A stretch of 64,000 nucleotides of DNA from the NCBI RefSeq assembly GCF_030704535.1, contig NC_081822.1:382001-446000 (forward strand), in the 5' to 3' direction. Source of the DNA: Vitis vinifera (lineage: Eukaryota; Streptophyta; Magnoliopsida; Vitales; Vitaceae). Shown here piece after piece: positions 1-64,000 of this stretch (its first letter is position 1; each line of letters begins with the position of its first letter). Both the position numbers and the translations under genes were made by a program. The notes beneath the pieces are model-generated. The model was not told the origin of the DNA. It was given only the letters and a program-made list of their open reading frames with translations, and made no database searches.

Positions 1-1604
1 GGTGATATATAATTGGTATTCCACGTCATCATGGAACTTTCTTTATATCTCACGTCCAAATCTTTCTCGAAAATTTCAAAGATGGGAATGATTTTTTGAA
101 ACATATTTCACACTAGAAAATAAAATAAAAAAGCCCATAAGCAGAGGACAAGGAGCACAAGTGTGAAAACACCACAAAAAAAGAAGGAAAAAAAAAAGAA
201 AAAAAAAAAAAAAAAGGGTGCATTGTAACAGAAGAAACGGAAAGCAAGTAGGGACCAGGCCCATGGCCTCTCACGAGGTTTCCATCAATTCTAATATGGA
301 GAAAACTGAGAGAAAAGAAGAGCCCTTGATAAAGTACAAAAATGGAAGTCCTTATCTCAAACCCTAAAGCCTCTTTCACGCGCTTCCCCTGAGTCTGTCA
401 GGCTGGCCCCACTCTCCTCATTAACATTTTGCACAAAAGGCTGTCTCTTATCCCTTTCTGGGAACCCTTTTTTTTTGAATAGTGAAACGTAAAGTCACAT
501 TATTCTATAGTTTGTACATTGCTTGTGATGTAAAATTCCATATTTAATAAGGGCTGTAACCCCGGCCAGGCCACACTGACTTGATAGAGTCTAGATCTGA
601 TTGTATTCAAACTTCAAAGCCAACACGGCATCTTAACCAAGACAATCATTGGGGTCAATAAACCATACAGTAACAACGCAATCAATGGTCATAACCCTTA
701 AGCCATCGGTATCGGCCCCAATGTTTAAACCTCGTTTATTTAAATTAAAATTTTGTTGAGGGAACTCACAAACCCAAGTGAATTTTGAAATGGGTTTGCA
801 AATTCAATCACTAAGAGACTATTTCAGGCTTATATTACTACTTTGGCTTGATCAAGTCAACAGAATTCTGTTAACAATTACATCAATGGTTCAGAAAAGA
901 ACAAAATCTTTTGTTACAAAAAGGTAATTGGAGGCATCGCAGAGATAGCATGTCACATGGTCCCCAATTCTCAAACTAACCCGATCTACATAGTAGGCAG
1001 GGCCACGAACTAGGTCAAAAAAAATTTTATTTTGGGTGTAGGCGTGGAGGGCCATGGTAGGAGATCAAAGCTAATGAAAGTGCCAACGACATAAAATAAA
1101 ATACATTAGTATGTTTAAATAATACAATCATGACAAATAGTTGCCAAAGAAAGTGGCATAATGTTCAATATATTTGTACATTTGTGATTTTGTATAAATA
1201 TTTGACCAATCCCATTTTAAGTTTTTAACTCATCAGCATGTATGTTTTAATATTAATCATTCAATTTTAATACATAATTTAAAGCATTGAAAATGAAGAG
1301 ACGCAGGATAGTCACCTCAGCCTCATTCATTGTTTCATTACATTCTTTCCCTCTTTTTTTTTTTTTTTTTCTTTTTTTTTCGTGTTAAATTTCATTCTTC
1401 ATACCCAGATTATATTTTTAATATTTTTGTACTTTAATAATAGATTTATGTCCAAATAACATTGAAGGAGGGTATTGAATATAATATAACATCTGAGAGG
1501 GCTTCTGGATGGTAGGAAAGAATTGTGAGTGACCAACCCATCTTAACTCATACACGTGTACAAGAAATTGTGCCGGGCTATTTTAAAAAATTATTCTTAA
1601 AAAA
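1..1604. other. Spacer without recognisable gene
   Basis: AT-rich non-coding DNA with A-runs near 190-215 and T-runs near 1350-1380. Short open frames here are low-complexity (poly-Phe or poly-Lys) and show no domain. I see no tRNA, rRNA or conserved exon. Confidence 0.6.
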
Positions 1605-2545
1605 TGGTGCTTTGAAAAAAAATTCTTAAAACATGGTAGTTACAAAAATATTTTCAAATATATGATACTTTTTTTCACTTTGAATTGTGTTTAAAAAAAA
1701 ATTGAATTTATATTAAAAGTGTCTATTAAATAAATACGTTTCATAATTTCATAAAATTGAATTTATATTTTCAAAAGATATTTTTTTTATTAGTCATACA
1801 CGTTTTAAAAAAATTGAATTTATACTAAAAAAATATCATTTTCATAATATCATTAAAATCAAATTTATATTAAAAGTGTCTATTGAAAAGACATCTTCGA
1901 TAATTTTCATATCAGTCACATAGTGAAAAAAAATTGAATTTACATTGAAAGCGTCTCTACAATTCCATAAAATTGAATTTATACTAAATGTGTCTTTTGA
2001 ATAAACACTTTTCATAATTTTTATATTAATCATCTATTGAAAAAATTAAATTTATATTAAAAGTGTCTCTTGAAAGAAAATCTTTTAGGATAAATTTAAT
2101 TTTATAAAATTATGAAAAATGTCTTTTGAAAATACGTTTTTAATATAAATTCAATTATTTCAATGGATAACTAATACAAAAATTGTTAAAGGTATCTCTT
2201 CAAGTGACACCTTTAATATAAATTTAATTTTGTGAAATTGTAGAAAGTGTCTTAAAAAGACATTTTTAGTTCAATTTTTTTTACCATATAAGTGATATAA
2301 AAAATTGTAAAAATGTATCTTTAAAGACACTTTTAATATAAATTTGATTTTGTATAATTATAAAATGTGGCTCTTGAAGAAATACTTTTAATGTAAATTC
2401 AAATTTTTTAATGTGTTATTGATATAAGAATTGTGAAAGGTGTCTCTTGAAGAAATACTTTTAATATAAATTCAATTTTTTTAAAATTTGATATAAAAAT
2501 GATGAAAGGTGTCTTTTTTTTTAGAAACGCCTTTTAAAATCATAA
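1605..2545. repeat. AT-rich array of short repeats that inverts half way
   Basis: From about 1690 to 2080 a unit built around AATTGAATTTATATTAAAAG followed by TGTCT recurs about seven times at 40-75 bp spacing. From about 2085 to 2540 the same unit recurs in reverse complement (AGACACTTTTAATATAAATT) about five or six times. The two halves would pair as one long imperfect hairpin centred near 2085. It may be a decayed MITE with long inverted repeats, or a tandem array that was duplicated head to head. No target-site duplication was identified. Confidence 0.6.
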
Positions 2546-5179
2546 AAAATGTCATAGATTTATAAATGTCTTCCAATTATAAAAATCCAAGTGGTGCGTA
2601 CGTAATGGCAAAAGATGAGTAGAATGGAGGACCAAGGTGACGTTTTGGTTAGGTCATATGGCGGGCGGTCCAGAGTGGGCCTGATATTTTTGAGCGGAGC
2701 ATGCGATAATGGTAGGGACGCCGGATAACGCTATGGACTCCAATCGTGTCCTACGCCCATAACTTTAAGCAGCTGATGAAGACACCTACATGGACTGCAT
2801 GATTTTCCTGAACACCAATGGGACCCTTTGAGTTCTCTGGAAAAGGCATCCCGTAGAGTGTAATTCCATTTTTATATGCCTACATTCACACAACAACACA
2901 CAATTGAGATTTGTATATGACCCCATTGTCTAATGATCATTCCCTCCGGTCCCATAGAATGCGAAGGTTTTATAAGGAGAGTTCTACAAATACACAGGAA
3001 TTTACCATAAGTACCGTGACGATATGGGATATCAAAATTGACCATGGGATTAAACCCACACAAACACACAATGGTGACGCCCCTTCTAGAGCCATGTTGA
3101 TACATGATGCCATAGATATGTTTCATAAGATTGGGATTAGATGGACAATCACTCTCGTACCCGCCTATTTTGTGATGACCAGTTCCATGAATTTCATCCA
3201 CTCCAAGGCCTAGAAATGAAATGCTTTTTGATGGTTTTAAAATGTATTTATATAATAAATATAAATATAAATATATAAAATACTAGATTTTTTTTTTTTT
3301 TTTTTTTTGGCTTGATGACGTGTGATATCCTGTAAATAAAAAAATGTGAAGGATGAGTAGCTGAACAAGAGACAAGGTTGCCAATGCGCCAAAGAGAGTG
3401 CGTCTCCAAAGATGTCACTGTGCAACAATTAAAACTGGTTACGCAAGCGGTTTGTCTCTTTAGTCAAAAGAAAGAAAGTTACGGGTTTAGAATACAGTAG
3501 AAGCAACAAAACCAGACCCAGGCTGCTCCCCACATGAATCCACATGAAATTAGACACCATTTGCCGACAATCAAGTCCGTAACATGTGCAGTTTCACAAA
3601 TCCTATCCCATCTTCAAACAGAAAAATAGTCACAACTTACATCCAGATTTGCTATTGTCATTATCATTATGGCTTTGGTTGGTGAGGAGTGGGACACTTG
3701 TTCAATCAAACTCATAGTTTATTTGAGTTGAATAAATGTCATGCTACCTAGACATTAAGATGTGAACAAACTAGTGACACATCGATCCAAATACATAATG
3801 AATTGTCATTTAATTTTTAGCCTCCAAACTCAACCCTAGCGATGACTCAACCTGCGGAAGGTTCCTTTTAGGAATCAGGATTGCAGTAGGGCAGCTCCAA
3901 CCGAATAGCTTGATTTAATAGTATAGACGCTTTCAGTTTCCAATAAATACTGGGAAGCACATGGAATTTTCTTCCAAATTAAGGAAAACTATGCAAGAAA
4001 AGGGGGCGCACCTTTAGAAAATTTCAAGGCAAGGGTGGCCGAGTGCGAGACACCTGCATTCATGATAAAACAAACATTACCTGAAAAAGACAGGTCATTC
4101 AACACGGTTTGATCTTTCCCAACAAGGATGAACTGAAGATGTACATGGAGGAATCATGCTATTCTTGAGAGAAACATCATTACTTCACAATTGACAAGAG
4201 ATACAGTTATTAAAAACACCACCTAGAAGACAACTAAATTCATGTTGAGGATCCCAAATGGTTGGGTCAAGTTCAGATTTATTCAGTAATCGTGTATTCT
4301 GAACCATATAGAGTTCTAGCTGCCAAAATCCTAGAAATCAACCAAGGTACTTGCTTAGAAAAATACTCCTCCACTTTCTCATCAAAAAAGACAATCTAAT
4401 CAAATCTCAACACACCTAAGGAAAAGGGCGAACATATGAGGATGATGGAAAAAGAAAACCGATATCCCTATAGTGATATATGGTTCTGATTAAAACTCTA
4501 AACAGATTATCTATATTTTGCTCAATGATCACATATGACAGAATAAGATTGGGAAAGAGCATTTGTCAGTATTATGGTCTATGATTCCAATTTCCAACAA
4601 ATACTTGTGAAGTTAACCTATGTTGCACGCAGCTGCTCTAAACTTCTTAACATTTATAAGCCTGATCACTAAAGTGATTTTGGTTCAACAGTAACTAATG
4701 TAAATCCAAAACTTACCCTGCCTCCACCTTATCAAAATCCAATAAACAAGGTGGAGATTCCAGCTTTCTGGAAACATGCTGTTTTGGTAGACATACGAGT
4801 CAAGTGCATAACAATGACACAAGGAGCTTCAAGTTGTGACTTCTATACCCAAAACATAGAGCCTCAGAGCTGACACTTTATGAGCTTTTCACCTTGAGGC
4901 AAACCTCATAGAATACACCTCATACAATGTGAAGGATGTTGCCTCTTCAAAATTAAAAAGCTGAATAAAATTTGATTTTCAGATTAGGAAGGTTACCATG
5001 TAGAAGAACTGAGTAATCAGGTTTCCATCAAATTGAATTTGGAGATTCCTGTATTGCTTACACAACAAACCAAGAAACCACCAGATAGATTTTTTAAAAT
5101 TAATTCATTGTTATTTTTACATGGGTTTGAGCTTAACACAGCATTTTACATTATGTATAAACAAAGGAAAGAAAAACTT
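2546..5179. other. Spacer downstream of LHCB7
   Basis: No gene recognised. An overlapping pair of about 100-codon frames on opposite strands at 2872-3213 has no known motif and is probably chance. A TA-rich microsatellite and T-run lie at 3240-3310. The 3' untranslated region of the minus-strand LHCB7 gene must begin just below 5180. Confidence 0.5.
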
Positions 5180-8100
5180 TTACAAGGCTTTGAAAATGGA
5201 AAGCAGGTTATTGTGGAAGGGATCTGCTAAGTGGTCAAGAAGGTTTTGTACAGGACCTTTACCTGTAGCAGCAGCTTGTATATAAAACCCCAGCCAGGCA
5301 ACCATTGCTAAGCGCCCGTTTTTAATTTCTTTCACCTTCAGCTCTTCAAAGGCTACAGGATCTTTAGAGAGATTCAGGGGATCAAAAAGAGCTCCTCCTG
5401 GATAATTAATATCACCAGGCAGGTAAATTCCCAGAGGCTCCAAAGCTTCAATCCCACAATATCTTGCATATTCTGGTCCAACCTATTTACACAAGTAACA
5501 AGAGGTTTCAGAACAAAATTTGTACCAAAAAAAAAAAAAACCACAGGTCTTCCATGTGTGGTCCAACCTATTTACACAAGTAACAAGAGGTTTTAAAACA
5601 TAGAAAACCATAGGTCTTCCATGTGATTTTACTTAACCTCTATACTTTAAATCCTCATTTTATAAAAAGCCCGCTTTTTTCTCTTTTTTGGGACTATTGA
5701 AAATCTTGCCTTCTGATAATTACCGTATCTATACCCATTATCTGACATCTTCCGCAGCAATAACCAATGTGTAAATAAACAATTGAAGTATGATCACATG
5801 CTTTTAAGCACTGACCCAGCATTCTGAGCTACGAATTATGATAAATCACAATAAACTTTAATGGTTGGGTTCCACATGAACTAGTGCTATGGTAGTTATA
5901 TGGCTGATTCCAGTTCATTCAAGAACCAAAATGAGCCAAGCCCAAGCTTAAGTTTCAAACTCAATAGTTTAACAAGCCAAGGTTGAGAAAAACTAGGTTT
6001 GCCTTACTTAGGATTGTGTAAAATATAATGCATTTGCTGTGACACATTACCTTAATAAGCTTGGCCTAAAAAAAGTGCTTTGATAGAAAAGCTGACAACC
6101 ATGAGTTACTAAATTGAGAGGAAGTTGCCATGTTGGTTTCCAACACATAAATGAATGTTGAATGTGGAGAGAGGATTAGTGATAGCATTTTGCAGAGCAT
6201 AAAGAACTTTAAAAGTGGTTGAGAGAAAATAAAGTGCTAGATAGAATTCTTACCATCAGCAGGGCTTGGCAAATAGCAATGACAATTACTCCTTGGCTTC
6301 CAGCAAAGTGAAATCCTGGGATGCCAAGATAGTCTAATGTATCTCCCTGGAAAGAAATATTACTCCTCATCATGTGCATAAACTAATAGTCCCATAAATA
6401 CAGATATGAAAATACATTCTTCAAGAAGGTAGACTGTTAGTCAAGGTAACAGAGCCATACAGGGAATGCCATTTGATGAAAAACTAGATCCAACTCCTAA
6501 TCAACCATAATTGAAAAAAACAGTAATTTTGGCCTAGTTCCACATAAATTGTTGTTTCATTTTCTTGCCAAAAATGTTTCATACAATTAAATGTCTACAT
6601 GGGTATATAGATAACCTTATGATCTCTAGCATCAGATAACCAAATTTTCCACAGAAACAGCCTGGAGGACAGTTTCAATTTTTTTCATAACAAAACTTTT
6701 GAATTAAACTTGGTCAAAGCAATTGCACTCTATAATTGACTCAAATGAGTGAAAGAAATACTGCAACAAATCCCCAACAATAAGGACGAATTATGCAAGT
6801 AACAATTCACCATACCTCAAAGATTTCATTGACCATAATAGCTATAAAAGAAAGAAATGAATGAGAGAGAAGATAATAACCTTGAGCTTTGAATAGCCGA
6901 CTCGCCACCAGACAGGTTCAACAAAGTGAAAGGCTCCCAATAGGTCTAATAATTCTGGAAGTAGAGCACCAAGGGCTGCAAGCATAGCCCAGCGCGCATG
7001 CAGTATCTCAAAACTGAAAAATAACAGAAATTAAACTGATATTAGCAGTTAAAATTTAAGTCAAAAGAACTAAAGGTGAGGCTGGTGAAAGGGGATAGGA
7101 ATGGAAATAGACTGGAATGGAGATGGGTCAAAATATCATGTGGGAGAGAAGAATCAAAATCCTGATAAGATTTGCTTTGGCTTCCATGAGAGTGAAATTT
7201 TTATTCCTATTCTCATTTCTAAAAAGCAATTCAAACACAGTTATGAATGGGATTGGAATGAATTTCCACTCTCGATCTCTATTCTAGCAATCCAAACATG
7301 GCCTAAAAGAAATGATCGTTCACTACAGTAGACATGATAGAAATTCCCAGCTTCCAGTTTAATTTTCTACTGAATATAGCCATGTCCCAACTAAATTCAT
7401 AGAGTTCAGCAACTAGCCGTATAGAGTAATATCACAAAAGCCCCCTTGCAATGTAAAACATAAATTCATTTTTGCATCAGAATATGCTAATAATTAGGAA
7501 GGGAAGTTGGATAGTTGTTATCTGAAAAAATAGTCCTATATCACTACCACTAGGTGTTCCTTATGTCAGCCACATGGGCCGGCAAATGGAATACCATTCA
7601 GTCTATTCAACTGATACCTGCATCTGAACTCCTCAAAATTAATAAGGGGCCATGCTTATTCAAAGTTTAAGAGCAAACAGTTACATTCATATGATAAGAT
7701 TATAATAATATTGGATGAAAAAAAAAGGGCTCCTTCACTTATGTCCTTCCTTTTTTTTTTTTTTTTTTTTTTTCATCCAATTTACTTATGTCCTTCCTTT
7801 TGAATGCCAACATCTCCTTCTATATGTACCATTTTAAACCTTATGTTTTTGTGTATTAGAATAAGAATCAGCTGATCATTTACTTATTCATTATGCCAAA
7901 GCAAGCATGTTGTGGCAGTTAGTCTTCTCTCTATTTGGTATTACAAGGGTGGTGCACTCCACAGTTAGAGAGAATCATCTAATCTGACATGGTTCTTTTG
8001 TGGGGAAGAAAGCCTGGTGAGCCACCCCTTTATGCATGTTCTGGACTCATTGAGATGGAAGGAAAGAAAAGGAGGGTGTTTGAGGATACTGAGCAGTTAG

Positions 8101-10553
8101 ATCAAGCTATTAAATATTCTTTTCTTATCAGCTGATCATTTGCTTATTCATTGTGCCAAAGCAAGCATGTTGTGGCAGTTAGCCTTCTTTCTATTTGGTA
8201 TTACAAGGGTGGTGCACTCCACAGTTAGAGAGAATCATCTAATCTTACATGGTTCTTTTGTGGGGAAGAAGTGGAAGAAAGCCTTGTGAGTTGTGAGCCA
8301 CCCCTTTATGTATGTTCTGGACTCTTTGAAATGAAAGGAAAGAAAAGAAGGATGTTTGAGGATACTGAGCAGTTAGATCAAGCTATTAAATATTCTTTTA
8401 TGGCTATCTTTTTGGAATGGGTTAAGCTCCGCATAGACCATCAATTAATGTCCATTATAGGCTCTGTAGATTAGTTGTGCTTGAAGTAAGGAAAGGGAGG
8501 TTATTTTTTGTTTTCTCTTTCCTTGTTTTTCCTTTTAGGGTATATTGCATACATCATGTGTACTTTGTTGTGTCCCTTTTAAGGCACTATTAATATGTTC
8601 TCTTTTATTGCCAATCAATCAATCAATAAATAAATGGACAGGATTCATTTTGATATGGACATAGAGAAGACATGTGGCCTTCGGGCCCTTCTTGTATGCT
8701 TCATGTGTACTCTGATGCGCCCTTTGCGCTCTAATTTATTCTCTTATTTACCTATAAAAAAAATAGAGAAGACACATGACATACTTGAAATATTTTTGGA
8801 AAGCCACAGGATCCTTGCCCAGACCAGCAATATCAAAGCCATAATCCCCAGGAAGTTCTCCAGTGAGATATGCAGGATAGTCATATGGGATTGGACCAAG
8901 CCAGCGAGGACGTTCTTCTCCATACCACAGACTGAAGTTTGGAGAATTTAACATAAATCACATACATAATAACATTAAATTACTAAACAACAACAAAATA
9001 AACTATTTTGTTAGTAGCTATAATTTCCATGTATTTAAGCCTCCATTTCAATTGCAGAAAGTGTGGATGAGAAAAAAGCAAAAATGAAAGGAAAGCAAAT
9101 TGGAAGGAAAATAATAAATAAGTTTCAACTCAAAATTTTTTTAACCTAATCTGTCACATATTTTATCCTCTTTGATATAGATGATAAAGAATATGGAAAA
9201 AAATAAATTCTTAAATAATTTGCATCATAATGCATTTCCTTTGCATTCTTCATGACAAACCAAACAAAAGAATTTAGGATTCCTTCTTTTTATTCCCCTA
9301 ATACTTTGCAAGATCCAAATGGAGAGAAAATGGGTGAGCAATTTCCTTAAATACAATAATAGATGTAAATAAAAATTATAGATCACATGCATGTAGCAAA
9401 AAACAGTGGTATAGTTGGAGATCCAATAAAATGACTGTATGAAGAAAAAAAGAATTGTTTACCATGTTATCATCTGAATATATTCACTAAATTTTTTTTT
9501 ATAGGTGAACCAAAATTAAATTAAAAAATGACCTGAATGGGCTAATCCAAGTAATTGGGATGCATACATGGATCACTCAAAAGGAAAAAACATACAATTA
9601 GCAAACATTATACTTCATCAGTAATAAATACTAACAAAATCACCTTAAAACTTGAGGCCTTCGACTGGCACAAGCAGATATACCAACAATGGTTCTTTTT
9701 GCATTTAGGAATGAATTGTATTTCCTCCAAAGAAAATTGCTCTTACATATAGTTCAAATTTTCTCCAAGTAAGACATTCATACTAGAAGCAGCAACAGTT
9801 TCAATAAGAATGATGGTCAATGTACTGGCTTTTGCTGGGTTTATTATAATTTTTGGCAAAGGAATATAGAAATGTTGATTCCATTTTAATTATAAAATGG
9901 ATAATTCATATCTGTAAATAAAGGAATTAAACATATTATAAGATAAAACCAAAGGAACAGAAGCTGGAAGCAACATGGTAGTTTAGGATCCTACAAAACC
10001 ATACATGGAAGCCACGATCAATAGAATCAACAATGCAGCATATGTATCAACCCAACATCGAAATCTAACATTGTGAAAATCTGAAACCTCATTATACCAA
10101 ACAAATCAGTTTTCCCAATATAACACAACCTTACCAGGCTCGTATTACCTCTCGTTTTTAGCCTTTTCAGCTAAGGCCTTGAACTTTGAAGAATTCTTTA
10201 CGGCGGCCTTCTTATTCTCCTCCATTCGGCTCTGAAGCGACTCTCCGAGAGGGCTATTCGCTATGGCTTTAACGGCGGTGAAAGGAATCGCTGAGAATAT
10301 TAAAACGCCGGCGAGCTTCCCAAAAAAAAAAATGTAAGTAGAGATAAGTTTCACAGTTCTGAAACGAGAGGAGACAAAGAAACCCTAGAAATTCGCAGAC
10401 CTCTTGCCATGAAGCTTTGCAACCTGAATAAGTACTGGTGGAGTTGACATTTCGAGATTTTGGCCATGATATCTTCGAGCAGAGTCTGTGGCGATAACCT
10501 CCGAAGAAAGACGATGAAGATGATGAAACTGAACAAGGCTGCCGCAGAGCCAT
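5180..10553 (-). CDS. LHCB7: LHCB7-type chlorophyll a/b-binding protein
   Basis: Light-harvesting antenna protein of the thylakoid membrane, the rare LHCB7 type (Arabidopsis At1g76570). Exons on the minus strand: 10401-10553, 10149-10315, 8785-8931, 6881-7013, 6254-6346, 5180-5482. All borders are GT-AG and the frame closes at 331 residues, near the 327 of the Arabidopsis protein as I remember it. The Ser-rich residues 1-50 look like a plastid transit peptide. Exon 2 adds a hydrophobic stretch ([15 protein letters not shown]) before the LHC fold. The LHC domain then runs in order: the RPRWLGP...[10 protein letters not shown] entry, helix B with the chlorophyll-binding ExxHxRW ([14 protein letters not shown]), a middle helix ([13 protein letters not shown]), and helix A with EIKNGRLAM near the C-terminus. 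Introns 2 and 3 are over 1.2 kb; intron 3 carries LINE debris. The next gene of the Arabidopsis block, CP12-3, lies 10 kb away. The start is the only in-frame Met giving a transit peptide. Confidence 0.93.
5475..5625. repeat. Tandem duplication covering the exon 6 splice acceptor of LHCB7
   Basis: The stretch starting GGTCCAACCTATTTACACAA at 5475 recurs at 5560, and both copies end in a variant of GGTCTTCCATGTG. The copies differ by an A-run and small indels. Each carries the minus-strand acceptor (AAATAG before GTTGGACC). Use of the distal acceptor would add 85 nt and shift the frame, so the exon 6 proximal site (5482) is the functional one. Confidence 0.8.
7868..8636 (+). mobile_element. 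LINE 3' end fragment with internal tandem duplication, in LHCB7 intron 3
   Basis: Conceptual plus-strand reading gives the C-terminal zinc-binding reverse-transcriptase tail typical of plant LINEs ([12 protein letters not shown]...LLWQL...[16 protein letters not shown]...[11 protein letters not shown]), with frame breaks. A 260-bp block at 7868-8127 is repeated at 8128-8400. The 3' part ends in an untranslated tail and repeated TCAATCAATCAATAAATAAA. It lies antisense to the host gene and has no intact frame. Confidence 0.75.
8661..8774 (+). mobile_element. Severely 5'-truncated LINE insertion with 12-bp target-site duplication
   Basis: ATAGAGAAGACA occurs at 8661-8672 and again at 8763-8774. 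Between them, 90 bp resembles a plant LINE 3' untranslated tail (TGTGTACTCTGATGCGCCCT...) and ends in an A-run. This is the classic product of target-primed reverse transcription. It sits 11 bp from the end of LHCB7 exon 3 (8785), inside intron 3. Confidence 0.75.
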
Positions 10554-12499
10554 GGCTGTTTGCTACACCACACGCTTAGAAACTGGATTTTCAGGCAATG
10601 GGGAATTTCAAGGAATGGAACTCCATCCATAGAAATTTACCCCGAAAATCATTATTATTTTAAAAAAAATAAAAATCGTCAATAGAAATAAGTGACGAAT
10701 ATCCCAGACACAATTTGTGACTATAATTCTTATAATATTATAATAATTTAATATTTATAGATCTAAATTTTTTTATGCAAAGTTGTCTTTGGATAAAACG
10801 TGATAATGAAATTCCCACTTGTTGTGCGGATTTTTTTTTTAAATATTATTTAATATATATACTTAAAAATATAATATTATTGATTACTTATTTATTTTTA
10901 TACTTAAATTTTTTTTTTTAAATCACTTTTTATATTGAGTTCATGAGCTCTACTTAATAATAGTGTCGTAATTTTAAGATCATTTATGATGTAATAATTT
11001 TTTTTTAAATGCATTTTGAAAAATTATAGTACCCATGAAAAAAACCTCTTGATATGTTGTTAAATAGTTTTTTTTCCTTTTCTTATTTTTTACATAAAAT
11101 TATAGAATTAATATGTATGGAATTATGGACTATTTGGTTAAATAGGACTAAAATAAATTTAAAATTGAAGAAATTGACCCTTACTCATACTTCAAAGAAA
11201 TCATTTATTTTTTATATTTTTATTATTTTTTATTCTCTTAAAAAATAATCATTTTTTTTTCTCATTTCTAATTCATTTCAAGTTTTACATCTTATTATTT
11301 TTCTCTTTCTAAATTCGGTTGACTCTTTTTCTTTTTAATAAAGTCCAAAACTTTAGAACAAAGATCAATCAACAAGGAAAAATCATAATCCCACCCACTA
11401 AATGACGAACTCACTTTTTATTTGAAAAATATTTATTATTATTATTAGTATTATTATAGAAAATGACTTGGAATTGCCACTTATTTTTGTTTTATTTTTA
11501 AAGAGAAAATAAAATAAAAAATAAAACCTTAAGTGTGACTCCTTATTTGAAAAAAACGGTTTGTGAAAAATCAAACTTGAGCTTGGGGTCAAATTACTTA
11601 TTGGAAAGGTACAGTGAAGACCGTAGCATCCCTCTAAGCCCCTAAAAATTGGTCTCTACTAAATAAGATAAGACAAGTTTGACGATTAACTAGGAAATTA
11701 ATAAATACAAAAATAATCATACACTGAAAACCAAAACATGCATAAAACATAGTCAAAGTGAGAACGAGAACATACCTTAACAATAAGCAATAATGTGCTA
11801 TCATTAAATGGGGTTAGTGCACAATAATGAATACAAAATATATCACATGTGTCACTAAACAAAGTAAGAAACCGTTACCGACAAATATCGCACTTCACTT
11901 TAATTTATTTTTTAAAAGAAAACATCACTGATGTTGGGCCTCCACCAAAGTCCAATTTATTTTTTCATGAATTAATTTCATGAATTCCATTATTTGAAAT
12001 TAAAGAATTTAATTCATGCTTATTTTAAAACATTTTTTAAAAAAAAAAAAAAAACAAAGAAGATTGAAAAATTGTTTGCCGAAGAGAAAATGGCAGCAAA
12101 GTTAAAAGAAAATGGGATTTTTGGTGTTCCTAAACTCTAAAGAATAATGAAAAGTTGGGGAATCAAAATAAGATTTTCATGAAAATCAAATTTTGAAGGC
12201 ATGCATGAAGATGGGTAAAGGAAAGAAGCGCGTGGGTTTTGAAAGTGAACATAGGAAGATGGCCAATGCAAAATGGGGTCATGCGTGTGGGCCCGAAGTA
12301 GGTAGTAAATTGACCCTTGAGTCATTTTATTGGACATGCAGCTTGTTGTAGTGATCCGCATTCATCTTGACTGTACCGAAGCCTGGGGTGTTGATCTTGT
12401 CATTCATTGGAGATATCGAGTGACATGCTTCATGGTGGTGGAACATGTACGCTGCAGGTGAATGAGTTGGTCCCAAACCGACTTGGTCATTTCAAGGCC
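10554..12499. other. Spacer, with a retroelement-like non-coding remnant
   Basis: Upstream region of minus-strand LHCB7, then AT-rich sequence. The stretch at about 11580-11710 (GGGGTCAAATTACTTATTGG...AAGACCGTAGCATCCCTCTA...) looks like retroelement LTR/leader material that I associate with plant genomes; this is recognition from memory only. No coding domain seen. Confidence 0.35.
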
Positions 12500-12953
12500 T
12501 TTTTGAACAAGCTTTTCCGCTCTGTCAATTTTCAAATTATTCCCACCATCAAGGCTTTCACTCTTGTGTTTGCCTGCTTCTTCATCCCATTCAAAATAGC
12601 CATAAAACTGATTCTTCTACTCTGCCTTCATTTAATATGAGAGCATTTGTAGCACATTCAGAAGAAAACTCCATTGCCACAAGTTGTTGGGCAAGTGCTT
12701 CTAGTTTTCTCGACATCAGATATCCATTGTCATCAGTTTCATCTATGTTACAAGAACGGTCATTACTTTGAAAATGTGGGGCGGATGTCACTGGTGTCGG
12801 TTCAAAGGCATGTAATGTTCCTAAAACTGGACCATATGCACTGGCTGAGATACTGCAACCAACATTGGCGGGTCCTGAAGAATTTGAAGAAGTTTTCGGT
12901 GGTTCCTTGCCCACCCTTTTGTCTTTAGACTTAAATCTGGCTGTTGGAGACAT
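12500..12953 (-). pseudogene. Broken copy of a UBA-domain (EF1B/ubiquitin-associated type) gene
   Basis: Minus-strand frame of 120 codons starts MSPTARFKSKDKRVGKEPPK. It carries a low-complexity N-terminus, an IDETDDN motif and then a ubiquitin-associated (UBA) helix bundle (YLMSRKLEALAQQLVAM...ALILNEGRVEESVLWLF). It stops at 12591-12593. The homology continues in the +1 frame after the stop (DEEAGKHKSESLDGGNNLKI), so a frameshift broke it. Compared with plant UBA proteins of the At2g26920 type, the segment between IDETDD and the UBA domain is much shortened, consistent with an internal deletion. No introns are seen. Probably a non-functional gene fragment. Confidence 0.7.
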
Positions 12954-13355
12954 CTCACATTCGTTCCATGCATGACTAGATTAAGTTTTTCAAGTAAACA
13001 TTGAGACTATAGCTTAGCAAAAATAAAGTCCCTTAGCATCCTTTTAAAACCGGGATATGTTGAAGTGATTTAAGCGCCATGAAGGAAAGGTGAAGTGCTG
13101 AAGACAATGTGCAGGTTTGGTAGGTATGAAGGATGGTGGTGAGTATTGTATATGAAACGAGCTGAACAGATGAGTGTGTTGTGGTGATCAGGTTCAGGAG
13201 ATATGAAGAATGGGGATTGGTGGGTATGAAGGGTGTGGGTTATTATTGGTGGAATAGGTGGTAGAAGGTAGTGAGAGAAGTGTGTTTAGTGGATATTGAA
13301 AGATGGAGATATGGGTATGGTGGATTGGGGATATGAGTGGCGGAGGAAATGCTGC

Positions 13356-13972
13356 AAGAACAGGGGCATATCCATTTTTGATATGACCAAGGTGGTTCAT
13401 GATGAGGACCTGGGCGGTGAAGTTGGTTACCTCCTTTGGAGGGTCGTCCTTGGAATTAGAGGCAACAAACCCACGCTTGAGGTCATTCACAACAACGTTT
13501 TTCATGTTGAAGCCGAAATTGTCACTAGGCAAAGCCTCTGGGAGCGGTTGTATGTCTCATCAGACTTGACTTCAACTATATATCGTTTCAGAGGGGCCAA
13601 AAGTCACCACCATACCGGACTTTAGGGCACTAGTCTCTACACGTCCCATTGGGACAGTTCCAATCCCACCAATCGTGTACACATCCTGAAGAAGGAAAAC
13701 ACATTGGCTTGTTTGAGGGCCTTTTGGGCTCATTGATCATGTCCAGGACCTCAAGAAGAGTCGAGCCCTTGTACCAGTCAAGGTTGGTAGGCCTTTCTAT
13801 CATATTGTCACATTCGAAGCCTTACCTTAGAGTACGTTGATGTTGTGGCATCTTTCTCATTTCAACAGCAAATCATCTACTTCATACCAAGGGTGAAAGC
13901 AAACAATGTATGCTCTTGAGTTTATCCATCCTTGGAGATGTCAGCTTCAAAACCACCAATGGTGGAATCAAT
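13356..13972 (-). pseudogene. Elongation factor 1-alpha fragment, broken
   Basis: Minus-strand reading matches the middle of translation factor EF1A in order: [94 protein letters not shown] and [20 protein letters not shown], ending at YAPVL. Several in-frame stops and frame changes lie between these blocks, for example TAA after SKDG, TAG after LGMK and a damaged block at about 13560-13590. Neither the N-terminal GTP-binding P-loop nor the C-terminal domain is present. It cannot encode a working GTPase. Same orientation as the UBA fragment 400 bp downstream. Confidence 0.88.
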
Positions 13973-16342
13973 CCCACCAAGAAATGACTTAATCTCAGTT
14001 TTGACTGGCTATGAAGAAAAAGATGGTCATCTCTTTCATATCCTCCAACTTCCAACCACTCCAACACCATTCATACTTCTCCGACCCTTCCCGAGATTTA
14101 ACTCAAGAGTAAACAATAGTGAATCCAATCTATCAACTGGTATTGGTCATCGGAAGTTGTAACTAGGTATCTGGGTGTTATATAAGCATGAAACATTCAC
14201 TAGGCACCTTGGCAATTTAGCATTGTCTTGGAGCTCATTCTCTACAAAGAATTCAGATACTTGGAAATGAAGTTTTGAACCACTAATCTGAATCAATAAG
14301 GTAACCTTACATCATGAATTCCCATTTTCTCCATACCAGCAGAATTCCTACCTAGGAAGAGTCTTCTTTCAATATCGGATCAGAGTGGAAATGACACTAA
14401 AATGATTTTCTTCGTTTAGTTGTGCTCTTCTCGTCATCATCGTCAAGAGAAGCAACATCATATCTTACTATAAGCAAGCCTTCTTCATGTCTTTCTTGGC
14501 TTGATAACCTTCAACTCACCAAATAGACAATAAGACAATGTCTCCCAAAGACCCAGATGCTGGATAAAACAGTGGACATTCTTTCAAAAGACCAGACAAT
14601 ATCATGCTATAGTAGGCTTCAATAGAGCTCTAATCCTTGACTTTTCCACAAATAATCAATGAATTTCATAATTTTCCATTGTTTGGTGAACCCGAACCAT
14701 TACGCAAGGGATACAGAGTTGGATAAATTGATCATGACTGTTGCCTTCCACAGCTAAATCTATTGAACCAACCCGACAACAATGACTATCATTTGTGTAT
14801 CTTCAAAATCCATTTCCATTGCAGTGGTTCTCATGGGTTTGCAGGCTCCCAAAAATTTCCAACTATGAGCAGCGTGGCTCACCTAAGCTCCCTCAGAAGC
14901 ACTCCGATCACGATGGCCAACCTAAACATGATACCCAACACTCCAAACATACCAAAAAACAGAGGAGAAAGTAAAAATAGAAACAGAGCATGCACAAGCG
15001 AAAATAACACGGTTAAATCTAGCTCCATTTCATAAATGTCAATGGGCTGGATACAAGTGGAATCAAAAGGAAGTAAGAACATGATCTTTAATAATCAGAT
15101 TCAATGATGGATCCATATTCAAGTTGTTCATGAACAGAGAAATGCACAAGTTATTTACAAATGGAGTTAAAATGACCAGACTAGAATCAACAAAAATGCA
15201 TAAAAATATGTCAACATCCAAACACCGAGATGAACCCAAAATCAGTAAAACAAGGGAGAACATTCTAAAATGGGAAAATGTAAAATATGTTGTAATCATA
15301 CTCGAACAATAACAAGAGTGGCGAGCTGATTATCTGCTTCTTCTCCATTGCTGCTCTCTTTGCTTCTTGTCTTTGCCACTCCAAACGTCTCTTTATCCTC
15401 TCTAACTCTGTATAGAACGGCCCTCACTGAAGCTGAAATCGTCTCTCTACTAGTTCACTCTTTCTATTTCACACATGTTTTCATCTCTCACTCAAAACCC
15501 CTGAATCCCAGAAAAAAAAAACCTACTCATCTCATCCTCAACTCCTCTGTAAAACCTTTTTTTCTTTTCTTCCCTAGCTAGTTTCTTCCTCCAACTCTTC
15601 CCCCCAACAACCTACAACTCCCTCTCTCCAAAACTTCCTCAAAACTATTTTCAGAATCTTCTCACCACATGTCACTTACCCGTCGCTCCTTAGCAAAACT
15701 ACCACCTCCCTTAACAGGCAAGATGCCATTGTCTAATAACCACTTCAAAGACGACACATGGCCCTTTAAAAACCTACCATGTGGCAAAAACAAATAGATG
15801 CAAAAAATAAACCCAAAACACTATTTCAAGCCTAAATAAGGCGTGACGGCCAAGGAAGTGGAGGGTTCAATGAAAGGTGAAGAAATTTGAGCCCAAATTG
15901 ACTATTTTGGTGAGATAAATAATGTAACTCTAGCCTCCCCTTTGAAACTTATATTAATCAACCTCCACATGTTTAATCTAGATTCCCTTTTACAGAAAGA
16001 TGTCATATTGACCATTTTTAAAATTTTGTTTTTTAATCTTTAGATGAAACCTAATTTGAATATAAAATCCCATTTTTAAAATATAATTATAACCTAATTA
16101 AAAAAATATTTTGAAAATATAATTTTAAATTATCCATTCAAACCTTATTTTTAAAATACGGTTTCAATATAATTTAAAAAATTATAATATTATTTCTAAC
16201 TAGCAACGAGAGCGACTAATTTGAACATAGGTTTGAAAGGAATAAATAAAGATGGTTTTTTTTTTTGTTTTGGTGCAAGATTATTTTGAACCCAAAGGGG
16301 ATGGTGAAGCTGCTCGTTCTTAATTAATTTATAGTCATAGAT
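13973..16342. other. Spacer between pseudogene mosaic and CAD
   Basis: No gene recognised. Short frames around 14763-15312 on both strands have no motif I know. The start of the EF1A match at 13972 is abrupt, suggesting a fragment border. From 15900 the DNA is AT-rich. Confidence 0.5.
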
Positions 16343-16442
16343 GTCTTACCTCATCTGATGTGTCATCTTACCTCACCTTGTGTCATCTTACCTCACCTGA
16401 TGTGTCATCCCATGGACTCATGGCAACCCCAACTCCTATAAA
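16343..16442 (+). promoter_or_regulatory. CAD promoter: three short tandem repeats and a TATA box
   Basis: At 16343-16409 a unit of about 20-22 bp (GTCATCTTACCTCACCTGATGT and variants) is present three times. A TATA box (TATAAA, 16437-16442) follows about 28 bp later, and the CAD start codon is at 16562. The repeats may be direct binding sites, but no known factor is assigned. Confidence 0.5.
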
Positions 16443-16561
16443 TGGACTGCTTGAATACCATCACCTTCAGGTCCATCACCTTAAATCTCTTTATAGATCT
16501 TCATCATCTACATTAGTTTAGTTCTGTTTCTATTCCAGAAAGTTGGCCGGAAAAGAAATTA

Positions 16562-18768
16562 ATGGCCTCCACAAACGCATCTGTTGTCTTCTCCGGAAGG
16601 TCTTACTTCTCTTCTGATGTTCATTTCCAATTTGTTTATAATCTATCAAAAGATTACATTTATTGTGGTAGAATTTAGTGACCCGAATTTTATTTGTTTT
16701 GACTCGAAAAATTCATGGTACAATATATGTGATGAAATTAAAATTATGAAAAGTTTTGGAGGATTTATGGTAATAATGAAGGAACGAGACTGATATATAT
16801 AGTCATGATGATGATTATACTTTTGTTGTAGTTGTTTAGAACTCTTTCTTTTTGTACTAATTTTTTTAATATGATAAGCCTTTTTTTCTTTTGCTTGTGA
16901 TTTTTCTTATTTAAGGTTTTTCATATAAATCTATGTGTTCTTATTTTATTATTTTTATTGTCTATTTTCATTATTTTGTAACATATTGCATGTTTGTTTC
17001 AATTTGATAACCTCTTTTTCCTTCTTCTTTACCCTATGTTGTCTGTATATGCCTGCCTTCATGTGTTGTTTTTCAAGTTTTTGAATTCTTCAAGACTCAT
17101 GGGATAAATGTTCTAATTTGAATAAATGAAATTAATTAATTACATGGGTGCCACAGAATTTATGAGAGAATGTAGTCTTCATTTAATTTCAATAGCAAAC
17201 AATGGTGTATATGATTGAGAAATACTCACTTGAGGTTCAATTCTCTGTGTGTCGTCTGGATCACTCAGCAAAGCAGTCACATCCCATGAAGAAGAACATC
17301 CAGTGAAGGCCTTTGGGTGGGCAGCTAGAGACAACTCTGGCCATCTCTCTCCCTTCAACTTCTCCAGAAGGTAATTTCCTTTCCTTTTCTTTTTCTTTTT
17401 CTTTTTTTTATTGTTTTTTTTTTAAAAAAAAAGAAAAATTGTTATTGGAATATTTCTTTTTGTTTTGATGATCTGATGGTGTTTGTGGTTGAATTATATA
17501 TGTCATAGGTCCACAGGAGAGGAGGACGTGAGACTTAAAGTGCTCTACTGTGGTATATGTCACACTGATCTTCACAACAGCAAGAACGAATGGGGCTCCG
17601 CCAGTTACCCTCTTGTGCCAGGGTACAATTTTTTAATTTACACATAAGTAATGTTAATTAATATCATTTTCAAGTAGCATATGCTATATAGCATTGAAAT
17701 ATATTCATTCCCTCAATTGTGTAGGCACGAGGTCGTAGGAACTGTGACAGAAGTTGGAAGCAAGGTGAAGAAATTCAAAGTTGGAGATAAAGTAGGCGTG
17801 GGGTCCTTGGTTGGAGCATGCCACTCCTGCGACGACTGCTCTCATGACCTCGAGAACTACTGCCCCAAATTGATACTAACGTATGGTTCTCTGTACCATG
17901 ATGGAACCATGACATATGGCGGTTACTCCGACACCATGGTGGCCAATGAGCGCTATGTGATTCGTATCCCCGATAACATGCCGCTTGACAAGGGAGCACC
18001 GCTCCTGTGTGCGGGGATCACAGTCTATAGTCCCTTAAAATATTATGGACTCAATGAACCAGGTATGCACATCGGGATAGTTGGGCTAGGTGGGCTTGGT
18101 CATATCGCTGTCAAATTTGCCAAGGCTTTTGGATGTAAAGTCACGGTAATTAGCACATCCCCTGCAAAGAAGAAAGAAGCCATTGAACATCTTGGTGCAG
18201 ACATGTTTCTGGTCAGCCGTGATGAACAACAAATGCAGGTTGAATATGTTGCTTGGTATTCACATGCTTTCTAATTATACATCAAGTTTTATTTCATAAT
18301 TGATGGGGGTTATGTAGGGTGCAATGGGCACAATGGATGGTATAATTGACACGGTCTCTGCAATTCATCCTCTCCTTCCGTTGATCGACCTTTTGAAGTC
18401 CCAAGGAAAGCTTGTTATGTTGGGGGCACCAGATCAGCCACTTGAGCTTCCCGCCTTTCCTTTAATTTTGGGTAAATATAAATATATGGCAAGAAATTGA
18501 ATTTTTTGTTTTGATTGGGATAATTTAATAAGAAATGACAATGACAATGACAATGACAGGAAGGAAGAGTGTGGGTGGTAGTCTCACCGGAGGATTGAAG
18601 GAGACGCAAGAGATGATTGATTTTGCTGCAAAACACGATATAAAGTCGGATATTGAGGTAATTTCCATGGACTACATCAACACTGCAATGGAGCGTCTTG
18701 CCAAGGGTGATGTCAGATACCGGTTTGTCATCGACATTGGAAATACCCTTGCTGCTTCCAACCCTTAA
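16562..18768 (+). CDS. Cinnamyl alcohol dehydrogenase family protein (CAD/mannitol dehydrogenase-like)
   Basis: Zinc- and NADP(H)-dependent medium-chain alcohol dehydrogenase; this subgroup (often called CAD-like, ELI3 or mannitol dehydrogenase) reduces aromatic aldehydes in the cytosol. Exons: 16562-16599, 17269-17370, 17509-17622, 17725-18238, 18318-18471, 18560-18768, giving 376 residues with all GT-AG borders in frame. Catalytic zinc ligands C64, H86 (with E87) and C180 are present. So are the four structural zinc cysteines C117, C120, C123 and C131, and the nucleotide-binding GLGGLG (205-210). The N-terminus starts [16 protein letters not shown] and reaches the family motif [13 protein letters not shown]. 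The sequence has GVGSLVG where many homologues have GVGCLVG; this Cys is not a zinc ligand in the family. The exact substrate cannot be read from the sequence. Confidence 0.92.
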
Positions 18769-20686
18769 ACATTATTATCACACTATCATAAAAAAACTTT
18801 TTGCATCATTTCAATTTGATCATGTATTTTATGTCCTTAATTGTCCATCCAGCTGTTTGGATAACCGCATGAAAAGAAAAGTGTCTTTCAATTCCTTCCG
18901 TAATAGTGTTGTGGATGTCTCCATATTTTTAAACTTTAGCAAGATGGACACCAATGTTTGATGATCAATTTTGTCTTTTCTTTCTTATCCATGTTTTTTT
19001 TATTTTTCTTTAAAAGCAATATCCAAATCTTGTTAACATAAGAGTAAAATCGGGCTTCAATGCTTGTGCCAAGCATTGACTATGAACACAAATTATTATT
19101 TTAAGGCACACAAGATCAAACAAAATCAAATATATGTTATAGAATATAAAATGACTCGAAATATGTATTATTTTCTAGTGAACCCAAACCAACATCCCTA
19201 GATAAAAGTAAAATCAAGCTTTAATTAATACTAGTGGTAAGGCTCAATTATGTCCAACAAGACTTAAATAGCATCCACTACAAACAAAAAATTTTATTCT
19301 AAGAGATACAAAAATCAAATTACATCAAATATATATATTATAGAAAACAAAATATTATATTCAAATCCAATATTTTTTCATAATAATAAGCCAATTATTA
19401 AAATTGATAAAAATGTTTATGGCTCAATTATGTCCCACAAGACTCGAATAGCATCTAACTACAAACAAAAATTGTTGTTATGATACATACAAGAATCAAA
19501 TATATATTATAGAAAACAAAATATTTTATTCAAATACAATATTCTCGCAACTTACTAATAAACCAATTATTAAAATTGGTGAAAGTGTTTAAATTTGATA
19601 TAAGGCATAAGTAAATTCTTCTCCAATTTAGTGGGCTTTTAGATTTCTTTTCTCTGATTTAGGGTCTAATTTTAAGATTTATAATTTTTTTTTGGATTAA
19701 GTCTTATTTGAGAAGTGCATAAATACTTTTAAAAAATTTTAGGTTTTAGATTTTTTTTTTCATTTTTTATTTAGGGTTTGATAAGGAAATCTAGGACTCA
19801 TTTGAGAAGTATATGAAAAAGATTAGAAAATTAATAATATCTTAATTTTTATTATCTAAAATTAGTAGGTTATTCTAATTAATGGTATTGTGGGGTTAAT
19901 TATGGTTAACATACTTAATTAAAATTAATTATATAAAAAAACTTAATTAGATTAAGAATATTTTAAATTTTTTTACTAAATTTAATTAGTTATAATTTTA
20001 AAATAATAAGAAGTAGATTATTTTATAAAAAAAATTTAACTAGGATTAAAAAATTAGTTAAAATTAATTAGATGATGAAATAACATATGCTAACATAAAT
20101 GGAGGATATTTTAAGCATTTCCTTCTATTCTTTTAGAGTGCCGTCATCATACCTTTAACAATGATTTCACCATTCGATCAACGGAATGGACTTGGTGCAT
20201 CAGGGGTGTATGTGCAATTTCAAGAAGAGACTAAAATGCAATATGATTTCAGAAAGGTATTAAAATGATATTATCAAATACCATATGATTTTTCTATAGA
20301 TAACGTATAACACTTCTTTTTACACTAAAATAGCAAATAATTGCCCTAAATTTATCAAAGACAGCGAGCGGAGTAATAATCAAAATAATAATATAAAGAA
20401 ACAAAGAAAAAAGAAATAGATTTAATATTTATAAATTATTTCTCTTTATTTATTTATATATTCTAAATAAAATTTAAAGAATATAAAAATAATAAAAATA
20501 CTTTTTCACAATAGATAAAGGAAGGAAACATATGATTGAGCTACCTGAAAAATCATTTTCACAGCAATTAGCATAGAGTTGCGATGATCATATTACAGGA
20601 ATATCATCATGATAATTTTACATGCAATGATACAATAAACACACACAGTCCATTCCAAATCCAGTAGTAAACCCTAGGTTCGAAGC
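18769..20686. repeat. AT-rich spacer with an imperfect tandem repeat
   Basis: Between convergent CAD and CP12. A unit of about 185 bp beginning GGCTCAATTATGTCC and containing TATAGAAAACAAAATATT is present at about 19236-19424 and 19425-19600, with a more diverged third copy upstream near 19060-19230. The rest is AT-rich with no coding signal. Confidence 0.5.
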
Positions 20687-21091
20687 TTAATCTTCGTAGA
20701 TTCGACACTCCTCATTCTCCGGATTCTCCTGGCAATACGACTCCAAGGGATCTTCTTTCTCCATCTTCCGCCGGAGATCCGCCTTGGCCTGGCTGACCTC
20801 TTCCACTTCGTCCCAAGCCACCTTACACTCGTCGGAGGTCTCGTCTCCCTCACACACCTGCTTCGCTTCCAGTACCTTCTTCTCGATCAACTCCGTCAGC
20901 TGCTTCTCTCTCATCTGCGTCCCTTTGAACTTCACCACCCCCATCGCTTTCACGCATAAATTCACCTTCTTTGGACTTCGCAGGGGGCGAGATACGTCGC
21001 ACAAGGCACCGGATCTTATCGAGAAGGACGAAGACAGGATGGAGCCCTGTGATCCATGCGATGGCGCGCATAAAGCCACGAAAGATGCCAT
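20687..21091 (-). CDS. CP12-3: Chloroplast protein CP12, CP12-3 type
   Basis: Small, intrinsically disordered plastid regulator. CP12 proteins lock GAPDH and phosphoribulokinase into an inactive complex in the dark under redox control. Single exon, 134 residues, the same length I recall for Arabidopsis CP12-3 (At1g76560). Residues 1-50 (Ser-rich, ending near LCVKAM) look like a transit peptide. The N-terminal redox pair C80/C89 (VCEGDETSDEC), the AWDEVEE motif (92-98) and the C-terminal pair C120/C129 (YCQENPENEEC) with the acidic tail RIYED are all present. Assignment to CP12-3 rather than CP12-1/2 rests on length and on neighbours: LHCB7 and PFP-alpha flank CP12-3 in Arabidopsis. Divergently arranged with BUBR1. 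Confidence 0.92.
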   Translation of the reverse strand: MASFVALCAPSHGSQGSILSSSFSIRSGALCDVSRPLRSPKKVNLCVKAMGVVKFKGTQMREKQLTELIEKKVLEAKQVCEGDETSDECKVAWDEVEEVSQAKADLRRKMEKEDPLESYCQENPENEECRIYED

Positions 21092-22398
21092 CGTGATTCA
21101 AACCCTAGCGAGTTCGATCTCTTTTTCTTCTCTTTAGGCGAGTTCCCTTCTGTTTCTGTCGATATAAAGCGATAATTTTGGTAGGTTAACCAGAGTTGAG
21201 TCCTGCTCCCTTTTTGGTCGTTGTGGCTTGGCTGGCGGAGTTACCAAAATACCCTTGTGCGATATTTTTATTATTTTTTTGACATTCTCAATATTAAAGA
21301 AATCTCCAGAAACATTATCCGAATCCACAAAAACTTAGGTTTGGATAAGGTGAAGACGAAGTAACCGAAGGCCAGATTTCATAACCCTCTGTTTTTTTCT
21401 CGTGTAGTTGTTATCGACGTAACGCAGAGCCCACAGTCAAAGCCTCAATGAGAAACGGAGCTGACAAAGCCCATTACCACCACTTCTTTGTGGTTGTATT
21501 TTTGACAACCATCAGATGTCACTGTCTCACTCTCACAGGTGACAGATGCTTTGGCCTGTTGCCAAACATTTTCAAAATATATTTTGGAAATAACTTTTAA
21601 ATATTTTCAGTAATAAAATTTTGTTTCCCACTCAAATTTGCCTTATTAGTATGCACCTGTACATTTAAAAGTTCTCAATGCATTTCTTATGTTTTTAGGT
21701 AAAAAAAACAGTTTTTTTCGTTTAAAAATAAAACATTTTCAAACAAGCATTTTGACTTTGGTCATTTGACATTTTCTTTCTTAATAATTTCATATTGTAT
21801 TACACCAAGCAGTAGGGACAAAATATGCTACAATAAATTCGTAGCGTGTGGTTTACGAATTTCTTTAATTATAATTTCCAAATGAGATGTAAACCTTTTT
21901 AACCAAGTTTAATTTTTGTTAAAATAAATTTTTTATTTAATTAAAAATTTTGAACCTATTAAAATAAAATTATTTGAAAAACAAATTTAAAATATAATTT
22001 ATCAATTGCATGATAAAAGTAATTATTATGTTACTTCTCTTGCCATAAGTTAAAAAGATTTTGAAAGGGAAAAGAGAAAAAAAGCTTAGATGAATACAAA
22101 ACCTCTTATTTAATTAACCATTAAAAAAAATTAAAGAGACATAAAGTATAGTGAAAATTATTTAATTTTTAAAAAATTTAAAATTTAATTTATTGATTGT
22201 TTTTCTCCACTTTTAATTTCTTCTTCTATTTTCTTTCTTTTATATTTTTTTCTCAAGATCCGTACTGAGCCCAGACCCTGTTAAAAATGTAGAAGCCCAT
22301 CCGCTGTGGCCCATTGTACACCACTATCTGGTTGGTGGCCTAGCCCATTAACCTCCATTACTCTTCGGGGGTACAATGAGAAAGTGGCTTGGTTTTCT
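21092..22398. other. Divergent intergenic region CP12-3 / BUBR1
   Basis: Holds the promoters of both genes. A TATA-like stretch on the minus strand (around 21160-21170) could serve CP12-3. The middle is AT-rich with no gene. Confidence 0.45.
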
Positions 22399-22514
22399 CA
22401 ACGGTTATAAAGTCTAAGACGAGCTCTATATAAAAGGGAAAGAGCCCTAGACAGGATTTCAAATTTTGAATTCTTTCTCTCTCTCTTCTTCTCTCTCAAA
22501 CGGTCGATTAGGGC
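22399..22514 (+). promoter_or_regulatory. BUBR1 promoter with TATA box and two mitosis-type AACGG motifs
   Basis: CTCAACGGTT lies at 22397-22406 and a second AACGG at 22499-22503 in the leader. AACGG is the core of the mitosis-specific activator (MSA) element bound by three-repeat MYB proteins in plant G2/M genes. A TATA box (TATATAAAA, 22427-22435) and a CT-rich leader follow. The first motif deviates from the full MSA consensus at one position. Regulation is inferred, not shown. Confidence 0.55.
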
Positions 22515-25500
22515 ATGGAAGATGTTCAGAGGTTAGACCCGGAGACGGAGTTTCTCTGCTCGAAGCAAGAGACGGGAAACGAATGGGAACTCTTCAAGGA
22601 GAACGTGAGGCCACTGAAGAGAGGCCGAAACATTCATCTCTTGAACAACGCTCTCAAAGCTCAAACGGACAATCAATTGAAGCATTCTCTTCTTGAGAAC
22701 CGAAGGTCCTCATTTTCGTCTTCCTTCTTTCATCTTTCTATTCTGTCTGTTCAGATTCTTGGAATCGATCGTCTATTTTCACTTCTGATTTCTTTCTTTT
22801 TTGGATTGTTAGGAAGTTGATACAGGCTATTGATGAGTACCAAGGAGATGATCCTCTCCAGCCATGGATTCGGTCAGTACATCTCTCTCTATGAATTAAA
22901 TCTTCCCAAATTTTGAATCTAATGTTTTAGGATCCGTTGGCAGGCTTTAGTTTGGTCTGGCCCCAAATAATGAAAAATCAAATTTACTTTCTTCTTGCTG
23001 TACCTTTTCTCTATAACCAAAGGAGCGATTAGGGTATTAGTTTGATTTAGGCTACATAGATTGAGTTCCCCTGTGTCCCATGTAATAGAAACCCAAGACT
23101 CATTCTTATGATTTTTTTATTTATTTCTTATCTTTTCTCCATAATCAAAAAGTGCATTAGGTTTTGATCCAATTTGCTTTCACAATTACACCTAGGTCGC
23201 ATCTGGTTTAGCAGGATTGAATTGAATTTAAACTGGAATTTCAATTCCATGCAATTAAAATTTTAAGCAATCAACATGAGTTCTGCTTCATTGGATTGTT
23301 TTATGTATATTGTGAGATATCTAGTTTGGTATCCTAACTATCACTTTTACCGGCAATGTGAATTTGCATCTGTTATTTTTTCAAGTGAAATATCTATTCT
23401 ACAGAATGAACTTACTAGGCTTCTAACCATCGCAAACAGTGTATTAAAAGAGCCAATTAAAAAAGGGGACGCACACAGCACATAGGGAAAACATTTTTTA
23501 CACTACAACAGCGTAGTTTTGGGTCTTATTGTCACAGTTAGTTGTGCATCTGTGGCATGAGGGTCAGTCCATGTACTAAACAAGTGACCTTTTTCTTCAC
23601 TCCAAAGGTGCATAAAATGGGTTCAGGAGGCCTTCCCTCCTGGTGGAGACTACTCAGGACTTGTTGTTATTTATGAACAATGTGCACGCACTTTTTGGCA
23701 TGAAGACCGCTACAAGGATGATCTTCGCTACCTGAAAGTGTGGCTAGAATATGTGAGTTCTCTTCATCATCAAGGCCTTAATTATTAAACTGTTACCTCC
23801 ACCTATCCTCAAAGTATTGTTTTCATTTCTGTAACTAAACGATGTTTTTTTCTTTTAAATGGAACATCAGGCTGAAAATTGTGTTGATGCGGAAGTCATA
23901 TATAGTTTTCTGGATGCAAATAAAATTGGGCAATCACATTCTTCGTACTATATATCATATGCTCTTCACATGGAGTCCAAAAATAAGGTCAAATGTGCCA
24001 ATGACATATTCAATCTTGGGATAGAAAGGTAATCTATATTATTTTAGTACATCATGTATGATGTGGCTAGTTTTCTGTTATATTCTTTGATTTGGATATG
24101 CATTTGTGTTTCTATACTTAAATAAGGGAAGTTTTTAGGAGAGTAATTATGGGTTTGTAGAAACATTGAAGATGGCTTGCTTGGAAAGTTTAGAGTGTCT
24201 TTCTTTTTTCTGTTTCTTGTGTTTTCTTTGATTTTCCCTTTTTTATTTTTTGGTAGGCTTTACTTTGTTTTCTTGGTTCTATAAATCTCACATAAGGACA
24301 AATCTTGGTTAGTTAAAAAGTGTCTACCTGTTTTAATGAAAGTGGGTTGGTTAGGTATTACGCTAAATATTATAGGACTGCCCCTACCTTCTCGACTGTA
24401 AATTTCTCTAGGACAGATAGTTTCTCTCCTTTCTTTTCTTCTTGGTTATCTAATATGTCATATTATGATGTGGTTGGATTATTTGAATTCCTATATGACA
24501 TATTCAATTAATTATTATTTAAGTCTGATCAAACAGATTGGCAATGCATACATATTCAATCCAACACAATTGCTATCTCATCCTATCTCTTCAGTTTCCA
24601 ATGGTTCAGCCCAAGTGCTGTCAGCCTCTTGTACTATAGATAATTCAGCACATACTAGTTGTTCAACCAATTCTAAGAGTTCTTTGTTTGATTTGTGGCA
24701 TAAAAGGTTAGGTCATCCATTTGAAAAAGTTGTCAAATGTGTACTCTCACATTTTAATATGCCCAATTTTAATAAAATGGAACCTTCTTTCTGTACATCT
24801 TGTTGTATAGGTAAGATTCATAAACTCTCATTCAGTTTGTCTGATAGAGTCTATACTGCTCCTCTTCAACTTATGCATTTTGATCTATGGGGTCTAGCAC
24901 ACATTCAGGCTAGTAATGGATGTAAATATTAATCAAATATTACATCCATTTTATTGATTATTACTCTAGATTACCTAGATTTACTTGCTTAGAAATAAAT
25001 CATATGCTATTCAAACTTTTATCAATTTCAAAACTTAAGTAGAGTTACAATTCAATACCAAACTTGAAGCCATACAAACAGATTGTGGAGAAGAGTTTCA
25101 AAGTCTTTCAAGATTATTTGTCTACTAATGGGATAGTACATAAAGTTTCTTGCCCTCATACACAAACAAAATGAGGTTGTTGATAGAAAACATAGGCGCA
25201 TATAGTGGAAAATGGGCTCTCTCTCTCTCAGCAAATTATTTTCTTCCTTTGAAATATTGGGATGAGGCTTTTAAAGCGACTTTGTACCTATAAATAGACT
25301 TCCAACTTCTATTCTTAATATTAAATCCCCTTTAGAACCTTATTCAAGATTAAACCTGCCTATAACACTCATAGAGTCTTTGGATGTGCTTGTAACCCTA
25401 ACCTTAGAACCTATAATAAACATAAGTTGCAATTTAGGAGTGCTCAATGCATATTTATGGGCTACAATTTAAATCACAAGGGTTGTAAGTGTTTAGACCC

Positions 25501-28500
25501 TAATGGTAGGATGTTTATTTCAAGAGATGTCATATTTGATGAATTCTCTTTTCCTTTTTCAAAAATAAAAAAGTCACCGGTTGTCCTTTCAGTCCCTCAG
25601 ATAAGTTTAAGGCCCTTAGCCACACCACCTGTATTTCCTCATATTTCTCAGCTCCTTTTAGGTTTTGCATCATCTAATTCTCAAGATAATCCTTTTCGAA
25701 CATCTATTTCTACACTAGTATCATCTACACAACATGAAGATAAGCATTTATGTGACATGGATACTTCTAATGCTATTGCTAATGTTGATCCTACTCATAC
25801 ACTTGAGACTAATGTTTCTGTGCAACCTAGTTTGAGCAATAATATTGTAGGATTAGTTTTTGTTGCTATAGAAGCAAGGAGCTTAGGAAACACTCATGTA
25901 ATGATAACAAGAGCCAAGAATGGTAGATACAAGCCTAAGATTTATCTAGCAGAGTTAACAAAGCCTTCTAGTGTGCTTGTTGCTTTGCAGCAACCAGAGT
26001 AGAAAAAGGCAATCTTAGAAGAATATAGGGCTCTTCAGAAGAATGGAACATGGTCATTGGTTTCATTACCACTTGGGAGGAAAGCAATAGGATGTAAATG
26101 GGTTTTCAAAGTCAAAGAAAAAACATATGACAATATACTTAAATACAAGGCTTGATTAGTGGCTAAGGGGTTTTTTGTGTTTAGAAACATTGAAGATGGC
26201 TTGCTTGGAGAGTTTAGAGTGTCTTTCTTTTTTCTGTTTCTTATGTTTTCTTTTATTTTCCTTCTTTTTTATTTTTTTATTTTTTTATAGGCTTTACTTT
26301 GCTTTCTTGGTTCTATAAATCTCATATAAGGACAAATCTTGGTTAGTTAAAAAGTGTCTACCTGTTTTAATGAAAGTGGGTTGGTTAGGTATTATGCTAA
26401 ATATTATAGGACTGCCCCTACCTTCTCGACTATAAATTTCTCAAGGACAGGTAGTTTCTCTCCTTTCTTTTCTTCTTGGTTATCTAATATGTCATATTAT
26501 GATGTGGTTGGATTATTTGAATTCCTATATGACATATTCAATTAATTATTATTTAAGTCTGACCAAACAGATTGGCAATGCATACAAATGACCCTAGATA
26601 GGGCTGAGTGGCAGGAAAGGATTCACATTGATGTGTCCAGTAATGGGGATGAGAGGCTTTGTGGATTTTTGTATTATTATAATTTGGTAAAAAGGGCTAA
26701 CAACTTAAGTTCATGTTTATCGATGTGGAAGGAAAAACTCAACATTCCACCATACATTATAATGATTACATTCCGCTTTACATATAGATGATAATACTCA
26801 TCTATTTTAGGGATATTTACAACTTATCAAAAAAAAATCAAAACTACCTAAAACATAAATGGATTTGGTAACAGATTACCAAATCCCTAAAATCATGGGA
26901 TAAGAAAAGATGATTTGTTAGCTGTAGATATCCTCAATCTTAGCCCTTAACATTGCTGACAAATCATCAAATTAAATCTTCCTATAATTTTACACTCCCC
27001 CTCAAGCTGGGCGGTAAATATTTATTAACCCCAGCTTGGAACTCAGATCATCAAACACCTTTCTCGGTAGAGCCTTGGTAAGAATGTCAGCTGTTTGAAG
27101 GCTTGTAGGCACGTACAACATCTTGATTATTCCTTCCTCTATCTTCTCCTTTATGAAATGTCGATCAATTTCCACATGTTTTGTTCTATCATGATGTACT
27201 GGATTTTTTGCAATGCTGATTGTTGACTGATTATCACAGAACATTTTCATAGGTTCTTCATCTGAAATCTTTAATTCCTTTAACACCCTTCTTAACCATA
27301 TTCCCTCACAAATGTCGTGTGCCATTGCCCGGAATTCAGTTTCTGCACTGCTCCTTGACACCACTGATTGCTTCTTACTTCTCCATGTGACCAGATTACC
27401 CCACACATATGTGCAGTACCCTGAAGTTGATCTTCGGTCTTGTACCGATCCCACCCAATCTGCATCGCTGAACACTTCAATATCTCTTCTTTGGTTCTTC
27501 TCAAAAAATAATCCTTTACCTGGTGTTAGTTTCAGGTATCTGAAGATTCTATACACAGCCTCCATGTGTTCTTCATTTGGATTATTCATGAATTGACTTA
27601 CCATGCTGACAGAAAAACCAATATCTGGTCGTGTGTGAGATAGGTATATTAGTTTACCTACTAATCTTTGGTATCTCCCTTTATCCACGGGTGCACAATT
27701 TTCCTTAGCTCCTAGTTTGGTTGTTGGATCCATAGGAGTATCTGCTGGCTTACACCCAAGCATTCCAGTCTCTTTTAAGAGATCCAGGACATATTTTCTT
27801 TGTGAGACAGAGATTCCCTTTCTTGACCTTGCAATCTCCATACCTAGGAAGTATTTGAGATTCCCAAGGTCCTTGATCTCAAATTCTGCAGCTAGAAAAC
27901 TTTTGATGGTGCGGATTTCCTCTTCATAATCTCCCGTTAGAATTATGTCATCCACATATACAATGAGGACAACAAGCTTTCCTGCAGGAGAGTGTTTAAC
28001 AAATAGAGTATGGTCCATCTGACATTGGGAGTAGCCACGTTTCTTAACTACCTTTGTGAATCTTTCAAACCAGGCTCTTGGAGATTGCTTGAGCCCATAT
28101 AGAGATCTCAGAAGTTTACAAACTTTGTTGCGTGTAGTTTGTGTCTCAAATCCTGGAGGAATTTCCATGTAAACTTCTTCATCTAGGTCCCCATTTAGGA
28201 ATGCATTCTTGACATCTAGTTGGTGGAGAGGCCAGTCAAGGTTTGCAACCAAAGATAGTAGAACCCGAACTGTGTTTAACTTGGCTACAGGGGCAAATGT
28301 CTCCTCGTAGTCGATTCTGTATGATTGGGTGAATCCCTTTGCAACCAGCCGTGCCTTGAATCGATTAACACTCCCATCTTCATTATATTTGACTGTGAAG
28401 ATCCATTTGCAGCCCATTGGGCGTTTTCCAGCTGGTAATTCTGAGATTTCCCAGGTTCCATTTTTTTCAAGTGCATGAATTTCTTCATACACAGCTGATT

Positions 28501-31500
28501 TCCACTCAGGTGAGCCGAGAGCTTCTTGTATATTATTAGGAACCTGGATGTTGTCGAGGTTGGCAACAAATGTTTTGAACTTTGGTGATAGTCCTTCATA
28601 TGACACAAATGTGTATATAGGGTGTTTTGTGCATGATCTTACACCTTTTCTCACAGCAATAGGAAAGTCACTATCATCATTAGTTTCGGGATTATAGTTA
28701 CCTGATGGATCTTCACTTGGTCTAGAACTTGAGTCAGACTCTTGGGTTGGCTCAAGAGATGCTTGTTGTTCCATCTCCTTTTGGTTCTGTCTCCTTCTTG
28801 AGTAGGTAATCAACTCATCATTCTTTGTTGATTGAATAGTGTCCAGATTTTGAGGAGGTGGATTAGTAGACGGATTGTTGGTTTGATCTTGAGAAGGAGA
28901 TTCTAGGAAGTAAGGAGACTCAAGGAAGAGATTTTGAGGAGGAATGGATTCATGATTTAGTGATGGGTAGGGTTGGTCAGAATTAGGAGAGAAATGAGAT
29001 GATTCTTCAATATCCCAAAGCTGGTATTCCTGGATAAAGTTAGTCTCCCCCTGAATATCAGATTTGGAGAAATAAGATTGTTGCTCAAAGAAAGTGACAT
29101 CCATGGAGTGATAGAACTGTTTAGTGACCAGTGAGTTAAGAGCTCTAGGATCAAGTTTGTCCCTGTGTTGTTGATGGACATGGACAAAAGCTGAGCACCC
29201 GAAAACTTTGAATGGGATTATTGAGATTAGACGAGTATTGGGAAAGGACTAAAGAAGAATTTGACAAGGAGTCTGGAAGTCGAGAATACGAGATGGCATC
29301 CTATTTATGAGATAGGCAACAGTGAGGATGGCTTCACCCCAGAAATATTTTGGTACATGGGTAGAGAACATTAGGGAACGAGCAACATCAAGAAGATGTC
29401 GGTTTTTTCTTTCGGCAATACCATTTTGTTGACGAGTGTTGACACAGGAACTTTGGTGAACTATACCATGACTCAAGAGATAATCATTAAGAATGGAGTT
29501 GAAATACTCTTTGGCATTGTCAGTTTTCAGAATTTGGATTTTTGCTTGGAATTGTGTTTGGATCATGGTGTTGAAGGTTTTGAAAATCTGGTTTGCCTCT
29601 GATTTTTCTTTCATGAGTAAATGAAATGAACCAGCGAGAACCAGTAACATTTTTTATCCTAGAAGGACCCCATACATCATTATGAATCATGGAAAAAGGT
29701 TGAGATGCTTTGTAGGATCGGTTAGGATAAGAATTACGAATATGTTTAGAAAATTGACAGATCTCACATTGAAACTCATTTGGATTTTTATTATGGAATA
29801 ATGAAGGAAACAACTTCTCAAGATACAAGAAATTTGGATGACCTAACCTATAGTGCCACAACATAACTGCACTATCATTATTAGACTGACTCACAGACAA
29901 AGAAATAGGACTACTGGACACTGAACAATCAGAATGATGAGTTGATCCTTGAGGAGGATCATTAACCTCTAGAAGATAGAGCCCCGAACACATCTTAGCA
30001 CTGCCAATCGTCTTCCCCGAGTCCAAGACCTGAAATTCACACAGATTTGAGCCAAACTTAGTAACACAGTTGAGATCCCGAGTGAGTTTACTAATGGACA
30101 GTAAATTGCAATTTAATTTTGGCACAAGGAGAACTGAATCAAGGGTGATGTTCTTTGAAACTCTAACAGAACCTGTACCAGCCACCTTTGAGAGTGAACC
30201 ATCAGCTATTCTCATAGTTAAATTTTTATAGCATGGATTGTAAGTAGAAAAAAGCTTCTCATCTCCAGTCATATGATCAGATGCTCCCGAGTCTATAATC
30301 CTTGGACTTAACTTCTCCTTTTTAACATTTAGAGCACTAAAAAAATTACCTTTTTGTGCCAAGGAACCAGTACCAACCACAGTGGGGACAACTGCAGGCA
30401 AGGATTGGCTGAACAATTTCTGTAGGACTTCTATCTGTTCCTTGCTGAAGGGAGTGGGTTCGGGTGATGGTTTTTCATCCATGGAGACGAGGTTGCCCCG
30501 TCCTTCTTTGTCATTGGCAAACCGGGAAGGCTTCCAATCTGCAGGTTTGCTGTGAATCTTCCAGCAGGTGTCCTTGGTGTGACCAGGACGTCGGCAATGA
30601 TCACACCATGGTTGCCCTTTCTTCAGTTTGTGATCATTGTTGTTAAATGGATTTCCTCTAACTGCAAGGGCTGAGCTCTCAGGATTTGTCACAGAATCTT
30701 GAGAGCCCATCATGATCTTCTTTCGACTTTCCTCTCTCCGAACTTCTGAAAATGCTTCTCGGATATTTAGTAGTGGTTTGGATCCTAAGATTCTTCCTCG
30801 TACTTCATCAAGATTCTTATTTAATCCAATCAGAAATTTGTATATTCTTTTCCGTTCAATAATTTGTTTATACCTGATTCCATCACCCGGACAGCTCCAA
30901 TTGTGCTCCTCGAACAGGTCCAGCTGCTGCCAGTAGCGATTGAGTGTGTTGAAATACTGAGTCACCGTTAACTCTCCTTGGCGGAAGTCATGGAGAACAC
31001 GCTCCACCTCGAACAATTCCAATGTATTCTCATTGTTGGAATACGTTTCCTTGGCAGCGTCCCAAATCTCCTTTGTTTTCCATAGAGAAGAAAATTTTCT
31101 CCAATGTCATTTGTCATGGAATTAATGAGCCATGACATGACCATATTATATTTTCAGCATTCCAGACTTTGAACTTTTCATCTGTCTTGTTTGGTTTGGC
31201 AGCAACTCCATTGAGATAATCGTCTTTGCCCTTTCTGCATATGAACATCATTACGGAATGGGACCATTGGAGATAGTTGTTCCCATTCAGTTTGTGTCCT
31301 GTAATGGGCATGAGGTTACTATCTGCACTACTATTGCTGGAAGCCATGGCTTCCTGATTGGAGGTGATTTGGGAAACAGTAGCAATTGAATTATGTTTGC
31401 CGTATTTGGTCATATGAGGGAATTAGGGTTCAGAGAATGCTCTGATACCATATCGATGTGGAAGGAAAAACTCAACATTCCACCATACATTATAATGATT

Positions 31501-34015
31501 ACATTCCCCTTTACATATAGATGATAATACTCATCTATTTTAGGGATATTTACAACTTATCAAAAAAAAAATCAAAACTACCTAAAACAGAAATGGATTT
31601 GGTAACAGATTACCAAATCCCTAAAATCATGGGATAAGAAAAGATGATTTGTTAGCTGTAGATATCCTCAATCTTAGCCCTTAACATTGCTGACAAATCA
31701 TCAAATTAAATCTTCCTATAATTTTACAATGTTTAACAATTTTGGAATTGAAGTATGATTATGAAGAAGTTGAAGTGAAGAGCTGGAACTAAAGGGGTCA
31801 ATAGTTTTAGGATGTATTTTTGTGGATTGATCTTCTGACAGAATTGTATCTCTGTTCTGCAAAAATTTTAGTTTCTATATCTCTTAGACTATTTATGTTC
31901 TTGTTTTACCAAAATTCAATTTTTCTATGCTTTAGGAATGCTCAACCAATAGAAAAGTTGAAGGCAGCCTATAAGAAATTTTTTGCCCGCTGTCTAACAA
32001 GACCAAAAGCTACAGAGGTATATGCATCTTAAAGCATTAGAATTAAATTTATACTGGCATATAATGACTTTCATTCTAATGTCTTTCCAATTTTAGGATG
32101 ACTTAACAGAAAAGCATTTACCAGTTCGAAGCTTTGGAACTGTCCTGGCTAGAGGAGAAAATCGTAAGTTGAAATGCTGTTTTTCATCTTAATTCTTACA
32201 CAGGCTAAATTTTTTCCTCTTTTGCAGAAAGACAAACTGCAGGGGGTTCTGATCTTGCTAGGAAGAAACTGAAGCCAGATAGGTGAGCATGTGAAGTTCT
32301 TAACTCTAAAGAGGCTCTGTAGGCAGTTGGCTGCAAGAATTATGACGAAATGGTTCTCTAAATTAGCTGCCACTTGGGCTTTTGGATGTTCATTGAAGAT
32401 GTGATTTCCTGTTAAATATTCCATCTTACATTCATATATAGCCTCTTATATATTCAATTTCGCATACAACATAAGCTTTTGGGTCAAAAATGTGTTTATC
32501 CTTTCGGTTGGTTGAAGTGGTGTTATATACAATATCTTCATCTTTTCCCATTGAAAACCAAGATTTAGTGGGGGAACATATTTTAACATATCCTCTGTTT
32601 TGACATATATGTTTGTCTTTCACGCCTTCCAAGCTATTGTTCACAAGCTGATTTATATGACTACTTTGATCTATGTTATTATATACTGCCTCACTTCTCT
32701 TTCTTTGTTTTCATTTTACAGGAATAATGCAATTTCCATATATAAAGATACAGATACTGGTGTTAGCATGGTTCATCAACCAGATGGTTCAAACAATGAA
32801 ATGAAATTGTGGCACAGTCTTGGAAGTCGAGCTGAGAGAAACAAAGAAAATAATGCAATCCCTGCCAAGTGGACATCCTATAAGGTTATCTTTTTAACTT
32901 CTAATCACATCTTTATCTGCACTTCCACTTTGAGTATGATTTCTCTCTTTAGAGCCCCAGAGAGTATTCAACCTATTAAATCCTTTTCTTTCAGATTCCA
33001 CAAAGAGCTGTGCCTAGAATTGGACGACCAGCTGCAACTCCCAGAATTGAGGTGTTTGTTGATGAGGAGTATGCAGAGTGAGTGATAATGACATGATTTT
33101 ACCTTTTCCTACTAGAAATGATTTTCTGAGTTATGCAGAGTGAGTGATAATGACATGATTTTACCTTTTCCTACTAGAAATGATTTTCTGAGTTATATTC
33201 TGCATGCGACACTTCATATATTTGGTTAAACACACTGAAAAAGAGAAGTCTGCTTCGCAATCTGTCAAGGAATGTGTACCTTTATGTACTATCTGATTAT
33301 GTGCATGTGTGTAAGTGTTTATTTGTTTTAATATTAATACATGCTATCTGATTATAATTCTGCTGTTGATATTCTGTCTTTTGTTGTCACGTCTCTTACC
33401 AGAATACTGTTCCATTTGTTCACATATGAATACCTGTAAGGATGATTTTCTATTTGGAAATGGTTTCTTTGGAGGATACTATCAAGCAATGCAACTAAAA
33501 TTTGGTTTCATTTATCTGGTGTGAGTTAGTTTTTCTACTATTCAATCTTTGAAATATGAGTACTAACAATGTTTCTCTGCTTCTGAATGATTTCATTTAT
33601 ATCAAATTAAGTTTTAATTTTGACTGGTAGTTGTAGTAATTCTTGTTATTTATGAAGTATAATAGACACCTGTTTCCCTTAAAATCACACATCAAAGTTG
33701 TTTATAATGTAAAATTTCACCAACCATATTGCCCTATACAAGTTCTTTTGTTGGTGACTTGTGTCATCTCTTACCAGAATGCCCGAAATGGGTGGTGAGG
33801 ATGGGAAGCCTTCAACTTCGCAGCTCAAGCAGGGGGATGGCGTAGACCTTAAGAGGTGAGCAAAAATGGCCATCAGGATATTCTGATGTCCAAAATAAAG
33901 TTTTTGAGTCCATTTTAAGTAATTAACAGTTTGAAATTCTTACTTGTGCAGGGAAACACAGTTATTGAGGGAAAATCCATTGCGAAATTTCCCACTCAAC
34001 AGTCTTCCCAGATGA
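22515..34015 (+). CDS. BUBR1: BUBR1/MAD3-type spindle assembly checkpoint protein
   Basis: Mitotic checkpoint protein that helps inhibit APC/C-CDC20 until kinetochores are attached; plant homologue of MAD3/BUBR1 without a kinase domain (Arabidopsis At2g33560). Exons: 22515-22705, 22813-22872, 23608-23752, 23871-24028, 31936-32017, 32097-32163, 32228-32282, 32722-32884, 32995-33077, 33778-33855, 33952-34015. All are GT-AG and in frame, giving 381 residues. KEN box 1 is at 28-30 (WELFKENV), followed by the MAD3/BUB1 TPR-like domain to about 200 (WIRCIKWVQEAFPPGG...VIYEQCARTFW...YLKVWLEYA). KEN box 2 is at 294-296 (ERNKENNAIPAKW). These are the two degrons known in MAD3/BUBR1. Intron 4 is 7.9 kb because of Copia insertions; a perfect duplication covers the exon 9 donor. 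Promoter carries AACGG motifs. Confidence 0.92.
24156..26586 (+). mobile_element. Decayed Copia retroelement piece between two ~400-bp direct repeats
   Basis: Direct repeats at 24156-24552 and 26178-26586 are nearly identical; both start TGT, contain TCTATAAATCTCA and end GCATACA. Between them lies a broken Copia pol segment on the plus strand: GAG-pre-integrase (LWHKRLGHPFEKV), integrase start (LMHFDLWG), later RSAQCIFMGYNLNHKGCK, and the beginning of reverse transcriptase (ALQKNGTWSLVSLPLGRKAI) up to a VAKG motif. No primer-binding site, gag or polypurine tract is seen and no target-site duplication was found. The repeats may be LTRs of an internally deleted element, or host sequence duplicated around a pol fragment. 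Not functional. Confidence 0.65.
26718..26994 (-). repeat. 3' LTR of the Copia element
   Basis: 277 bp. In element polarity it starts TGTAAAATTATAGG and ends CATCGATA. Differs from the other LTR at two bases and in one A-run. Confidence 0.9.
26995..27005 (-). other. Copia polypurine tract
   Basis: Minus strand reads TTGAGGGGGAG directly before the 3' LTR, the usual start site of plus-strand DNA synthesis. Confidence 0.85.
27002..31413 (-). pseudogene. Broken Copia gag-pol
   Basis: Segments in element order: gag start at 31413 (ITGHKLNGNNYLQWSHSV), two frameshifts near 31060-31130, then 31022-29520 with zinc knuckle CDHCRRPGHTKDTC, protease motif DSGASDHMTG and integrase HHCC region. Near 29630 a small deletion with frameshift removes the part of the integrase core that normally carries the first catalytic Asp. 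A stop lies at 29249. A long frame, 29104-27002 (700 codons from its first Met), holds intact-looking reverse transcriptase (YVDDIILTGD) and RNase H (SDADWVGSVQDRRSTSGY). Gag and integrase cannot be made as intact products from this copy. Confidence 0.9.
31439..31450 (-). other. Copia primer-binding site (initiator Met-tRNA type)
   Basis: Minus strand reads TGGTATCAGAGC, the standard plant Copia site complementary to the 3' end of initiator methionine tRNA, immediately adjoining the 5' LTR. Confidence 0.92.
31451..31728 (-). repeat. 5' LTR of the Copia element
   Basis: 278 bp. Its inner edge touches the primer-binding site at 31450, which fixes the LTR end as ...CGATA rather than the usual ...CA. 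Confidence 0.88.
33070..33193 (+). repeat. Perfect 62-bp tandem duplication spanning the exon 9 donor of BUBR1
   Basis: 33070-33131 and 33132-33193 are identical. Each contains ATGCAGA|GTGAGT, that is, the last bases of exon 9 and its 5' splice site. Use of the second donor would add 62 nt with immediate stops, so the first is the productive one. Perfect identity suggests a young event or a sequence-assembly artefact. Confidence 0.9.
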
Positions 34016-35583
34016 TCAGCCAAAAAATCAGTGGCCAGGGTTAGGAAGCCTTCAACCTTTGCCCACACAAGCAGGGAAATGGCCTCTTTCTAGATCAGAT
34101 TTACATTCATGTTCCTCATGTTGTTTTATCTTTATAATGGGTTAGCTTTTATCTTTAAAGCTTGAAGAAGTTGAATTTTTCCTGTTGCATGTTATTTTCT
34201 CAAACATTGACCATCGAACAACTGTCCGGGGTAACGAGTTTGTGCCTATGTTCATGTTGTTGTGCCATTTATATGGTGTTTTGATATTTCTAGGTAATTC
34301 TGATCCAACCCCATCACCACTGTTTGAGTGAAATTAGTACCAGAGCTTCTCTCATCTCCCATTTTGTTTAAGGCTATGTTGGGTTGAAGGAATTTTTGAG
34401 GGAAAATGTAAGGGGGAAGAAATAGGGCGGAGAAATGGAAGAAAAGAAAATTTGAAAATGGACAAGTGTTTTACTATTTTTTAATATTCCTCTTAATACA
34501 ATTAAACATCAAAAAATTATTTTCCATATTTTATAAGAACCAAAGAACCAAAAATCATTTTCTTCTGTATTTATTTATAGGAACCAAACATGTTTCTTGC
34601 TTTATTTAAAAGGGTCCATATTCCAAAACACAATTAAGAGAATGACACCTTATTTGGTTATTACTCAAACAAAAATTATCAAGGCATGTTTTTTCATTCA
34701 TAATTTTATTTGACAAATCTCATTTGTAAATAGATTATTTTCTAAATATGACAATGAAGTGGAATTGGAAAGTGATGATGCAAATCAAAATCAAAACTCA
34801 ACTACAAACGGTTTTTTTGCGGCATTTGATCAATAATCCATGCAACAGTTTTGAGACCAAATTGCAAAAGAATTCTTTTAAGTATTTAATTAACTTGACA
34901 TTTTAAGTTTTTTATGGTTGTAAAAAATGTAATATTTAGATATTAAGTTTTTAATAATCCATTATTTTTCATATTATATAAAAAATAAATATATTAATTA
35001 TTTTTTTAAGGATGATAATGATAAATTATTTATTATAACAATTTTATTATTTTGGACTTTTTAGAAATACATTATATCATATTATTTTTCTTAATACAAG
35101 ATATTGGTTTTTAATATATAAAAAAATAAACAGCTTAATATTTAATAAAAATAAAATATTAAGCCCAGTTTACTGTTTACAACCAATGAGCAGTCGGTGA
35201 AAGTTAAAAGGCATTCAAATGGATAAATAATAAAAGGCCCATTAAGGGCGGATAGCATTATTCACTTGGGTTTGGATCCGAGGATTTTATACTTTATAGT
35301 GGACGCCAGTGAAGTTCCAACCGTTGGTGTTTGGTTCTGGTTATTTGGTTGGGTCAGGTCGTACGACACTAGAACCTTCCATTAACAGTAGGTTCCGCAT
35401 CCCCCAAAACTAGGGTTTATTGATTCCAACCATCTCTTCATTTTCTTTGTGATTTTTGTTTGTTTGTTTCCAATGCTATGGAATCAATTGCATATTGATA
35501 TCAATTCCAATTCGTGTTTCCCTATCCAGGCAAAAGAAAAATAAAAATAAAAAACCCTAACGAGCTTGATCCAGGGGGCGTCA
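34016..35583. other. Spacer and U2AF35 promoter/leader
   Basis: BUBR1 3' untranslated sequence, then AT-rich DNA. A pyrimidine-rich stretch ending CCTATCCAG at about 35530 followed by the leader may be the acceptor of a 5' UTR intron for U2AF35; the matching donor was not fixed. Confidence 0.4.
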
Positions 35584-36402
35584 ATGGCGGAGCACTTGGC
35601 TTCCATCTTCGGCACCGAAAAGGACCGCGTGAACTGTCCGTTTTATTTCAAGATCGGTGCTTGTCGTCACGGAGATCGATGCTCGCGCCTCCACAATCGC
35701 CCCACGATCTCCCCAACGCTTCTCCTCTCCAACATGTATCAGCGTCCCGACATGATTACTCCAGGTGTAGACGCTCAAGGCCAGCCTATTGATCCCAGGA
35801 AGATTCAGGAACACTTTGAGGACTTCTACGAGGATATCTTTGAAGAGCTCGGCAAGTTCGGCGAGATCGAGAGTCTCAATGTTTGTGATAACCTGGCCGA
35901 TCACATGATCGGTAATGTTTATGTTCAGTTCAAGGAGGAGGAGCAGGCGGCCGCTGCTTTGCAAGCTTTGCAGGGGCGGTTCTACTCCGGCCGCCCTATC
36001 ATTGCGGATTTTTCTCCCGTTACCGACTTTCGTGAAGCAACGTGTCGCCAATTTGAGGAGAACAATTGCAACCGAGGGGGTTACTGTAACTTTATGCATG
36101 TGAAGCTTATTGGAAGGGATTTGAGGAGGAAGCTATTTGGGAGGTACAGCGGATATGGGAGAAGTCGAAGCCGGAGCAGGAGTTTGAGTCCACGTTACCG
36201 GAGGGATTCTGATAGGCGAAGGAGCGGGGACCGTGGAGATTACCGAGGAAATGGGCGACGGAGCGGGGATAAGCACGGGAGTGATGGGGGTCGAAGAAGA
36301 CATGGCAGTCCCAGGCGGAGCAGGAGTCCGGTGAGAGAAGGGAGTGAGGAGCGCAGAGCGAGGATTGAGCTGTGGAATCGAGAAAGAGAGGAAAGGCAGT
36401 GA
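35584..36402 (+). CDS. U2AF35: Splicing factor U2AF small subunit
   Basis: Recognises the AG of the 3' splice site and partners the large U2AF subunit in the nucleus. Intronless frame of 272 residues, within the plant family range (roughly 280-300). First CCCH zinc finger C18-x8-C27-x5-C33-x3-H37; U2AF-homology RRM about 43-147 (MITPG...[20 protein letters not shown]...[11 protein letters not shown]); second CCCH finger C154-x7-C162-x5-C168-x3-H172; then a C-terminal Arg/Ser-rich tail from about 190 ([15 protein letters not shown]) ending [15 protein letters not shown]. The start chosen ([18 protein letters not shown]) is the conserved family start; an in-frame upstream Met at 35566 is less likely. 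The lack of coding introns agrees with other plant U2AF35 genes. Confidence 0.95.
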
Positions 36403-39179
36403 AGTCATTTTTCTCGTCCTTTGTTTGGGGCTGGCTCTGGCATTTTTCTTCTCTTATTGGTAATTATTCTAGGCCCAGATCAGATGATATGTTTATGCAC
36501 CCTAAAACCTTTGAAATGATTTTCTTTTCCATATTGATGGGGAACCTTGAGGTCGTAGTGTGATGGTCAGATTACTTGTATTGGTTAAATTAGCATTTAG
36601 CACTGATGGAAGGATTTTTAGTTTGTGTCTTACAAGGGTTCTAGGCACTTCCTTTGAACCTTTACACTATATTTGGACCCTATCTTGGTTTTCTCTTGTG
36701 CTGAATATTGAGAATGTCTACGTTCTCTCTCTTTTGCACAAGTAAGGTTTCTTCACGACCAATTTCTAATCTGCCTTGAGCAAGGATTATTTATTCTTGC
36801 CCAAAAAAATAATTATTTTTTCTTCACGACCTAAAATCTTTGGTTTTTTAGGTCCTGGAGGTTTTGAAATCTTGAGAGAATGAGGATTGACAAGACTTAG
36901 CTGCTACTTGGTATTTGTGGGTGCCAGGTTCTAAAGGTGTAAGCTTCTCTGTTAATGGAACCTTCTGATTGTGACTCTTATGCTTTCACCTCTACTACCA
37001 TTTCCACCTTTTATTTCCTACCATTTCATGCCACCACCACAGCAGGTGCTGTCACTGTCCAAACCCCCATTGTCATTCATTATTACCTTTACTACCACCG
37101 CCATCACATGCATACAACCGCTGGTGCTGTAGCAGCACTGCTGGCATTGTGTAGTGACTCTACTTTCATCACTACTTCCATTGCCACCACCATCTCTGCC
37201 ACTGTTGTCACCACCATGACTGCCACCCCCATAGCTGCCTCTGTCACCGTCTCCACTGTATTCCACTTTTACTTCTGCCCTACATCCACCATTTTTCACC
37301 AAATTATGAAAGTGATATCCAAAATACAAACCCCACCCACCAATAAAAAAAAAAAGGAACCCTAAAATGATGAGAAGGGGACATTTTAATTTTTTTTCTA
37401 CTTACAAGGGCTGCTAGGAGCAGAAATTGTTCTTTCCTTGGTTTGTGAGGACAGATTAGTGAAAAAGGAAATAGGAGTGGATAGAAGGGAAAGGTGCAGA
37501 GTTTTAGTTCCCCTTCAGACATTGGAGGGAGCTAGAAGGGAATGAAATTACAACAGTTTACTGCTCTGCCTCATTCTCTTCTAACATTAAGAGACAAAAG
37601 CTGTTAGTCGACATTATTTCTTTTAGTTTCCTTTTCAGAAGACAAATAAGGGAAATATAATGTCAGCCTATGTCTTTAAAAGTTCCAAAGTATGTGCCTT
37701 TCATTCCTAGTTGGAGATTGCATGGCCGAGGATGTGGGCATTTCTGTAGAACTCTTGTGTAACTGGCTGCATGAAGTGCTATTAGAAAATTTTTGGATTA
37801 TTTTGGTGAGTAGAAATCTCTGGATTGATATGATTGCTTTATTTGTTTCCCCAATTGATTCATAGTTCAGATGTAACTTCTAACTTCTAGAATGATACAT
37901 GAAATTTAAACTAGAAAACAAATTTTATACCATGCTGTTGGAAGGATATGTAGAATTTTTCTCACTTTCCATTCTGTAATTGTCTTTTGTGAACTCTAGC
38001 TTAACTTGGAAGATTAAATAGAACTATCTTACCTTGATGATGCATTTTTATAGTAGGGAATATGAATTCCAGAAGCTTTCCTGGTAACTGGTTTCCTTGT
38101 CATGGTTCATGCTGTCCTATAATCTTTCTTTCAATTCATCGAGTTCCACCAAACTTTCTTGCTATTCCTCCCAGTTATACATCTAACAGTCACATGTCTT
38201 ATGCTGTATTTATAAGTATTTTTTAGTTCCCTGATCAAATTTGTGTATTAGCAGATTTCTTTCAGTTTTCTATCACCATTTTATGTATGAGAACTTACTT
38301 ACTCTTTGCTGGGCGAGTGAAGCACACATAAGGTATATTGATATGAGCTTCATGTCGTGAGGTTTGCATTTCCTCAATTACTCACACTTCAAGGTTTGAG
38401 ACCAAGGACTGGAGCCTCTAAGGCCTCAAGGCATGCACCTCATGTAACATTTTAATAAGATTTAAAATTCTTGGAGGTTCTCAAATAATGTTCAAGCAAG
38501 TCATGGGCAAGTTAGAAGTATTATTATGCAGACACACAACCACACTTTGTATTCTTACACATGACTTGTAAATTATTGTGGATGCATGTTTTTGTAGCTT
38601 GCAAGTCCTTGTATGCCTTTCGTACTTGCCGATTGAATATTTGGCAGCTAATTACCTAGCTTAATGAATATTTTGCAGCCATGCAATCCATAAACTCACT
38701 TTTTTTCTGGTGAAAATAAAATTAACAAATAGAACTCCAATTAAAAGCTTTATGGTAAGCATGGTGGGCATAGAGGAGGATATTATGTCTAATTATACGC
38801 TTTGCAGAAAGGAAATCCCCCATAAGGAGTGTAAGAATAAAAGACTTTTCATGTGTTATTTAGGCAATGCACCATTTCAGGCTGCCGGAGGGTATAGCTT
38901 TATATAGGATCATGGGGTATTTGTAATATGGTGTGATTGAGTGGCATGATGGTAGACTTGGATCTGCAGTCACAAGTTCCACAGCATGTTGTAGTTATAG
39001 TTGGGAGTAAAACTTCACCATGAGCGTCAGAGTAATTTGTAGGTGTCACCTTGGGGCCTCAAGGTCAGTGCATTGGATGAGAATAATCTTGCATTTATAT
39101 TGCTGATTTTATTTTCCATCTAGATGGAAACCTTGTCCTTTTCTCCTGATTACTTTTTGCGTGTGCTTTTAGGGCCTGT
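36403..39179. other. Spacer downstream of U2AF35
   Basis: No gene recognised. The open frame at 36955-37365 is made of CCA/CAC-type trinucleotides (Thr/Ala/His-rich) and is probably low-complexity DNA. The remainder is AT-rich. Confidence 0.5.
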
Positions 39180-39189
39180 CTGGGAAGCC

Positions 39190-39446
39190 CTGAAATCGGG
39201 TTACTGAACATGAAGTTGGTCAGAAAACGTTCCAAGCTGTCTGGTTAGTGTATCAACCATGCTCCTTGGTTCTATCACTTTAAAATAACAGGTGGTTTGG
39301 CAGGGAAAGTGAAATAGATGTGCAAATATGTTTTTGGTTGTTTTTGTTTTGTAGGTAATATGCTTTTTCTTGTTCCGAGAATCAAATCTTGAACTTCTAC
39401 ATTTCCAATCCAACGCCTTGCCACTTGAGCCAAGCCTCAAGGTCAA
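39190..39446 (-). mobile_element. Candidate tRNA-derived SINE
   Basis: On the minus strand, a box A-like TGGCTCAAGTGGCAAGG (39416-39432) is followed 21 bp later by a box B-like GTTCAAGATTTGATTC (39379-39394), the internal RNA polymerase III promoter arrangement of tRNA genes and SINEs. The sequence does not close an acceptor stem, so it is not a tRNA gene. The 3' end was not located. Confidence 0.4.
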
Positions 39447-40869
39447 TCATGTTTTTTGCTGTTTGAAACAATCAAATAAGGTTTTCAAAACATTGGCACG
39501 ATTTCCTGTCTCTGAAGAAACAGGGAAATCGACAATCTGACCAGATGGATTAAACTAGCTTCCTGGCATTTTTGCTGGTTAGCTAGGTTTGCCCATCCCA
39601 TAAAGAAAGAAATCCTCTTGTATCTTTACTTGTTCATTGGGCAGCAAATTTTCTAAATTTGGTATAAAAAAAAATATCAATCAGGCAAGATGTTTCTTCT
39701 TTTCCATGTCAGTGTGATAGGGAAGGCTAAACTGGTTTCTGTGATGCTATTCTCCCAAGTATTTCCTGCCCTGGAAGGTAGGATTTAGTTCGAGCCATTA
39801 GTCTCCTGGCTAGGACATGCTCTATTTTGAGATGGTGACTTGATAAATTTTTAGCTTTTGCTGATACTAAATCTACAGATAGGTGATTTATATCTCTTGC
39901 GGGTGGTCTCTAGCAAGCATCTCAGGGGAAGCTTATTGATCTTTTAACATGTTTGATCTTTAAAAGTTGATTGATTAAGGTTGGAGGCCAGAGTGCAGGA
40001 ACTCATTTGCAAGTTTTTCCCCAAAGTTATAGCGAAGATTCCCTTCTGTGTACAGACCATTCCTCAGAAGTGTGGAGGAGAATTAGGCACTAAGCCTACC
40101 ATGCCTGCGTTTTGAACTGATTCTCTAACCTTTGGATATATGCATTCATTTTAATTGATTTCAAGATTCATTGATATATCCTGACAAATCTTGGAAATTG
40201 TAGGGAAGGTAAAATACCTTGCAGGTCCTTAAGCTTTTAGTTATGGGTTCTGGACGCTGCCGCATTCCAAACAGTAATTCTTTGTTAGAAAATATCCAAT
40301 TAATGCCCAATTTATTTCGTCTTAAATCGATCTTAATATGTTACAATAATGTTCAGGGAGGGACAGGTATTTATGAAGACAGATTTTAGCGGGGTCAGTT
40401 GAGGAGACGTAGATTGGAGTACAGAGCCCTGCCCTATTTCTTGGATGAATATGCATTAGATCCAAACATTTTTGACATTTAATTGTCATTTGCTATAAAA
40501 AAGATGGTCGTCTACCCCTCTTTTAAAAGTGATGGGAAAAATGGTACTACTAGGTAATATAATAAACTGGCCCGGCATAATCAAATTTTAAAGTCTCTTT
40601 GTAGGAATGTACTATTACTTGGACTCAAGTTTCTGGTATGTGCAAGGAATAATTTCAAAGGTTTCTTAGAATTTTATTTGATATAATTAATTTTCGTATC
40701 ATTTGTTGACAGCCATAGGTTAAAATTTCAACTTGCCAGAATTTGTAAATCGTATGTTCAGGATGCGGTAGAGCCATGGATTGAGGTCAACCTCACCTCT
40801 CTTTAAAATGCCCCTTCTCATAGCAGGGAAGTGATTCTGAATATAGCAACATTTCAATTGCAAGCAAGC

Positions 40870-41240
40870 AAAAGTTAGAGTGTGTTTGAGAGTAATAGTA
40901 GAAAGTGTTTCTAATATTTTTAACACAATGATAAAAAATTTTAAGTATTAAAAATATTAAAAGTGTTTCCTAAAATTGTTATAAACGGGTTCTTAATATA
41001 TATGGTAAGAATTTAAAAAACCACTAGAATCATTTAGAAATGATTATTAAAATATCATTAATAAAGTTTATGGAGGCGAAAATTATTAGTGTTTTCTAAT
41101 GTTCCAAATTGTTTCTCTATGCCAATAATGTTTATTTTTAAAATTTACTTTTAAAAATCGAAAAAAAATATTGGAAGAATTTTTATAAGTTGATTCTTCC
41201 AAAAATATCATTAAATGTTTTTTTTTTCTTCTCATATTTG
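40870..41240. repeat. MITE-like AT-rich element
   Basis: Contains GAAAGTGTTTCTAATATTTT and a complementary AATATTAAAAGTGTTTCCTA nearby, a short inverted arrangement typical of small non-autonomous elements. A similar piece lies at about 48436-48500. Ends and target duplication were not resolved. Confidence 0.35.
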
Positions 41241-41339
41241 AATACCAAGTCCTATTGATAAATGCTATAATTTAAGAACATTCTAATTAATATCAATGGC
41301 AAATGGCAATGTCACATCTTTTGTTTGTTAATAATTTTT

Positions 41340-42560
41340 TATAACTCTAATAAGGAGCATTTAGAGTTCTTGAAGTGGGCTTTCATGTAGTTTGGAGCGA
41401 TTTTGATTTAAAAATCAATTTGGATAAAAGTAAGTTGATCCCATTGGGGAAGGTTTCTAATTTTGAGGATTTGCTTCGGGTGTTGGATTGTAAAGTGGGT
41501 TTTCTCCTTTCCTCTTATTTAAGTTTACCATTATGAGCATCTTTTAAATTTTTATGAGTTTGGGATATAGTGAAAAAAAGGTTTAAGAAATAACTTGTAT
41601 AATGGAAGAGACAATATTGATAAAAAAAGAAAGAGAGATTGACTTTGGCAAAGAGCATTCATTTTAGCTTACTAATCTACTACATGTCTTTATTTGCCAT
41701 TCTCCGTGTAGTGAGTTTAAAATTGGAGAAGATTTAAATGGATTTTCTTCTAGGGGAGGATAGTTCTAAATAAGTCATAGATGATGAACTAGTTAATAGT
41801 TTACATTGATAAAAAAGATGAGAGTTTGGGTATTAGAAATTTATCTACTCTAAATGAGGTCCTTTTTGGAAAATGATCTTGTAAATTTGCATTTGAGAAC
41901 AAGTCTTTTTGGAAACAATTGACTATAAGAATGTATGGAAGGAAGATAAAGGGTTGATGTTTTGAAGTTTCGAAGAAGGTTATGGGGTAAGTCTTTGGAA
42001 TGTTATTAGGAACGAGTAGAGAGAGTTTAACAAAAAAAGGTTGAATTCAAGGTAAGAAATGGTAGAAGGGTGAGATTTTAGAATGAGGTGGTGTGGTGAG
42101 GATTGCCTAGAGGAGGATTTCCTAAATTTGTTCGCTAAAGATGTTGGGTAGACCAAATATGAGAGTAGTTAGGAAAAGTGAGTTGTTGGAATATAGTATT
42201 CACAAAACAAAATAATGATTGGGAAATGAGAGAAGTGAAAGTCCTTTTTCAAGCGATTGTAAGGACAAGAAATTAGAAAGGATATCAAAGATGTCATGAT
42301 TTGGTGGCGTCAAAGGGTGACTTCTTTACAATTAAATCAATTTGCAGAATGAAGCTATTCCCTTTAGCCATTGTGAACCCTTGGGTCCTAAGGAGGGATA
42401 GTTTTTTTTTTTTGAAGCTTTGCGAGAAAGAATTCTAACTCTAAATCAACTAAAAAGAAGGGGTTGATGTTTACTGAATAGGTGTTATTTGTATAAAGAA
42501 TACGAGGAACTAACAAATCATATCCTCCTTCATTGACTCAAAGTAGCCATACTTTGGTAA
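41340..42560 (+). pseudogene. Degenerate LINE reverse transcriptase relic
   Basis: Plus-strand reading in several frames resembles the later half of a plant LINE ORF2: LKINLDKSKLIPLGK-like and VLDCKVGF-like motifs near 41400-41500, a GLGIRNLSTLN-like motif near 41830, and an ILTLNQLKRRG-like motif near 42440. Many stops and indels. Non-functional. Confidence 0.65.
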
Positions 42561-43645
42561 CTTATTTTTATTCTGTTATGTGAAATCAATATTTGGTTAA
42601 TTTCGATTTTTATGATAACAAAACAATGTTTAGAATTAATAATCATATTTCAAATGTGATTAGACAATAAGATTTTCAAAGTGGCAATTACAACGATAAA
42701 ATTAAGCCAAAAAGAAATCAATAAAAAGAAGAAGACATTAAAGAAAAGTGTTTTTCAAGACCTAAGTTTTATAAGATTTATTTATAATGTTGTGGGTGCT
42801 TAGGTTTTTCATACATTACATTTTTACTTATACACTAAAATCATGCAAGAATTATTTTGTTTTAAATATTTTAAAAGGTAAAGAAGAGTGGATGTAAACC
42901 GGATTGTATTGAACCATTATAAAAATCTTGTGTTTGTATTCCTTTTTTTACTTTATATGTAATTATTTTTTATATTATTTTATTATATATTTGTATACAA
43001 TTGTCTCTTACATTCATATAACTTAGAGACCATCACCTTATTCACCATTCCTTTAGGCTAGTTACCTTAGGTTTTTCTAACATATTTGATGTATAATGGA
43101 TGATACCACTTTTAGTCAATAATGCCTTTCTTAGTTTACACGATGCTTTTTATCGGGAAGAAAAAGAAAAAGATATGGATAGTAATTCCTTTAGAGAGAG
43201 CCTTTGACGATTTTGAAATGGTGGATCAAATAATTATACAATTTTTATGCACATATTCTAGAATTGGACCATGATACATTTAGATTTTAACTCGTTTTTA
43301 TTTGACTTATTATTTCACTGGGTTGGAAGTGAGACGATGATGTTTTTTTTTTTTTTTTTTTTTGCATATACCTTTTCTTTTTCGGCATTTCTTTTTAGTT
43401 GACAAAAAAAAAAAAAAAATTGTCGTTTTTGCTTAACTAGATTTTTTTCTTTTTAAGGATTAAAGTCTCAAATGCATGAAAAATCTTATTACAAGAAACA
43501 GAGAATTTGAATCAAACAAATTATAAATTTTTTTTTAATATCCTAACTTTCGAATAATTTAACAAATAAATTTTTTATTCTTCTTACTATTTTTATCCTA
43601 ACTCCATCAATAATAAATAACAAATCAAATATAAATTGTCACTGA
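42561..43645. other. AT-rich spacer before bZIP60
   Basis: T- and A-runs at 43340-43365 and 43405-43420; no coding signal seen. Confidence 0.5.
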
Positions 43646-43915
43646 TCACAATGCCACGTGGGCTAAGGGGGACAGTAATAAGCGTTTCTATTGGACCGAT
43701 GATGCAGTCCGCTCCCACGATTGCCTGTGGCCTGGAGTTTTTTATTTTTCCTGAACCACTCTTCCATATGTGTCCACGTGGCCAATGATAAAAATCAATT
43801 GCCTTGTAGCAAAAGGACCCATGAACGCACACCAATGTTATGATGTATGCGCAGTATGCAATCTTTGCGCTGTTTCCTTGTCACCGAAGAAAACGCGTCT
43901 GGGTCACCTATAAAT
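43646..43915 (+). promoter_or_regulatory. bZIP60 promoter with ACGT motifs, ER-stress-like elements and TATA box
   Basis: CCACGTGG palindrome at 43654-43661; CGATGA at 43697-43702, which is TCATCG (plant UPRE-III core) on the other strand; CCACGTGGCCAAT at 43774-43786, whose complement ATTGGCCACGTGG resembles ER-stress element II (ATTGG-N-CCACG) but lacks the spacer base. The TATA box TATAAAT is at 43909-43915 and the ATG at 44024. Such elements would allow feedback from bZIP factors during ER stress; this is inference. Confidence 0.5.
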
Positions 43916-44023
43916 CATAGCCTCCAAATATGACAATTTTAAAAACGCTCTGTAAATATATTTTTCCTTCGAGGTGCTTCTCTGTATTTAGGGTTTAACA
44001 TTTGAGGAATTGTTCCTCTAGTC

Positions 44024-46691
44024 ATGGACGATTTGGAAATTGGGGAGGATGGAATCATCGATTGGGAACAAATGTTCAGTGAATTACCGGAGGATTTGGA
44101 AGTCTTAATCGGTGATCCTCCCCTCGTTTCCGATTCACCTCCCGATGTTTTATCGGATTCTTCTCCAGATTCGGTTTCTTCCTGGATCGGTGAGATCGAG
44201 AATTTGTTGATGAGAGACGACAACGACGAGGTCGTTGTTGAGCATAATCAGGATTTTGGCGAGGATTTCTTGGCAGGTTTTGTTCTTGATCATCCTGCAG
44301 ATGCCTATGCCGATGCCCATGCTGACGCTTCCAGCGATAAGGATTCTACTGTTCTTGATTCTGCTGGCGAAGCTGATGCATCCACTGACAAAAATTCGAA
44401 TGTTTGCGGCGATGGTAGTCCCGAGCAGGAAAAGATCAACGGCTATAACGGAAACGCCCAGAACGACGGGGAGGATGAAGATCAGGCCTCTAAGAAACGA
44501 AGAAGGTACCTGTAATTTAGGATTTTCTTTAGCCGGTAACGTACCTAAATTTTAGGGTTTTCTAGGTATTTAGGGTTTTTATCTATCTTCATGCATAAAA
44601 GTCAGATCGAGGTTAAGTTTTAATGTACAAACTTTGCGTTGTGGATTTTCTTCAGGTTGCGTGGTTCAATTCTGAATTAAATTGATAGGAAAATATTAAT
44701 TAGAATTATTATTATGTTTTATGCTAAATAATTAGATTGATAGTCCTTTAACCATATGGGACAAGAAATCTACGGGGAAAGCTACTTGTATGCCTCCTGT
44801 GTGTTCCAAGTACAAGGATGTAATATGAATTTTGATTTTCAGGCAGTTGAGAAATCGGGATGCTGCAGTGAGATCAAGGGAGAGGAAAAAGACGTATGTG
44901 AGAGATTTGGAGTTGAAGAGTAGGTATCTTGAATCGGAATGCAGAAGGCTGGGGCATTTGCTCCAGTGCTGTTTTGCAGAGAATCAAACTCTACGTCTTC
45001 ACTTGCAGAATGAGAAGGCCTTTGGTGCTTCAGTGACCAAGCAGGAGTCTGCTGTGCTCTTGATGGGTACGAAACGTCATATTTCTATCAATCATTTTTC
45101 TGTTCTCAGCCTAGTTTTCATTTGGAGACTCGTAGTTTTAATACGTCCCCTTTTGAGCTTACCCTTTGTTTGATGCAAATTTAAGGCAACTTGTGACAAT
45201 ATGGATAAAATGTTGAAAGAATTGTTTAACCCATTATTTGGATTTTGAAAAAAATATGGGAAAGATGATAAGGATAGAATGTAAAAGGAAAAAGAAAGTG
45301 AAGTAAAATAAAGAAAAATAGATTTAAAGTTAATAAATTATTTTTATATGATATTTTTAGAAATCCCTTTCACTTATTTTTTTTCCTCATCTAGGGATTA
45401 TAAGATATTAATTAAAATTATATTTGATGTTTTAAAAAAAAAATCATGCTAAACCAAATATGATAAAAATATTTTTCTTAAACTTTTTTTTTCTTTTTTT
45501 GCTTCATTATCACATTCTTGGAACCGATAAATTTAAGTAGCTTTAAGATTTTAAGGATAGAGTGATTCAAAACAAGTTCCACACAAAAGCTTTGGATTGT
45601 ATACATACATACAATTTTGATATAGGTTGGACAGGAAATTGCTTTGGGTATGATATTTAGGAGAAATAAGCAAAGAGGGAAATAGTAGATAATATCCCTT
45701 AACGGGAGTGGGTATGATTTTTACATTATTGACTTGAGAAATAAGCAAAGAGGAAAATAGCCCTTAGAGGTGAAACAGAATTATTTTGGGGTTAATTTTA
45801 CTCATCTCTCCCTGGGATTTGGCTAAGTAGACTGACTTTTATCGTTTTGAGTGAGAGGAGAGGTGAGTGAAGATAACAAATGAAGGAAGGTGAGTGAAAA
45901 TAACAAATGAAAATGAGAGAGGAGCTGTTTGATGTAATTTCAAACCAAAGGAGTTTAGGTGTATTTAACCAAAACCTAATGGGAGGTGAATGAAATTAAC
46001 CCAATTACTGTGACATTAAACATGAATCTGGTTCTTTATATATGGATCCCGTACCCCTCTTTTACGAGCTACTATGGCTTGCCATGAGATGTGGAAAATT
46101 ATTTTTGTTTGACCAGACAAGTGAAGGTAAGTTTTGCTTTGAGCTTTTCTGGTTGCTACATTAGAAGAGCCTGCTTGGAGGCTCTGCCCATCAAGTTTCA
46201 ACATAAATCATTTTCTGCTTAAGATACTTAATAACATTAATATGCACCTTCATGGGGAAGGATTTAAAAAAGGGCCTTTAGACTGCATATAACTGAATAA
46301 TTCTTTCTGTTTTGATCACTGTGATATTTTTGCCCTCTGTTGAATGATGGGGTTATTAAGAATGAAAGTCTTCTTCTTCCTTCTTGTGTTTGGAACTTTT
46401 GAGAACATTTGAGTTTGGTGCTTTGCAGAATCCCTGCTGTTGGGTTCCCTGCTTTGGTTCCTGGGCATCATGTGTCTAGCTCTGTCTCTTCCCGTACAGT
46501 TCCAGTTAAGTCGGGAAGCCGTTCCGATGGGAAGCGTGGAAGACAAAGGCCAGAAAAGTGTGGCTCCAAGAGGGCCAGGAAGTAAAATTTTTGAATTATG
46601 GTTGTTACAGTCTTATGTCAAGAGTAAGAGATGCAAAGCTTCAAAAACAAAGATGAAACCAGGTTCTCTTGCTCATGGAGTTTTGGTGTGA
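44024..46691 (+). CDS. bZIP60: bZIP60-type ER-stress transcription factor, membrane-anchored (unspliced) form
   Basis: Unfolded-protein-response regulator, equivalent to Arabidopsis bZIP60. Exons 44024-44505, 44843-45066 and 46429-46691 give 322 residues. The acidic N-terminus (activation region) is followed by KKRRR and a basic region with the bZIP signature N165-x7-R173 (NRDAAVRSRERKK), then a leucine zipper to about 215. Exon 3 begins ESLLLGSLLWFLGIMCLALS, a single membrane span (about 238-258) that would hold the protein in the ER. The C-terminal region after it is short. As in Arabidopsis bZIP60, exon 3 also contains the IRE1 target region: loss of 23 nt yields a 279-residue soluble form with a basic tail ending at 46583-46585. 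The family start MDDLEIGEDGIIDWE fixes the initiator. Confidence 0.92.
46429..46472 (+). promoter_or_regulatory. Candidate IRE1 unconventional splice region in bZIP60 mRNA
   Basis: GAATCC, with its first G from exon 2, and GGGTTC (46442-46447) can pair to present a loop with CTGCTG (46434-46439), matching the CNGNNG consensus of IRE1 cleavage loops. A second candidate site lies about 23 nt on, near CCTGGGC (46460-46466), but it does not match the consensus as well. Removing 23 nt (for example 46440-46462) shifts the frame, deletes the membrane span and opens a basic frame to 46585. The exact cut positions were not determined. Confidence 0.75.
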
Positions 46692-48780
46692 AACATTTAT
46701 GTTCCCCTATATACCCCCTGTTTTCGTTGTTTATTTTATCCTGTGGGGTTTAGGGGATGGTGTAGGCTGAGCTAGTGGACTGAAAAATGGCTGGTGAGAT
46801 GTTTGTACTCTGTAAAATGAATTAACACTGTTCCTCAGTTTTCCAGTTAGAACCCACTTTTTCTTCTTTGTTAACTAATAATGCTGGTGTGGCGCCCTTT
46901 ACTCTAATTTTAATTTCTCTCTTAAGTATTCAATCCTCATCCTTAGAATGACGATCGTTGAAGCTTCACCGACCATGACTTTCGCAATATGTGATTTGGT
47001 TTTTAATTATAATAGAAGTCGTTAATTATTTGATCATTGAGTAAACTGGTTTGGATTATGTGATTTAAATAAAAATCAAAATAATGGTGGGTTCTGATTT
47101 TTCAATCAAAATTCAAAAGCAGTATGTCAAAAGATAGGGACTCGAAGGTCAGCACCAATATTTTGTTGACCAGGATTTTTCTCTATCCTTGAAATGTTGC
47201 TCAGCTTTTTAGTCTAGAAGCGGTAACTTGTCAATCCAAAACCAATTTATGCCCCTGGTTTGAATAGAATAGCAAATTCTGTTGGCTGAGTGGTTAGTTG
47301 TTTCCGTGAGACTTTTGGTCAGGGAAGAGACTGATTATCAACGTCACCTTCGTAGCTACCCCAACAACTTCTGGGGTGTGATATCACTAGCAGTTCAGAG
47401 GGAGGCCCCGACCTGAGTCCTTGATTTTTTATGTTTAGGAGTGGGTTTTATCCCTTTGAAAAATTGATTGTCAATTAATTAAAGGGACCGGATCAGGAGG
47501 AGCCTCGAATGCCCTTAAAAATTGTACTCCATACGGGTGTAAAGCATGAGTGAGAACTGACAAGTGTTGTTTGGCAGTTAGAATGGCGAGATGCCGAGAG
47601 ACTTGCAGCTGAAGGTGATAACTGATAGGAATGTGGCAACACAAGAAAAGCTCTCATAACGTAGAACCCCTGAAAAGAGCCAATGGCTTGTCACCGTGTG
47701 CGTGGTGGGGTGTTAGGTGAAGGGAATACAAGGGGCCTAGTAGGTTTATGTTTGTTTGGTGTCTCCGTGGGCTCCATGCCAAATTACCCGAATATCCTTA
47801 CCGCATATTCCCACTTCAGCTACTTCCTATCTTTTTACCTATTTGCCCCTTCGCTTTCTCTCGCTCTTTTCCATCCCAATTTCGTTAACTCAATTATGTC
47901 GATTAATTATCATAATGTTGAAAAAAAGAAATACAAATGATACAACCTTTTCTTAAAAACTCATGTTTTTATCTATATCGTGTTTCAATTCCTGAGGGAA
48001 GCTAATAAAAAGTATGAAAATCAAGGTAAAACCAATAATAAATAAAAATAAAAATGCTTTTCTAATAATTAATTATTTTAAAGAAAACTGCATCCTTTAG
48101 TAATTTATATTTTTTTTCTGAAAAAAGTTATAATTTTTTTTATAAATTATCTCTTTTTCAAATTCATCCAAAACCAAACATATAACCCAAAAGTAAAAGA
48201 GAGGGTTATAACATGAGCCCTAATAAGTATAGGAAAAAGAATTAATAAAAACCTCTTATGAATCATCCTTCATATTTTCAAGCATAATATAAAAATCCAT
48301 CTTTATTATTTTTAATAATTTCCAATAAAATTATTATAATTTTTAATTTTCTTGTTTAGAGCGGATAAAATGTTTATGAACTTAACTTCAATTAGTCAAA
48401 TCACGTTCAAATTTAAAATCCATTTGATAAATAATTTTAAGAAATATTTTTAATATTTTTTTTTTTTTTTAAGTGTTAAAAATATTAAAAATGCTTTATA
48501 CAATCACTCCAAAATGCAGTCTTAATTTTTGTACCAAAAAATAATAATAATAATAAATATACAGCTAAATGAAATGGCAATTTCATAAATATTGGGGAGA
48601 GGAGGGGTGGTTAGGTAAATGAATCTACAAGTGAGGATCAAGGCGAACCAGTCAACGAGCTCGGGGGTAGTTCAGTAATCATCGTGGCTGTGTCGTAATA
48701 ATTTCGGAAAGGAGGGCGATTTTGTTGATGAATCCCTAAGGCCCAAACCAGTGGCTTGGTTGGTTGTATCGCCCACTCCC
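46692..48780. other. Spacer between bZIP60 and PFP-alpha
   Basis: bZIP60 3' end, then non-coding sequence; a 48400-48550 part is AT-rich with a MITE-like segment. No gene seen. Confidence 0.5.
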
Positions 48781-48788
48781 TATAAAAA
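48781..48788 (+). promoter_or_regulatory. TATA box of PFP-alpha
   Basis: TATAAAAA preceded by CACTCCC, 58 bp before the start codon at 48846. Confidence 0.6.
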
Positions 48789-48845
48789 CGGCCTTCTAAC
48801 AGAGACCGAGGCTCGGAGACAAGAGGGCAGAGCGAAAGCGAAGCG

Positions 48846-55992
<7,147 letters not shown>

Positions 55993-56599
55993 AAGTCGAA
56001 CCAATTGCACCCTTCCCTTGGAACTTTCTGGTGCCGCTGCTAATGGTACTGGAATTCCAATATCCACTGTGCCTTTTTTGTCTGGTTTCTGGTAATTTAT
56101 ATCCTGAACTTCTTGTTAGGTACAGAACGCTTAGGTGATGGCAATAAACTGAGTTTTGCTCTGGTGTAAACTTCACAAAATAATTATGAGAGAATTGTAC
56201 TGCGGTTTTTTTTTAAAGACGAAATTTTGTCCTTGATATGATTTGCAATCTGAGAGCACTACATTGATTGCATGAAGGTATAAACAATCAAACCACGATA
56301 GTTTGATTTCCCTTGCCCACAAATACCCCAATGCCACAGCTTTTTCTCTAAATATTGCTGTTTGTTGGTACTTTTTAATATTTAGCTCACATTTGTCTAC
56401 CATATAACAGTAGTTTAATTATAATTAATAGGTAACAGATCTTGAAAAGAGTTGTCTGTTCTAAAGAACAGAAAATTATTTTCTAACTTAGATTGCTTTT
56501 ATGTTTGGATGGAGATAATGTACATAACGTGGCCGACATTTAGATAAGCAAAAACATATAATAAATAAGCCAAAAAATGGGAGAAGGGTGTTTTGTTAA

Positions 56600-57484
56600 T
56601 TGTTGCTCGTTTTGATTGCTCTGAGCTTTTGTGCAGCTTCCATCATAGTAGGCCTTTCATCCCCCATTCATTTTGAGACATCTCAGCGCGAGTTCTGCAC
56701 ATTCCATTATCTGATTGCTATTTCCTTATTTTATGATATTAGCCATCACGTAGAGGATTCAGCCTCCTTTTCTATCTCCTCCAAATTGGAAATCATAGTC
56801 CCGCTCTCATTCTCATCTGGCACAAACATCATGTGCAATATCATTGCACTCTTCCCGGTTAAAATCTCAAATAGTACAGCTCCAAAACTATAAACATCAC
56901 TCCAGTCCCCACCACATCTCGGCGAATTAGTCTCTCGGCCTAAGAATATATTTTTTGACTTTGTTTCCTGATGGATGATTGGCCTGGTTGCTCATGTGGA
57001 CATATGAAACTGCGCTTGCTACCTCCTCAATCTGACCTCCCATGTTGTCAGTGGACCAATCCCAAATATATGGTCAGAAAGATCCTGCAAATTCATGCAC
57101 CAGCGTGGGGATCTGAGTCTCCAAGCAGCATCCCAGGAACTTCAACACATTCTTGTGGCTGCTCATTTTTTATGCAACTGCAACCTCATTTACATACCAT
57201 TCAATATAATCCCGAGCAGAGCTCTCCGCAAACTTCTTAACGGAAATTGGACGATCTTCATGGGTTCCTTCGTACAAAATATAGGTAAAACCCTTGTGTA
57301 GTATTCCGCCGCTATGATATTTGTTTGTTGCTGCGCTCAGCTCCCGTTTGGAGAAGATCCGAAAGGGATTATACTTACCGTTGAAAGTAGTCACGAGCTC
57401 CTCAAGAACCCGACCTCCATTTTCCAAGAAGAAACCTTCCTCTGCTTCTTGCCCATCTCTATGTTCTCCGAAGCAGCACCACAT
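56600..57484 (-). pseudogene. Broken ZED1-related-type receptor-like (pseudo)kinase
   Basis: Minus-strand frame from 57484 reads MWCCFGEHRDGQEAEEG, then PFRIFSKRELSAATNKYHSGGILHKG-type motifs and RPISVKKFAE, the start of the kinase fold seen in short cytoplasmic kinases of the ZED1-related (ZRK) group. Further blocks in shifted frames read [20 protein letters not shown] near 57120, SDVYSFGAVLFEILTGK near 56880 and MMEAAQKLRAIKTS near 56620. Stops and frameshifts separate them, and the catalytic-loop segment is missing. Non-functional remnant on the opposite strand to PFP-alpha, starting about 600 bp past its stop. Confidence 0.75.
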
Positions 57485-58808
57485 TCCTGGGAAGAGATGA
57501 ATATAGTTCCAATTGGTTTTGGTTCTTATTGGAGATCATATACGATACAAAGGACAAAATATCGAGTCAACAGTGGATGAGGAATCATCTGCGGTTCCCA
57601 GGAGAAAGACTTTTGCTCCTCTATGCCCCACATGGTGATTCATGTTATCTCTCTTTCCATTTTTCAACTGAAAAAAATAATTGTAAGATAGAACGGATCC
57701 AACAAAAGTTTACCTTGCAGATGCGGAGGATCCTGCGGATCCATGTATAAACTGTACGCACATGGGCCCCGAGTAATCTGGTACCGCGGAATTACGAGTG
57801 CCACATGTTTGATAAAAAGTTGTTACGAAGATGGATACTTGCATTACTTATGTAAGGCTTTAAAGGTAATTAACAGGCGGCACTTATCAACAGCAAATGA
57901 CTCGCATCCTCTTTCTCTCTCAAACTCCCACCTCCCCAGAACTTTGCCTATCTTCTTTGTAGGTGAGTGTGCTTCATAATTTCATAATTTAATTGATAGA
58001 AAAATTGTTCTCCCCTTTCTATTTTGTCAGAAGAAAAGCAGCTGCTTTGTTGAACTTGACCGTTTTGTTTGTGGTGGGTAGCTTTGGATTTCTCTTAGAT
58101 TGTCCTGGAAATGTTTATGGTTTGATTCTCCAAGGTTGCTCATTTCCAAAATAAAAAGGGTATCTAACAAAATAAGAAAAGATGGATTTGTTATTATGTA
58201 CTGGTTTCTTGAACTTTGTATATGCCCTTTTTGTCTGTTTTACGCTTGTGCTGTCAAACTAATGCAGTTTCCCCAAGGGATCTGGGAGTAGAAAGGGAGA
58301 AGTTCCTTAAAGGCAATTGCAAATAAGCGTTGAAATCAAATTGTTTGGCAATTGAGATATGTTTCGTTTTGAACAGAGTTCTTTAGAGAATAGTTCTCAA
58401 ATTAGTGGTTGAAATCTAGAAAGTGAGTTTGTTTGGAAATGTTTCGAGAATTGCTTTTGTAAGATGGTGCTTAACAAATGTTTATATTGTTTTTAAGAAT
58501 AAAATTTTTAATAGAATCTTGATTATAAAAAACTATGATATTGTAAATGTTTAAGAGCCAAATAATGCAAAAAAACAAGTGAAATTTGTTCTTAAGAATC
58601 ACCCTCGATAAATTGTCTTGTTCTTTTTGTGTTATCTGATTTTTATATAGTCTGAAAAAAAATGAAAACACTTGAAATTCGTTCTCAGGAATCAGATTCA
58701 GCAAATATGTTTTATAAGTTGAAAAATCATTATATATTTTAAACAATAGAAAACTGTTTCTAAAAACAGTTCAAAGAGAGGGGTGGTTGCCCACTGCTCC
58801 TTAATCTC
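57485..58808. other. Spacer with MITE-like element near 58320-58765
   Basis: AT-rich sequence. Around 58740-58775, GAAAACTGTTTCTAAAAACA and nearby blocks such as AATAGTTCTCAAATTAG near 58390 form weak inverted pairs, typical of small non-autonomous elements. Limits are uncertain. No gene. Confidence 0.35.
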
Positions 58809-59222
58809 GTGTAATGTGGCATGCCCAGCGACATGATGAAGTCCTTAGGCCTCTGTAAACAGGGCCTTGTTAGTTGTTCCTGTTCTCATGGGCAAAGCCC
58901 AAAGTTCAACTTGCGGGCACCAATATTTGGTAGGAGAATGGAGAAAGAGAGAGCTTACAAAGCCATGTTATGGTCCTCCCTTTTCATGGAAAGGCCTGCG
59001 GCCTCCAAGGACTCAAAATGCAAGGTGGAGTTGAGTCAGCTACACCTGAGCCAATATATGGTAACTGCACTGAAGGTGGGTTTAGAGGACCAGTAGGATT
59101 CAAGGGTTTTATTGAGAGGCTCAAATTCAGTGGCTCAAAGAACTCGACTAAACTCATTAAAAAACTAGAGAAGTCTGAGTACCCTGTAAAGTATCTGGTT
59201 TATGATGCTTCTCTACCATGAG
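58809..59222 (+). pseudogene. Fragment resembling the N-terminal part of a UDP-glycosyltransferase
   Basis: The frame at 58970-59221 ends GSKNSTKLIKKLEKSEYPVKYLVYDASLP, resembling the donor-side segment of family-1 plant glycosyltransferases (an aLIxxL...P.xc.vYDsflPWa pattern), and contains a GGF motif after acidic residues. It stops exactly where PWA-D-A would follow. No UDP-binding PSPG box is present. Likely a relic; alternative origins cannot be excluded. Confidence 0.45.
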
Positions 59223-60207
59223 TCCTCAGTAGAGCCACGAGGGTTGAAGAAGGCAAAGATTTTGGTTTCAATCTCTTCAACCCAAGCATCATGAATTGGT
59301 TTAATGACAAATCGGTGTACCAAAATCTTTAGCAATGTTATTTTGTATGAAGCAACCTATAGGTATTTTTGGACATACTTCCTACCCTGTAAAGTATCGT
59401 TTTCCCAAAGATCATTTTTTTTTAATATTGCATAATTACGTTCATGGCAAAAGTTCATCACCTATCGACCATATTTTCCATTTTTTTAATATTTTATTAA
59501 AAAGAGTTATTTGATTAAAAGAATCATTTTTTATTTTATCATATTTTGATAAAAATATCATTTTTTTTTTTACAAAATATTTTATTTTCAAGTTTACGTT
59601 GTAAATACTTGAAATAGTTAAGAACATTTATTTCAAAAATAAGTTGTTCATGAGGATTATTTCATTATTTTAATCAATTAATTTTATTAAAAATGTCTAA
59701 AAATATATCAAATTTATTCTTAAAAACATTTTTTCATAAATAAAAAAGTTGGGAAGCTATAAATTTCTTTTTTAACGCAAGTGGAAACGTGGTTAACAAG
59801 GGTACGGATGCTCAACGAATCAAATCATAACTTTGAATATCCCATTCTCACAGCCGTCGGTTTTATGATCTGTACGAGGCGTCTGCGGGAGCAGGATTCT
59901 AAACTGCACCTCGAAGCACTGATTCACCAACTCAGAGATCAACTCCCACTCCTCTCGAGTCTCACCACCCCCAACCCCCAAATTCGCTGCTTTCATCTAA
60001 TCACTGATCAGTAATCAGTGTGAGCAAAAACCCTAGAATTAAACCCAACTTTCTTTCTTTATTTTTCTCTCACTGCGTGGTTTTGATCCTCTGCCGCTGG
60101 CCTACCTACCCAGATTGACTACACGCTCTCGATTTCTGGTCAGTCTCTCTCTTTATCTTCATCGAGTTCAAATGCAGTAAGCCCACTTAATCGAATCGCA
60201 ATCCACC
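59223..60207. other. Spacer and FRS promoter/leader
   Basis: AT-rich until 59770, then more balanced sequence of the FRS 5' region with CT-rich stretches. No TATA box could be fixed. Confidence 0.45.
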
Positions 60208-62349
60208 ATGGATTTCGAGCCTCTGAACATTGAAAATGAGGTGATGGAATTCGCCATGGGCTCTGGGGAAGAAGACAACGGTCTCGACTTAGAACACAAT
60301 GATGAGTATGAAGGTTATAACGGCGAAATGATGGAGAATTCTTCTGCCGCTGGTCGGGATTCACTGGCTTTGAATGGGGACCCGAATCTCGAACCCTCGG
60401 AAGGAATGGAATTCGATTCTGAACAGGCAGCTCGAATTTTCTACAATTCATATGCGCGTCGCATCGGTTTCAGTACCCGAGTCAGCGTGTACCAACGGTC
60501 CCGTCGGGACGGCTCAATCATTTGCCGCCAAATTGTGTGCTCCCGTGAAGGGTTTCGCCGGGAGGGCGGTGAAAATCGGTCCAAGCGGCAGCGGACCGTG
60601 ACTAGGGTTGGTTGTAAGGCGCAAATGACTGTGAAGAAACAGAATTCTGGGAAATGGGCTGTGACCAAACTCGTAAAAGAACATAATCATGACCTTGTGC
60701 CTCCTGATAAAGTGCATTGCCTCCGCTCGCATAGGCATGTATCGGGGCCTGCCAGAAGTCTGATTGATACTCTTCAGGCGGCTGGAATGGGCCCAAGCGG
60801 GGTGATGTCCGTGTTAATTAAGGAGTCCGGTGGGATTAATAATGTTGGTTTTACAAAAGTTGATTGCCAGAATTATATGAGTAGTAGCAGGCAGAGGACC
60901 CTTGGGAGTGGGGGTCAGCATATTTTCGACTATTTGAAGCGAATGCAGGGGGAGGATCCTGGGTTCTTTTGTGCCGTGCAAGGTGATTCTGAAAACCCAA
61001 CTGGAAATATTTTTTGGGCTGATGCCAATTCTAGGGTGAATTACCAATACTTTGGGGACACTGTTACGTTTGATACAGCTTATAGAACCAACCGTTATCG
61101 GGTTCCCTTTGCCCCATTCACTGGGTGGAACCATCATGGGCAGCCTGTATTGTTTGGCTGTGCATTGCTACTTAATGAGTCAGAGTCTTCTTTCGTTTGG
61201 CTGTTTCAGACTTGGCTTGCTGCAATGTCTGATCACCATCCCCTTTCGATCACAACTGATCAGGATAGGATTATTCGAGCAGCTGTTGCACAGGTTTTCC
61301 CTGGAACCCGACACCGTTTTTGTAAGTGGAATGTATTTAGAGAAGCCCAGGAGAAATTGTTCCATGTAAATCAATCACACCTCACTTTTGAAGCAGAGTT
61401 TCAGAGGTGCATAAACTTGACAGAGACAATAGATGAGTTTGAGTCAAGTTGGGAGTCTCTACTTGAGAAATACAATCTCCTGGATAATGAATGGCTTCAA
61501 TCGATGTACAATGCCCGCCAGCAGTGGGTGCCAGTTTATCTTCGTGATACATTCTTTGGGGAGATGTCAATAACCCAAGGCACTGATAGTATAAACTCAT
61601 TCTTTGATGGTTATATAAATGCATCAACTAGCATTCAGGTGCTGCTTAAGCAGTATGAGAAAGCTACTGCCAGTCGGTATGAAAAAGAAGTAAAGGCAGA
61701 CTATGATACAATTAACACTGCACCAGTTCTAAAAACTCCATCTCCTATGGAAAAACAAGCAGCAAACCTTTATACCAGAAAGATATTCACGCAATTTCAG
61801 GAGGAATTAGTAGAGACTCTTGCTAATCCGGCAACTGTAATTGATGATGGGGGATCAGAGGCTTTGTATCGGGTTGCAAAATTTGGGGAAGACCACAAAG
61901 CACACTTCATTAAATTCAATGTTTTTGAAAGGAAAGCTAGCTGTAGCTGCCAAATGTTTGAGTTTTCTGGTATTATCTGTAGGCACATATTGGCAGTTTT
62001 TAGAGTAACAAATGTTCTTACACTGCCATCTCATTACATCTTGAAGCGCTGGACAAGAAATGCGAAAAGTGGGGTTATATTGGATGAGCACACTCTTGGA
62101 TTACCAGGCAGTTCTCAAGAGTCTTTAACTGCTCGCTATGAAAATCTTCGTCGGGAAGCTATCAAATATGTAGAAGAAGGGGCAGCATCAACACATATTT
62201 ATAATGTGGCGATGGATGCTCTACATGAAGCAGCAAAGAAAGTTTATGCTGCAAAGAAACAGGGTGCTGGGGTCACACCAAGTACTTCGGTTAAAGAATG
62301 CCAGCTTCAATCTAGTTCTGTGGTTAGTTCTTTACTTCTCTTCACATAA
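60208..62349 (+). CDS. FAR1-related sequence (FRS) transcription factor
   Basis: Nuclear transcription factor derived from a Mutator-like transposase; the family includes FHY3 and FAR1, regulators of light signalling. Open frame of 713 residues from MDFEPLNIENEVMEF. FAR1 DNA-binding zinc region about 66-165 (GMEFDSEQAARIFYNSYARR, C106, C111, C136, H159, H161). MULE transposase-like core about 270-400 (DTVTFDTAYRTNRYRVPFAP...HHGQPVLFGCALL...ITTDQDRIIRAAV...HRFCKWNV). SWIM zinc finger about 577-595 (CSCQMFEFSGIICRHI). Closest in style to the FRS5 type, but I do not fix the orthologue. A GT immediately after codon 705 (62323, TCTGTG|GTTAGT) is a plausible intron donor, so the true C-terminus may lie in another exon and the last eight codons may be read-through. 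Confidence 0.9.
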   Translation: MDFEPLNIENEVMEFAMGSGEEDNGLDLEHNDEYEGYNGEMMENSSAAGRDSLALNGDPNLEPSEGMEFDSEQAARIFYNSYARRIGFSTRVSVYQRSRRDGSIICRQIVCSREGFRREGGENRSKRQRTVTRVGCKAQMTVKKQNSGKWAVTKLVKEHNHDLVPPDKVHCLRSHRHVSGPARSLIDTLQAAGMGPSGVMSVLIKESGGINNVGFTKVDCQNYMSSSRQRTLGSGGQHIFDYLKRMQGEDPGFFCAVQGDSENPTGNIFWADANSRVNYQYFGDTVTFDTAYRTNRYRVPFAPFTGWNHHGQPVLFGCALLLNESESSFVWLFQTWLAAMSDHHPLSITTDQDRIIRAAVAQVFPGTRHRFCKWNVFREAQEKLFHVNQSHLTFEAEFQRCINLTETIDEFESSWESLLEKYNLLDNEWLQSMYNARQQWVPVYLRDTFFGEMSITQGTDSINSFFDGYINASTSIQVLLKQYEKATASRYEKEVKADYDTINTAPVLKTPSPMEKQAANLYTRKIFTQFQEELVETLANPATVIDDGGSEALYRVAKFGEDHKAHFIKFNVFERKASCSCQMFEFSGIICRHILAVFRVTNVLTLPSHYILKRWTRNAKSGVILDEHTLGLPGSSQESLTARYENLRREAIKYVEEGAASTHIYNVAMDALHEAAKKVYAAKKQGAGVTPSTSVKECQLQSSSVVSSLLLFT

Positions 62350-62751
62350 AAGAGTTTCACTTTACATGGCTTCTACAATGTATCAATTGTGCTATCTTTT
62401 CCAAAATATATGTTGCACCTGATGTTCCTTACATGGCTTCTACAATGTATCAATGTGTTTTTCTCCTCACTATTGTTTTTTCTATAAAAGTTTCTGTAGG
62501 CAATAGGGCTCTATTCATTATCAAATTTGAAAGGCACTAAGAATTGAAAATTGCTAGTTTCTTATCTGTGGATATCACTGCTATCTTTTCTTGGAAAATT
62601 TGAATAGCCTACCCTATTTCTGAATTGTTTTCTACCATAAGTTGATAGGTAGGTATCCTGTTGTTATACATTTATACTGTGTTGTATTTATGTGGGGCTT
62701 CTATCTTTTTATTTTTATTTCTCTTCTGAGTTGCAGATTGATATGTATATA

Positions 62752-62784
<33 letters not shown>

Positions 62785-64000
62785 ATATGAATGTATTCTT
62801 CTCGTTGACTCTGTATCTATGTGTACTTGTTGGTTTAATCTTTATGAAAACATAGGTTTCATGTTTGTTTTTCCTCAGCAAGTATATGATTTTATTTTTG
62901 GTTGATGAAAGCACAAAGGTAAAAGGAAAATTTTGTGATTATTAAATCCAAGGATTTTATGCTTAGGGAATCCAAAATTAAATTCATTTCTAAGGTTGTT
63001 GTGAATAAGATTAAACCATGTGATTAAGGTTTCCCTTTAAAGGAAAACATTTTTAAGGCATCAATAAAACCAATAGTGCTTCCATTAGGAAACAAATTCT
63101 AACTTAGTCGTTCATTACGTAAACTTATAATATTTGCATATTGAACTTCTATGCAATTTCTTCTTGAATGTCGACACTACAAAGTCAAGTCATTGAGCCA
63201 TTTTCCATCTTTTCAAATATCATGCTAAATCTTCATGTCAAAATGAGTTCCAAAGTTATCCTTTAGGGATTGTAAGCCAAAGTTTGGCTATTTCTTATGC
63301 ATGCAACTAAGGGTTGTTTTTATGGAAGTTGTATTTTTTATTGATGCATTTCTTCACCTCTATTGATTCAATATCAATTATACACGCATAAGTGTATGTG
63401 GAAGGCACTTGATGTCCCTATACTCTAGCTTACATTTTGAGTATTAAATCACCGTATTCAATCAATTTGACCAGAATATTTTTACATTTTGAGGGGATCT
63501 ATTATGCAACAAATTCTATTTTTAGGATAGAATGTTTAGTGTAAGATCTTCATCTCTTTTGTTGCTGCTAATGTTCTCAGTGTTCTTTATACAGCAAAGA
63601 ATGCTAAACAACTAGGCACATTATTCACTAGGTGCATGTGGGCTTCCTACTGCAAATCATCAAATGTGCCTTTGTTATAAACACTTCTAGGGGCTGAGAA
63701 ATACTGTTGTGGCCCTGGGCTCCAGATTTCCAGATGTGATCTTCAAAGATATCTATAATTCCAAGTTGAGGATGATATCAAACAAGTGCTAGTTAATAGG
63801 GAGTGTAATTTTGCCTTTTAAGAGTTAAACTGTGATCTGCATTAGAAGATGCAACATTATTCAGAAACTTAGTTTTTAGTAGTTTGTGTCTGTTCAAGCT
63901 AAAAGATTATGTACCATATATACCTGAAACCTCTGACCTGGGTGCTGATTCTCCTGGACCATTGTTTTGGAGAGGCAACCATTAGCAAGATTCCAGAATG
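62350..64000. other. Downstream of FRS to window end
   Basis: No coding exon could be assigned with confidence; an exon after an AG at 62879 reads QVYDFIFG then stops, but this is weak. The window may end inside the FRS transcription unit. Confidence 0.35.
62742..62788. repeat. TA/GTAT microsatellite
   Basis: (TA)n followed by (TGTA)n repeats, likely length-variable. Confidence 0.9.

Follow-up and report, generated by a model that had tools for sequence, protein, structure and literature searches.

A predicted IRE1 switch in grapevine bZIP60 with its 23-nt intron divided between two exons

The window analysed here, a stretch of 64,000 nt from Vitis vinifera, contains a predicted gene (44024-46691, plus strand) that, judged from sequence, is almost certainly a plant bZIP60 with the canonical IRE1 switch and with the IRE1 substrate divided between exons 2 and 3. 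The IRE1 intron is predicted to comprise 23 nt, of which 15 nt belong to exon 2 (45052-45066) and 8 nt to exon 3 (46429-46436). Because these 23 nt are shared between two exons, the switch would be present only after normal splicing. The predicted gene structure, the loops and their 23-nt spacing, both reading frames, the nucleotide conservation with Arabidopsis and the IRE1-type genes of the genome are read from the sequence by computation. The mechanism itself is already known, and the interruption of the IRE1 intron is a modest and at most unremarked detail, since genome annotations would display the exon structure; among the best-ranked matches in the open-access full texts searched (e.g. 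the best 15 of 458), no mention of a spliceosomal interruption of the bZIP60 IRE1 intron was found.

The gene model is conceptual, with start, splice sites and stop all predicted from sequence, and consists of three exons separated by two GT-AG introns of 337 and 1,362 nt (Table 1). The coding part of exon 1 encodes an acidic N-terminus as far as the start of the basic region. A bZIP domain is present in the conceptual protein (Pfam bZIP_2, E 7.2e-7; bZIP_1, E 1.4e-6; both above cut-off), and a bZIP_Maf match lies slightly below its Pfam cut-off. The identification as bZIP60, made in a preliminary description of this DNA, holds. Against solved structures, the bZIP region gave just two weak matches (TGA7 and TGA3, E about 0.001), which are uninformative on the switch. 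A genome search (495.6 Mb, 21 contigs) with a 106-aa query returned both exons of bZIP60 and one weaker bZIP-region match on contig C8, so bZIP60 looks single-copy at the sensitivity of this query. Exact-pattern scans for homologues of the bZIP60 site in viral and genome contig collections without plants yielded 0 stretches, as expected for a plant gene.

Table 1. Predicted features of the bZIP60 gene and of its IRE1 site (window coordinates)
Feature	Position	Strand	Basis or sequence
bZIP60 exon 1, coding part	44024..44505	+	ORF and conceptual splicing
Spliceosomal intron 1 (predicted), 337 nt, GT-AG, phase 2	44506..44842	+	AAG/GTACCT ... TTTTCAG/GC
Exon 2: bulk of bZIP domain and 5' IRE1 hairpin	44843..45066	+	Pfam on conceptual protein
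5' IRE1 hairpin CAGGAGT[CTGCTGT]GCTCTTG, 7-nt loop 45049-45055, predicted cut 45051/45052	45042..45062	+	7-bp stem, pattern scan
IRE1 intron (predicted), exon-2 part, first 15 nt of 23	45052..45066	+	Loop spacing; match to Arabidopsis spliced-form primer
Spliceosomal intron 2 (predicted), 1,362 nt, GT-AG, phase 1	45067..46428	+	TGG/GTACGA ... GCTTTGCAG/AA
Exon 3, conventional frame, ends 322-aa unspliced form; stop 46689-46691	46429..46691	+	Conceptual splicing
IRE1 intron (predicted), exon-3 part, last 8 nt of 23	46429..46436	+	Loop spacing; match to Arabidopsis spliced-form primer
3' IRE1 hairpin, exon-3 part AATCC[CTGCTGTT]GGGTTCC, 8-nt loop 46434-46441, predicted cut 46436/46437	46429..46448	+	Scan and fold
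Membrane span, unspliced form, LLLGSLLWFLGIMCLALSL	46434..46490	+	Kyte-Doolittle 2.34 over 19 residues
Alternative frame after predicted IRE1 splicing, GFPALVPGHHVSSSVSSRTVPVKSGSRSDGKRGRQRPEKCGSKRARK, ends 279-aa spliced form; stop 46583-46585	46437..46585	+	Conceptual splicing

Exon 3 carries two protein ends. The conventional frame, read from the predicted exon start at 46429, encodes SLLLGSLLWFLGIMCLALSL and stops at 46689-46691; past the zipper it contains a single hydrophobic segment, residues 238-256 of the 322-aa form, called as a membrane span with hydropathy as the sole criterion (best 19-residue Kyte-Doolittle value 2.34, versus only 0.72 in the spliced form). A 23-nt frameshift leads to an open, Lys/Arg-rich tail in another frame, which ends in SDGKRGRQRPEKCGSKRARK. 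The preliminary description had already recognised this dual coding, placed the alternative stop correctly at 46583-46585 and noted the Lys/Arg content of the second frame, and these points are borne out. Its openness and basic composition exceed chance: among 5,000 synonymous-codon shuffles of the CDS, the alternative frame stayed open for at least 49 residues in 168, and in four it also held at least 12 Lys+Arg. With so few shuffles matching in length and in basic content, the second frame is probably more than a side effect of the first.

The open frame alone is unable to locate the cuts, because every placement tried yields the same far tail (10 placements of a 23-nt removal, and likewise 10 of 20 nt and 10 of 26 nt). 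CTGCTG occurs at 44361, 45049 and 46434 in the mature coding mRNA, and the last two stand 23 nt apart once spliced. The 5' CTGCTGT loop lies in exon 2, and the 3' loop starts at 46434 in exon 3; the preliminary description had taken the CTGCTG at 46434 as the first loop and the event as one contained in the last exon, two assignments that have to be revised. Since CTGCTGT is repeated, eight placements of the 23-nt deletion give an identical product. HAC1 and XBP1 are described as cleaved after the third loop base, G, in two 7-nt loops (PMC4891664), and this rule therefore selects, among the eight, cuts between 45051 and 45052 (CUG^CUGU) and between 46436 and 46437 (CUG^CUGUU). Both predicted sites match CxGxxGx; the poor consensus fit previously noted for the second site appeared because the cut pair had been misplaced.

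The reverse primer printed for spliced Arabidopsis bZIP60 in PMC9302528 (one base shorter in PMC3373542) agrees with these cuts. Its reverse complement is found at 24/24 nt in the product lacking 45052-45066 + 46429-46436 and is absent from the unspliced mRNA, from the plus strand of the window and from the product lacking 46437-46459. The intron as printed in PMC9302528 is shifted by five bases in the 3' direction relative to the position expected from the loops and conflicts with that paper's own spliced-form primer; the primer and the loop rule are followed here.

The segment 46437-46459 is the 23 nt that the preliminary description had proposed for removal, and an excision by IRE1 entirely inside exon 3 can now be given almost no weight. 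Although it would leave the far tail and the stop unchanged and would have a CUG^CUG site as its first cut, its second cut (GUU^CCU) has no preceding CxG, its product lacks the published Arabidopsis spliced junction, and local genomic folds of exon 3 show no twin hairpins at the cuts. Moreover, six CNGNNG site pairs occur near the junction, and the two that yield the basic-tail frame (23 and 26 nt) both begin in exon 2. In the 26-nt pair, the 3' cut uses a second CNGNNG motif that overlaps the first, and falls between 46439 and 46440. CTGTTGG at 46437 matches CxGxxGx too, and frame and tail would be unchanged; the G before that cut, however, does not occupy the third loop position in the predicted 3' hairpin, and the loss reported for dicot orthologues is 23 nt, which makes a 26-nt removal exceedingly improbable. 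Primers or genome scans built on 46437-46459 would miss the event, and any scan of unspliced genomic sequence cannot recognise the complete IRE1 site, whose two parts come together only through splicing.

The 23-nt intron divided between exons 2 and 3 is associated with two hairpins in the predicted mature mRNA. The 3' stem begins in exon 2 (its first two bases, GG, are 45065-45066), and its seven pairs have probabilities of 0.64-0.99. Of the six pairs evaluated in the 5' stem (45043-45048/45056-45061), the three core pairs reach 0.95-0.96 and the loop-closing pair 0.71; the outermost two are at 0.08 and 0.14. The minimum-energy fold adds a C-G pair within the 5' loop, where the first C is unpaired with a probability of 0.35 and the sixth-base G with 0.55. 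In the full-length conceptual mRNA, the local minimum-energy fold at the site is unchanged. In local pre-mRNA folds (with 30, 60 and 100 nt each side), no 5' pair exceeds 0.20 and none of the five remaining 3' pairs exceeds 0.29. A 77-nt Arabidopsis fragment served as positive control; it starts at the 5' stem, without the upstream flank, and its minimum-energy fold has the 3' hairpin and not the 5' one.

Fold energy just moderately beats that of shuffled sequences (64 nt, z -1.72, 28/500 as good; 120 nt, z -2.23, 18/500). Twin hairpins had been expected in a fold of exon 3 at 46420-46475, and the nearby genomic stretch 46410-46485 folds like its shuffles (z -0.55, 56/200 as good). Twin hairpins with CNGNNGN loops and a spacing of up to 40 appeared in 32/2,000 dinucleotide and 6/5,000 synonymous shuffles, and those at exactly 23 nt in 3/2,000 and 1/5,000, respectively.

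Comparison with Arabidopsis thaliana bZIP60 (AT1G42990) suggests that the nucleotide sequence of the site is itself conserved. In an ungapped comparison with this one species, made on the 77-nt mRNA fragment overlapped from printed primers and with a 54-nt limit set post hoc, 52/54 nt of the predicted mature mRNA are identical across the site and 10/23 thereafter. At the codon level, 16/17 are identical in the site, third positions included, and 1/8 just after it. This contrast between the site and the sequence beyond it points to constraint on the RNA. The match also extends across the join of exons 2 and 3, which follows column 24, and so supports this predicted junction. The two genes are alike in the 23-nt IRE1 intron, the spliced junction, the 8-nt second loop (PMC4398384 likewise gives 8 nt for the second bZIP60 loop) and the loss of the membrane span through a frameshift; in Arabidopsis, the 23-nt loss is sequence-confirmed (PMC4398384). 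They differ in gene structure: the 23 bp of Arabidopsis lie inside the second exon according to the Figure 4 legend of PMC4398384, whereas here they are split 15 + 8 by a predicted intron of 1,362 nt.

The same design is described for other plants. A 23-b IRE1 intron is the stated expectation for dicots, and the bZIP60 genes of tomato and Boea hygrometrica and soybean bZIP68 (prediction and RT-PCR) share the 23-nt removal, the twin loops and the loss of the membrane span. For Boea and tomato, the 23-nt loss was confirmed by sequencing according to the authors, and for soybean a CUG^CUG cut is predicted in each loop (PMC4606518). Monocot genes (maize ZmbZIP60, rice bZIP74/50, wheat TabZIP74) are reported with the twin loops, the frameshift and the loss of the membrane span, but the maize intron has 20 nt and the bridge between the loops is shorter in monocots. 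Metazoan XBP1 and yeast HAC1 are likewise cut by IRE1 after the position-3 G of two 7-nt loops; their introns, in contrast, measure 26 and 252 nt, and splicing equips their products with an activation domain rather than removing a membrane span (PMC4398384).

It might be argued that a split site prevents IRE1 splicing altogether and that this bZIP60 is a membrane-bound factor freed otherwise, e.g. by proteolysis, given that the Arabidopsis gene, as described, has no intron at this place (PMC4398384). This is very improbable, since the loops, their spacing, the stems and the tail frame are intact and the codons are conserved across the site; in addition, the mature mRNA should be the same kind of substrate whatever introns it once contained.

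A working IRE1 switch on the mature mRNA would operate as it does in the orthologues, from which cleavage, ligation, stress dependence and nuclear entry of the bZIP60 product are inferred. Nuclear splicing would first take out introns 1 and 2, and the joined exons 2 and 3 would then form two adjacent hairpins with CUGCUGU loops. In unstressed cells, translation of this mRNA would yield the 322-aa form, anchored in the ER membrane. During ER stress, IRE1 would cleave both loops after the third base (CUG^CUG), 23 nt would be lost and an RNA ligase would seal the ends; the shifted frame would then give a 279-aa protein that lacks the membrane span, has the basic tail and would be able to enter the nucleus. 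The mechanism named in the preliminary description (IRE1, 23 nt, a frameshift, a membrane span swapped for a basic tail) is thus supported as a prediction from the sequence. IRE1 itself is represented in the genome by three matches to PF06479 (KEN domain) above the Pfam cut-off, at two places, on contigs C18 and C7; the C18 match lies close to the kinase catalytic motif HRDLKPQN. This IRE1-type gene (about 694 kb) and bZIP60 (about 427 kb) share contig C18 at a distance of ~267 kb, probably by chance.

Intron 2 might act as a licensing device, so that IRE1 acts only on nuclear-spliced mRNA, because the 3' stem borrows two bases from exon 2 and the hairpins fold poorly in local pre-mRNA. The exon junction complex is normally deposited about 20-24 nt upstream of a junction; here it would thus occupy 45043-45047, in the 5' arm of the 5' hairpin, and the substrate might consequently fold only once the first round of translation has cleared the complex. 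This is a speculative and rather unlikely proposal. If it were true, species with an undivided site, e.g. Arabidopsis, would lack the check. The split site and that of Arabidopsis form a natural comparison, bearing on the question of whether IRE1 targeting is influenced by exon junction deposition or by intron retention.

Two further features of intron 2 can be described. Its retention (45067-45173) would give the protein another hydrophobic tail, GTKRHISINHFSVLSLVFIWRLVVLIRPLLSLPFV, so that the retained form might also be membrane-bound. Within the intron, a 214-bp stretch (45789-46002) has 44-nt inverted repeats at its ends that are 75% complementary and resembles a small terminal-inverted-repeat element. 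Upstream of the gene, at 43774-43786 (CCACGTGGCCAAT), the other strand has ATTGG directly abutting CCACG, which we take to resemble the ER-stress element ERSE-II minus the single-base spacer; neither ERSE nor ERSE-II occurs in exact form in 42000-44023.

Elsewhere in the window, an Rfam scan gave 0 matches above gathering score and ARAGORN (bacterial code) 0 tRNA genes. The pattern scan for CNGNNG hairpin pairs found none on the minus strand and, in the genomic sequence of the plus strand, one pair with 4-bp stems (loops at ~60559 and ~60589), which is treated as chance. It falls within an open frame of 722 aa (60181-62346) with FAR1, MULE and SWIM domains, a transposase-derived FAR1-type gene. 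A plus-strand frame at 35551-36399 combines an RRM with two stretches of CCCH zinc finger, as the splicing factor U2AF35 does. Retroelement pieces, which we take to be of copia type, lie at 25325-31106 (RVT_2, Pol_BBD and gag_pre-integrs on the minus strand, SH3_retrovirus in a plus-strand piece). The window also contains a minus-strand CP12-domain frame (20690-21097) and a partial zinc alcohol dehydrogenase gene on the plus strand (17678-18271).
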